Of a stretch of DNA of 33,632 nt, positions 1-33,632 are shown piece after piece (within the stretch, counting starts at the first letter, position 1; each line of letters starts with the position of its first letter). The notes below the pieces were generated by a model, which worked only from the letters and a program-made list of their open reading frames with translations, was not told the DNA's origin and made no database searches. This DNA is from a virus. The stretch is taken from IMG/VR virus record IMGVR_UViG_3300035703_000283, positions 1 to 33,632 of that record. One strand, written 5' to 3'. A program made the position numbers and the translations under genes.

Positions 1-50
1 GCACAACAAGCACATGGTTGTTTGTGTACCACCGCCTATGGTTGATGGTG

Positions 51-593
51 ATGGGCAGACCGAGGACAGGAACTGGTGGAGGTCGCAAGGCCGAGCCGAT
101 TGAAAAGAAACGGCTGCGGGGCGCACGGATTCGGAACGCTCCCGGTGCTTTGCCTGTGCCTGAGTTCGCTTTGGCTGTGGTCGATGCCAGTTCGTTGCCT
201 GAACCGCCAGCCGAGTTGGACGATTATGCCGCCGCGCTTTGGCTCATGTTCTGGGATGCAGGTCGACGTCATCTGAGTGAGAAGCATGACTCGGCTTTGA
301 TTGCGAAGTTGTGTCGGGCGATGGAGAAGGCTGAGCAGATTGAGGCTTGGATGGCGGATGATGTGGAGCGTTGGTTTTATGCGACGGCGAATGGGCAGTT
401 GGTGACGCATCCGTTGGTGAAGCAGTTGGCTGAGTTGAACGCACAGATCACTGCTTGGCTATCGTTGTTGGGGTTCACTCCGTCTGACCGGGCGAGGCTT
501 GGTTTGGCGGAGATAAGGGTGGCCAATGAGCTTGATCAGTTCCGTCAACGTAAGTCCAAGGTGGTCGACGTCGAGGAAGTACGCCCAGTCTGA
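51..593 (+). CDS. terS: Terminase small subunit (P27-like)
   Basis: Probably the DNA-recognition subunit of the packaging motor: it binds the phage packaging site and hands DNA to the large subunit. The protein is about 180 residues and opens with a basic, glycine-rich GRPRTGTGGGRK segment, as P27-family small terminases often do. A helical middle follows, with charged heptad-like stretches around residues 60-140. I chose ATG 51 because the family usually begins MGRP; an in-frame TTG at 18 and ATG at 45 are alternatives. It overlaps the large subunit gene by 68 bases. Position directly before an unmistakable large terminase supports the call more than sequence motifs do. A generic DNA-binding protein in the same place is the alternative. 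Confidence 0.8.
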   Translation: MGRPRTGTGGGRKAEPIEKKRLRGARIRNAPGALPVPEFALAVVDASSLPEPPAELDDYAAALWLMFWDAGRRHLSEKHDSALIAKLCRAMEKAEQIEAWMADDVERWFYATANGQLVTHPLVKQLAELNAQITAWLSLLGFTPSDRARLGLAEIRVANELDQFRQRKSKVVDVEEVRPV

Positions 594-1989
594 GGGTGAG
601 GCTGTCGTCGATTTTGCGGCGACGTTCATGCATGTGTCCAAGGGGCGGAAGGCTGGCGGCCCGTTTTTGGTGACGCCGTGGCAGGAGAAGTTGTTGGAGG
701 ATTTGTATGAGCGTCGTGATGATGGCCTGCTTAGGTATCGGCGCAGTCTGATTGGGTTGGGTCGTAAGAACGGGAAGTCTCTGCTCGGCTCTCTAATCGC
801 TTTGTATGGCTTGATTGAGGGTGAACATGGGGCCGAGGTGTATTCGGCTGCGGGTGACAGGCGTCAGGCGCGGGTGGTGTTTGATGAGGCGAAGTGGCAG
901 GTGCAACAGTCGCCTGCGTTGTCGGGTATTTGCAAGGTGTATCGGGATGCGATTGAGGTTCCGTCTACGCACAGCGTTTATCGGGTTCTGTCATCTGACG
1001 CCAAGTTGCAGCAGGGTCTGAATCCGTCAACAGTCATCTTTGACGAGTTGCACGTTCAGCCGAATTCTGAACTGTGGGATGCGTTGACGTTGGGTTCGGG
1101 TGCTCGTCGTGACCCGCAGATCGTGGCGATTACGACTGCCGGGTATGACTTGTCGAGTGTGTGTGGGACTTTGTATTCGTATGGTCAGCGTGTTGTGCGT
1201 GGCGAGTTGGAGGATGACTCGTTCGGGTTCTGGTGGTGGGAGGCTCCAGAAGGTTGCGATCTCAATGACCGTGAGGCGTGGCTGGCTGCGAACCCGAACC
1301 TGGCTGACGGGTTGCTTGACCCGGAGGACATGGAGATTGCGGTGCGTCAGACGTCGGAGATTGCGGTGCGTCGGTACAGGTTGAATCAGTGGGTTCGGAC
1401 TGCTGAGGATTCGTGGCTGCCGCAGGGTGCTTGGGAGTTGTGTCGGTCTGATGAGAAGCTTGAGGCCGATCAGGCTGTGTGGGTTGGGGTGGACATGGCG
1501 TTGAAGCACGACTCGATTGCGGTTGTGACGGTGGGTTGGGTTGGGGATCGTCTGGTGTCGGAGGCAAAGATTTGGTTGCCTGATGGTGGTGTGATGGATG
1601 TGTTTGCGGTGGAGTCGTTTTTGCGTGAGTTGGCGCAACGGTTTGATGTGCAAGAGATTGCGTTTGACCCGGCATTCTTTCAGCGGTCGGCTGAGGTGTT
1701 GGCTGAGGATGGGTTTCCGATGGTGGAGTTTCCGCAGTCTCCGCAACGCATGGTTCCTGCCTGCGGAAATTTGTATGAGTTGATTGTGAACAGGAAGTTG
1801 GCGCATGATGGGTCGCCGGTGTTTGCTGATCAGGTATTGTCGGCTGCGCAGCGCATGAAGGACAACGGGTGGACTTTGTCAAAGGGTAAGTCAAAGCGGA
1901 AGATTGACGCTGTGATTGCGTTGGCGATGGCGACGGATCGGGCGACTCGGCGTGTGGAGTCGGTTGAGCCTGGTTTTTTCGTGGTGTGA
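526..1989 (+). CDS. terL: Terminase large subunit
   Basis: ATPase and nuclease of the packaging motor, which cuts concatemers and pumps DNA into the prohead. The 487-residue length fits HK97-type enzymes. The N-terminal ATPase shows a Walker A-like GLGRKNGKS at residues 77-85 and a Walker B STVIFDE ending at about 174. The C-terminal RNase H-like nuclease shows acidic residues in the usual order: D323 in GVDMALKHD, D381 in AFDPAFF and D461 in KRKIDAVIA. The gene starts inside the small subunit gene, which suggests translational coupling. The reading frame is intact and nothing key is missing. Confidence 0.96.
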   Translation: MSLISSVNVSPRWSTSRKYAQSEGEAVVDFAATFMHVSKGRKAGGPFLVTPWQEKLLEDLYERRDDGLLRYRRSLIGLGRKNGKSLLGSLIALYGLIEGEHGAEVYSAAGDRRQARVVFDEAKWQVQQSPALSGICKVYRDAIEVPSTHSVYRVLSSDAKLQQGLNPSTVIFDELHVQPNSELWDALTLGSGARRDPQIVAITTAGYDLSSVCGTLYSYGQRVVRGELEDDSFGFWWWEAPEGCDLNDREAWLAANPNLADGLLDPEDMEIAVRQTSEIAVRRYRLNQWVRTAEDSWLPQGAWELCRSDEKLEADQAVWVGVDMALKHDSIAVVTVGWVGDRLVSEAKIWLPDGGVMDVFAVESFLRELAQRFDVQEIAFDPAFFQRSAEVLAEDGFPMVEFPQSPQRMVPACGNLYELIVNRKLAHDGSPVFADQVLSAAQRMKDNGWTLSKGKSKRKIDAVIALAMATDRATRRVESVEPGFFVV

Positions 1990-2022
1990 TCTAGGCTGGG
2001 TCGTCTACGCTAGGAGGGGACT

Positions 2023-2169
2023 ATGTGGGTGCTGTTGTTGGAGTTGATCGGTGTCGGCCTCGTGTTGACGGGTGTCGGGTTGTGGTCGGTTCCGGCGGCG
2101 GTGGTGCTTGCTGGGTTGCTGTGTTTGAGTGCCGCGTTCGGTTTGTCTCGTGTGAAGGGTGAGAAATGA
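2023..2169 (+). CDS. Tiny membrane protein
   Basis: A 48-residue protein with a very strong ribosome site (AGGAGGGGA at 2012-2020) just before ATG 2023. Its stop overlaps the portal start as ATGA. Residues 2-42 are almost wholly hydrophobic and form two short membrane segments separated by WSVPAA. The tail is basic (SRVKGEK). The strong ribosome site and 4-base overlap with portal argue that it is real. Function is unknown. A membrane protein between terminase and portal could anchor assembly or simply couple portal translation. Confidence 0.72.
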   Translation: MWVLLLELIGVGLVLTGVGLWSVPAAVVLAGLLCLSAAFGLSRVKGEK

Positions 2170-3725
2170 TCTTTGACAGATTGCTTGGACGCGAGAAGGA
2201 AGATCGTGCGATCTCGTATCAGTCACTGTTTGCGCTTGGTGACGGGTACACGTTTACGACGAACTCGGGAACGATTGTCACCCAAACCGACTCACTCAAG
2301 ATCGGCACGGTGTACGCCTGCGTTCGTTTGATCGCAGACAGCATTTCGACTCTGCCTGTTGATTCGTATTTCCGTTTTGATGGTGAGCGTGTCCCGTACC
2401 GTCCCCGCCCGATCTGGCTTGATCAGCCCGACATTGGTGTTTCCCGTGCCGACCATTTCCAGCAGGTTCTTGTCAGCCTTCTTCTGAACGGCAACTCGTT
2501 CACCCGCATCATCCGCGACGAGGACGGGGACATTCTGGGTTTGGCGGTGCTGAACCCTGAGCGTGTTGAGGCTCATCGTGACGCAATGGGTCGTGCCTAC
2601 TTCATCCACACGGGTGAGCAGGTGCAGTCTCGTATTGAGGCTGTGGACATGATTCACATTCGTGACCTTGTGTTGCCAGGTGAGATGCGTGGCAAGTCCC
2701 GCATCGAACTGGTGAAAGAGAACCTCGGTCTGTCAAAGGCGTTGGAGGAGTTCGCGGCCCGCTTCTTCGGGCAGGGTTCGTCCACGACTGGCATCATTCA
2801 GTTCCCTGGCAACCTGACCCGTGAGCAAGCGAAGAATCTGGTTGATGCCTTTGAGGAAGGCCATAAGGGGTTGCGCCGGTCGCATCGCCCCGGAATCCTC
2901 TTCGGTGGAGCCACATTCCAGAAGACGGGTGTTGACCCGAACGAGTCGCAGTTCTTGGAGTCCCGCCAGTTTGCTGTTGAGGAAATTGCTCGGGTGTTCC
3001 GTTGCCCGCCGTCAATGCTGGGTGTGACGACTCCTGGTGCGATGTCGTATGCGTCGGTTGAGGCGAACCAAATCCATTTCGTTGTGCATACGCTTCGCCC
3101 ATACATTGAGAAGCTTGAGCAGTCTTATTCGACGCTGCTTGCCGGTCGGGCGTTCATCAAGTTCAACGTGGAAGGTTTGCTCCGCGGCGATACCGCTGCC
3201 CGCACTGCCGCCTACTCGTCGGGTTTGCAGGCGGGATACATGTCGGTCAACGATGTGCGCCGTCTGGAAGATCAGCGGGCTATTGAGGGTGGCGATGTGT
3301 ACCGTGTCCCGCTTGCCAACATTGATATTCAGGCCGCAAACCTTGCTGACCTTGATCGCAAGACACTCATTGCTCAGCGTCTGATCTTGTCTGGGTTTGA
3401 TCCAGCTGGGGTGTTGGCTGCGCTGGACATGACACCTATTGAGCACACGGGTGTGCCGTCAACACAGTTGCAGCCGTTGCAGAACGTCAACCCTGTTGAC
3501 CCTGCCGCGGCTTATGAGGTGAATTCGCGTCGTGAACTCAACCTCAACCTCCCTGAGCAGGTGATTCATGTTCCTGCCCCGCATGTGCATGTGGATGCGC
3601 CTGTTGTGAATCTTCCCGAAACTGTCGTCAACGTGAACGTGCCTGAGCAGCGCACTGTGGTGCGCCGCGTTGAGCGTGACGCTGACGGGCGAATCGTCAA
3701 CATCATTGAAAGGGTTGAGGACTAA
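2166..3725 (+). CDS. Portal protein (HK97 family)
   Basis: Dodecameric ring at the capsid vertex through which DNA enters and leaves. The 519-residue chain carries typical HK97 portal features: TVYACVRLIADSISTLP near residues 48-64, the LLLNGNSF loop, NPERVE, and a C-terminal IARVFRCPPSMLG segment. After about residue 440 there is an unusual extension with repeated short strands (LNLNLPEQ, VIHVPAPH, VHVDAP, VVNLPE, VVNVNVPE) and then a charged end. The core is of normal length and the extension is additional. The gene sits between a small membrane protein and the head accessory genes, overlapping the next start by one base. Confidence 0.95.
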   Translation: MIFDRLLGREKEDRAISYQSLFALGDGYTFTTNSGTIVTQTDSLKIGTVYACVRLIADSISTLPVDSYFRFDGERVPYRPRPIWLDQPDIGVSRADHFQQVLVSLLLNGNSFTRIIRDEDGDILGLAVLNPERVEAHRDAMGRAYFIHTGEQVQSRIEAVDMIHIRDLVLPGEMRGKSRIELVKENLGLSKALEEFAARFFGQGSSTTGIIQFPGNLTREQAKNLVDAFEEGHKGLRRSHRPGILFGGATFQKTGVDPNESQFLESRQFAVEEIARVFRCPPSMLGVTTPGAMSYASVEANQIHFVVHTLRPYIEKLEQSYSTLLAGRAFIKFNVEGLLRGDTAARTAAYSSGLQAGYMSVNDVRRLEDQRAIEGGDVYRVPLANIDIQAANLADLDRKTLIAQRLILSGFDPAGVLAALDMTPIEHTGVPSTQLQPLQNVNPVDPAAAYEVNSRRELNLNLPEQVIHVPAPHVHVDAPVVNLPETVVNVNVPEQRTVVRRVERDADGRIVNIIERVED

Positions 3726-4108
3726 TGGCCACCGGCATCTCGTCATACTTGGGCAACGCTTGGCTTGATGCGTTGGGCAACAACACATCGTTCGCTGTCA
3801 CCACTGTCTATGTGAAACTGCACACGGGTGATCCTGGTGCGAACGGAACCAGCAACCCGGCAACCGAAACGACCCGCAAGGCTGTGTCGTTCGCTGCCGC
3901 GTCTAGCGGATCACTCGCCTCCGATGATGCTGTCACTTGGACGAACATTGCCGGGTCGGAAGACGCAACCCATTTCACCGCTTGGGACAATCTGTCGGCT
4001 GGAAACTTCCTGTTCTCGGGAACGATCACGGCGAACCCGTACACGGCGGGCGATACGTTCACGATTGCGTCGGGTGCGTTGACTGTTTCGTTGACTTTGG
4101 CATCGTAG
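3725..4108 (+). CDS. Phage structural protein, fiber or decoration type
   Basis: A 127-residue beta-rich protein. Its N-terminus (SSYLGNAWLDALGN, then TTVYVKLHTGDPG) and middle (TRKAVSFAAAS, FTAWDNLSAGNFLFSG) match a small-protein type that is widespread in siphoviruses and often labelled tail fiber protein. The exact role is not settled. Its position right after portal favours a head decoration or head-proximal fiber. The start codon overlaps the portal stop (TAATG), so it is probably translated with portal. Confidence 0.6.
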   Translation: MATGISSYLGNAWLDALGNNTSFAVTTVYVKLHTGDPGANGTSNPATETTRKAVSFAAASSGSLASDDAVTWTNIAGSEDATHFTAWDNLSAGNFLFSGTITANPYTAGDTFTIASGALTVSLTLAS

Positions 4109-4115
4109 GTTCGTC

Positions 4116-4988
4116 GTGACCGTTCAACGGTTCCGACTCGACGCCAGCCAACTTGACGACGAAGACTTCGGGCTGGACGGGCCGTCCCCCGCATTTGTTC
4201 TCGACTCGTCACAGCTTGACGGTGACGGCAAGTTAGACGGCGTCACCTTCACCGAACTCGGTGTCGGTACGGCCAGCCTCGGTGGTCTTGCCGCGGCAGG
4301 AACAGCCACAATCATCCCTGTCGTCGCCGGTACAGCGGTTGCCAGCCTCGGCGATTTGTTTGCTGAGGCAAGCGGGCAGATCAGTCATGTGGGTGTCGCC
4401 GAGGCGATCCTTGGTGCGCTGACGGCATCTGCGACCGCTGAGATTGACAACCCCGCTGTGGCTGATGCTCCATTGGGTGAGGCTGTCGTTTCGGCGTCTG
4501 CGGTGGTCACGGTTGCTGGTGTTGCTGCTGGTGTGTTGGGTGGGCTTACCGCGGCGGCGTCCGCCGGGGTAAGTGTTTCGGGTTCTGGCGTTGCCGGTTT
4601 GGGTGGCGGTTCGGTTTCGGCGGTTGGCGGTGTTTCTGTTTCGGCTGTCGGTTTGGCGGTGTTGGGTGGGGTTGTTGCTGAGGCTTTCGCTTCAGCGGGT
4701 GCGTTCGCTGTCGGTGCCGCCCAGTTGGGTGGTGTGGTGGCGTCTGCGGTTGGGTCTGTGGTGTCTGTCGGGCCGCAGCCGTCTGGTCAGCCATATCCGC
4801 GTGTTCGACGTCAGGTGAAGAAGCGTGAACCTGAGGTTGTCCCTGTTGTGGTTGTTGAGGAGGTTTCAGTTGTTTCAGTTGTGTCTGGGGTTGCTGGTGT
4901 CGGTTTGGGTGGTGTGGTTTCATCTGCGTTTGGTGGTGTGACGTTTTCGGGTGAAGACGATGATCTGGAAGTATTATTGTTGGTCTGA
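4116..4988 (+). CDS. 21-residue-repeat Ala/Gly/Val structural protein
   Basis: A 290-residue low-complexity protein starting at GTG 4116. Residues 5-42 hold two copies of an LDxSxLD motif (RLDASQLDD; VLDSSQLDG). From about residue 48 to 218 the chain is a tandem array with an LG pair at residues 55, 78, 99, 120, 141, 162, 183 and 204. The spacing is exactly 21 from 78 onward, with consensus roughly VAxAxLGGLxAxAxAxVxV. A basic proline-rich linker (about 219-245, VRRQVKKREPE) leads to one more repeat (LGG at 264) and an acidic end. No enzyme motif is visible. It lies in the head gene cluster, so a virion fiber or decoration role is the best inference. Confidence 0.7.
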   Translation: MTVQRFRLDASQLDDEDFGLDGPSPAFVLDSSQLDGDGKLDGVTFTELGVGTASLGGLAAAGTATIIPVVAGTAVASLGDLFAEASGQISHVGVAEAILGALTASATAEIDNPAVADAPLGEAVVSASAVVTVAGVAAGVLGGLTAAASAGVSVSGSGVAGLGGGSVSAVGGVSVSAVGLAVLGGVVAEAFASAGAFAVGAAQLGGVVASAVGSVVSVGPQPSGQPYPRVRRQVKKREPEVVPVVVVEEVSVVSVVSGVAGVGLGGVVSSAFGGVTFSGEDDDLEVLLLV

Positions 4989-4995
4989 GGTGATC

Positions 4996-5259
4996 ATGGC
5001 TCTTGCGAGTGGGACAGTTGCAGTTGGTACGGCAGCAACACAAATCAATGGCGCATCTGCCAACCCGTTGAAGTTGCACATTTGTAATAACGACAACACC
5101 GACGCTGTCTACATTGGTGGCGAGGCTGTAACGACTTCTACTGGTCTTGTGCTTGGAAAGTTGGAGCGCATCTATTTCGACCTCAATCCCGGTGAACGCA
5201 TCTACGCCGTGTCCAACAAGACTGGGCACATCCTGACCTGGATCTCACAAACTTTCTAA
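4996..5259 (+). CDS. Small beta-rich phage structural protein
   Basis: An 87-residue protein beginning MALASGTVAVGTAATQINGAS and ending ILTWISQTF. The pattern (N-terminal strand, LKLHICNND, VYIGGEAVTTSTGLVLG, LNPGERIYAVS) resembles small beta-sandwich proteins found beside phage head genes, whose role is usually undetermined. ATG 4996 follows a GAGGTGA ribosome site and suits the family N-terminus better than an in-frame ATG at 4951, which lies inside the preceding gene. The stop overlaps the next start as TAATG. Confidence 0.6.
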   Translation: MALASGTVAVGTAATQINGASANPLKLHICNNDNTDAVYIGGEAVTTSTGLVLGKLERIYFDLNPGERIYAVSNKTGHILTWISQTF

Positions 5260-6134
5260 TGCCGTATTTCATCACTGATTCCGCAGCAGGATGCTCAGGC
5301 TGGGCAACCATCAAAGATGATGGCGAAGTGATCGGCTGTCATACGACGAAGCAAGCTGCGATTGATCAAATGGTTGCAGTGTCTATCGCCGAAGGCATGG
5401 AACCGGGTGGCGAACGGGCCGATGCTGGGGAACTTGTAGAAGGCGATTTCGTTTCCTGGAACTCGTCTGGCGGTCGCGCCCGTGGCCGCATTGAGCACAT
5501 TATGACCGAGGGAACTTTGGGTGTCCCCGATTCAGATTTTTCAATTGAGGCTTCGCCAGACAATCCTGCTGCTTTGATCCGTATTTGGGAGCGTGTTCGT
5601 GGCGGGTGGCGTGAGACCGAGGTGTTGGTCGGACATCGTTTTTCTACTTTGACCAAGATCCAACCGTTGGAGGAACCCGATGAGGAAGTGCGACAAGTTG
5701 AGTTGGATGTGCCTCAATACATTCAGGAGGCTGCTCGACGCGGTTTGGACTATTACGGGCAGGGCTTGGGCGGTGATGGTTTGGTGGCTCGGACTATTCG
5801 TGAAGCTCGTCAAATGGCTCGCGGCGAAATTAGTGAAGACAAAGTAATCCGAGCGAACGCCTGGGGCAAACGACATCTAGTTGATTTGGAAGCCCCTCAG
5901 AACAGCGACTCGGACAATGAGCAATTCCCTGGTGCTGGGGCCGTCGCCTTCTATCTTTGGGGGATCAATCCGCTTGATCCTGAGCCTGCGATGGATTGGT
6001 TTGAGGATGCCGCCGAGTTGATCCGTGGCGAGGAGGACGACATGGATGACTCCGAGGACATGGACGATGATGAGATGCGTGTTCGCCGACTGCTCGTTTT
6101 GGAACGCTTGTCGCGCCTGTTTCTAGACAAGTAG
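5259..6134 (+). CDS. Tudor-like (DUF2945-type) domain fused to prohead-associated domain
   Basis: A 291-residue three-part protein. Residues 1-50 form a small domain (AAGCSGWATIKDDGEVIGCH). Residues about 59-136 match the hypervirulence-associated Tudor-like family: GDFVSWNSSGGRARGRI, PDSDFSI, DNPAALIRIW and VGHRFSTLTKI in order. Residues about 150-255 form a helical domain (ARRGLDYYGQGLGGDGLV, ISEDKVIRANAWGKRHL, PGAGAVAFYLWG) that I recognise from phage proteins near prohead proteases. The C-terminus is very acidic (EEDDMDDSEDMDDDEM), which is scaffold-like. It sits directly before the protease gene, so a role in prohead assembly is likely but inferred. Confidence 0.65.
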   Translation: MPYFITDSAAGCSGWATIKDDGEVIGCHTTKQAAIDQMVAVSIAEGMEPGGERADAGELVEGDFVSWNSSGGRARGRIEHIMTEGTLGVPDSDFSIEASPDNPAALIRIWERVRGGWRETEVLVGHRFSTLTKIQPLEEPDEEVRQVELDVPQYIQEAARRGLDYYGQGLGGDGLVARTIREARQMARGEISEDKVIRANAWGKRHLVDLEAPQNSDSDNEQFPGAGAVAFYLWGINPLDPEPAMDWFEDAAELIRGEEDDMDDSEDMDDDEMRVRRLLVLERLSRLFLDK

Positions 6135-6148
6135 TGTTCCTTGTTTGG

Positions 6149-6154
6149 TAGCGT
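6149..6154 (+). promoter_or_regulatory. Possible leaderless -10 element (TAGCGT)
   Basis: TAGCGT lies 7 bases before ATG 6162, and there is no Shine-Dalgarno sequence. TAnnnT is the actinobacterial -10 pattern, and this spacing would start the transcript at or next to the ATG. No convincing -35 is seen (TAGACA at 6124-6129, spacer 19). Confidence 0.3.
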
Positions 6155-6161
6155 TGAACGC

Positions 6162-6869
6162 ATGACTGAGCAGATCGAGACTCGCCGAATCACGACCAAC
6201 GAGTTCGAGCTTCGCGCAGGCCCGAACGGTGATGGCATGTCCTTCAGCGGATACGCCGCCGTGTTCAACAGCGACTCCGAGCCGCTTCCTTTTACGGAGC
6301 GTATTCTTCCCGGTGCGTTTAGGCGGTCGCTGAAGTCTCGCAACAATGTGCGCATGTATCTCAACCACGATTCGTCGATGCTGTTGGCGACCACTCGTGC
6401 TAAGACTTTGCGCCTTCAGGAAGATGAGCGCGGCCTGAAAGTTGAGGCTGACCTGCCTGACACTCAGATCGCTCGTGATCTTGCCACGCTGATGCGTCGG
6501 GGTGATGTGGATTCGATGTCGTTTGGTTTTTCGGTTCCGCAGGGCGGAGACCGTTGGACGGAAAACGGTGCTGTGCGCGAACTGAAGGAAGTCAAGTTGT
6601 ACGAGGTGTCGGTTGTGACCGGCTTCCCCGCCTATGCGGCCACCTCGGCCACAGTGCGCAGCCTTGACGCCCTTGCAGAACGCACCTCGGTCGACGCCGA
6701 CAAGATCGCCGAAGCGATCACTGTGCTCGAAGCCGGATCAACCCTCACTGACGATCAGGCCAGCCTGTTGAGTGAAGTCGTCGGCAAACTTCGTGCCAAG
6801 CCCGAGTTCACTCCATCCAAGTTGTCGCTGTTGGCGAAGCAACTTGATCTTGTCAAGGACATCGCCTAA
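6162..6869 (+). CDS. Prohead protease (HK97 family, peptidase U35)
   Basis: Serine protease that trims the capsid protein and then itself during head maturation. The 235-residue length is normal. Family landmarks are FSGYAAVFNSDSEPL near residues 28-42, ERILPGAF, MYLNHDSS with the likely catalytic His69, and the GDVDSMSFGF block with the likely catalytic Ser120. VKLYEVSVVTGFPAYAAT follows. A C-terminal helical tail (about 165-235) may target the enzyme into the prohead. ATG 6162 is preferred over TTG 6141. No ribosome site precedes it, but a TAGCGT element does, so the gene may start a leaderless transcript. It lies just upstream of the capsid gene it is expected to act on. Confidence 0.95.
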   Translation: MTEQIETRRITTNEFELRAGPNGDGMSFSGYAAVFNSDSEPLPFTERILPGAFRRSLKSRNNVRMYLNHDSSMLLATTRAKTLRLQEDERGLKVEADLPDTQIARDLATLMRRGDVDSMSFGFSVPQGGDRWTENGAVRELKEVKLYEVSVVTGFPAYAATSATVRSLDALAERTSVDADKIAEAITVLEAGSTLTDDQASLLSEVVGKLRAKPEFTPSKLSLLAKQLDLVKDIA

Positions 6870-6988
6870 CCTTTACATCTAACACGCCATTTCCGCGGAG
6901 CCGCGGATGGTGATGCTGGTTGAGGAGCCTCGCCAGGAATGAAGCAAATCCCTGCGTATTCAACCACTCACCGTAAGGAAACAATCAC
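6870..6988 (+). promoter_or_regulatory. Leader of the capsid gene with GC-rich hairpin
   Basis: A 119-base gap between protease and capsid genes. It contains a self-complementary TCCGCGG AG CCGCGGA (6892-6907) that can fold into a short hairpin without a T-run. AAGGA before ATG 6989 is the capsid ribosome site. TAACCT at 6867-6872, overlapping the protease stop, is -10-like. The gap could boost or separately control capsid expression; this is inference. Confidence 0.35.
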
Positions 6989-8176
6989 ATGAAGGAATAC
7001 ATCGACCGTCAGGTCGAACAGCGTCAGCGCGCATGGGAAGCCGCCAAGGCTCTCCTGGACACGGCTGCTGCTGAGAAGCGTGACCTGACCGCAGAAGAAG
7101 AGCAGACCTACCAGCGCATCAACAGCGACCTCGCTGAGCGCGCCGAGCGCATCCAGGCCCTCAAGGCCGACATGGAGCGTGAGGTGAAGTTGGCCGAAGC
7201 CACCCGCGACATCGTCGCGCAGGTGCGCCCCTCGGTCGCTCACGAGTCGCGCAACGATGCGGATCAGATCCGTTCGCTGGCCAACGGCGAAGTCCGTTCG
7301 CTCGTGTTCGAGCGTCGTGACGTTGTCAAGACCTCGGCTGGTGCTCCTGTCCCGACCTCGTTCTACGATCAGGTCATCGCACAGGCTCGCCTCGTCGGCC
7401 CGATGCTGGACGTTTCGACCGTCCTCAACACGGCTGGCGGAGAGAACCTCCAGATTCCGTCGCAGGCTGGTTGGTCGACGGCGGCAGTCGTCGGCGAAGG
7501 AACCGCCATCGACGAGTCCGACCCGACGTTCAACAGCTTCGTCACGCTCGGCGCATACAAGTATGCGTTCCTCGTGCAGCTGTCGCGTGAACTGATCGAA
7601 GACGCGGGTGTTGACATCCTCGGCTTCCTCGCCACGCAGACTGGTAACGAACTGGGCTTCCGTGTCAACGCTGGTCTCACCACCGGCAGCGGCTCGGGCG
7701 CACCCAACGGCATCGTCCCCAAGGCAAGCCTTGGTGTTACGGGCGGAACGGGTGTCACTGGTGCATTCACGGCAGACAACCTCATTGACCTCGCGTACAG
7801 CCTCAACGGTGCGGCGCGTCGTCTCCCCGGTGTCGGCTGGATGATGAACACCAAGTCCCTTGGCGCAGTGCGCAAGTTGAAGGACACCGCTGGTTACTAC
7901 ATCTTCAGCCCCGCGCTGGCAGATGGCAATGACCAGGTTCTGTCCTTCCCGGTGTACGAGAACCCGGCGATGGCTGACGCGGCGGTGAACGCCAAGTCGG
8001 TGCTCTTCGGTCACCTCCCCTCGTACTTCGTGCGCATGGCAGGCGGCCTCCGCCTGGATCGCAGCGACGACTATGCGTTCAACGCAGACCTCGTCACGTT
8101 CCGCGCCACGATGCGTGTGGACGGCAACCTGCCCCAGACGAGCCATGTCAAGTATTTCATCGGTGGAACGGCCTAA
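6989..8176 (+). CDS. Major capsid protein (HK97 fold)
   Basis: Main shell protein, 395 residues. Residues 1-100 are a charged helical delta-like domain (EQRQRAWEAAKALLDTAAA, LTAEEEQTYQRINSDL) of the kind that acts as internal scaffold and is removed by the prohead protease. The HK97 core follows: FYDQVIAQARLVGPML, IPSQAGWSTAAVVGEG, SFVTLGAYKYAFLVQLSREL with the E-loop region, LGFRVNAGLTTG, a long spine helix and a C-terminal strand VTFRATMRVDG. AAGGA precedes the start. A strong terminator follows the gene, so the capsid message probably ends there. Confidence 0.96.
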   Translation: MKEYIDRQVEQRQRAWEAAKALLDTAAAEKRDLTAEEEQTYQRINSDLAERAERIQALKADMEREVKLAEATRDIVAQVRPSVAHESRNDADQIRSLANGEVRSLVFERRDVVKTSAGAPVPTSFYDQVIAQARLVGPMLDVSTVLNTAGGENLQIPSQAGWSTAAVVGEGTAIDESDPTFNSFVTLGAYKYAFLVQLSRELIEDAGVDILGFLATQTGNELGFRVNAGLTTGSGSGAPNGIVPKASLGVTGGTGVTGAFTADNLIDLAYSLNGAARRLPGVGWMMNTKSLGAVRKLKDTAGYYIFSPALADGNDQVLSFPVYENPAMADAAVNAKSVLFGHLPSYFVRMAGGLRLDRSDDYAFNADLVTFRATMRVDGNLPQTSHVKYFIGGTA

Positions 8177-8231
8177 TAGCCTTCCCTCGGAGAATTTCCC
8201 AAGAAGCTTGATAACTTCCCACTAGGTTTGT

Positions 8232-8277
8232 GGGGCGGGACGAAACACGCAGGGTCGTCCCGCCCCGCTTACTTTTT
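8232..8277 (+). terminator. Rho-independent terminator after capsid gene
   Basis: A perfect 12-base-pair stem (GGGGCGGGACGA at 8232-8243 with TCGTCCCGCCCC at 8255-8266) and an 11-base loop are followed by a T-rich stretch ending TTTTT at 8273-8277. This is the best terminator in the window and marks the end of the head transcription unit. Confidence 0.9.
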
Positions 8278-8306
8278 CAACCTGCGTACCTGCGAAGGAG
8301 GACATT

Positions 8307-9608
8307 GTGAATGGTCGTCGTGATAAAGGGCGTTCCCGTCGAGTTGCCGGAGCCGGAGGCGATCCTGCTGTTGCAGCGGGGTCTAGCGCACTTGCCAGAA
8401 CTGTCAGTTACCGATCCGAGGACTCGTGCCGAATCCTCTGGTACTCGAACGCCCCGTGGACGTCGACAGGGTACGGGCAGCAAACCGCGCAAGCCGTCTC
8501 AAGGCTCACGCAGCAAGGCCACGAAGTCGCAGTCCACGCCATGTACGGACTTGAAGGTGCGCCGTCAACGTGGAACGGCATAAAGATTTATCCACGCGGC
8601 TTGTCTGCGTACAGTGACGATATCATTGTTGCGCATTGGATGGAGTGGACTCACGCCACCAAACTGCCGAAATTGTTGATGACTTTGTTTGATGTGTGGG
8701 TGTTGAAAGCCCCAAATCTGGACAAGATTCCGAACATTGCGTCGTGGGTTCCGATTGATCATCAGCCTTGTCCACCTGCTGTGGCGGAGTGGTGTCAACG
8801 CCCGAATGTATTGCCGATTGCGATGTCGCAGTTTGGTCAACGGATGTTGGAACAGTTGGGGATTCGTAGCGTTTATGTTCCGCATGGTATTGAGGATGTG
8901 TTCAAGCCCACTCCGTCGCTGTCTGATGCGAATGGCAAGCAAGTCACGGGCCGTCAAATCATGGGCATCGAGGACGACAAGTTTGTTGTGATGATGACTG
9001 CGGCGAACAAAGGTGTTGTTCCATCGCGTAAGGCGTTCGCCGAAAACTTTATGGCGTTCGCCATGTTTGCTGCGGATCATCCCGACGCGGTGCTTTACAT
9101 GCATTCTGAGGCGACCGGCGCGATGGGCGGCATTGACCTGAACGCTTTGGCGACTGCGTGTGGAATCAAGGACGAGCAGATCAAGTGGGCTGACCCATAC
9201 ATCTATCGTCAGGGGTTCCCGAATAAGGCTTTGGCTGCCATGTATTCGGGGGCTGATGTGCTGTTGGCGTCGTCGATGGGTGAGGGGTTTGGCATCCCAG
9301 TTGTGGAGGCGCAGGCTTGCGGCACAAGGGTGATTGTCTCGAACTTCACCGCTCAGCCGGAGTTGGTTGGGGATGGGTGGCTTGTGGATGGGCAGCCTTG
9401 GTGGGATGCGGCCCAGCGGTCGTGGTTCTTCACCCCGTCAGTGCCCAGCATCCTGAATGCCCTCAGGGGCGCGTATGAGGCCCCTAGGAGCCGTTCTGAG
9501 AAGGCCATTGCTCATGCTCGGGGGTATGAGGCGGATCATGTGTTTGAGGCTTTCTGGAAGCCCGCCATGAAGGAGATCGCCGAGTGGTGTCGCACATCCC
9601 AACGCTGA
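8307..9608 (+). CDS. Glycosyltransferase, GT-B fold (GT4-like)
   Basis: Transfers a sugar from an activated donor. Glycosyltransferase similarity starts near residue 41 (RILWYSNAPWTSTGYGQQT) and continues through GHEVAVHAMYGLEG, VPIDHQPCPPAV, YVPHGIEDVFKP and a C-terminal donor-site block EGFGIPVVEAQACGTRVI (about residues 326-345), typical of GT4. The only in-frame start is GTG 8307, which forces about 40 non-homologous residues at the front. It lies only 4 bases from the ribosome site, whereas ATG 8311 in another frame has the better 8-base spacing. The true start, or a frameshift, is unresolved. First of four sugar-transfer genes; substrate unknown, probably a virion protein. Confidence 0.88.
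   Translation: MNGRRDKGRSRRVAGAGGDPAVAAGSSALARTVSYRSEDSCRILWYSNAPWTSTGYGQQTAQAVSRLTQQGHEVAVHAMYGLEGAPSTWNGIKIYPRGLSAYSDDIIVAHWMEWTHATKLPKLLMTLFDVWVLKAPNLDKIPNIASWVPIDHQPCPPAVAEWCQRPNVLPIAMSQFGQRMLEQLGIRSVYVPHGIEDVFKPTPSLSDANGKQVTGRQIMGIEDDKFVVMMTAANKGVVPSRKAFAENFMAFAMFAADHPDAVLYMHSEATGAMGGIDLNALATACGIKDEQIKWADPYIYRQGFPNKALAAMYSGADVLLASSMGEGFGIPVVEAQACGTRVIVSNFTAQPELVGDGWLVDGQPWWDAAQRSWFFTPSVPSILNALRGAYEAPRSRSEKAIAHARGYEADHVFEAFWKPAMKEIAEWCRTSQR
8311..8583 (+). CDS. Overlapping small ORF, plausible real N-terminus
   Basis: Runs in a different frame inside the 5' end of the glycosyltransferase gene. Its ATG is 8 bases after AAGGAGGA (8295-8302), the ideal distance. The first 40 residues look like a genuine small phage domain (IKGVPVELPEPEAILLLQRG, then LAHLPEL). 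After about 8425 it turns into a Ser/Arg/Lys-rich sequence that is probably only the shadow of the glycosyltransferase frame. It may be a separate overlapping gene, the true N-terminus joined to the glycosyltransferase by a -1 shift, or the result of a sequencing indel. Confidence 0.45.
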   Translation: MVVVIKGVPVELPEPEAILLLQRGLAHLPELSVTDPRTRAESSGTRTPRGRRQGTGSKPRKPSQGSRSKATKSQSTPCTDLKVRRQRGTA

Positions 9609-10240
9609 TCGTCCCGGTGCTCGCCGAGCACCAGCGGCTCAACACAATGCTCGCTTCCCTCGGGCATGTCGAGGTGCGTAACTTGATTGTGATTGACAAC
9701 GGCAACGACCCCGACTTCATCCTTTCCTGCAATAATGTGCAGAATCTGTGGTTCTGGCGGATGCCGTCCAATCTCGGAGTGGCAGCCTCTTGGAATCTGG
9801 GGATCAAAGCGACACCGTTCAGCGCTGGCTGGATGATCGTCGGCTTCGACGTCACCTTCGGGGAAGGCGCAGTCGAGGAGTTTCTGAGCTTGTGTGAACC
9901 AGGCAATCTGGTGCTTGGCGGGAAACCTGAGTGGACTTGTGTGTGGATCGGCTCAGATGTCGTCAAGCAGGTTGGCCTGTTTCACGAAGGGTATCATCCC
10001 GCCTATTTTGAGGACAACGATTACCAGATGCGTGTGGAGGCCCACGGGCTGCCTGTCGTGCGGTCGATGGCGAACATCATGCACCGCAACTCGTCCACTC
10101 TCAAATCGTCTGACGAATACCAGCAACGCAACGCGCACACCTTTGCGGCAAATCACAAACTGTTTCAGGAACGGTGGGCCAACGGCGTCCCCGAATCTGA
10201 CTGGTCATTACAACGGAGGCTTGATCTTTCATGGGATTGA
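9584..10240 (+). CDS. Glycosyltransferase, GT-A fold (GT2-like)
   Basis: A 218-residue protein with the layout of a small family-2-like sugar transferase: strand LIVPVLAEHQRL at 8-19, LIVIDNGND at 34-42, and the nucleotide-binding-region motif PSNLGVAASWNLGI at 61-74. VGFDV follows at 86-90 where the metal-binding Asp is expected, and FEDNDYQMRVEAHG sits near 142-155. The canonical DxD is reduced to FDV, so metal coordination may be altered. GTG 9584 (or 9587) overlaps the preceding gene by 25 bases and has AAGGAGA upstream. Likely acts with its three neighbours. Confidence 0.82.
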   Translation: MVSHIPTLIVPVLAEHQRLNTMLASLGHVEVRNLIVIDNGNDPDFILSCNNVQNLWFWRMPSNLGVAASWNLGIKATPFSAGWMIVGFDVTFGEGAVEEFLSLCEPGNLVLGGKPEWTCVWIGSDVVKQVGLFHEGYHPAYFEDNDYQMRVEAHGLPVVRSMANIMHRNSSTLKSSDEYQQRNAHTFAANHKLFQERWANGVPESDWSLQRRLDLSWD

Positions 10241-10971
10241 TCTACGACGGAGTGCTCTACAACGGTGAGCAGGACATTCTGGAATGCCGGTTGTACGAAC
10301 TGTCAAGCACGGTTGACAAGTTCATCGTCATCGAAGGGGACAAGACCTTCACCGGGAAGCCGAAGGAACGTGCGCCTCGGGAACGGTTCGCTCAATGGGC
10401 AGATCAGATCATTTGGCTGGACTACGAAACCCCGACAGCCTCTATCGCATGGCAGGTGGAAGCAGATACACGCAACCATCTGTTCGTCGCAGCACTACAG
10501 GTTGGGGTGCAGCCGGATGATGTCATCACAATCTGTGACACTGACGAGATTTGGTCACCGTGGATGGCTCGCAAATTCAAGGAAGGCATCCACAGTGTCA
10601 CCATGCGCCACCTCGCCATGAGCGTCCACTGGGAACTCCCCTTCGAGTTGACCTGTGTTGGCGGCCCATTTGGTCACATGGGCGACCAGGCCGACAACAT
10701 TCGACGCAACCGAGAAACCTACCCGAAACTGTACGGCGGCTGGCATGTCTCATGGATGGGCGGCCCAGAATGGTGCGCTAACAAGATTCGCCAGTTCTCG
10801 CATCAGGAACTCAACACAGGTGACGTTGACGCGAAGATGCACCGCTGTTTCACCGAAGGCTTATTCGTGCGAGACGAACGATACAACGAGGTGGAAATCA
10901 CCGAGGACTGGCCGCGATGGATCGTGGATAACAAGCACCCTGAGTCGTGGGTATGGCGTCGATCCGTCTAG
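10231..10971 (+). CDS. Glycosyltransferase family 17-like
   Basis: A 246-residue protein that matches family 17 sugar transferases along its length: IYDGVLYNGEQDILECRLYEL at the N-terminus, VDKFIVIEGDKTFTGKPK at 28-45, RNHLFVAAL, DVITICDTDEIW with a DxD at 103-105, and a C-terminal GGWHVSWMGG. Family 17 includes beta-1,4-N-acetylglucosaminyltransferases; the phage substrate cannot be told. The ATG overlaps the previous stop by 10 bases. Codon use turns distinctly C/A-rich from here on compared with the first glycosyltransferase, which suggests a separate origin. Confidence 0.85.
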   Translation: MGLIYDGVLYNGEQDILECRLYELSSTVDKFIVIEGDKTFTGKPKERAPRERFAQWADQIIWLDYETPTASIAWQVEADTRNHLFVAALQVGVQPDDVITICDTDEIWSPWMARKFKEGIHSVTMRHLAMSVHWELPFELTCVGGPFGHMGDQADNIRRNRETYPKLYGGWHVSWMGGPEWCANKIRQFSHQELNTGDVDAKMHRCFTEGLFVRDERYNEVEITEDWPRWIVDNKHPESWVWRRSV

Positions 10972-11834
10972 CAGTCATCTGTCCAGCGAACGCTGTCACC
11001 GGCGGCCCTGAAGCGCTACATCAATTGGTTGACGCAGCCAATCTGATCAAGCCAGGAAGCGCAGCCATCTGCTACGTCCCCTACAAACAGCAGCACACCA
11101 TTCCGCAGCCCTATCGGCACTACAACATCCCGATCATCCAGAAGCATGAGATCCCTGCTGACGCTTTGGTGGTGCTGCCCGAGATCTGGCCTGAGTATGC
11201 CTACGAGTTCCAGCAGCGTTGCGCACTGTGGTGGCTGTCGGTCGACAACTTCGCCACCCACGGCCAGTCAGACATCAGCCGAATCGACCTCAACCTCTGT
11301 CAATCCCACTACGCCTACCAACACACCGCCCATTTCCCGCAGCCACGGATGATGCTCACCGACTACATCAACACACCCATGATCAAAGACAGTCGCAGAT
11401 ACAACCAGATCGTCCTCAATCCAGCCAAGAACGCCGGTCTTCTCGGGGCGTTCCAGGCAACCACCCGTCACCCCATCATTGAACTGCGAAACCTAGACCG
11501 CTACGGGGTGGCCCGAACCTTCACCGAATCCTCCATCTACATTGATTTCGGACGTCACCCAGGCAGAGACAGACCCCCACGCGAAGCAGCCCAAAACGGG
11601 TGCGTTGTATTCTCCACAACCCACGGAGCGGCAGGTCACCCACAAGACATGCCCCTTGACGACTGGTTCTTTTTCCGCACCATTGACGAACTGCACGACA
11701 AGGTGAATTACCTGTTCAGCAGCAAACAGGCACTCAAAGAAGCCGACCAAAAACAAGCCCCCTATCGGGCCTGGATAGGCGAACAGAAAAACGTGTTCAT
11801 CAACGAAGTCGGCGAACTTTTCGCCACCCTGTAA
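10953..11834 (+). CDS. Putative glycosyltransferase-like protein (GT-B)
   Basis: A 293-residue protein. RLAVICPANAVTGGPEALHQLVDAAN at the start is a GT-B style N-terminal loop and helix. The C-terminal part (SSIYIDFGRHPGRDRPPREAAQNG followed by CVVFSTTHGAAG) has the position and character of a donor-binding site. The central NLCQSHYAYQH resembles loops before the hinge. It lacks a clear ExxE, so family assignment is loose. ATG 10953 is preferred over GTG 10947. Fourth and last of the sugar block, overlapping the preceding gene by 19 bases. Confidence 0.68.
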   Translation: MASIRLAVICPANAVTGGPEALHQLVDAANLIKPGSAAICYVPYKQQHTIPQPYRHYNIPIIQKHEIPADALVVLPEIWPEYAYEFQQRCALWWLSVDNFATHGQSDISRIDLNLCQSHYAYQHTAHFPQPRMMLTDYINTPMIKDSRRYNQIVLNPAKNAGLLGAFQATTRHPIIELRNLDRYGVARTFTESSIYIDFGRHPGRDRPPREAAQNGCVVFSTTHGAAGHPQDMPLDDWFFFRTIDELHDKVNYLFSSKQALKEADQKQAPYRAWIGEQKNVFINEVGELFATL

Positions 11835-11853
11835 GCACACAAACCACAACGAG

Positions 11854-11859
11854 TAGACT
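11854..11859 (+). promoter_or_regulatory. Possible leaderless -10 element (TAGACT)
   Basis: TAGACT lies 9 bases before ATG 11869, with no Shine-Dalgarno and no clear -35. It is followed by CAGAAC, similar to the bases after TAGAGT at 14519 and TACAGT at 23297. It would restart transcription of the connector and tail genes after the sugar block. Confidence 0.35.
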
Positions 11860-11868
11860 CAGAACGCA

Positions 11869-12489
11869 ATGACCAACTACGCAACCCTCAACGAAGTCAA
11901 GGCCACCATGCGTATCGGCACAGCCGACACAGCCGACGACGCACTATTGAACAACTGCATCGGGGCTGCCTCCCGGCTCATTGACGGCTACGCCAACCGC
12001 CAATTCTGGACAACCGGCACAGCCACCGCCCGCATCTTCACAGCACAAGACGCATACATTTGCGAAGTCGACGACATCGCCACTACCACAGGACTCATCC
12101 TCAAAACATCATCAATGGCAGACGGCGTCTTTGACACGACATGGGCGACCACCGACTACCAGTTGGAACCCCTCAACGGAGTCCTTGATGGCCTCAACTG
12201 GGTCTACACAAAGATGCGCGCAGTCGGCGACTACCTGTTCCCCAACGTGAACTCTAACTACGGATCGCAAGCACTCGTCCAAGTCACCGCCCAATGGGGC
12301 TGGTCGTACACGCCGGAGCCGATCAAACAAGCCTGCATCCTGCAAGCATCACGCATCTTCAAGCGGTACGACTCACCCCTCGGTGTCGCAGGATTCGGAG
12401 ACCTAGGAGCCATCCGAGTCTCCCGATTCCTTGACCCCGATGTGGCACAGTTGGTTGAGCCGTACCGAAGAATGCGGATGTTCGCATGA
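11869..12489 (+). CDS. Head-tail connector (HK97 gp6-like)
   Basis: Forms the ring below the portal that extends the DNA channel. The 206-residue protein shows the adaptor pattern: YATLNEVKATMRI at the start, DDALLNNCIGAASRLIDGYANRQFW, a beta hairpin insertion in the middle, and QVTAQWGWSYTPEPIKQACILQASRIFKR as the C-terminal helix, ending with DPDVAQLVEPYRR. It opens the neck and tail block after a short gap and overlaps the next gene by 4 bases (ATGA). Confidence 0.85.
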   Translation: MTNYATLNEVKATMRIGTADTADDALLNNCIGAASRLIDGYANRQFWTTGTATARIFTAQDAYICEVDDIATTTGLILKTSSMADGVFDTTWATTDYQLEPLNGVLDGLNWVYTKMRAVGDYLFPNVNSNYGSQALVQVTAQWGWSYTPEPIKQACILQASRIFKRYDSPLGVAGFGDLGAIRVSRFLDPDVAQLVEPYRRMRMFA

Positions 12490-12893
12490 CCGCCACAGTC
12501 AGCCAAGTCAAAGACGCCCTCAAAGCAGCAGTCGCCACAGTCTCAGGTCTGCGGGTATTTGATTACCAGCCAGATGGAGTCAACCCACCGTTTGCCTTCC
12601 CGACGCTGGACGAAATCACCTATCACGGGGCGATGGGGGCAGGCAACGTCGTTCACCGCTTCACCATCACGGTTGTGGTTCAGAGAGTCTCGGAACGCAC
12701 CGCCCAGGACAAACTTGACCAATATCTGTCCTATGGTGGGAACCAGTCAATTCGTGCTGCGATTGAGGCTGACCGCACCCTCGGTGGTGTCGTTCAGGAT
12801 GTGATCGTCACAGGGGCAACCAACATCACCAACATTGATGCGAACGACACCCTGTATCTGACAGTTGATTTCCAATGCCTCGTCTATGCTTGA
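12486..12893 (+). CDS. Tail terminator-like / tail completion protein
   Basis: A 135-residue alpha/beta protein: an N-terminal helix (VSQVKDALKAAVATVSGLRVFDYQPDG), strands around TFRV-like FTITVVVQRV, a helix AQDKLDQYLSYGGNQSIRAAIE, then paired strands ending TLYLTVDFQCLVYA. Length, fold pattern and position (after connector, before major tail protein) fit a tail terminator that caps the tail and joins it to the head. Head closure protein is the alternative. Confidence 0.65.
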   Translation: MTATVSQVKDALKAAVATVSGLRVFDYQPDGVNPPFAFPTLDEITYHGAMGAGNVVHRFTITVVVQRVSERTAQDKLDQYLSYGGNQSIRAAIEADRTLGGVVQDVIVTGATNITNIDANDTLYLTVDFQCLVYA

Positions 12894-12897
12894 TGCA

Positions 12898-13089
12898 ATG
12901 AGTGCCATCAAGTATGAGGTTTGTGGGCCGTTCCCGGTCACAGGTGTTGCACCTGGCGGTTTCGTGGACGGTTCGGGCATTGACAATGTAGGCTTGCTGA
13001 TTGACGCAGGGCTGCTCAAGCCAGTCGTCAAACCGGCAGTCACAACCAAGAAATCGACCAAGCCCGAACAGGCAGGAGAAGAAGAATAA
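12898..13089 (+). CDS. Small conserved-looking neck/tail protein
   Basis: A 63-residue protein whose core reads PFPVTGVAPGGFVDGSG then VGLLIDAGLLKPV, ending in a Lys/Glu-rich tail. Similar glycine-loop small proteins sit in neck regions of other phages, but I do not know the function. ATG 12886 in the same frame is an alternative start. The stop overlaps the ATG of the major tail protein (TAATG), so the two are probably coupled. Confidence 0.55.
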   Translation: MSAIKYEVCGPFPVTGVAPGGFVDGSGIDNVGLLIDAGLLKPVVKPAVTTKKSTKPEQAGEEE

Positions 13090-13499
13090 TGGCAAAGCTC
13101 GTCCTCAAAGATGTCAACGTTGTCTTCAACGGAACCGACATCAGCTCGAATGTTGCTTCAGTCTCGCTCGTTTCGAGTGCCGCCGAAGTACCGACCACCG
13201 CGTTCGGAAACTCGGCAATCACCCGCGTCTCGGGGTTGATTGACAACTCGGTGACGTTCTCCATTCACAACGACTACAACGCCATTGACGGTCTGTTTTT
13301 CCCGCTCGTCGGTTCCACTGCTGTGACCTGCACGATCAAGCCGAACGGAACTGCTGCCGCCTCCACGGCAAACCCCAGTTACACCTTCTCGGTGCTCGTG
13401 ACGGAGTGGCAGGCTGTGAACGGAGCGGTTGGCGAGTTGGCAACTGCCGACGTAACCTTCCCAATCTCGGGCGCAATCACCAAGTCAACTGGAGCCTGA
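13089..13499 (+). CDS. Major tail protein
   Basis: Forms the tail tube. The 136-residue all-beta protein (LVLKDVNVVFNGTDIS, SVSLVSSAAEVPTTAF, ASPSYTF-like PSYTFSVLV, GELATADVTFPISGAI) has the tail-tube pattern of a long N-terminal strand followed by a sandwich. It is short for the class, with no C-terminal immunoglobulin-like domain. Position between tail terminator and the frameshifting chaperone is diagnostic. It is followed by a good GGAGGT site for the chaperone. Confidence 0.85.
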   Translation: MAKLVLKDVNVVFNGTDISSNVASVSLVSSAAEVPTTAFGNSAITRVSGLIDNSVTFSIHNDYNAIDGLFFPLVGSTAVTCTIKPNGTAAASTANPSYTFSVLVTEWQAVNGAVGELATADVTFPISGAITKSTGA

Positions 13500-13531
13500 T
13501 CTCACATACACTCACCCTGCGGAGGTAACAA

Positions 13532-13816
13532 GTGAAATTCGCATTATTGATCCACGGAACTGACGGGACACCCCGCAAGTCTGTTGCAGAGTTTGCTGAC
13601 TTCATCAAGTTTGAGGAAGTTCACAACATCTCAATGGCGAAGATTGAGGACAACCTCAAGGTTCGTGATCTGGCATGGCTTGGTTGGCATTCAGAGAAAC
13701 GGCGTGGGAAAACTGCGCTGTCATTCGACGCATGGATTGAGACGGTTGAAAGCATCGCCATTGATTCTGGGGAGGAACCGATCGTCCCTTTGGAGAAAAC
13801 TCAGCCCACTGGTTGA
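13532..13816 (+). CDS. Tail assembly chaperone, short form (G-like)
   Basis: Binds the tape measure during tail assembly and is not in the final virion, by analogy with lambda G. The 94-residue protein starts at GTG 13532 after GGAGGT. Its helical middle (SVAEFADFIKFEEVHN, KVRDLAWLGWHS, ALSFDAWIETVESIAI) is typical. The reading frame closes at 13816, inside the longer frameshifted product. The gene sits just before the tape measure region, the conserved location. Confidence 0.85.
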   Translation: MKFALLIHGTDGTPRKSVAEFADFIKFEEVHNISMAKIEDNLKVRDLAWLGWHSEKRRGKTALSFDAWIETVESIAIDSGEEPIVPLEKTQPTG

Positions 13817-13953
13817 TTGCCTATTTGGCATGCGAGACGGGCATTGCTCCGTCAGCATTGTTGGCTGAGTCACCACGGATGTTGTATTCAATGCAGAAGT
13901 ATTTGCATTGGCGTTTCGTGAAGCAGAATCCGTCCACGCCCTACAATCAGTAA
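13532..13953 (+). CDS. Tail assembly chaperone, -1 frameshifted long form (GT-like)
   Basis: Predicted 140-residue fusion: codons from GTG 13532 through TTG 13790-13792, then a -1 slip so that decoding resumes at GGA 13792 and stops at TAA 13951-13953. The added 53 residues read GENSAHWLIAYLACETGIA and onward, with SPRMLYSMQKYLHWRF. This is a well-behaved helical segment of the kind found in the T part of such chaperones. It has no start codon or ribosome site of its own and exactly fills the gap up to the next gene (GTG 13955). In lambda-like phages the long form recruits tail tube subunits to the tape measure. Confidence 0.85.
13786..13792 (+). promoter_or_regulatory. CCCTTTG slippery heptamer for -1 frameshift
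   Basis: In the chaperone frame this reads C CCT TTG, a full X XXY YYZ slippery heptamer. A slip lets the P-site Pro tRNA re-pair with CCC and the A-site Leu tRNA move onto TTT. It lies 21 bases before the zero-frame stop, within the window (13765-13816) where both frames are open. Confidence 0.75.
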
Positions 13954-13954
13954 C

Positions 13955-14515
13955 GTGGCAATCCGTACACGCACATCGTCTGGTGCTGGCGTTGTCGGTC
14001 GTGCCGGAGAGGTTGCGTTCTACGTCCCCGGCTTGATGCAGTTTCTCCGTGAAGCATCTCAAGCTAACGACAAATTCAACTATGAGATGCGCATTGCCGC
14101 ACAGAAAGTTGCACAGCATGTGGTCGATCAAGCCAAAAGGAATGCGGCAGGGCAACCGAAGCACGGCCCCAACCGTCCTGGGTCATCCGGGCAGTCACAA
14201 GCTCAGGCTGTGGTCAACGGCTTGAGGGCCAGAAACGACCGCATCCCGACCATCAAGTTGGATCACAAGCGCGGGTTCGTGTCAGCATCCCGGCCCAACC
14301 GTCGTCGAAAGACCAAGGTCACCATGGGCGAAGTGTTCTTCGGAGCCGAGTTTGGTGGTCGCCGCAGGTCGACAACCAAGCAATTCCTTCGGCATCGGGG
14401 TCGCCAAGGCTATTTCTTCTGGCAGGCAGTCAGGGACAAAAAAGAGTTCATTGCCGAGGAATACCAGAACGCCATTGAGCATGTCCTCAAAAAACTTGCC
14501 ATCGGGGCAACATAG
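13955..14515 (+). CDS. HK97 gp10-like head-tail/tail component
   Basis: A 186-residue basic protein. Helix MQFLREASQANDKFNYEMRIAAQKVAQHVVDQAKRNA leads into a strand-rich part, then GEVFFGAEFGGRRR, KQFLRHRGRQGYFFWQAVRD and EEYQNAIEHVLKKL. The AEFG...GYFFW...helix arrangement is typical of HK97 gp10-like proteins, which join head and tail. Placement after the tail chaperone rather than before the tail tube gene is somewhat unusual. GTG 13955 follows directly on the end of the frameshifted chaperone, implying coupled translation. Confidence 0.7.
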   Translation: MAIRTRTSSGAGVVGRAGEVAFYVPGLMQFLREASQANDKFNYEMRIAAQKVAQHVVDQAKRNAAGQPKHGPNRPGSSGQSQAQAVVNGLRARNDRIPTIKLDHKRGFVSASRPNRRRKTKVTMGEVFFGAEFGGRRRSTTKQFLRHRGRQGYFFWQAVRDKKEFIAEEYQNAIEHVLKKLAIGAT

Positions 14516-14524
14516 CCCTAGAGT
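14496..14524 (+). promoter_or_regulatory. Candidate sigma-70-type promoter
   Basis: TTGCCA at 14496-14501 and TAGAGT at 14519-14524 are separated by exactly 17 bases. A transcript would start near 14531, just ahead of AGGAG and the gene at 14545. The -35 lies within the end of the gp10-like gene. Confidence 0.45.
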
Positions 14525-14544
14525 CAACCCAGGAGATGCCCGCC

Positions 14545-15282
14545 ATGCAGATTCCAGTACTAGATCACGTTCGTGCCGTCACGTTCCGGCATGTCACCGA
14601 CACCACCCCGACCCCTTTCGCCGGGTCGTGGGTGCAACTGTGGTCACGCCTCGGATTCCACCAGGCTCACGACTACAAGAAGCAGGGCGGTCTGTGGTCG
14701 CCCGTCGTGTATCAGCCTGGTGCAACTCGTGGCAACTCTGGTGTCCTCGCCATCACCTGCCTTGTCGTGGACATGGACGGTGAAGCGTTTGACCATGCCC
14801 GTCTGGATGGCTTGGAGTGGAACGCTTACACAACTTGGTCTCATCGTGAGGGTGACGAGCATTGGCATCTTGTCATCCCGTTGGACAAGCCTGTGCCTGC
14901 GCACAGGTGGGGTGAGGTCTGGACTCGTTTGCATGAGCGGATCAATGTGGTTGGTGATCCGTCGACCAAAGACCCGGCACGAATGTTCTTCCTGCCCCAG
15001 CATCAGGTTGGGCAACCGTTCGCCTTCAGGTCTGGGTCTGGTGTGCCGTTGGCGACGGAACTGTCCGAGGTGTTCACGATGCCGTCCCGTCAATGGGTGG
15101 CGTCAGTCGGCAAGAATCCTCGTCAGCCCAACAGGTTTGGGTCTAACCACTATCTGTTCTCTGAGGATTGGTGGACGGAGCCTCAGGACTTGTCGCGGTT
15201 TGTTGGTTTGACTGAGCAACAGGTGGCTTCACAATTGTTGCGTGAGTTCTGTGACCTTCGGGAGCGTCTGGCGTTTAGTTAG
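14545..15282 (+). CDS. Primase-polymerase-like (AEP) protein
   Basis: A 245-residue protein lying among tail genes but resembling small primase or replication proteins. It shows CLVVDMDG (a DxD on a strand), AYTTWSHREGDEHWHLVIPLDKPVP with a His on the second strand, and VVGDPSTKDPARMFFLPQ. These correspond in order to the catalytic motifs of archaeo-eukaryotic primase-type proteins; I infer the family from pattern. The C-terminus carries a helical segment (GLTEQQVASQLLREFCDLRERL). ATG 14545 sits 9 bases after AGGAG; ATG 14536 would be too close. A candidate promoter lies immediately upstream. No helicase domain is attached, unlike the gene at 31209. Confidence 0.6.
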   Translation: MQIPVLDHVRAVTFRHVTDTTPTPFAGSWVQLWSRLGFHQAHDYKKQGGLWSPVVYQPGATRGNSGVLAITCLVVDMDGEAFDHARLDGLEWNAYTTWSHREGDEHWHLVIPLDKPVPAHRWGEVWTRLHERINVVGDPSTKDPARMFFLPQHQVGQPFAFRSGSGVPLATELSEVFTMPSRQWVASVGKNPRQPNRFGSNHYLFSEDWWTEPQDLSRFVGLTEQQVASQLLREFCDLRERLAFS

Positions 15283-15288
15283 TAGAAT
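15283..15288 (+). promoter_or_regulatory. Possible leaderless -10 element (TAGAAT)
   Basis: TAGAAT ends 8 bases before ATG 15297 and overlaps the end of the primase-like gene region. There is no Shine-Dalgarno and no clear -35. This is the closest match to TAnnnT with an A/T core among such sites in the tail region. Confidence 0.38.
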
Positions 15289-15296
15289 TTGCGTTC

Positions 15297-17381
15297 ATGG
15301 CCGTTGAACGCTCATTTATGGTGAAACTGCTTGGTGATGCCAAGCAGTTGATCAACGAGTTCCGAAAGACCGAAGCGTCGGCGGATGCGGTGTTCGGCAA
15401 GGGCGGGTTGGGCGGCAAGTTGTCCAGCATGATCCCGTCGTTCAAGACGTTGGCCATCGCTGGTACGGCTGCGTTCGGGGCGATCACGACGGCTGCCGGG
15501 TTTGCAGTCAAAGCGGCAGCGGAGGATGAAGAGTCTCAGCGACTGTTGAAGCAGGCTTTGGATAACACGTTTGGGGCGACTCAGAATGTGACTGCCGAGA
15601 CAGAGAAGTTCGTCGAGCAGATGATGTTTGCGACGGCTACCGCTGACGACGAGTTGCGTCCAGCGTTGTCAACTCTGATCCGTGCCACAGGAGATTTGAC
15701 TCAGGCACAGGATTTGTTGAAGTTGGGTTTGGACATTTCTGCTGGCTCTGGTCGTGACTTGCAATCTGTGTCCATTGCGTTGGCTCGTGCAGCGAACGGC
15801 CAGTTCACTGCGCTGACTCGTCTCGGAATCCCGCTGAGTGAGGCGGCCCTGAAGAGCAAGAACCTTGGGCAGATCACAAACGAATTGAAGGATGCATTTG
15901 AGGGGTCTGCTGAGGCTGCCGCCAATACTTCTGCTGGCAAGTTCCGCAAGTTCAGTATCGCTGTTGGGGAACTGCAAGAACAGTTCGGGACGTTACTTCT
16001 GCCGACAGTGACCAAGATTGCCGAGTATTTCACCGAGACACTTATTCCAGCGGTTGCCTTGGCGATCAACACGTTCCGCAGCAGCGGAGTCAAAGCAGCT
16101 CTCGCTTACTTTGTAGCATCGTTCGGTCAGGCTGGTCTCACAGTTATCGAGATTCTGCGCAATGTCTCCCTGGCGATTGTAAGTCTGGGAGGGCAGACGC
16201 AGAAGGCTGCTGCGATCATCGCCCTGGCAGCCGTCCCGATTGTCGGACTGAAGGGTGCTTATGACCTTTACAACGACATTGTTTCTAAATCCACCAGCAC
16301 ACAGGCGTCACTCAACAAGACGTTTGACAACTTCCGCGGCTCTGTTATCAATGCCACAAATGTCCTGAATGCTAAGGCGAACCCGGCAATTGTTGCAGCG
16401 AACGAGCGCATGGAAACCTTTGGTGTGCGCACCCGCAAAACCAAAACAGAAGTTGAGGGTTTGGGTGATGAGGTTGAGGACACAGGCAACAAGGTGGCCA
16501 AGACCACGAAAGAGTTGTCCAAGACCGACAAGATCGCCGAATACACAAAAGTGTTGCAGGATGCTCGACGGGCATCCGACGCATTCGGGCGGTCTCAAGA
16601 ACGGGTCGCTGACAGCAAGCAGTCATTGGATGAGGCGAACCTTGGATTGGCTGAAGCCGAGGCGGCGTTGCGCAAAGCTCAAGCCGCTGGAACACCTGGC
16701 GAGATTGCTGATGCACAACGCGGTGTTGCCGCGGCGCAACGTCAGGTTGCTCGTGCCGGGTTCAACATTGAGGAAGCCGTCATTGCGGTGCGTAAAGCAG
16801 AGCAGGATTTGGCTGACCTGCGTAGCGATCCCGAGTCAACACCTGACGCAATCCGTATCGCTGAGATCAGTTTGGCTGAAGCAAAGTTTGAGGTTGCTGA
16901 CGCGGAAGACAACCAGATCAATTCGACCCGTGATCTGACCGAGGCGCGCCGTCAACTCCGTATCACGACTGAAGGTTTGCGTGACGGTGATGCCGAGTTG
17001 TTGCCATTTCAGAAGGCTGTCACGGATGCCCAAAAGGCTCAAGCAAAGGCCATTGAGGACAACGACAGGATTCTCAAAGAGCACACTGAGACCTTGGAGA
17101 AATACAAGGAGGCGTTGAAGGAGTTGGCTGACGTTGCCGGGAAGTTCCCTGGTGTCGCTGGCAAGGTTGGTGCGTCTGGGTTGATTCCTGTTGTGCCTGG
17201 TGTTCCTGAGCCTGTGCCGGTCTACACACCAGGTCAGGAGTCGCAGTTGGCTGCATTGAATGTGACGGTGCAGGCTGGATTGGCGACCGATGGGGCTGAG
17301 GTCGGCAGGATTATTGCCGACTATCTGCGTGACTTCACCCGTATCGCTGGCCCGTTGCAGGCATACGGTTTGGTGACCTGA
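15297..17381 (+). CDS. Tape measure protein
   Basis: Fills the tail tube and sets tail length. The 694-residue chain has an N-terminal MVKLLGDAKQLINEFRKTEASADAVFG, hydrophobic segments near 50-75 (TLAIAGTAAFGAITTAAGFAV) and about 235-320, and a long alanine-rich coiled-coil region (about 410-620: QERVADSKQSLDEANLGLAE, AAQRQVARAGFNIEEAVIAV). The C-terminus is proline/valine-rich, then NVTVQAGLATDGAEVGRIIADYL. At about 1.5 angstroms per residue, a known family relation, the tail would be roughly 100 nm. The coiled-coil region looks internally repetitive. No Shine-Dalgarno precedes the ATG. Confidence 0.95.
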   Translation: MAVERSFMVKLLGDAKQLINEFRKTEASADAVFGKGGLGGKLSSMIPSFKTLAIAGTAAFGAITTAAGFAVKAAAEDEESQRLLKQALDNTFGATQNVTAETEKFVEQMMFATATADDELRPALSTLIRATGDLTQAQDLLKLGLDISAGSGRDLQSVSIALARAANGQFTALTRLGIPLSEAALKSKNLGQITNELKDAFEGSAEAAANTSAGKFRKFSIAVGELQEQFGTLLLPTVTKIAEYFTETLIPAVALAINTFRSSGVKAALAYFVASFGQAGLTVIEILRNVSLAIVSLGGQTQKAAAIIALAAVPIVGLKGAYDLYNDIVSKSTSTQASLNKTFDNFRGSVINATNVLNAKANPAIVAANERMETFGVRTRKTKTEVEGLGDEVEDTGNKVAKTTKELSKTDKIAEYTKVLQDARRASDAFGRSQERVADSKQSLDEANLGLAEAEAALRKAQAAGTPGEIADAQRGVAAAQRQVARAGFNIEEAVIAVRKAEQDLADLRSDPESTPDAIRIAEISLAEAKFEVADAEDNQINSTRDLTEARRQLRITTEGLRDGDAELLPFQKAVTDAQKAQAKAIEDNDRILKEHTETLEKYKEALKELADVAGKFPGVAGKVGASGLIPVVPGVPEPVPVYTPGQESQLAALNVTVQAGLATDGAEVGRIIADYLRDFTRIAGPLQAYGLVT

Positions 17382-17387
17382 TCACCT

Positions 17388-18641
17388 ATGCCGAAGGTGA
17401 TGCCGTGGGGGGAAACCCTAAAGGTTGAGTTGGATGTCGGCTTCATCACCGACGCCTTCACACTCGACTCATCCACACTCGACGGAACCGATGTTCTTGA
17501 CGGCTCCACAGAATTCGTAGACATCACCGAATGGGTCAACTCAGTCGGCATCTCTAGGGGCCGCACCGACCAATTCTCCACGTTCCCACCCGGAACGTGC
17601 GGTCTCGTCATCAACGACTCCCAATCGGGCCGATCCTTTGACCCAGCCAACACCGCCTCGCCTTACTACGAAGGCGACCTCGGCATCGCCCCACGACGCT
17701 TCATGCGCATCTACGGCGGCTCCGCAGGAACCGAACCACTCTGGGCAGGCCGCGTCCAAGACCTTGACATTGAATACCAGAAACCCAACATCTCCATCGC
17801 CCGCATCACCGGCGTTGACGACCTCGCCGACTTCGGCAAAACCAACCTCCTCGCCTTTACCCCCACCCAAACTCGCCCTGATCTTCGAGTGGCAGAAATC
17901 TTGGATCGCCCCGAGGTGGCCTATTCGACTGCGACCCGCAGCCTCTCAACGGCCTGCGTCGCAACCCTCGGCACGGTCGCCTACTCGGATAACACAAACG
18001 TCAAGGCGGCGATTGATGCTGTCGCGCAGGCTGAAGACGGACGCTTCTTCATGTCCAAAGACCCCGACATCGGAGTCGTCCTACAGCCCCGCATCCAATT
18101 CTCATTCGACACCCCCACGGTGTTCTTCTCCGACGCCGGGACAGCCATCCCGTATCAAGAACTGACCACCCGCTACGGAGCCGAAACCCTCATCAACCGC
18201 GCACAAATCGGTGTGCAAGGCGCATCAATCTCCACCGCCACCGACCAAGACTCAATCGACCAATACGGGGTCTCCACCTACGCCCTCAATGACCTCCCCC
18301 TCGCCGACGCCGCCCAAGGCTTGACCCTCGCCCAAAACATCATCACCAAATATGCCATCCCAGTCTCACGCTTTGAGGAGATCATTGTCCTCTGCAACGG
18401 GTTGACCGAAGCCGACCGGGAAGCCGTCGTCGCCCTTGAAATCGGCGACATCATCCAAGTCACCCGCACGTTCACAACAGGCTCCCCCCTCACCGTCACA
18501 CAAGAGGTCTTCGTGGAATCCATCCGCCACGAAATCACCCCCAGCCAACACCGCATCACCATCGGTCTGGGACAGGCACAACTGCTGACAGCCTTTATTC
18601 TGGACTCTTCAGAATTGGATGGCGTAGATGCGCTCGGCTAA
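17388..18641 (+). CDS. Minor tail protein (distal tail / hub type)
   Basis: A 417-residue protein directly after the tape measure, where distal tail and hub proteins lie. Features are VDITEWVNSVGISRGRTDQF, GTCGLVINDSQSGRSFDP, LWAGRVQDLDIEY and IARITGVDDLADFG, the pattern of baseplate-hub-like minor tail proteins. A second beta region (TRYGAETLINRAQIGVQG, EIGDIIQVTRTFTTGSPL, VESIRHEITPSQHRITIGLG) follows. An LDSSxLDG motif is present at both ends (FTLDSSTLDGTDVLDG near 24-39 and FILDSSELDG near the C-terminus). Codon use changes from G/T-rich to C/A-rich about 50 bases into the gene. ATG 17400 is an alternative start. Confidence 0.78.
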   Translation: MPKVMPWGETLKVELDVGFITDAFTLDSSTLDGTDVLDGSTEFVDITEWVNSVGISRGRTDQFSTFPPGTCGLVINDSQSGRSFDPANTASPYYEGDLGIAPRRFMRIYGGSAGTEPLWAGRVQDLDIEYQKPNISIARITGVDDLADFGKTNLLAFTPTQTRPDLRVAEILDRPEVAYSTATRSLSTACVATLGTVAYSDNTNVKAAIDAVAQAEDGRFFMSKDPDIGVVLQPRIQFSFDTPTVFFSDAGTAIPYQELTTRYGAETLINRAQIGVQGASISTATDQDSIDQYGVSTYALNDLPLADAAQGLTLAQNIITKYAIPVSRFEEIIVLCNGLTEADREAVVALEIGDIIQVTRTFTTGSPLTVTQEVFVESIRHEITPSQHRITIGLGQAQLLTAFILDSSELDGVDALG

Positions 18642-18668
18642 CCAGCCTCTTCGGCACGTTTCAACGGC

Positions 18669-18674
18669 TAAGAT
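18669..18674 (+). promoter_or_regulatory. Possible leaderless -10 element (TAAGAT)
   Basis: TAAGAT lies 9 bases before ATG 18684 in a 42-base gap with no Shine-Dalgarno. It matches TAnnnT at leaderless spacing, but no -35 is seen. Confidence 0.35.
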
Positions 18675-18683
18675 TTGGATGCC

Positions 18684-19844
18684 ATGAAACAGACGTTCTC
18701 CTCCGGCCAGACGTTGCTCGCCAGCGAAATGAACACGCTTCAGGCGAACGACTACAACTGGACAGTTTCAGAAAAATCAACCGACTATCAACTCGCTGCC
18801 GCCGATAAAGGCACACGAGTAGTAATGAATGCTGGAACCGCAACAACAATCACGGTTCCTAACAGCACATTTGATGCTGGCGACACAGTTTGGTTGCATT
18901 CAATCGGTTCAGGGACAGTCAGCGTAGCGGCGGGTACTGGTATCACATTGAATACAGCGGCCTCAACGGCATTGGCTCAATGGGAGGGTGGATCGCTGTA
19001 TTTCACGAGCAGCTCGTCGGCGATCTTTTTTCGCGGTGGCGGTGGCGTAAGTTACGGTGCGGCGACTGGCGGGTCGAGTTCGTCGATCACGGTCGGCGGT
19101 GAGAGTTACACGCTCCTCACGTTCACTTCATCAGGAACTCTGACGGTCACCAAAGCGGGCGTGTTTGACGTCATGCTTATCGGTGCGGGCGGCGGCGGCG
19201 GAAGCGGCGACGGAAACGGCGTCGGCGGCGGCGCAGGAGCGGGACAGATTCTCCAACGCACTATCTATTTGGATGCCAATGCATCACTCGTTATCGGTGC
19301 TGGTGGAGCATCAAACACGAACGGAGGCGCATCATACATTGACGTCATTTACGAGATCTGCGCGGCAGGTGGCGCACACGGACATTCATACGGCGGATTT
19401 CGTACTAGTACCGGCGCTTCTGGCGGCGGAGCAGTTTCGCGTAATGAATCCGGTTGGTACAACGTCGCCGGTAATCCGATCGCGGCGGCCATCACGGGAT
19501 ACGCAGGAGGTACAACGCAAGCAGGAACAAACTCCGGCGGCGGTGGCGGCGGCGGCGGATCGGCGGCAGTCGGCGGAAACGGCACAACGACCGTTGCGGG
19601 AAACGGCGGTGCAGGCTATGACGTTTCGGCGTTCATTGGCGGTTCGGCTTTATTCAAGGCCGCGGGCGGCGGCGGCGGTCGAGGAACATCAGTATCGAGC
19701 GGTGGCACGGGTGGAAGTTCCATCGGCGGCAATGCGAACGGCGGATCGGCTGGCGCGAACACGGCATCGGGTGGCGCGGCCAATGGCAACGGCGGATCGG
19801 GTGGATCGGGTGGATCGGGCATTATTTACGTGAGGTTCAAGTAA
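18684..19844 (+). CDS. Glycine-rich tail fiber / adhesin
   Basis: A 386-residue protein with a short head (MKQTFSSGQTLLASEMNTLQ), a beta-rich part (YQLAAADKGTRVVMNAGTATT, ITVPNSTFDAGDTVWLHSIG) and a long glycine-rich part. The glycine-rich part holds runs such as GAGGGGGSGDGNGVGGG and GGGGGGGG, and the protein ends GSGGSGIIYVRFK. The closing GIIYVRF strand is typical of phage glycine-rich tip proteins, whose glycine helices pack side by side and present variable loops to the host receptor (as in T4-like gp38 adhesins). GCG- and GGC-rich codons differ from the neighbours, fitting a swapped host-range gene. TTG 18675 is an alternative start. Confidence 0.78.
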   Translation: MKQTFSSGQTLLASEMNTLQANDYNWTVSEKSTDYQLAAADKGTRVVMNAGTATTITVPNSTFDAGDTVWLHSIGSGTVSVAAGTGITLNTAASTALAQWEGGSLYFTSSSSAIFFRGGGGVSYGAATGGSSSSITVGGESYTLLTFTSSGTLTVTKAGVFDVMLIGAGGGGGSGDGNGVGGGAGAGQILQRTIYLDANASLVIGAGGASNTNGGASYIDVIYEICAAGGAHGHSYGGFRTSTGASGGGAVSRNESGWYNVAGNPIAAAITGYAGGTTQAGTNSGGGGGGGGSAAVGGNGTTTVAGNGGAGYDVSAFIGGSALFKAAGGGGGRGTSVSSGGTGGSSIGGNANGGSAGANTASGGAANGNGGSGGSGGSGIIYVRFK

Positions 19845-20110
19845 TGGCACACTTCGCACAAGTAGACGAGAACAACACCGTCACGCAAGTAATCGTCGTT
19901 TCTAATGATGACTGCGGCGGTGGAGAGTTTCCCGAATCCGAACCGATCGGTCAAGCATTCATCGCGTCGCTCGGACTATCTGGAACGTGGCTTCAGACTT
20001 CGTACAACAATAACTTTCGCGGCATTTACGCGGGACCTGGATACAGATACGACGCAACGCTTGACGAGTTCGTGACTCCTCCAACGCCACCGATTCAGAA
20101 TAACGAGTAG
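19844..20110 (+). CDS. Short tail-tip-associated protein (aquatic-phage type)
   Basis: An 88-residue protein: HFAQVDENNTVTQVIVVSND, then GQAFIASLGLSGTWLQTSYN and NNFRGIYAGPGYRYDATLDE before a proline-rich end. I recognise this layout from short proteins common in phages of aquatic bacteria, where they sit by tail fiber genes. Their function is not established. The ATG overlaps the adhesin stop (TAATG), so the two are probably made together. A role in fiber assembly or tip capping is inference. Confidence 0.68.
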   Translation: MAHFAQVDENNTVTQVIVVSNDDCGGGEFPESEPIGQAFIASLGLSGTWLQTSYNNNFRGIYAGPGYRYDATLDEFVTPPTPPIQNNE

Positions 20111-20125
20111 CCTCGGAGCATGACC

Positions 20126-20329
20126 ATGATTCGTGAATTCGCTCGACGCAATCCTGTTCGTGTTCAGGCGTTCGTGACTTCAACGATGTTGTTGTTGGCG
20201 ACGATTTGGGATTTGCCTGCTGAAGCGTTGGCGACATTTGTGTTGGCGACGTTGGGTTTGGGTGAATACACGCAGCGCGTTGAGAACAGCAAGACTGACG
20301 AAGCTCTGCACATCGCCGAATCCCAGTAG
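20126..20329 (+). CDS. Small membrane protein, holin candidate
   Basis: A 67-residue protein: a basic N-terminus (MIREFARRNPVR), a hydrophobic segment VQAFVTSTMLLLATIWDLPA, a second segment ALATFVLATLGLGEY, and a charged tail. ATG 20126 lies 7 bases after GGAG, so it is preferred over ATG 20120. It directly precedes the M15 peptidase gene, a usual holin position. The two-segment topology with a short turn is consistent with a small holin, but the call is by context only. Confidence 0.55.
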   Translation: MIREFARRNPVRVQAFVTSTMLLLATIWDLPAEALATFVLATLGLGEYTQRVENSKTDEALHIAESQ

Positions 20330-20337
20330 GCATCGTC

Positions 20338-20901
20338 GTGTTGCCGACCCGTCGAATCGTGTTGCCTGCTGATCTTGCTGGGGTCAAGAATGGCCAGTTG
20401 CCGAACAGGCTGTTGACGCACATTCAGCCTTCGGGGCGGATGCATCATAAGGCTGCTAGGGCTTGGGCGGCGTTGCAGATCAAGGCGTTGGAGGAGCGTT
20501 TGAGTTTGGTGCATGTGGGTGACTATCGGCCTTACAGCCAGCAGGAGGAGTTGTTCAAGGCTCGTATGCGTCCGTTCCCGGATGCGAAGCGCACGAAGCA
20601 GGTGACGCGAACGTGGAATGGTCAGACTTGGTATTTGCATTTCGGTGCGCCCGTTGCCACACCCGGCACAAGCAATCACGGATTCGGGCTGGCCATTGAC
20701 GCGGCTCTGCGTCTCAAGTCTGGTGAGGTGGTCAACATCTCGAACAGGCCGAAGGCGGCGAAGCGATCTGGGTTGGACTTTCTGTTGGAGTGGGGGCCTC
20801 GGTTGGGGTGGACTTGGGAGTTGCAGGTCGAGCCGTGGCACATCGTCGCTCACCGAGTCGATAAGGAACCAGCATTGGTGAGGGAGGTTCTGGGTGCTTG
20901 A
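20338..20901 (+). CDS. Endolysin, M15-family peptidase (DD-carboxypeptidase type)
   Basis: Cuts peptidoglycan peptides for host lysis. The 187-residue protein has the M15 zinc site: H114 and D121 in TSNHGFGLAID, and H168 in EPWHI with catalytic E165. A substrate-side GDYRPYSQQEELF lies near 61-73. No signal peptide is seen, so release through a holin is expected. No separate wall-binding domain is obvious. GTG 20338 starts 8 bases after the preceding stop. The gene overlaps the next membrane protein gene by 8 bases, forming a lysis cassette. Confidence 0.88.
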   Translation: MLPTRRIVLPADLAGVKNGQLPNRLLTHIQPSGRMHHKAARAWAALQIKALEERLSLVHVGDYRPYSQQEELFKARMRPFPDAKRTKQVTRTWNGQTWYLHFGAPVATPGTSNHGFGLAIDAALRLKSGEVVNISNRPKAAKRSGLDFLLEWGPRLGWTWELQVEPWHIVAHRVDKEPALVREVLGA

Positions 20902-21196
20902 TCAGGGTTGGGCTGTGGTGATTGCCGCGTTGGTCGGCATGGTGGGGACTGTGATCGTAGGACTACTCACAGCGTTTAGGAAAGAGAACGCCAAGGATCA
21001 TGCTGAGGTGATGACGGTGTTGACGAAGGTATCCGCCAGTGTTGGTCGGGTGGAGGGTAAGGTGGACACCGTTCAGGACGCATTGGCGCAACACCTCAAG
21101 GAGCATGAGAATGGGCGATTTACTGAAAGAGTGCGTAGAAGCAAGCCGGAGACCAAGGCACAAGGACGCGGTCGAAAAACTCCGCGAGGTCGCTGA
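20894..21196 (+). CDS. Membrane protein with coiled coil (holin-like, DUF2746-type)
   Basis: A 100-residue protein with one strong N-terminal membrane segment (WAVVIAALVGMVGTVIVGLL, residues 6-25), then a charged helical coiled coil (AEVMTVLTKVSASVGRVEGK and VDTVQDALAQHLKEH). It resembles actinophage DUF2746-type proteins found beside lysis genes. The last 28 residues are basic and read through the start of the next gene, so the C-terminus is less certain as a conserved part. GTG 20894 overlaps the peptidase stop. A holin or lysis-timing role is inferred. Confidence 0.6.
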   Translation: MLDQGWAVVIAALVGMVGTVIVGLLTAFRKENAKDHAEVMTVLTKVSASVGRVEGKVDTVQDALAQHLKEHENGRFTERVRRSKPETKAQGRGRKTPRGR

Positions 21197-21341
21197 CAAG
21201 CAGACCTTCGCCGACTTTGAGGCGGCGGTTCGGGATGTCACTATCCCGATCAACACCATTTCGACAGTGTTGAAGCGTCGTGGTTTGCCGTGTGGATATG
21301 AGGCTATTGCCGCATACCGTCGCAAGGTGCTTGCCAAATGA
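21111..21341 (+). CDS. Small putative DNA-binding protein
   Basis: A 76-residue protein starting at ATG 21111, 7 bases after AAGGAG. The sequence MGDLLKECVEASRRPRHKDA, QTFADFEAAVRDVTIPINTI and STVLKRRGLPCGYEAIAAYR suggests helices with a helix-turn-helix-like end (IPINTISTVLKRRG). It overlaps the upstream gene by 86 bases and the metallophosphoesterase start by 4 (ATGA), so it may be the esterase's partner. Function is not established. Confidence 0.55.
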   Translation: MGDLLKECVEASRRPRHKDAVEKLREVADKQTFADFEAAVRDVTIPINTISTVLKRRGLPCGYEAIAAYRRKVLAK

Positions 21342-22339
21342 GCGAGTTCACCAGCGAGCAACAGATTCAGGAACTTGAACGCCTGCTGCGCACCACCCAG
21401 CGTCGCGCCGACAAGGCGGTCATCAAGCAGGAGGCGATGGTTGAGGCGGTCTACAAAGCCGCTTACGAGGCGTCTCGTGCTGCTGGCCGCGTGAAACCGT
21501 TGCCAAAGGCGAAGCGTGACAAACGGAAAGGGAAGCCTGAGGTTGCGTTGATTCATGCAACCGACTGGCAGTTGGGCAAGAAGTCTGTGTCCTATGGGAT
21601 GGAGACTTGCGCTCAGCGGATTGAGCGATTCACGGAGAAGGTGATGCATCTCACCGACATTCAACGCTCACATCACCCGGTCGATGAGGCTGTGCTGATC
21701 TACGGGGGAGATATGGTCGAGGGGGGCGGGAACATATTTCCGAGCCAAATCCACGAGATCGAGGCACACCTTTTCGAGCAGCTGTTCGAGTGCGTGAAGA
21801 TCATGGAAACCCAAGTGCGCACACTCGCCGCCTACTTCCCGAAACTGCGGATCGTCTGTGAGTACGGGAATCACGGCAGGTTGGGCAGGTATGGGGACGG
21901 AACCTATGCCGGTGACAACGCCGACCGCATGGCCTACAAGATCACCCAGATGCAAACCCGAGACCTCAACATCGAATGGCAGATGTCAGACGACTGGTAT
22001 CAAATCTGCGAGGTCGGGAACTATCGCGCCCTCGTCGTCCACGGCGACGAAATAAAAGGCTACGGAGGGAACGTGCCTGCGTTCGGGATCTTACGCAAGT
22101 GCAACGCATGGGCATCAGGCGTCATCGAACCGTTTGTCGACGCCTACATGGGCCACTTCCACACCCCCATGAGCCTCACGATGGCAAACGGTGGCCGGGT
22201 ATTCGTCACCGGCTCGCCGGAATCCCACAACGAGTACGCGCGCGAATTCGTTGCAGCCACAGGCAAACCCTCCCAACGCCTCCACTTCGTCGACCCGGTC
22301 GCCGGTCGGGTCACCTCAGAATTCATGGTGTGGCTATGA
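21338..22339 (+). CDS. Metallophosphoesterase, Mre11/SbcD-like nuclease
   Basis: Two-metal phosphoesterase, probably a DNA nuclease. The 333-residue protein has a basic helical front (1-65) and then the calcineurin-like motifs in order: ATDWQ at 74-78 (the usual DxH has Gln in place of His), GGDMVEG at 123-129, YGNHGR at 176-181, VVHGDE at 233-238 and GHFH at 272-275. The DxQ variant occurs in some family members, so activity is not excluded. Base use shifts from G/T-rich to C/A-rich near 21735, inside the gene. It may process DNA ends for recombination with the RecB-like nuclease at 24207. Confidence 0.85.
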   Translation: MSEFTSEQQIQELERLLRTTQRRADKAVIKQEAMVEAVYKAAYEASRAAGRVKPLPKAKRDKRKGKPEVALIHATDWQLGKKSVSYGMETCAQRIERFTEKVMHLTDIQRSHHPVDEAVLIYGGDMVEGGGNIFPSQIHEIEAHLFEQLFECVKIMETQVRTLAAYFPKLRIVCEYGNHGRLGRYGDGTYAGDNADRMAYKITQMQTRDLNIEWQMSDDWYQICEVGNYRALVVHGDEIKGYGGNVPAFGILRKCNAWASGVIEPFVDAYMGHFHTPMSLTMANGGRVFVTGSPESHNEYAREFVAATGKPSQRLHFVDPVAGRVTSEFMVWL

Positions 22340-22614
22340 CACGCCCCGAACACAACTTCGTGATGGTCGAGTGGCACGACACCCACTCCGACCAAGACGG
22401 CTGGTTCCACATCGGCGACATCGACCACGCCCCCTGCCTCGTACTCACAGCAGGGTTTCACCTCCCCACCTTAGAAGGCGGCAAAGAAGGCCATGTCACG
22501 ATCTACCAAACCCGCATCTTCGGGGAAGACCAGATTGACTCAGCCCTTCACATCCCTGTGCAAATGGTTGTGAACATGCGCATCATCGTTGCCGGGGACA
22601 TCTCCGACCGCTAA
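22336..22614 (+). CDS. Conserved-type hypothetical phage protein
   Basis: A 92-residue protein beginning MTRPEHNFVMVEWHDTHS, with a beta-rich middle (APCLVLTAGFHL, GHVTIYQTRI) and the ending HIPVQMVVNMRIIVAGDISD. I recognise the pattern (an EW start, a cysteine strand, a closing VVNMRII strand) from small actinophage proteins of unknown role. It overlaps the esterase stop by 4 bases (ATGA). No catalytic motif is visible. Confidence 0.6.
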   Translation: MTRPEHNFVMVEWHDTHSDQDGWFHIGDIDHAPCLVLTAGFHLPTLEGGKEGHVTIYQTRIFGEDQIDSALHIPVQMVVNMRIIVAGDISDR

Positions 22615-22692
22615 CGACAACCGACACATCACCCCACTAGGCTGAGAGACGGTAGCTCCTCGGCCTCGGCGGGCATACGAGTCGCAGCAACC

Positions 22693-22722
22693 CCGCACCA
22701 CCTTCCTCCTTGGGTGGTGCGG
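22693..22722 (+). promoter_or_regulatory. 10-bp hairpin in the 22615-22748 leader
   Basis: CCGCACCACC (22693-22702) pairs perfectly with GGTGGTGCGG (22713-22722). The 10-base loop TTCCTCCTTG contains an anti-Shine-Dalgarno-like CCTCCTT. No T-run follows, so it is either a U-less terminator or a leader structure for the transglycosylase gene at 22749. TAGGCT at 22638-22643 is a possible -10 for this 134-base leader. Confidence 0.5.
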
Positions 22723-22748
22723 TCATACCCAAACGAAAGGTCTGATCC

Positions 22749-23291
22749 TTGAAAAAACGCATCGCAATCCTCGCCACAGCCCTCATCACCACCCTCGGAC
22801 TCCTCGAAGCCAAAGCAGCATCAGCCCCACCAGAACCACCTAGAATCCACCAGATAACCGAAACAGCACCAACACCCCAAAACCCCAACCCGACGCAACA
22901 GAAGCCCTCCCAGACGCCTCTCCGAGCCTCCTGGCGGCACACCTGCCCCAACTGGCAGCCCCTCGCAATCGAAGTCGGATGGCCCGCCGAACAACTACCC
23001 ACCCTCACCGGCATCCTCTACCACGAATCCCGCTGCACCCCGACCGCCCACAACCCCGATGATCCCAACACAGGCTCCTACGGGGCAGGCCAAATCAACG
23101 GGTTCTGGTGTCGCCCCTCCCGCTACCACCCGGCAGGGTGGCTCCAGACCCAAGGCATCCTCACCACCTGCAACGACCTCTACAACCCCGAAACCACGCT
23201 CCGAGCCATGCTTGCCGTATGGCAATACGGAGGCTGGGAACAATGGTCAACCCACAAACTTGCCAAACAATCCACCACAAGTCTCCCCTGA
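22749..23291 (+). CDS. Secreted lytic transglycosylase-like protein
   Basis: A 180-residue protein with a clear signal peptide: KKR, a hydrophobic core (IAILATALITTLGLL) and AKAAS near residue 25. A Pro/Gln-rich linker follows to about 60, then a lysozyme-like domain. ILYHESRC with the likely catalytic E93 and GSYGAGQIN at 109-117 are the Glu and glycine-rich motifs of SLT-type enzymes. Cysteines at 66, 96, 121 and 141 may form disulfides outside the cell. TTG 22749 is the only start that gives a full signal peptide. A second wall enzyme beside the M15 peptidase suggests two-step lysis or cell-envelope targeting. Confidence 0.75.
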   Translation: MKKRIAILATALITTLGLLEAKAASAPPEPPRIHQITETAPTPQNPNPTQQKPSQTPLRASWRHTCPNWQPLAIEVGWPAEQLPTLTGILYHESRCTPTAHNPDDPNTGSYGAGQINGFWCRPSRYHPAGWLQTQGILTTCNDLYNPETTLRAMLAVWQYGGWEQWSTHKLAKQSTTSLP

Positions 23292-23296
23292 TCCCC

Positions 23297-23302
23297 TACA
23301 GT
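23297..23302 (+). promoter_or_regulatory. Possible -10 element (TACAGT)
   Basis: TACAGTCAAAC resembles TAGAGTCAAC at 14519 and TAGACTCAGAAC at 11854. It lies 24 bases before ATG 23327 and would give a short leader with the AAGGAGG site. No -35 is evident. Confidence 0.3.
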
Positions 23303-23326
23303 CAAACTCGTCCACAAGGAGGACAC

Positions 23327-23551
23327 ATGAAACTCAAAGACAAAATCAACATCAGTTTCTTCATGCTGATCATGCTCCAAATCATGTATTGGTTCATGCC
23401 AGCAGAACCGGGCGAAACCACAAATCGAGACCTGTGGGGATTCGCCCTGTATCTGACCATCACCGTCTATGGTGTGATGAAACTTTCACAATGGATCAAA
23501 CAGGAATCCGAGGAGTCTCGTGGACGACCACGGCGTAAGCGGATGGGCTGA
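23327..23551 (+). CDS. Two-segment membrane protein, holin candidate
   Basis: A 74-residue protein with AAGGAGG (23316-23322) before ATG 23327. A short charged start (MKLKDK) precedes a membrane segment ISFFMLIMLQIMYWFM, a short outside loop (PAEPGETTNRD), a second segment WGFALYLTITVYGVMKL, and a strongly basic tail. This is a classic small-holin topology, and the neighbouring secreted transglycosylase supports a lysis role. It overlaps the WhiB gene by 32 bases. Confidence 0.6.
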   Translation: MKLKDKINISFFMLIMLQIMYWFMPAEPGETTNRDLWGFALYLTITVYGVMKLSQWIKQESEESRGRPRRKRMG

Positions 23552-23810
23552 AAACGAAGACGTCTTCAGTTTCCACCGCCCCGAATGGCACAAACTTGCT
23601 GCCTGCCGTAACGTCTCAGGACGCATCTTCTTTGAGGAAGCAGTCAGAGTCATCGTCAGAGAAGCAAAAGCCATCTGCAACGTCTGCCCAGTACGACAAC
23701 GCTGTCTAGACTTCGCCATCCGCAACGAAGAAGTCGGCATATGGGGTGGCATGACCACCACAGAACGACGGCGTTACGCACGAATCAGGAAACAGCATGG
23801 CATCCGCTAA
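23520..23810 (+). CDS. WhiB-family regulator
   Basis: Iron-sulfur transcription factor of the actinobacterial WhiB family. The 96-residue protein has the four cluster cysteines C29, C53, C56 and C62 (AACRN; CNVCPVRQRC). The GIWGG turn at 73-77 and a basic C-terminal tail (TERRRYARIRKQHG) follow. All diagnostic residues are present. Phage WhiB proteins can modulate host sigma-factor-dependent transcription or block host septation genes. GTG 23520 overlaps the preceding gene. It is the strongest single indicator of an actinobacterial host. Confidence 0.95.
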   Translation: MDDHGVSGWAENEDVFSFHRPEWHKLAACRNVSGRIFFEEAVRVIVREAKAICNVCPVRQRCLDFAIRNEEVGIWGGMTTTERRRYARIRKQHGIR

Positions 23811-24150
23811 CAAACGCAAAGGCAACCGAGCCGAACTTGCAGTCGCCAAATGGTTGAAAGAACACGGCTGGATTCACGCCGAACGTTCACGAGCAGGATG
23901 GACAGACGACCGAGGCGACATAGACGGCCTCCCAGGAGTCGTCATAGAAGTCAAAAACGAAAAACGTATTGACATCCCCGGCTACCTGAAAGAGCTCGCC
24001 GTCGAAATGGAAAACGCCCGAGCCTGGACAGGAACCGTCATCATCAAACGACGCGGATCAAACAACCCAGACGACTGGTATGCCGTCATGCCAGGACACA
24101 TCTGGATCAATCTGCTGAAAATGATTGACGACCCAACACCCCCACGATAA
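23797..24150 (+). CDS. Holliday junction resolvase-like PD-(D/E)XK nuclease
   Basis: A 117-residue restriction-endonuclease-fold protein. Helix KGNRAELAVAKWLKEHG with E13 is followed by RSRAGWTDDRGDIDGLPG with the metal-binding D41, and VVIEVKN with the E51-x-K53 pair. These are the catalytic residues of Hjc-like and VRR-type nucleases. It probably resolves branched DNA during replication and packaging. The start overlaps the WhiB gene by 14 bases. A promoter candidate for the next operon overlaps its 3' end. Confidence 0.8.
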   Translation: MASANKRKGNRAELAVAKWLKEHGWIHAERSRAGWTDDRGDIDGLPGVVIEVKNEKRIDIPGYLKELAVEMENARAWTGTVIIKRRGSNNPDDWYAVMPGHIWINLLKMIDDPTPPR

Positions 24151-24153
24151 GGT
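24125..24153 (+). promoter_or_regulatory. Candidate sigma-70-type promoter
   Basis: TTGACG (24125-24130) and TAAGGT (24148-24153) are 17 bases apart. A transcript would begin near 24160 and reach ATG 24207 with a 46-base leader ending in AAAGGCCCGCC. The promoter overlaps the end of the resolvase gene. Confidence 0.45.
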
Positions 24154-24206
24154 TCACCCCCTAACCTGCAATTCCCAAGAAGCCCACACAACTGAAAGGC
24201 CCGCCA

Positions 24207-25235
24207 ATGACCGCCGACTTCATCACCATTGAAGAAGCACCCAAAGACAGATGGGGTAGATACCTCATCCAACGCCCCGATGGCAAAGCAACCGGGTACA
24301 CCCGCGTCACCACCATCGCCAAAGCACTCGACGACGAAGCATCGTTGACCGCATGGAAGGGAAGGATGACCGCAACAGGACTCGTCAAACGACCCGACCT
24401 GCTCGCCGCCGCATCCACCAACCTTGACGACAAGCGGTCACTTGATGCCATCGTCAAAGATGCCATTGAAGCGGCAGGAGCATCCACCAAAGCCAACATC
24501 GGCACAGCACTCCACGCCCTCACCCACCAATTAGACATGGGCAGACAGCCAGCAATCCTCCCAGGATTACAAGCCGACATTGACGCCTACCAAGCAACAA
24601 TCAAACAGCACGGCATCAACTTCCTTCACATGGAAGCCCTGCTCATCTCCGACACGCATGAGTACGCAGGAACAACCGACCGCATCATCCAAATCGGTGG
24701 CGGTCAGCCCATGATCCTCGACCTCAAAACAGGGTCGATTGACTACGCCATCCAATCCATCGCGGTACAACTCGCCCTTTACGCCAACGCAGAACACCTC
24801 TACGACTGGCGCACAGACGAACGCACCGACATGCCTGACGTCTCCAAGACACAAGCCATGATCTGCCACCTCCCGGCAGGAACAGGCCAGTGCTACCTCC
24901 ACCTTGTTGACATTGAAGCAGGCTGGCAGGCAGCACAACTCGCACTCCAAGTCCGAGCATGGCGCAAACGCAAAGACCTCTCCACCCCATACCAGCCCGC
25001 CTACAACGGCAAAAGCCCTGACCGTGGAGCTGTGCTTGATCGCATCAAGCAACTTCCTGAGGCGGCTCAGACCGCGCTCAAAACACATTGGCCACACCCA
25101 GGCATCAAACTGCCCGACATGACCCCCACACAGATCGTCGAGGTGTCAGAACTCGTCACCCGTCTGGAAGCCGAACACGCCATCCCGTTCCCCGAAGTCA
25201 AGACCACCAAGGGTCGCAAGAAGGCCACCAAATGA
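24207..25235 (+). CDS. RecB/Cas4-like PD-(D/E)XK exonuclease
   Basis: A 342-residue nuclease with the RecB-family motifs: GTALHALTH with H103, YAGTTDRI with D158, ILDLKTG with D172 and K174, and QLALYA with Q188 and Y192. The N-terminal YTRVTTIAKALDDE segment is typical of phage versions. Such enzymes resect DNA ends for recombination. The neighbouring genes for a small helical protein and an ssDNA-binding protein fit a recombination cassette. The leader AAAGGCCCGCC before the ATG recurs before the primase-helicase gene. Confidence 0.85.
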   Translation: MTADFITIEEAPKDRWGRYLIQRPDGKATGYTRVTTIAKALDDEASLTAWKGRMTATGLVKRPDLLAAASTNLDDKRSLDAIVKDAIEAAGASTKANIGTALHALTHQLDMGRQPAILPGLQADIDAYQATIKQHGINFLHMEALLISDTHEYAGTTDRIIQIGGGQPMILDLKTGSIDYAIQSIAVQLALYANAEHLYDWRTDERTDMPDVSKTQAMICHLPAGTGQCYLHLVDIEAGWQAAQLALQVRAWRKRKDLSTPYQPAYNGKSPDRGAVLDRIKQLPEAAQTALKTHWPHPGIKLPDMTPTQIVEVSELVTRLEAEHAIPFPEVKTTKGRKKATK

Positions 25236-25660
25236 ACCTCCTCAAAGCCGGTGAAGGCGAAACCGTGCAACCCGAATATGTTGCCAAACTCCAAGCCAGA
25301 TTCGCAGCACTCTCCGACCACAACAAACAGATCATCCGTGACCTGACCGCCGAAGCGGAACAGCACGATCCGATATCCCTGTCAGCCAAGCCGACAATGC
25401 GACGGCTACTCATCGGACGAATCATGGTACGCATGGCCGAAATAGACGGCGTCATTGACCGTGACGCACTACTTGCAGTGTGCGAACACGCCACAAAATC
25501 CATGTACCACACCACAGCAGAAGCTCTCTCAGACCTTGACTGGATACAAGCCGAACGTGCTTGGAACCTGGTTGAGGCTCTGGCAGAAGGGGTCACCGAC
25601 CTCGAATACCATCCAACAACAAACACCTTCACAATCAAGGAGACAACCAATGTCCGATGA
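25232..25660 (+). CDS. Hypothetical protein of the recombination cassette
   Basis: A 142-residue helical protein starting at ATG 25232, overlapping the exonuclease stop by 4 bases (ATGA). It contains VQPEYVAKLQARFAALSDHN, acidic stretches and WIQAERAWNLVEALAEG. No catalytic motif is recognisable. Position between an exonuclease and an ssDNA-binding protein suggests an accessory recombination or replication role, which is inference. Confidence 0.6.
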   Translation: MNLLKAGEGETVQPEYVAKLQARFAALSDHNKQIIRDLTAEAEQHDPISLSAKPTMRRLLIGRIMVRMAEIDGVIDRDALLAVCEHATKSMYHTTAEALSDLDWIQAERAWNLVEALAEGVTDLEYHPTTNTFTIKETTNVR

Positions 25661-26054
25661 ATTCATGGAATCCACCAGTGCAGGCCCCAAACTGCCTGCA
25701 CTCAAGTTTGAGAAAATCGGTGACACCCACAAGGGTGTTGTGACCGAAGTGCGCAAACTGGAAGACCGCGACCCGGCAGGCAACGTCAAAACGTTCTCCA
25801 ACGGGGACGTCCGCCATGTGTTCGTGTTCACAATGGACACCCCCGAAGGCGCACACAACCTGTGGGTGCGAGGCAACATGATCAAGACGATCCGTGAAGC
25901 CGCCACACAGGCAGGACTCAACACCCTCGTCGGCGCAACCCTCTCCGTCCGCTACACCGGCGACGGCGAAAAGAAAAACGGCTTCAATGCACCCAAGCTC
26001 TACGCAGCAAAGGTCGAAGCAGCGAAGAAGGATGCCTCAGCAGACATGTGGTGA
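25650..26054 (+). CDS. Probable ssDNA-binding protein (OB-fold type)
   Basis: A 134-residue protein with a long beta-rich core: FEKIGDTHKGVVTEVRKLED, NGDVRHVFVFTMDTPEG, HNLWVRGNMIKTIREAA, GATLSVRYTGDGEKKNG and KLYAAKVEAAKKD. The strand spacing and the central hydrophobic-polar pattern fit an OB fold, as in phage ssDNA-binding proteins. The C-terminus ends DASADMW, acidic and aromatic like an SSB partner-binding tip. A good AAGGAG site precedes ATG 25650. It should act with the exonuclease and the resolvase. Confidence 0.65.
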   Translation: MSDEFMESTSAGPKLPALKFEKIGDTHKGVVTEVRKLEDRDPAGNVKTFSNGDVRHVFVFTMDTPEGAHNLWVRGNMIKTIREAATQAGLNTLVGATLSVRYTGDGEKKNGFNAPKLYAAKVEAAKKDASADMW

Positions 26055-26064
26055 CCCCCTGGGC

Positions 26065-26102
26065 GGGGTTCCTGATCCGACCCTGCGCGGATTAGGAACC
26101 CC
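26065..26102 (+). terminator. Strong 15-bp hairpin without T-run
   Basis: GGGGTTCCT (26065-26073) pairs with AGGAACCCC (26094-26102). A G-T wobble and ATCCG/CGGAT continue the stem around an 8-base loop. It follows the ssDNA-binding gene and lacks a T-run on either strand. A U-less actinobacterial terminator, a processing site and an operator are all possible. Confidence 0.5.
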
Positions 26103-26128
26103 ACCACACCACCCACTAGAAAGACACC

Positions 26129-26260
26129 ATGACAAAACAGCAAATCCAGTCCGCCATCGAATTTCTACAGAAGGTGTTTGTAGGCCCAGCCGACCAGGAA
26201 CGCCTTTTCAACACCATTGAAGCCCTCAAACAAGAACTCGCAAGGAGAACCCGCAAATGA
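26129..26260 (+). CDS. 43-residue small protein
   Basis: Starts at ATG 26129 and ends with an ATGA overlap into the next gene. The sequence is helical and amphipathic (IQSAIEFLQKVFVGPADQER, then LFNTIEALKQELARR). No ribosome site is strong, but the continuous overlap chain from here to 27338 supports expression. Function unknown. Confidence 0.55.
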   Translation: MTKQQIQSAIEFLQKVFVGPADQERLFNTIEALKQELARRTRK

Positions 26261-26439
26261 GCTACGACTACGACGCACTACGACAAGAACTACAGGAGGC
26301 ACAGTTCCGCATCAGCGAACTGTCCACCGCCCTAGAACAGATGCGTGAACAACGCGACCTGCTGCGTGAAAAACTGCGCAGCACCACAGCCAAAGTTGAC
26401 CGCCTACAACTCCACCTCCAGCAAGGAGTTGAACTGTGA
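26257..26439 (+). CDS. Small coiled-coil protein
   Basis: A 60-residue protein that is almost wholly coiled coil (LRQELQEAQFRISELSTALE, MREQRDLLREKLRS). It starts in the ATGA overlap after AAGGAG and ends overlapping the next gene start. It may oligomerise or act as an adaptor; function is unknown. Confidence 0.6.
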   Translation: MSYDYDALRQELQEAQFRISELSTALEQMREQRDLLREKLRSTTAKVDRLQLHLQQGVEL

Positions 26440-26723
26440 ACACCCCCGGAACAGAAATCCTGTTAGAAGCCCACAAACTCGTCAACCAAGACCGCCAATC
26501 AAACTACGGTCACCCGGCAGACGACTACCGCAGTGTCACCGAAATATTCAACGCCCTCACAGGCATCCAACTCAACACCCGAGACGCACTCCTCTTCATG
26601 GTCTCCGTCAAACTCGCCCGCCTCCGCACCAACTTCGACGGCGGCAAACTCCACCACGACTCACTATTGGACGCCATCGGATACTTGACCTGCATCAACA
26701 TGGTCAACGAGGTACAGAAATGA
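26436..26723 (+). CDS. DUF6378-type protein (MazG-like helical fold possible)
   Basis: A 95-residue helical protein with ILLEAHKLVNQDRQSNYGHP at the start, then YRSVTEIFNALTGIQLNTRD, ALLFMVSVKLARLRTN and HHDSLLDAIGYLTCINMV. The YGHP and HHDSLLDAIGYL blocks match a small phage family I know as DUF6378. A nucleotide-pool role like MazG has been considered for such proteins but is not established. GTG 26436 overlaps the preceding stop by 4 bases. Confidence 0.65.
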   Translation: MNTPGTEILLEAHKLVNQDRQSNYGHPADDYRSVTEIFNALTGIQLNTRDALLFMVSVKLARLRTNFDGGKLHHDSLLDAIGYLTCINMVNEVQK

Positions 26724-26947
26724 GCGTGGACATCGTGCAATTACTCAAGCGACGTCACGAGTTCACAAGTGCGACCGTGGATGCAATGGTGGACATGGCA
26801 GTTATCGAGATTGAGCGTCTCCGTAATTACGTCTACAAGATGTCTGAGGCGTTGGTCAATGATGAGTATTGGGAAGGCATGCGACTTATTGACGACTACG
26901 AGGAATGGAGTGGCAGAAAATACGAGGAAAGGTTTGAGTGCAAGTGA
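26720..26947 (+). CDS. Hypothetical helical protein
   Basis: A 75-residue protein starting in an ATGA overlap. It is rich in acidic and aromatic residues (TVDAMVDMAVIEIERLRNYV and DEYWEGMRLIDDYEEWSGRK). Its codons are more G/T-rich than the neighbours', which suggests a separate origin. No recognisable motif. Confidence 0.5.
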   Translation: MSVDIVQLLKRRHEFTSATVDAMVDMAVIEIERLRNYVYKMSEALVNDEYWEGMRLIDDYEEWSGRKYEERFECK

Positions 26948-27165
26948 TCCCTGATCCGAAATTCATCACCATCCTCGCCGACCAAGACGGATTCGCCCGC
27001 TGGCTTGTTCGACTAGACACCGCCGACATCATGGCCGCCTACAGGCAAGGAGGCATCCACCTACTCGTCACCATGTACCCAGAAGGCGAACTCGAAGTCG
27101 CCACCAAACCCGGCAACGAATGGAACTGCACATGGACACCACCCGTACAAGTAGAACGAGCATGA
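26938..27165 (+). CDS. Hypothetical small beta-rich protein
   Basis: A 75-residue protein from GTG 26938 (GTG 26944 also possible) with PDPKFITILADQDGFARWLV and IHLLVTMYPEGELEVAT, ending near TWTPPVQVERA. It overlaps the genes on both sides. The beta-rich pattern gives no function. Confidence 0.48.
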   Translation: MQVIPDPKFITILADQDGFARWLVRLDTADIMAAYRQGGIHLLVTMYPEGELEVATKPGNEWNCTWTPPVQVERA

Positions 27166-27338
27166 CCAGAATCCAATGCCTCGTCTGCCAACAATTCGTT
27201 GACCACAACCCACGACAGATCACAGGATGCAACTGCGACCCAGACGCCCCCTACTGGTGCTACATCGACAGAGACGGAACCGCCCGAGGCTGGTCGCAAG
27301 CTCGCTGGAAGATAATCTCAACCCATGAGAACGGGTGA
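27162..27338 (+). CDS. Small cysteine-rich, probable zinc-binding protein
   Basis: A 58-residue protein with CLVC near the N-terminus and GCNC plus another cysteine in the middle (DAPYWCYIDRDG), enough for one zinc site. It begins with an ATGA overlap. Similar tiny zinc-binding proteins occur in many actinophages, with function unknown. Confidence 0.52.
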   Translation: MTRIQCLVCQQFVDHNPRQITGCNCDPDAPYWCYIDRDGTARGWSQARWKIISTHENG

Positions 27339-27409
27339 CCCGACACGCCGGTGCTCCTGCCCACCCATCTCCCTCCCAACCCAACCACAATGCGAAGGGC
27401 GAGACGACG

Positions 27410-27652
27410 ATGAAGAATGACCCGATAGCCCTCCACATCCAGAAAACCACTGGGCAACTCTGCACCGCCTACTTCCTGATCGGAACCGTCGAAACGCTGG
27501 ACGGCGAATCATCCATCTTCATGCACTCCCAGGACGACCAGACCGCCACCACCACCCTTGGCCTGATAGAGACCGCCTCGGCCATAGAACGGTTCCGCAT
27601 CGCCCACAGCTACCTGATCAGTGAGCAGGGGCTGGACGAGGACGAGGGCTAG
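27410..27652 (+). CDS. Hypothetical small protein
   Basis: An 80-residue protein from ATG 27410 after GAAGGG. It has a beta-rich start (IALHIQKTTGQLCTAYFLIG), a GESSIFMHSQDDQ middle and an acidic end (EQGLDEDEG). It ends the small-gene chain just before a 12-base poly-C tract. Not recognised. Confidence 0.5.
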   Translation: MKNDPIALHIQKTTGQLCTAYFLIGTVETLDGESSIFMHSQDDQTATTTLGLIETASAIERFRIAHSYLISEQGLDEDEG

Positions 27653-27664
27653 CCCCCCCCCCCC
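27653..27664 (+). repeat. Poly-C tract of 12
   Basis: Twelve consecutive C directly after the stop of the preceding gene. Such runs slip in replication and sequencing, so the length is uncertain. It opens the 114-base noncoding stretch before the promoter at 27713. Confidence 0.7.
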
Positions 27665-27712
27665 GCGCCAAAGCCAGTAAATACGGGGTTTCAAGAAATT
27701 GGGCAGAAATAC

Positions 27713-27741
27713 TTGCATTTGTCAGACAAGGTCTGTATCTT
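27713..27741 (+). promoter_or_regulatory. Strong sigma-70-type promoter
   Basis: TTGCAT (27713-27718) and TATCTT (27736-27741) are separated by exactly 17 bases. The expected start falls at about 27749, on an ATG. This is the most convincing promoter in the window and drives the small zinc-type gene, the ribbon-helix-helix gene and the methyltransferases. Confidence 0.7.
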
Positions 27742-27752
27742 GTCATACATGG
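27719..27752 (+). promoter_or_regulatory. Tandem operator-like repeats over the promoter
   Basis: TTGTCAGACAAGG (27719-27731) and TTGTCATACATGG (27740-27752) share 11 of 13 bases and start 21 bases apart, two DNA turns. The first contains the palindrome TTGTC A GACAA. They cover the spacer and the start site, where a repressor would block transcription. Confidence 0.5.
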
Positions 27753-27766
27753 CAAAGGAGGCCACT

Positions 27767-27988
27767 ATGAACACCAAGACACACAACCACTACTACCAAG
27801 ACCTCAACGGAAGCGTCTGCTGTGAACAACACATCGGCGCATACGCAGAAGCACAACTCAACAACAACGCCAACCTCAAGAAGATCGTCACACCGATCAC
27901 CACTTGGATCAGGCTCAGCCAGACAGAACTCAACGAAGTCGCCTCATACAACAGCGACATCTGCGACACCTGCCACTTCAGCAAGTAA
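27767..27988 (+). CDS. Small cysteine/histidine-rich protein
   Basis: A 73-residue protein after AAAGGAGG (27754-27761). CCEQH in the N-terminal third and CDTCHFSK at the end give a Cys/His set for one zinc site. KTHNHYYQDLNGS opens it. An in-frame ATG at 27749 coincides with the predicted transcript start and could give a longer leaderless form. It is the first gene after the strongest promoter, so probably early. Function unknown. Confidence 0.6.
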   Translation: MNTKTHNHYYQDLNGSVCCEQHIGAYAEAQLNNNANLKKIVTPITTWIRLSQTELNEVASYNSDICDTCHFSK

Positions 27989-28002
27989 CACCAAGGAGAC
28001 CC

Positions 28003-28152
28003 GTGAAGACCTACCCGATGATGTCGTTCCGATGCGACGACAAACTACGCCGATCCATAGAACGAGAAGCCAAACGCCGTGACATGAGCATCAGCGAACT
28101 CATCAAAGAAGCCATCACCTTCCACCTGGAAAACCTGAAAGAAACACGATGA
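28003..28152 (+). CDS. Ribbon-helix-helix DNA-binding protein
   Basis: A 49-residue protein from GTG 28003, 3 bases after AAGGAGA. MMSFRCDDKLRRSIEREAKR and DMSISELIKEAITFHLENL give a beta strand, helix, turn and second helix, the RHH (CopG/Arc-like) pattern. It should bind DNA as a dimer. The operator-like repeats at 27719-27752 are an obvious candidate target (inference). Its stop overlaps the methyltransferase start (ATGA). Confidence 0.72.
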   Translation: MKTYPMMSFRCDDKLRRSIEREAKRRDMSISELIKEAITFHLENLKETR

Positions 28153-29564
28153 AAGTCCTGTCACTCTTCTCAGGCGTCGGAGGCTTTGACCTAGGTCTAG
28201 AACGTGCTGGGATGGAAACCGTGTTCCAATGCGAATGGGACAAACACGCCACCAAAATCTTGGAACGCCACTGGCCGCACGTTCCACGATGGGATGACGT
28301 CTCCACCCTCACAGGAGCACACATCCTGCAACATGCACCAGTTGTCGATGTTGTCGCATGGGGATCACCATGCCAAGACCTATCGGTCGCAGGCAAACGA
28401 GCAGGATTGGAAGGCGCACGATCCGGCTTATTCCATGAAGGCGTCAGAATCATCAAAGAACTAAGGAGCTTGACTAATGGCAAATATCCACGAATCTCTA
28501 TTTGGGAGAACGTCGCAGGGGCCTTATCGTCCGCAGGAGGTTCCGACTTCGGGCAAGTCCTCTACGAAATGGATGAAGCAGGGGCGTGTTTCTCGGAATG
28601 GAGGCTCCTGGATGCGCAATACTTCGGAGTCCCCCAACGGCGTAGACGAGTGTTCGTCGTCTCTGTCTTTGATTCTGGAACCGCAGCACGTTGTCCCGAC
28701 CCGCTATTACCTGTCAGCGAAGGCGTGCGAGGGGATTCTTCGACGGGCAAACAGGCGGGGCAAGAACCTGCCCGAGAGGTTGCAGGTTGCCTTAGAAGCG
28801 GTGGTGCGGGCGGCGTCCCGTCAAGCCGGGGAGAACACCTAGTTATTCAGGAACCGATCTTGATAGATCGTGCTGCGTACAACCAGGGTCAGAACGCACA
28901 ATTTGACATCCACATCTCGGATGATCCTGTGTCTCCGTCGCTGGTCGCTCGTGGCCCGCACGCTGTCGCCACGTTCACGAAAGGTAAGCGTGCCCAATCC
29001 GTTGCCGATGATGAGACATGGGACGAGGGCAGACCAGCTCCGACGCTGAACGCTTTTGATCAGGGTGATACACGGGCCACGACCGTGATTGTCCAAGAGC
29101 CGATGCTTCTTGACGGCAGAAGGGTGGACGATGTGCGTGTCTATGATCCGCCTGTCCAAACATTGCAGGCACGGATGGGCACCGGGGGAAACAACGTGCC
29201 GATGCTTGCCTTTGATACACAATTCGGATCAAACGCCAACGTCACCGAAGACGTAGCACCGACGCTGAAGTCGTCGCAACAGTCGCCGTCTGTTGCGTTC
29301 ACTACTGAGCAAACACCGAAATACAATGACAACGTTGCGCTCACGTTGACCAAAGGTTCGCCGTCTGGCGGATGGCAACCACAATCTGTGCTAACAGCAA
29401 CGATGGCAGTGCGCCGCCTCACCCCCGTCGAATGTGAACGGCTAATGGGATGGCCAGACGGATGGACAGAAGGACAAGCCGACACCCACCGCTACAAACA
29501 ATGCGGAAACGGAGTAGCCTCCCCAGTTGCCGAATGGATCGGCAAACAACTCATCCACCTATGA
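28149..29564 (+). CDS. DNA (cytosine-5) methyltransferase
   Basis: Methylates cytosine at C5, probably to block host restriction. The 471-residue enzyme has motif I FSGVGGFDLGLERAG (7-21), motif IV GSPCQDLS with catalytic C75, motif VI ENVAGAL (120-126), and motif VIII QRRRRVFVVS. At the C-terminus it has RRLTPVECERLMGWPDGW and the final motif QCGNGVASPVAEWI. The long variable region between VIII and IX, the target recognition part, contains about five short P-x-L-centred repeats (PVSPSL, PAPTLNA, PVQTLQA, VAPTLKS, VALTLTK). The enzyme looks intact. No cognate restriction enzyme is visible. Confidence 0.93.
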   Translation: MKVLSLFSGVGGFDLGLERAGMETVFQCEWDKHATKILERHWPHVPRWDDVSTLTGAHILQHAPVVDVVAWGSPCQDLSVAGKRAGLEGARSGLFHEGVRIIKELRSLTNGKYPRISIWENVAGALSSAGGSDFGQVLYEMDEAGACFSEWRLLDAQYFGVPQRRRRVFVVSVFDSGTAARCPDPLLPVSEGVRGDSSTGKQAGQEPAREVAGCLRSGGAGGVPSSRGEHLVIQEPILIDRAAYNQGQNAQFDIHISDDPVSPSLVARGPHAVATFTKGKRAQSVADDETWDEGRPAPTLNAFDQGDTRATTVIVQEPMLLDGRRVDDVRVYDPPVQTLQARMGTGGNNVPMLAFDTQFGSNANVTEDVAPTLKSSQQSPSVAFTTEQTPKYNDNVALTLTKGSPSGGWQPQSVLTATMAVRRLTPVECERLMGWPDGWTEGQADTHRYKQCGNGVASPVAEWIGKQLIHL

Positions 29565-29743
29565 AACGCACCTACCAATGCCCGACCTGTGGTAGAACAA
29601 TCAGCCTGTACGTCACACCATCAGAACCGCCGATCTGCACCAACCCAACCATCCACAAGACCCGCCCAACCGTCATGGAGGAACAATGCCGTACAAACAC
29701 AAAAACAAACCACTCCGCCAATACCCCGCCAACAAACTCCTAG
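29561..29743 (+). CDS. Small zinc-ribbon-like protein
   Basis: A 60-residue protein starting in an ATGA overlap with the methyltransferase stop. It has TYQCPTCGRTISLYVTPSEP and a later PPIC, which together suggest a half zinc ribbon. The last 19 residues are low-complexity and overlap the next gene, so the end may not be conserved. Similar CPTCG small proteins occur in actinophages. Confidence 0.55.
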   Translation: MKRTYQCPTCGRTISLYVTPSEPPICTNPTIHKTRPTVMEEQCRTNTKTNHSANTPPTNS

Positions 29744-29943
29744 AACGACTCCAAGGCCACGACACCTACATCGCCAACCTCCTCGGAGTTCGACGAGTCA
29801 CACTCAACGAATGGCGAACCAACAACACACACTTCTCCTGCTGGCGAGCCGACCGCCTCGCCATCCGCGCCGGATACCACCCAGCCCAAATCTGGCCCGA
29901 CTGGCTTGACATCTACCCACCCACAACCCACAAAGGAAACTAA
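29686..29943 (+). CDS. Helix-turn-helix DNA-binding protein
   Basis: An 85-residue protein after GGAGG. NKLLERLQGHDTYIANLLGV, RRVTLNEWRTNNTHFSCWRA and DRLAIRAGYHPAQIWPDWLD form a compact helical domain with a Cro-like HTH (IANLLGVRRVTLNEWR). It probably regulates transcription, or acts with the adjacent methyltransferases in a control role. No oligomerisation domain is seen. Confidence 0.65.
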   Translation: MPYKHKNKPLRQYPANKLLERLQGHDTYIANLLGVRRVTLNEWRTNNTHFSCWRADRLAIRAGYHPAQIWPDWLDIYPPTTHKGN

Positions 29944-29945
29944 CC

Positions 29946-31190
29946 ATGCTCCTCAAAGGAGACTGCCGCCAACAACTCGCCACACTCCCCGACAACAGTG
30001 TTCACGCCATCATCACCGACCCGCCATACGAACTCGGCTTCATGGGCAAAACATGGGACTCCACCGGCATCGCCTATGACCTACAAGTATGGACACAGTG
30101 CTTGCGGGTGCTAAAGCCTGGCGGACACCTGTTGGCGTTCGGCGGATCACGCACCTACCACCGTCTAGCTTGCGCCATCGAAGACGCAGGGTTCGAGATA
30201 CGAGACCAAATCATGTGGGTCTACGGCTCAGGATTCCCAAAATCACTCGACGTATCCAAAGCCATTGACAAGGCCGCTGGAGCGAAACGGGAAGTTATCT
30301 CAGAAGGATTATTTGCGAATCGCAGACCAGTATCACGCCGAGTATCAGACGGCGGAGCCCCTAATGAAGTCGGAGAATACCATTTTGGAAATAGACACAT
30401 CATTACCGCCCCGGCGACGGATGCGGCGAAGCAGTGGGACGGGTGGGGAACCGCACTCAAACCCGCCCACGAACCCATCGTCCTCGCCCGCAAACCACTC
30501 GACGGCACCGTCGCCAACAACGTGTTGACACACGGCGTCGGCGCACTCAACATCAACGGGTGCAGAGTCGGTGATGAACAGATAACGCTGAACACTTATG
30601 AGCAGAGACACGCATTCGGTGAATCACAGGTCGGCAGGGAATATATCAGCCGTGAATCTGCTGGTCGTTGGCCTGCGAACTTCATCCACGACGGCTCCAA
30701 CGAAGTCCTCGAACTCTTCCCCGACACGGGCAAATCGCAAGGCGGACGCATAGGCAAGAAAGCGATGGGCAACATCACCAACGTCCCTGCAGGACAATAC
30801 GAAGCAGGTGACCCTGGCTACGGTGACAGCGGTTCGGCTGCCAGGTTCTTCTACTGTGCCAAAGCATCACGCACCGAACGCAACGCAGGACTTGATGGGC
30901 TGCCAGCAGACAAACCAGTGTTTGGTGACGATGGCGGCACATACCAGGGATTGTCAAACAGCAAACACCCGCAAGCGAACTTCCATCCAACCGTCAAACC
31001 GCTCGCCCTTATCCACTACCTCATCAAACTCATCACCCCACCCGGCGGAACCATCCTTGACCCATTCCTCGGCTCAGGCACAACCGCCGTCGCAGCCACA
31101 CAACTCGGCCACCCATGGATCGGCTGCGAACTCACCGCCGACTACTGGCCGATCATCGAAGCCCGAGTCAACCACGCACAAACCAACTAA
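29946..31190 (+). CDS. DNA amino-methyltransferase (adenine-N6 or cytosine-N4)
   Basis: A 414-residue enzyme with the catalytic TDPPYEL (D25-P-P-Y28) near the N-terminus and the SAM-binding LDPFLGSGTT near the C-terminus, so the motif order is that of beta-class enzymes. Supporting parts are WTQCLRVLKPGGHLLAFGG and HPTVKPLALIHYLIKL. The long middle (about 90-340) is the target recognition region. It cannot be told whether it acts on A or C. It makes a second, different mark from the C5 enzyme upstream. Confidence 0.92.
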   Translation: MLLKGDCRQQLATLPDNSVHAIITDPPYELGFMGKTWDSTGIAYDLQVWTQCLRVLKPGGHLLAFGGSRTYHRLACAIEDAGFEIRDQIMWVYGSGFPKSLDVSKAIDKAAGAKREVISEGLFANRRPVSRRVSDGGAPNEVGEYHFGNRHIITAPATDAAKQWDGWGTALKPAHEPIVLARKPLDGTVANNVLTHGVGALNINGCRVGDEQITLNTYEQRHAFGESQVGREYISRESAGRWPANFIHDGSNEVLELFPDTGKSQGGRIGKKAMGNITNVPAGQYEAGDPGYGDSGSAARFFYCAKASRTERNAGLDGLPADKPVFGDDGGTYQGLSNSKHPQANFHPTVKPLALIHYLIKLITPPGGTILDPFLGSGTTAVAATQLGHPWIGCELTADYWPIIEARVNHAQTN

Positions 31191-31208
31191 ACCCGCAAAG
31201 GCCCGCCC

Positions 31209-33056
31209 GTGAACACACTCAACGAAGCACTCTCCTACGCCAACAAAGGCATCCGAGTCATCCCCATCCAACCCGGCACAAAACACCCCGGCATCAACAA
31301 CTGGACAACCCAAGCCACCACCAACCCCACCACCATCCGCCAATGGTGGACAGGCCCATACAAAGGCTGGGGCGTCGGCATCGTCACCGGGCGAGCCACC
31401 AACAAACAATTCTTCGTCCTAGACATCGACGAACACGACCCACAACAATCAGGCCACGACACCCTCGCAGACCTAGAAACCGAACACGGCAAACTCCCCG
31501 AAACCATCACCGTCCTCACCCCAACAGGAGGCAAACACCTCTACTACTCCACACCCATCCCCATCCGCAACGACGCAGGACGACGCCTCGGCCCAGGCCT
31601 AGACATCCGAGGCGACGGAGGACAAGTCCTCGCACCACCCACCATCCACCCCAACGGCCAACCATACACATTCGAGCACGGCTACAGCATCCAAGAACAC
31701 CCACTCGCCGAAGCACCCGAATGGCTCATCCAACGCCTCACCACCGAACCCACCGTCGACAACCACCGCCCACGCGACACCGACCTCTTCCTCACCGACC
31801 CCAACTCACCCTCCGCCCGCTACAACAACCAAACCACCTGGAACCAGCTACTCACCACAGACGGCTGGACATACGTCTACAGCGGCAAAGACGGAACCGA
31901 ATACTGGCGACGACCCGGCAAAACCCAAGGCATCTCCGCCTCCGTCAACCACAACGGCAACGACGCACTCATCATCTTCACCACCAACGCACCCATCCCA
32001 CCAGGCGGCTACTCACGCTTCGGCTACTACGCCGCCACCCAACACGGCGGATCATGGAAACACGCCGCCGCGGCCTACACCCAAACCAACCCCACCCCCA
32101 CCACACACACCCCCGACGAACTCCTCAACCAACTCATCAACTGGCAAGACTTCTGGAAACAAGACCACACCACCGAAGACTGGCTCGCATACCCACTCAT
32201 CGCCAGATCACGCCAAACCGCCCTCTTCGCCGTCTCCAAAATGGGCAAGTCCTACCTCACCCTCGCCACTGTCGCAGCCCTCGCCACCGGGCGCAGCATC
32301 CTCGGCAGACCCCCACAACCACCCATCAACGTCCTCTACCTTGACTATGAAATGGTGCAAGCCGACCTCTACGAACGCCTCGAAGCCCTCGGCTACACCG
32401 AAGACGACGACCTCACCCACCTCCACTACGCCCTCCTACCCAACCTCCCCCCACTCAACACCTACCAAGGCGCAGCCGAACTCACCAAACTCGCCGAACT
32501 CGTCCAAGCCCAAGTCGTCGTCATAGACACCACAGGCCGAGCCATCGAAGGCGAAGAAAACTCAGCCGACACCTACCGCGAATACGCCCGCACCACAGGA
32601 CTCGCCCTCAAAACCAAAGGCATCGCCGTCCTCCGCACCGACCACGCCGGAAAAGACAAAGGAAAAACCCAAGGCCAACGCGGCAGCTCAGCCAAAAACG
32701 ACGACGTCGACATCGTCTACCGCATGGATCGCGAAGCCCACACCATCACCCTCACACGCATCTTCACCCGCATCGGATGGTGTCCCGCAGAAGTCACACT
32801 CCACGAAGACCCCGACGACCCCACCACACCCATCAAACTCCACGAACCAATGGAAACCTTCCCAGCCGACGTCTACGACCTCGCCAGAACCCTCTGCCAC
32901 ACCATCCCCGGCCTACGACCCGGACACAAACCCCCAGGCCGACCCACCATCCGCAAAGCCCTCAAAGAAGCCGGGATCAAAGCCCGCAACGACAAACTCT
33001 CCAAAGCCCTCCGAGCCATCGAACTCGGACGCCTACGCGACCCACTCGCAGACTAG
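31209..33056 (+). CDS. Primase-polymerase / RepA-like helicase fusion
   Basis: Replication protein of 615 residues. The N-terminal prim-pol domain has FFVLDIDEHD with D72 and D74, TPTGGKHLYY with H110, and GLDIRGDGGQVLAPP with D132. A middle region (about 185-330) links to a RecA-fold ATPase with Walker A VSKMGKS (342-348), a strand NVLYLDYEM, and Walker B QVVVIDTTG (D440). RTDHAGKDKG (about 478-487) and a C-terminal winged-helix-like tail follow. It likely primes and unwinds DNA at the phage origin. GTG 31209 follows AAAGGCCCGCC. Codons are extremely C-rich. Confidence 0.9.
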   Translation: MNTLNEALSYANKGIRVIPIQPGTKHPGINNWTTQATTNPTTIRQWWTGPYKGWGVGIVTGRATNKQFFVLDIDEHDPQQSGHDTLADLETEHGKLPETITVLTPTGGKHLYYSTPIPIRNDAGRRLGPGLDIRGDGGQVLAPPTIHPNGQPYTFEHGYSIQEHPLAEAPEWLIQRLTTEPTVDNHRPRDTDLFLTDPNSPSARYNNQTTWNQLLTTDGWTYVYSGKDGTEYWRRPGKTQGISASVNHNGNDALIIFTTNAPIPPGGYSRFGYYAATQHGGSWKHAAAAYTQTNPTPTTHTPDELLNQLINWQDFWKQDHTTEDWLAYPLIARSRQTALFAVSKMGKSYLTLATVAALATGRSILGRPPQPPINVLYLDYEMVQADLYERLEALGYTEDDDLTHLHYALLPNLPPLNTYQGAAELTKLAELVQAQVVVIDTTGRAIEGEENSADTYREYARTTGLALKTKGIAVLRTDHAGKDKGKTQGQRGSSAKNDDVDIVYRMDREAHTITLTRIFTRIGWCPAEVTLHEDPDDPTTPIKLHEPMETFPADVYDLARTLCHTIPGLRPGHKPPGRPTIRKALKEAGIKARNDKLSKALRAIELGRLRDPLAD

Positions 33057-33059
33057 AAA

Positions 33060-33147
33060 CCACGGGACAGCCCCACGGGACAGTCCCGCAAACCCTGTGC
33101 GGGAGTAAGGGGACAGGTGTGTGTTCCGTAAGGAACACACCTGTCCC
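33060..33147 (+). other. Repeat- and hairpin-rich stretch, origin candidate
   Basis: Within the 202-base gap before HNH. CCACGGGACAG occurs at 33060-33070 and 33073-33083, GGGACAG again at 33110-33116, and its complement CTGTCCC at 33141-33147. There is a palindrome GGGACAGTCCC (33077-33087), a stem TCCCGCA/TGCGGGA (33084-33104), and a long hairpin (33110-33127 with 33132-33147, loop GTAA, one 2-base bulge). 33148-33258 is C-rich with no visible signal. Confidence 0.5.
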
Positions 33148-33258
33148 ACTCTGGCCCGAAACACCCCAACTAAAATTCACACACCCCTTCCCATTCATAT
33201 CTCACATCCCCCCCACGCGGCCCCACCCCACCCCAACCCAGCCCCAACAGGACACACC

Positions 33259-33564
33259 ATGCCCATCCAACGCCCCTGCCTCACCTGCCGCACCCTCACC
33301 ACCAACCCCACCCGCTGCACCACCTGCCAAACCAAGACCGAAGCAATCCGCAACGCCACACGAACCCACTACCGAGGCGACTACCCCACCCGAGCCAAAC
33401 ACATCCGAGACAACGCCACCCACTGCTGGATCTGCGGCCAAGGCCCACGACCCGACGACCCCTGGACAGCAGACCACATCTACGGCCCAGACCGACCCGA
33501 GCTTGCCCCAGCACATCGGAGCTGCAATTCATCGCGGGGCGCACGACACCAGCGACGACGCTGA
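33259..33564 (+). CDS. HNH endonuclease
   Basis: A 101-residue nuclease. Cysteines 7, 10, 20 and 23 (CLTC; CTTC) and 56 and 59 (CWIC) bind zinc. The HNH core is ADHIYGPDR with D72 and H73, then HRSCNSSRG with H86 and N90. Phage HNH proteins encoded next to terminase help cut DNA at packaging sites, and here the small terminase is next if the window ends join. I chose ATG 33259 since upstream residues are low-complexity and would cross the hairpin region. Confidence 0.88.
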   Translation: MPIQRPCLTCRTLTTNPTRCTTCQTKTEAIRNATRTHYRGDYPTRAKHIRDNATHCWICGQGPRPDDPWTADHIYGPDRPELAPAHRSCNSSRGARHQRRR

Positions 33565-33572
33565 CCTCGACA

Positions 33573-33601
33573 CCCCCTCCCCGGCACTCTCGGGGGGTGG
33601 G
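33573..33601 (+). other. GC-rich hairpin in presumed packaging-site region
   Basis: CCCCCTCCCCG (33573-33583) can pair with CGGGGGGTGGGG (33591-33602) around a 7-base loop, with one wobble and one mismatch. It sits between HNH and terminase when the ends are joined (33565-33632 plus 1-50), the usual place of a cos or pac site. No T-run follows. Confidence 0.4.
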
Positions 33602-33632
33602 GTCAATCTGGGTGACGGGGGTTGGAAACGAC

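Follow-up and report, generated by a model that had tools for sequence, protein, structure and literature searches.

Two conserved overlapping reading frames, very probably started from one Shine-Dalgarno site, at a phage glycosyltransferase gene

Very probably, a single ribosome-binding site serves two overlapping genes in the phage DNA analysed here, one Shine-Dalgarno sequence being followed by two starts in different frames that would yield two proteins with no frameshift. It comes from IMG/VR as a 33,632-base virus record and is called the window below. Its major capsid gene (6989-8176, PF05065 match) is followed by a 130-base gap and by the Shine-Dalgarno sequence AAGGAGGA (8295-8302, plus strand), the one site for both starts. 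The glycosyltransferase (GT) ORF extends from a GTG start at 8307-8309 to 9608 on the plus strand (433 aa, frame 0), and a small ORF extends from an ATG start at 8311-8313 to 8583 on the same strand (90 aa, +1 frame relative to the GT). The start pair thus reads GTGaATG, its two codons lying in different frames at a separation of 4 nt. A sequence-only reading of this DNA had pointed to a frame conflict here, and the conflict is real: its three elements are present, and 226 loci from a large family of uncultured tailed phages share the arrangement in two frames, far more than chance would give (with duplicate contigs among them, and about 116-120 distinct fronts). A ribosome bound at AAGGAGGA would start either at GTG 8307, making a GT whose overprinted front of 41 residues is predicted to begin MNGRRDKGR..., or at ATG 8311, making a small protein (predicted to begin MVVVIKG..., peptide MVVVIKGVPVELPEPEAILLLQR) that would consist of a beta-beta-alpha domain of about 30 residues and a disordered basic tail. 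The ratio of the two starts may be set by spacing and codon identity, and a covarying hairpin and probable pseudoknot next to the Shine-Dalgarno sequence may govern ribosome access. Direct observations on the sequences are the selection on the two frames (that of 8311 in front, that of the GT behind), the avoidance of GT-frame stops, and a GT-frame start that is kept and optimally placed; use of both starts in the cell is what we infer. The evidence for this mechanism is evolutionary, and strong.

The long frame encodes a group 1, GT4-like glycosyltransferase that belongs to PF00534 (E 9.7e-12; 45.2 bits against a gathering cut-off of 26.4). A match to PHROG 2170 (E 5.2e-36) spans GT-frame residues 42-408 and the phage protein matches start at residues 42-47, in agreement with the earlier placing of the onset of GT similarity at about 8427, in the frame other than that of ATG 8311. 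Residues 1-41 extend the N-terminus and are overprinted on the small gene. The GT lies among head genes and is followed by another GT-like gene, of the GT2 type (9584-10240, PHROG 29879). From the position of the gene alone, one may reasonably guess that the GT glycosylates virion proteins. Searches of genome contigs for the GT gave no match. The host is likely actinobacterial, since the nearest annotated record is a Pontimonas phage, phiPsal1 (MG835450). Gene 10 of phiPsal1 encodes a GT with 45% identity to the window protein, the homology covering 87% of the latter, and, as in the window, it comes right after the major capsid gene and has another GT nearby; unlike the window, phiPsal1 has neither the small overlapping gene nor the 41-residue front. 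Two other features of the region were observed: the GT2-like gene starts 25 bases inside the GT end (9584-9608), forming a second overlap within the cluster, and a 392-aa open frame on the minus strand (6968-8146) is antisense to the major capsid gene, probably as a by-product of codon composition.

We collected relatives by scanning viral contigs with two queries, the GT and the small domain. The start of the small gene is always 128 or 134 nt 5' of the GT motif [WF]-[YFH]-S-N-A-P, with no length change. Locus L004, whose GT is 97% identical to that of the window, has the identical layout, and so do much more distant contigs. All untruncated relatives possess a GT-frame start at -4, -7, -10 or +2 nt from the small-gene start, in the layouts GTGnATG, (A/G)TGn4ATG, ATGGTGn4ATG, ATGTG and GTGTG, and a maximum-likelihood tree of the GT bodies resolved three supported clades with several layout changes. 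We measured the Shine-Dalgarno distance from the start codon to the aligned 16S 3' end, as defined in PMC9841429. Counting the one closer to 13 where a context has two GT-frame starts, the aligned distance of the GT-frame start among 84 distinct contexts is 13 in 70 cases, 12 in 11 cases and 14 in 3 cases, numbers that exceed the independent events owing to kinship among the sequences. The distance of the small-gene start spans 11-20 in the same 84 contexts. Layouts changed more than once, and the spacing rule for the GT-frame start held every time. In the window, GTG 8307 is at aligned distance 13, which is the optimum and makes it a good start, and ATG 8311 is at 17 (a second register, on AGGA, puts it at 14). 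The sequence-only reading had preferred the ATG by spacing and had found no good start in the GT frame; neither opinion survives these distances, which fall at 12-14 for a GTG or ATG in the GT frame of every one of the 84 contexts.

The beginning of the small ORF evolves as a coding sequence in its own right. Among distinct close relatives, the freely varying base in 8311-8415 is the third position of frame 1, the frame of ATG 8311, and from about 8427 it is the third position of frame 0, that of the GT; the switch coincides with the onset of GT similarity. Selection on the protein of the 8311 frame covers the first ~35 codons in ~120 distinct related viral sequences. The four-fold sites of frame 1 in codons 2-14 differ by 0.48 in the clade of the window, as compared with 0.46-0.53 in the GT body, and those of the GT frame in the front differ by just 0.07-0.08 beside these values, and by 0.03-0.08 across the clades. 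Since the former vary as the GT body does and the latter hardly vary, the 8311 frame codes for a protein that is of consequence. Residues A17, L20, G24, A26, H27 and E30 of this frame are invariant across clades, whereas the GT-frame residues there vary. AlphaFold2, with 48 aligned sequences, predicted a beta-beta-alpha structure for residues 1-30 of the small protein (pLDDT above 90) and disorder beyond residue 30 (pLDDT about 45-58), so that the predicted ordered part matches the selected stretch. The proposal that this front is a real small phage domain is supported by the selection and by the predicted fold.

The tail of the small protein is basic and is read out of frame from the GT. The small ORF stops at about 65-118 aa depending on the clade, hence its tail length is not conserved. 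A conserved tail was considered and rejected: simulated GT-synonymous sequences often stop sooner, the difference not being significant, and given this result and the stop variation we treat the tail as tolerated. Searches of Pfam, PHROG, NCBIfam, PDB sequences and phages by tblastn gave no match of weight for the small protein, and no relative of it was found away from the GT locus. Its Foldseek matches had E values of about 0.1 or worse, the best being the FlagStaff connector (E 0.12, prob 0.96) without a sequence match; the model thus suggests a weak fold likeness, at E about 0.1, to the small head-to-tail connector proteins of phages. A separate observation concerns 8353-8388, codons 15-26 of the 8311 frame, where synonymous change in two clades is 0.14 and 0.09, compared with 0.48 and 0.35 in codons 2-14, and in a third clade is 0.44, with no reduction. 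The low values would reflect constraint either on the GT-frame peptide or on an RNA feature.

The GT frame also appears to be translated through the front. It is weakly conserved there as protein, with conserved stretches within clades. Its stops number zero over 48 distinct fronts, where 68 would be expected with the 8311 frame alone mattering and where the third frame (frame 2) has 113; likewise, a T before AA, AG or GA at the frame-1 wobble position, which would create a GT-frame stop, occurs in 0 of 656 cases, against 28% in the GT body, all these counts being larger than the number of independent events because the sequences are kin. The avoidance spans the whole front and is already present at the first codons.

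Four other explanations of the locus were weighed. The same selection pattern, with frame 1 in front and frame 0 behind, would result from a programmed -1 frameshift, with initiation at ATG 8311 and a later slip into the GT frame that would fuse the small domain to the GT. The passage from the 8311 frame to the GT frame is -1, permitting such a shift, and a canonical heptamer, AAAGGGC, stands in register at 8325; however, this heptamer, the only canonical one in the window, is found in 3 of 135 relatives and is placed 5' of the larger part of the conserved domain. Conservation is likewise lacking at every other slippery site, the best X_XXY_YYZ position being present in 8 of the 135 sequences. 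Moreover, a frameshift makes the GT-frame start unnecessary, yet this start is conserved at the optimal distance in 84 of 84 contexts through the layout changes, and it does not account for stops being avoided in the GT frame from the first codons on. We regard the frameshift, by which the sequence-only reading would have joined the two frames, as very improbable. That reading had also offered an indel, and a sequencing or assembly error of this kind, or a decayed pseudogene, at 8311-8430 has nothing in its favor except the frame conflict itself. The layout is the same in over 100 distinct contigs, drawn from independent metagenomes, with an unchanged length from the starts to the GT motif, and since these independent contigs belong to three deep clades, error can be excluded for practical purposes. 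Overlapping genes, the remaining possibility raised at the outset, is what stands, the 8311 frame being conserved and the GT start kept.

Could only one of the two proteins be made? Production of the GT alone from GTG 8307, the 8311 frame being a chance ORF, would agree with the better spacing of the GTG to the Shine-Dalgarno sequence and with the lack of database matches for the small ORF. It is highly improbable in view of the variation of 8311-8415 at the third position of frame 1, of frame-1 residues that stay invariant where those of the GT frame vary and, as far as a model can tell, of the confidently predicted fold. The converse, that the site starts the small protein alone and the GT begins at a later or unusual start, for instance near residue 42, with the 8307 start incidental, draws on outgroup GTs that start near the position of residue 42, and we consider it very unlikely. 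The GT frame of the window has no further start codon between GTG 8307 and about residue 42, most relatives lack any ATG, GTG or TTG in this frame from the front start up to the GT motif, and the avoidance of stops in the front and the placement of the start would be left unexplained.

Two starts at one Shine-Dalgarno sequence have precedents. Ribosomes of E. coli initiate in both frames at AUGUG and GUGUG according to the Shine-Dalgarno distance (PMC9841429), and Thermus rnpA-rpmH, with AUGGAUG and a single GGAGG, is given in PMC9841429 as the only bacterial ambiguous start described earlier. In that paper, the Thermus starts are 4 nt apart, in different frames and served by one Shine-Dalgarno sequence, the very geometry of GTGaATG in the window. 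The Thermus pair gives two real proteins, as the selection pattern suggests for the window. The phage family differs from the Thermus case in its genes, in belonging to a phage and not to a cell, in having GTG as the first start of the window, in its variable layout and in the covarying leader RNA upstream. The start pair is found in all relatives, the single Shine-Dalgarno sequence of the window is within usable range of both starts, and both frames appear to encode functional proteins, judged only by the selection pattern. Relatives of the window use exactly the ATGTG and GTGTG of E. coli pqiA, tamA and narQ (PMC9841429), and those of the L080 type, in which an extra AAGGA motif sets the small-gene ATG at distance 14, resemble tamA in having two Shine-Dalgarno motifs, one per start. 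The alternative frames of pqiA and tamA encode peptides of 10-15 aa (PMC9841429), unlike the second frame of the phages, which codes for a conserved domain whose fold is predicted with confidence. The large group of ATGTG relatives has aligned distances of 11/13, outside the E. coli ambiguity range of PMC9841429; by those rules they should start almost only at GTG, and their small protein would thus be weakly made unless the host differs. The lambda S holin/antiholin gene, as cited in PMC9841429, is another phage gene with two close starts, in that case in the same frame and giving two versions of one protein, in contrast to the two proteins of the window. The present family offers a natural series of ~120 sequences in which two conserved proteins apparently arise from one site whose start pair was rearranged several times, so that rules of start choice can be read from evolution and are testable. 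It is an overlap of the kind that gene callers tend to misresolve, and it is accompanied by a covarying leader RNA that is not in Rfam.

Outgroup loci (L084, L161 and L168-L172) suggest how the overlap arose. They carry a small gene in the +1 frame that terminates beside the GT start and differs from that of the window, and their GT begins near the position of window residue 42; in L084 the junction is CGCCGTGA, in which GTG is the GT start. It is probable, from these comparisons, that a small gene extended into the GT and that the GT took over its ribosome-binding site. Loci L159-L180 form a distinct phage group with another small gene, which precedes the GT and stops at its start or next to it; in several members this small gene has a motif like G-x-TRV-x-EG.

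The leader upstream of the start pair contains a hairpin at 8232-8266 (plus strand), with a 12-bp stem (8232-8243/8255-8266) and an 11-nt loop, AACACGCAGGG (8244-8254). All 12 stem pairs change on both sides among 29 distinct sequences, with 99.1% of the cells paired, and the covariation score of the whole structure was reached by none of 500 shuffles. The loop is almost constant within each of two types, ACACGCAGGG and TCGTGCAGG. In the window, CCTGCGT at 8281-8287 (plus strand) is a Watson-Crick match to ACGCAGG of the loop and a candidate pseudoknot partner, and a second CCTGCG copy at 8289-8294, on the same strand, abuts the Shine-Dalgarno sequence. Across types the partner is CCTGCG or CTGCAC, 5' of the Shine-Dalgarno site. 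A match of at least 6 nt to the own loop is present in 69 of 83 distinct leaders, compared with 1.5% of shuffles, the partner strand having been picked as the best match, which biases toward pairing; with the loop of the other type, 14 of 82 leaders reach at least 6 matches, compared with 68 of 82 with their own. Two loop-partner pairs change on both sides between types, and four loci (L047, L049, L050 and L052) are devoid of the partner strand. The loop and CCTGCG thus probably form a pseudoknot beside the Shine-Dalgarno sequence. The leader of T4 gene 32 mRNA has a pseudoknot upstream of the start site, as proposed for the leader of this phage family. The two leaders (for that of T4, see PMC535899 and PMC3014915) differ in sequence and length and show no sign of homology, the likeness being a resemblance only.

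A role of the pseudoknot as a frame selector is conceivable, though rather unlikely. The loop, paired to the near or the upstream CCTGCG copy, or melted by a bound protein, would steer ribosomes to one start, and the phage would thereby set the ratio of the small virion-region protein to the GT from one ribosome-binding site. A plain terminator is a less likely identity for the hairpin, its T-run not being conserved and its loop being so. No Rfam family matched the leader above threshold, the best being a miRNA hairpin at chance level (20.1 bits against 82). The hairpin occurs in all clades of the family and, among the matches listed in a pattern scan of viral contigs, the loci examined showed the element solely ahead of this gene pair. 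The hairpin and the GT are present in all 79 untruncated loci among those matches, of which 74 fit the small-domain pattern; of the other five, at least four visibly encode the small domain, one residue or spacing off the pattern.
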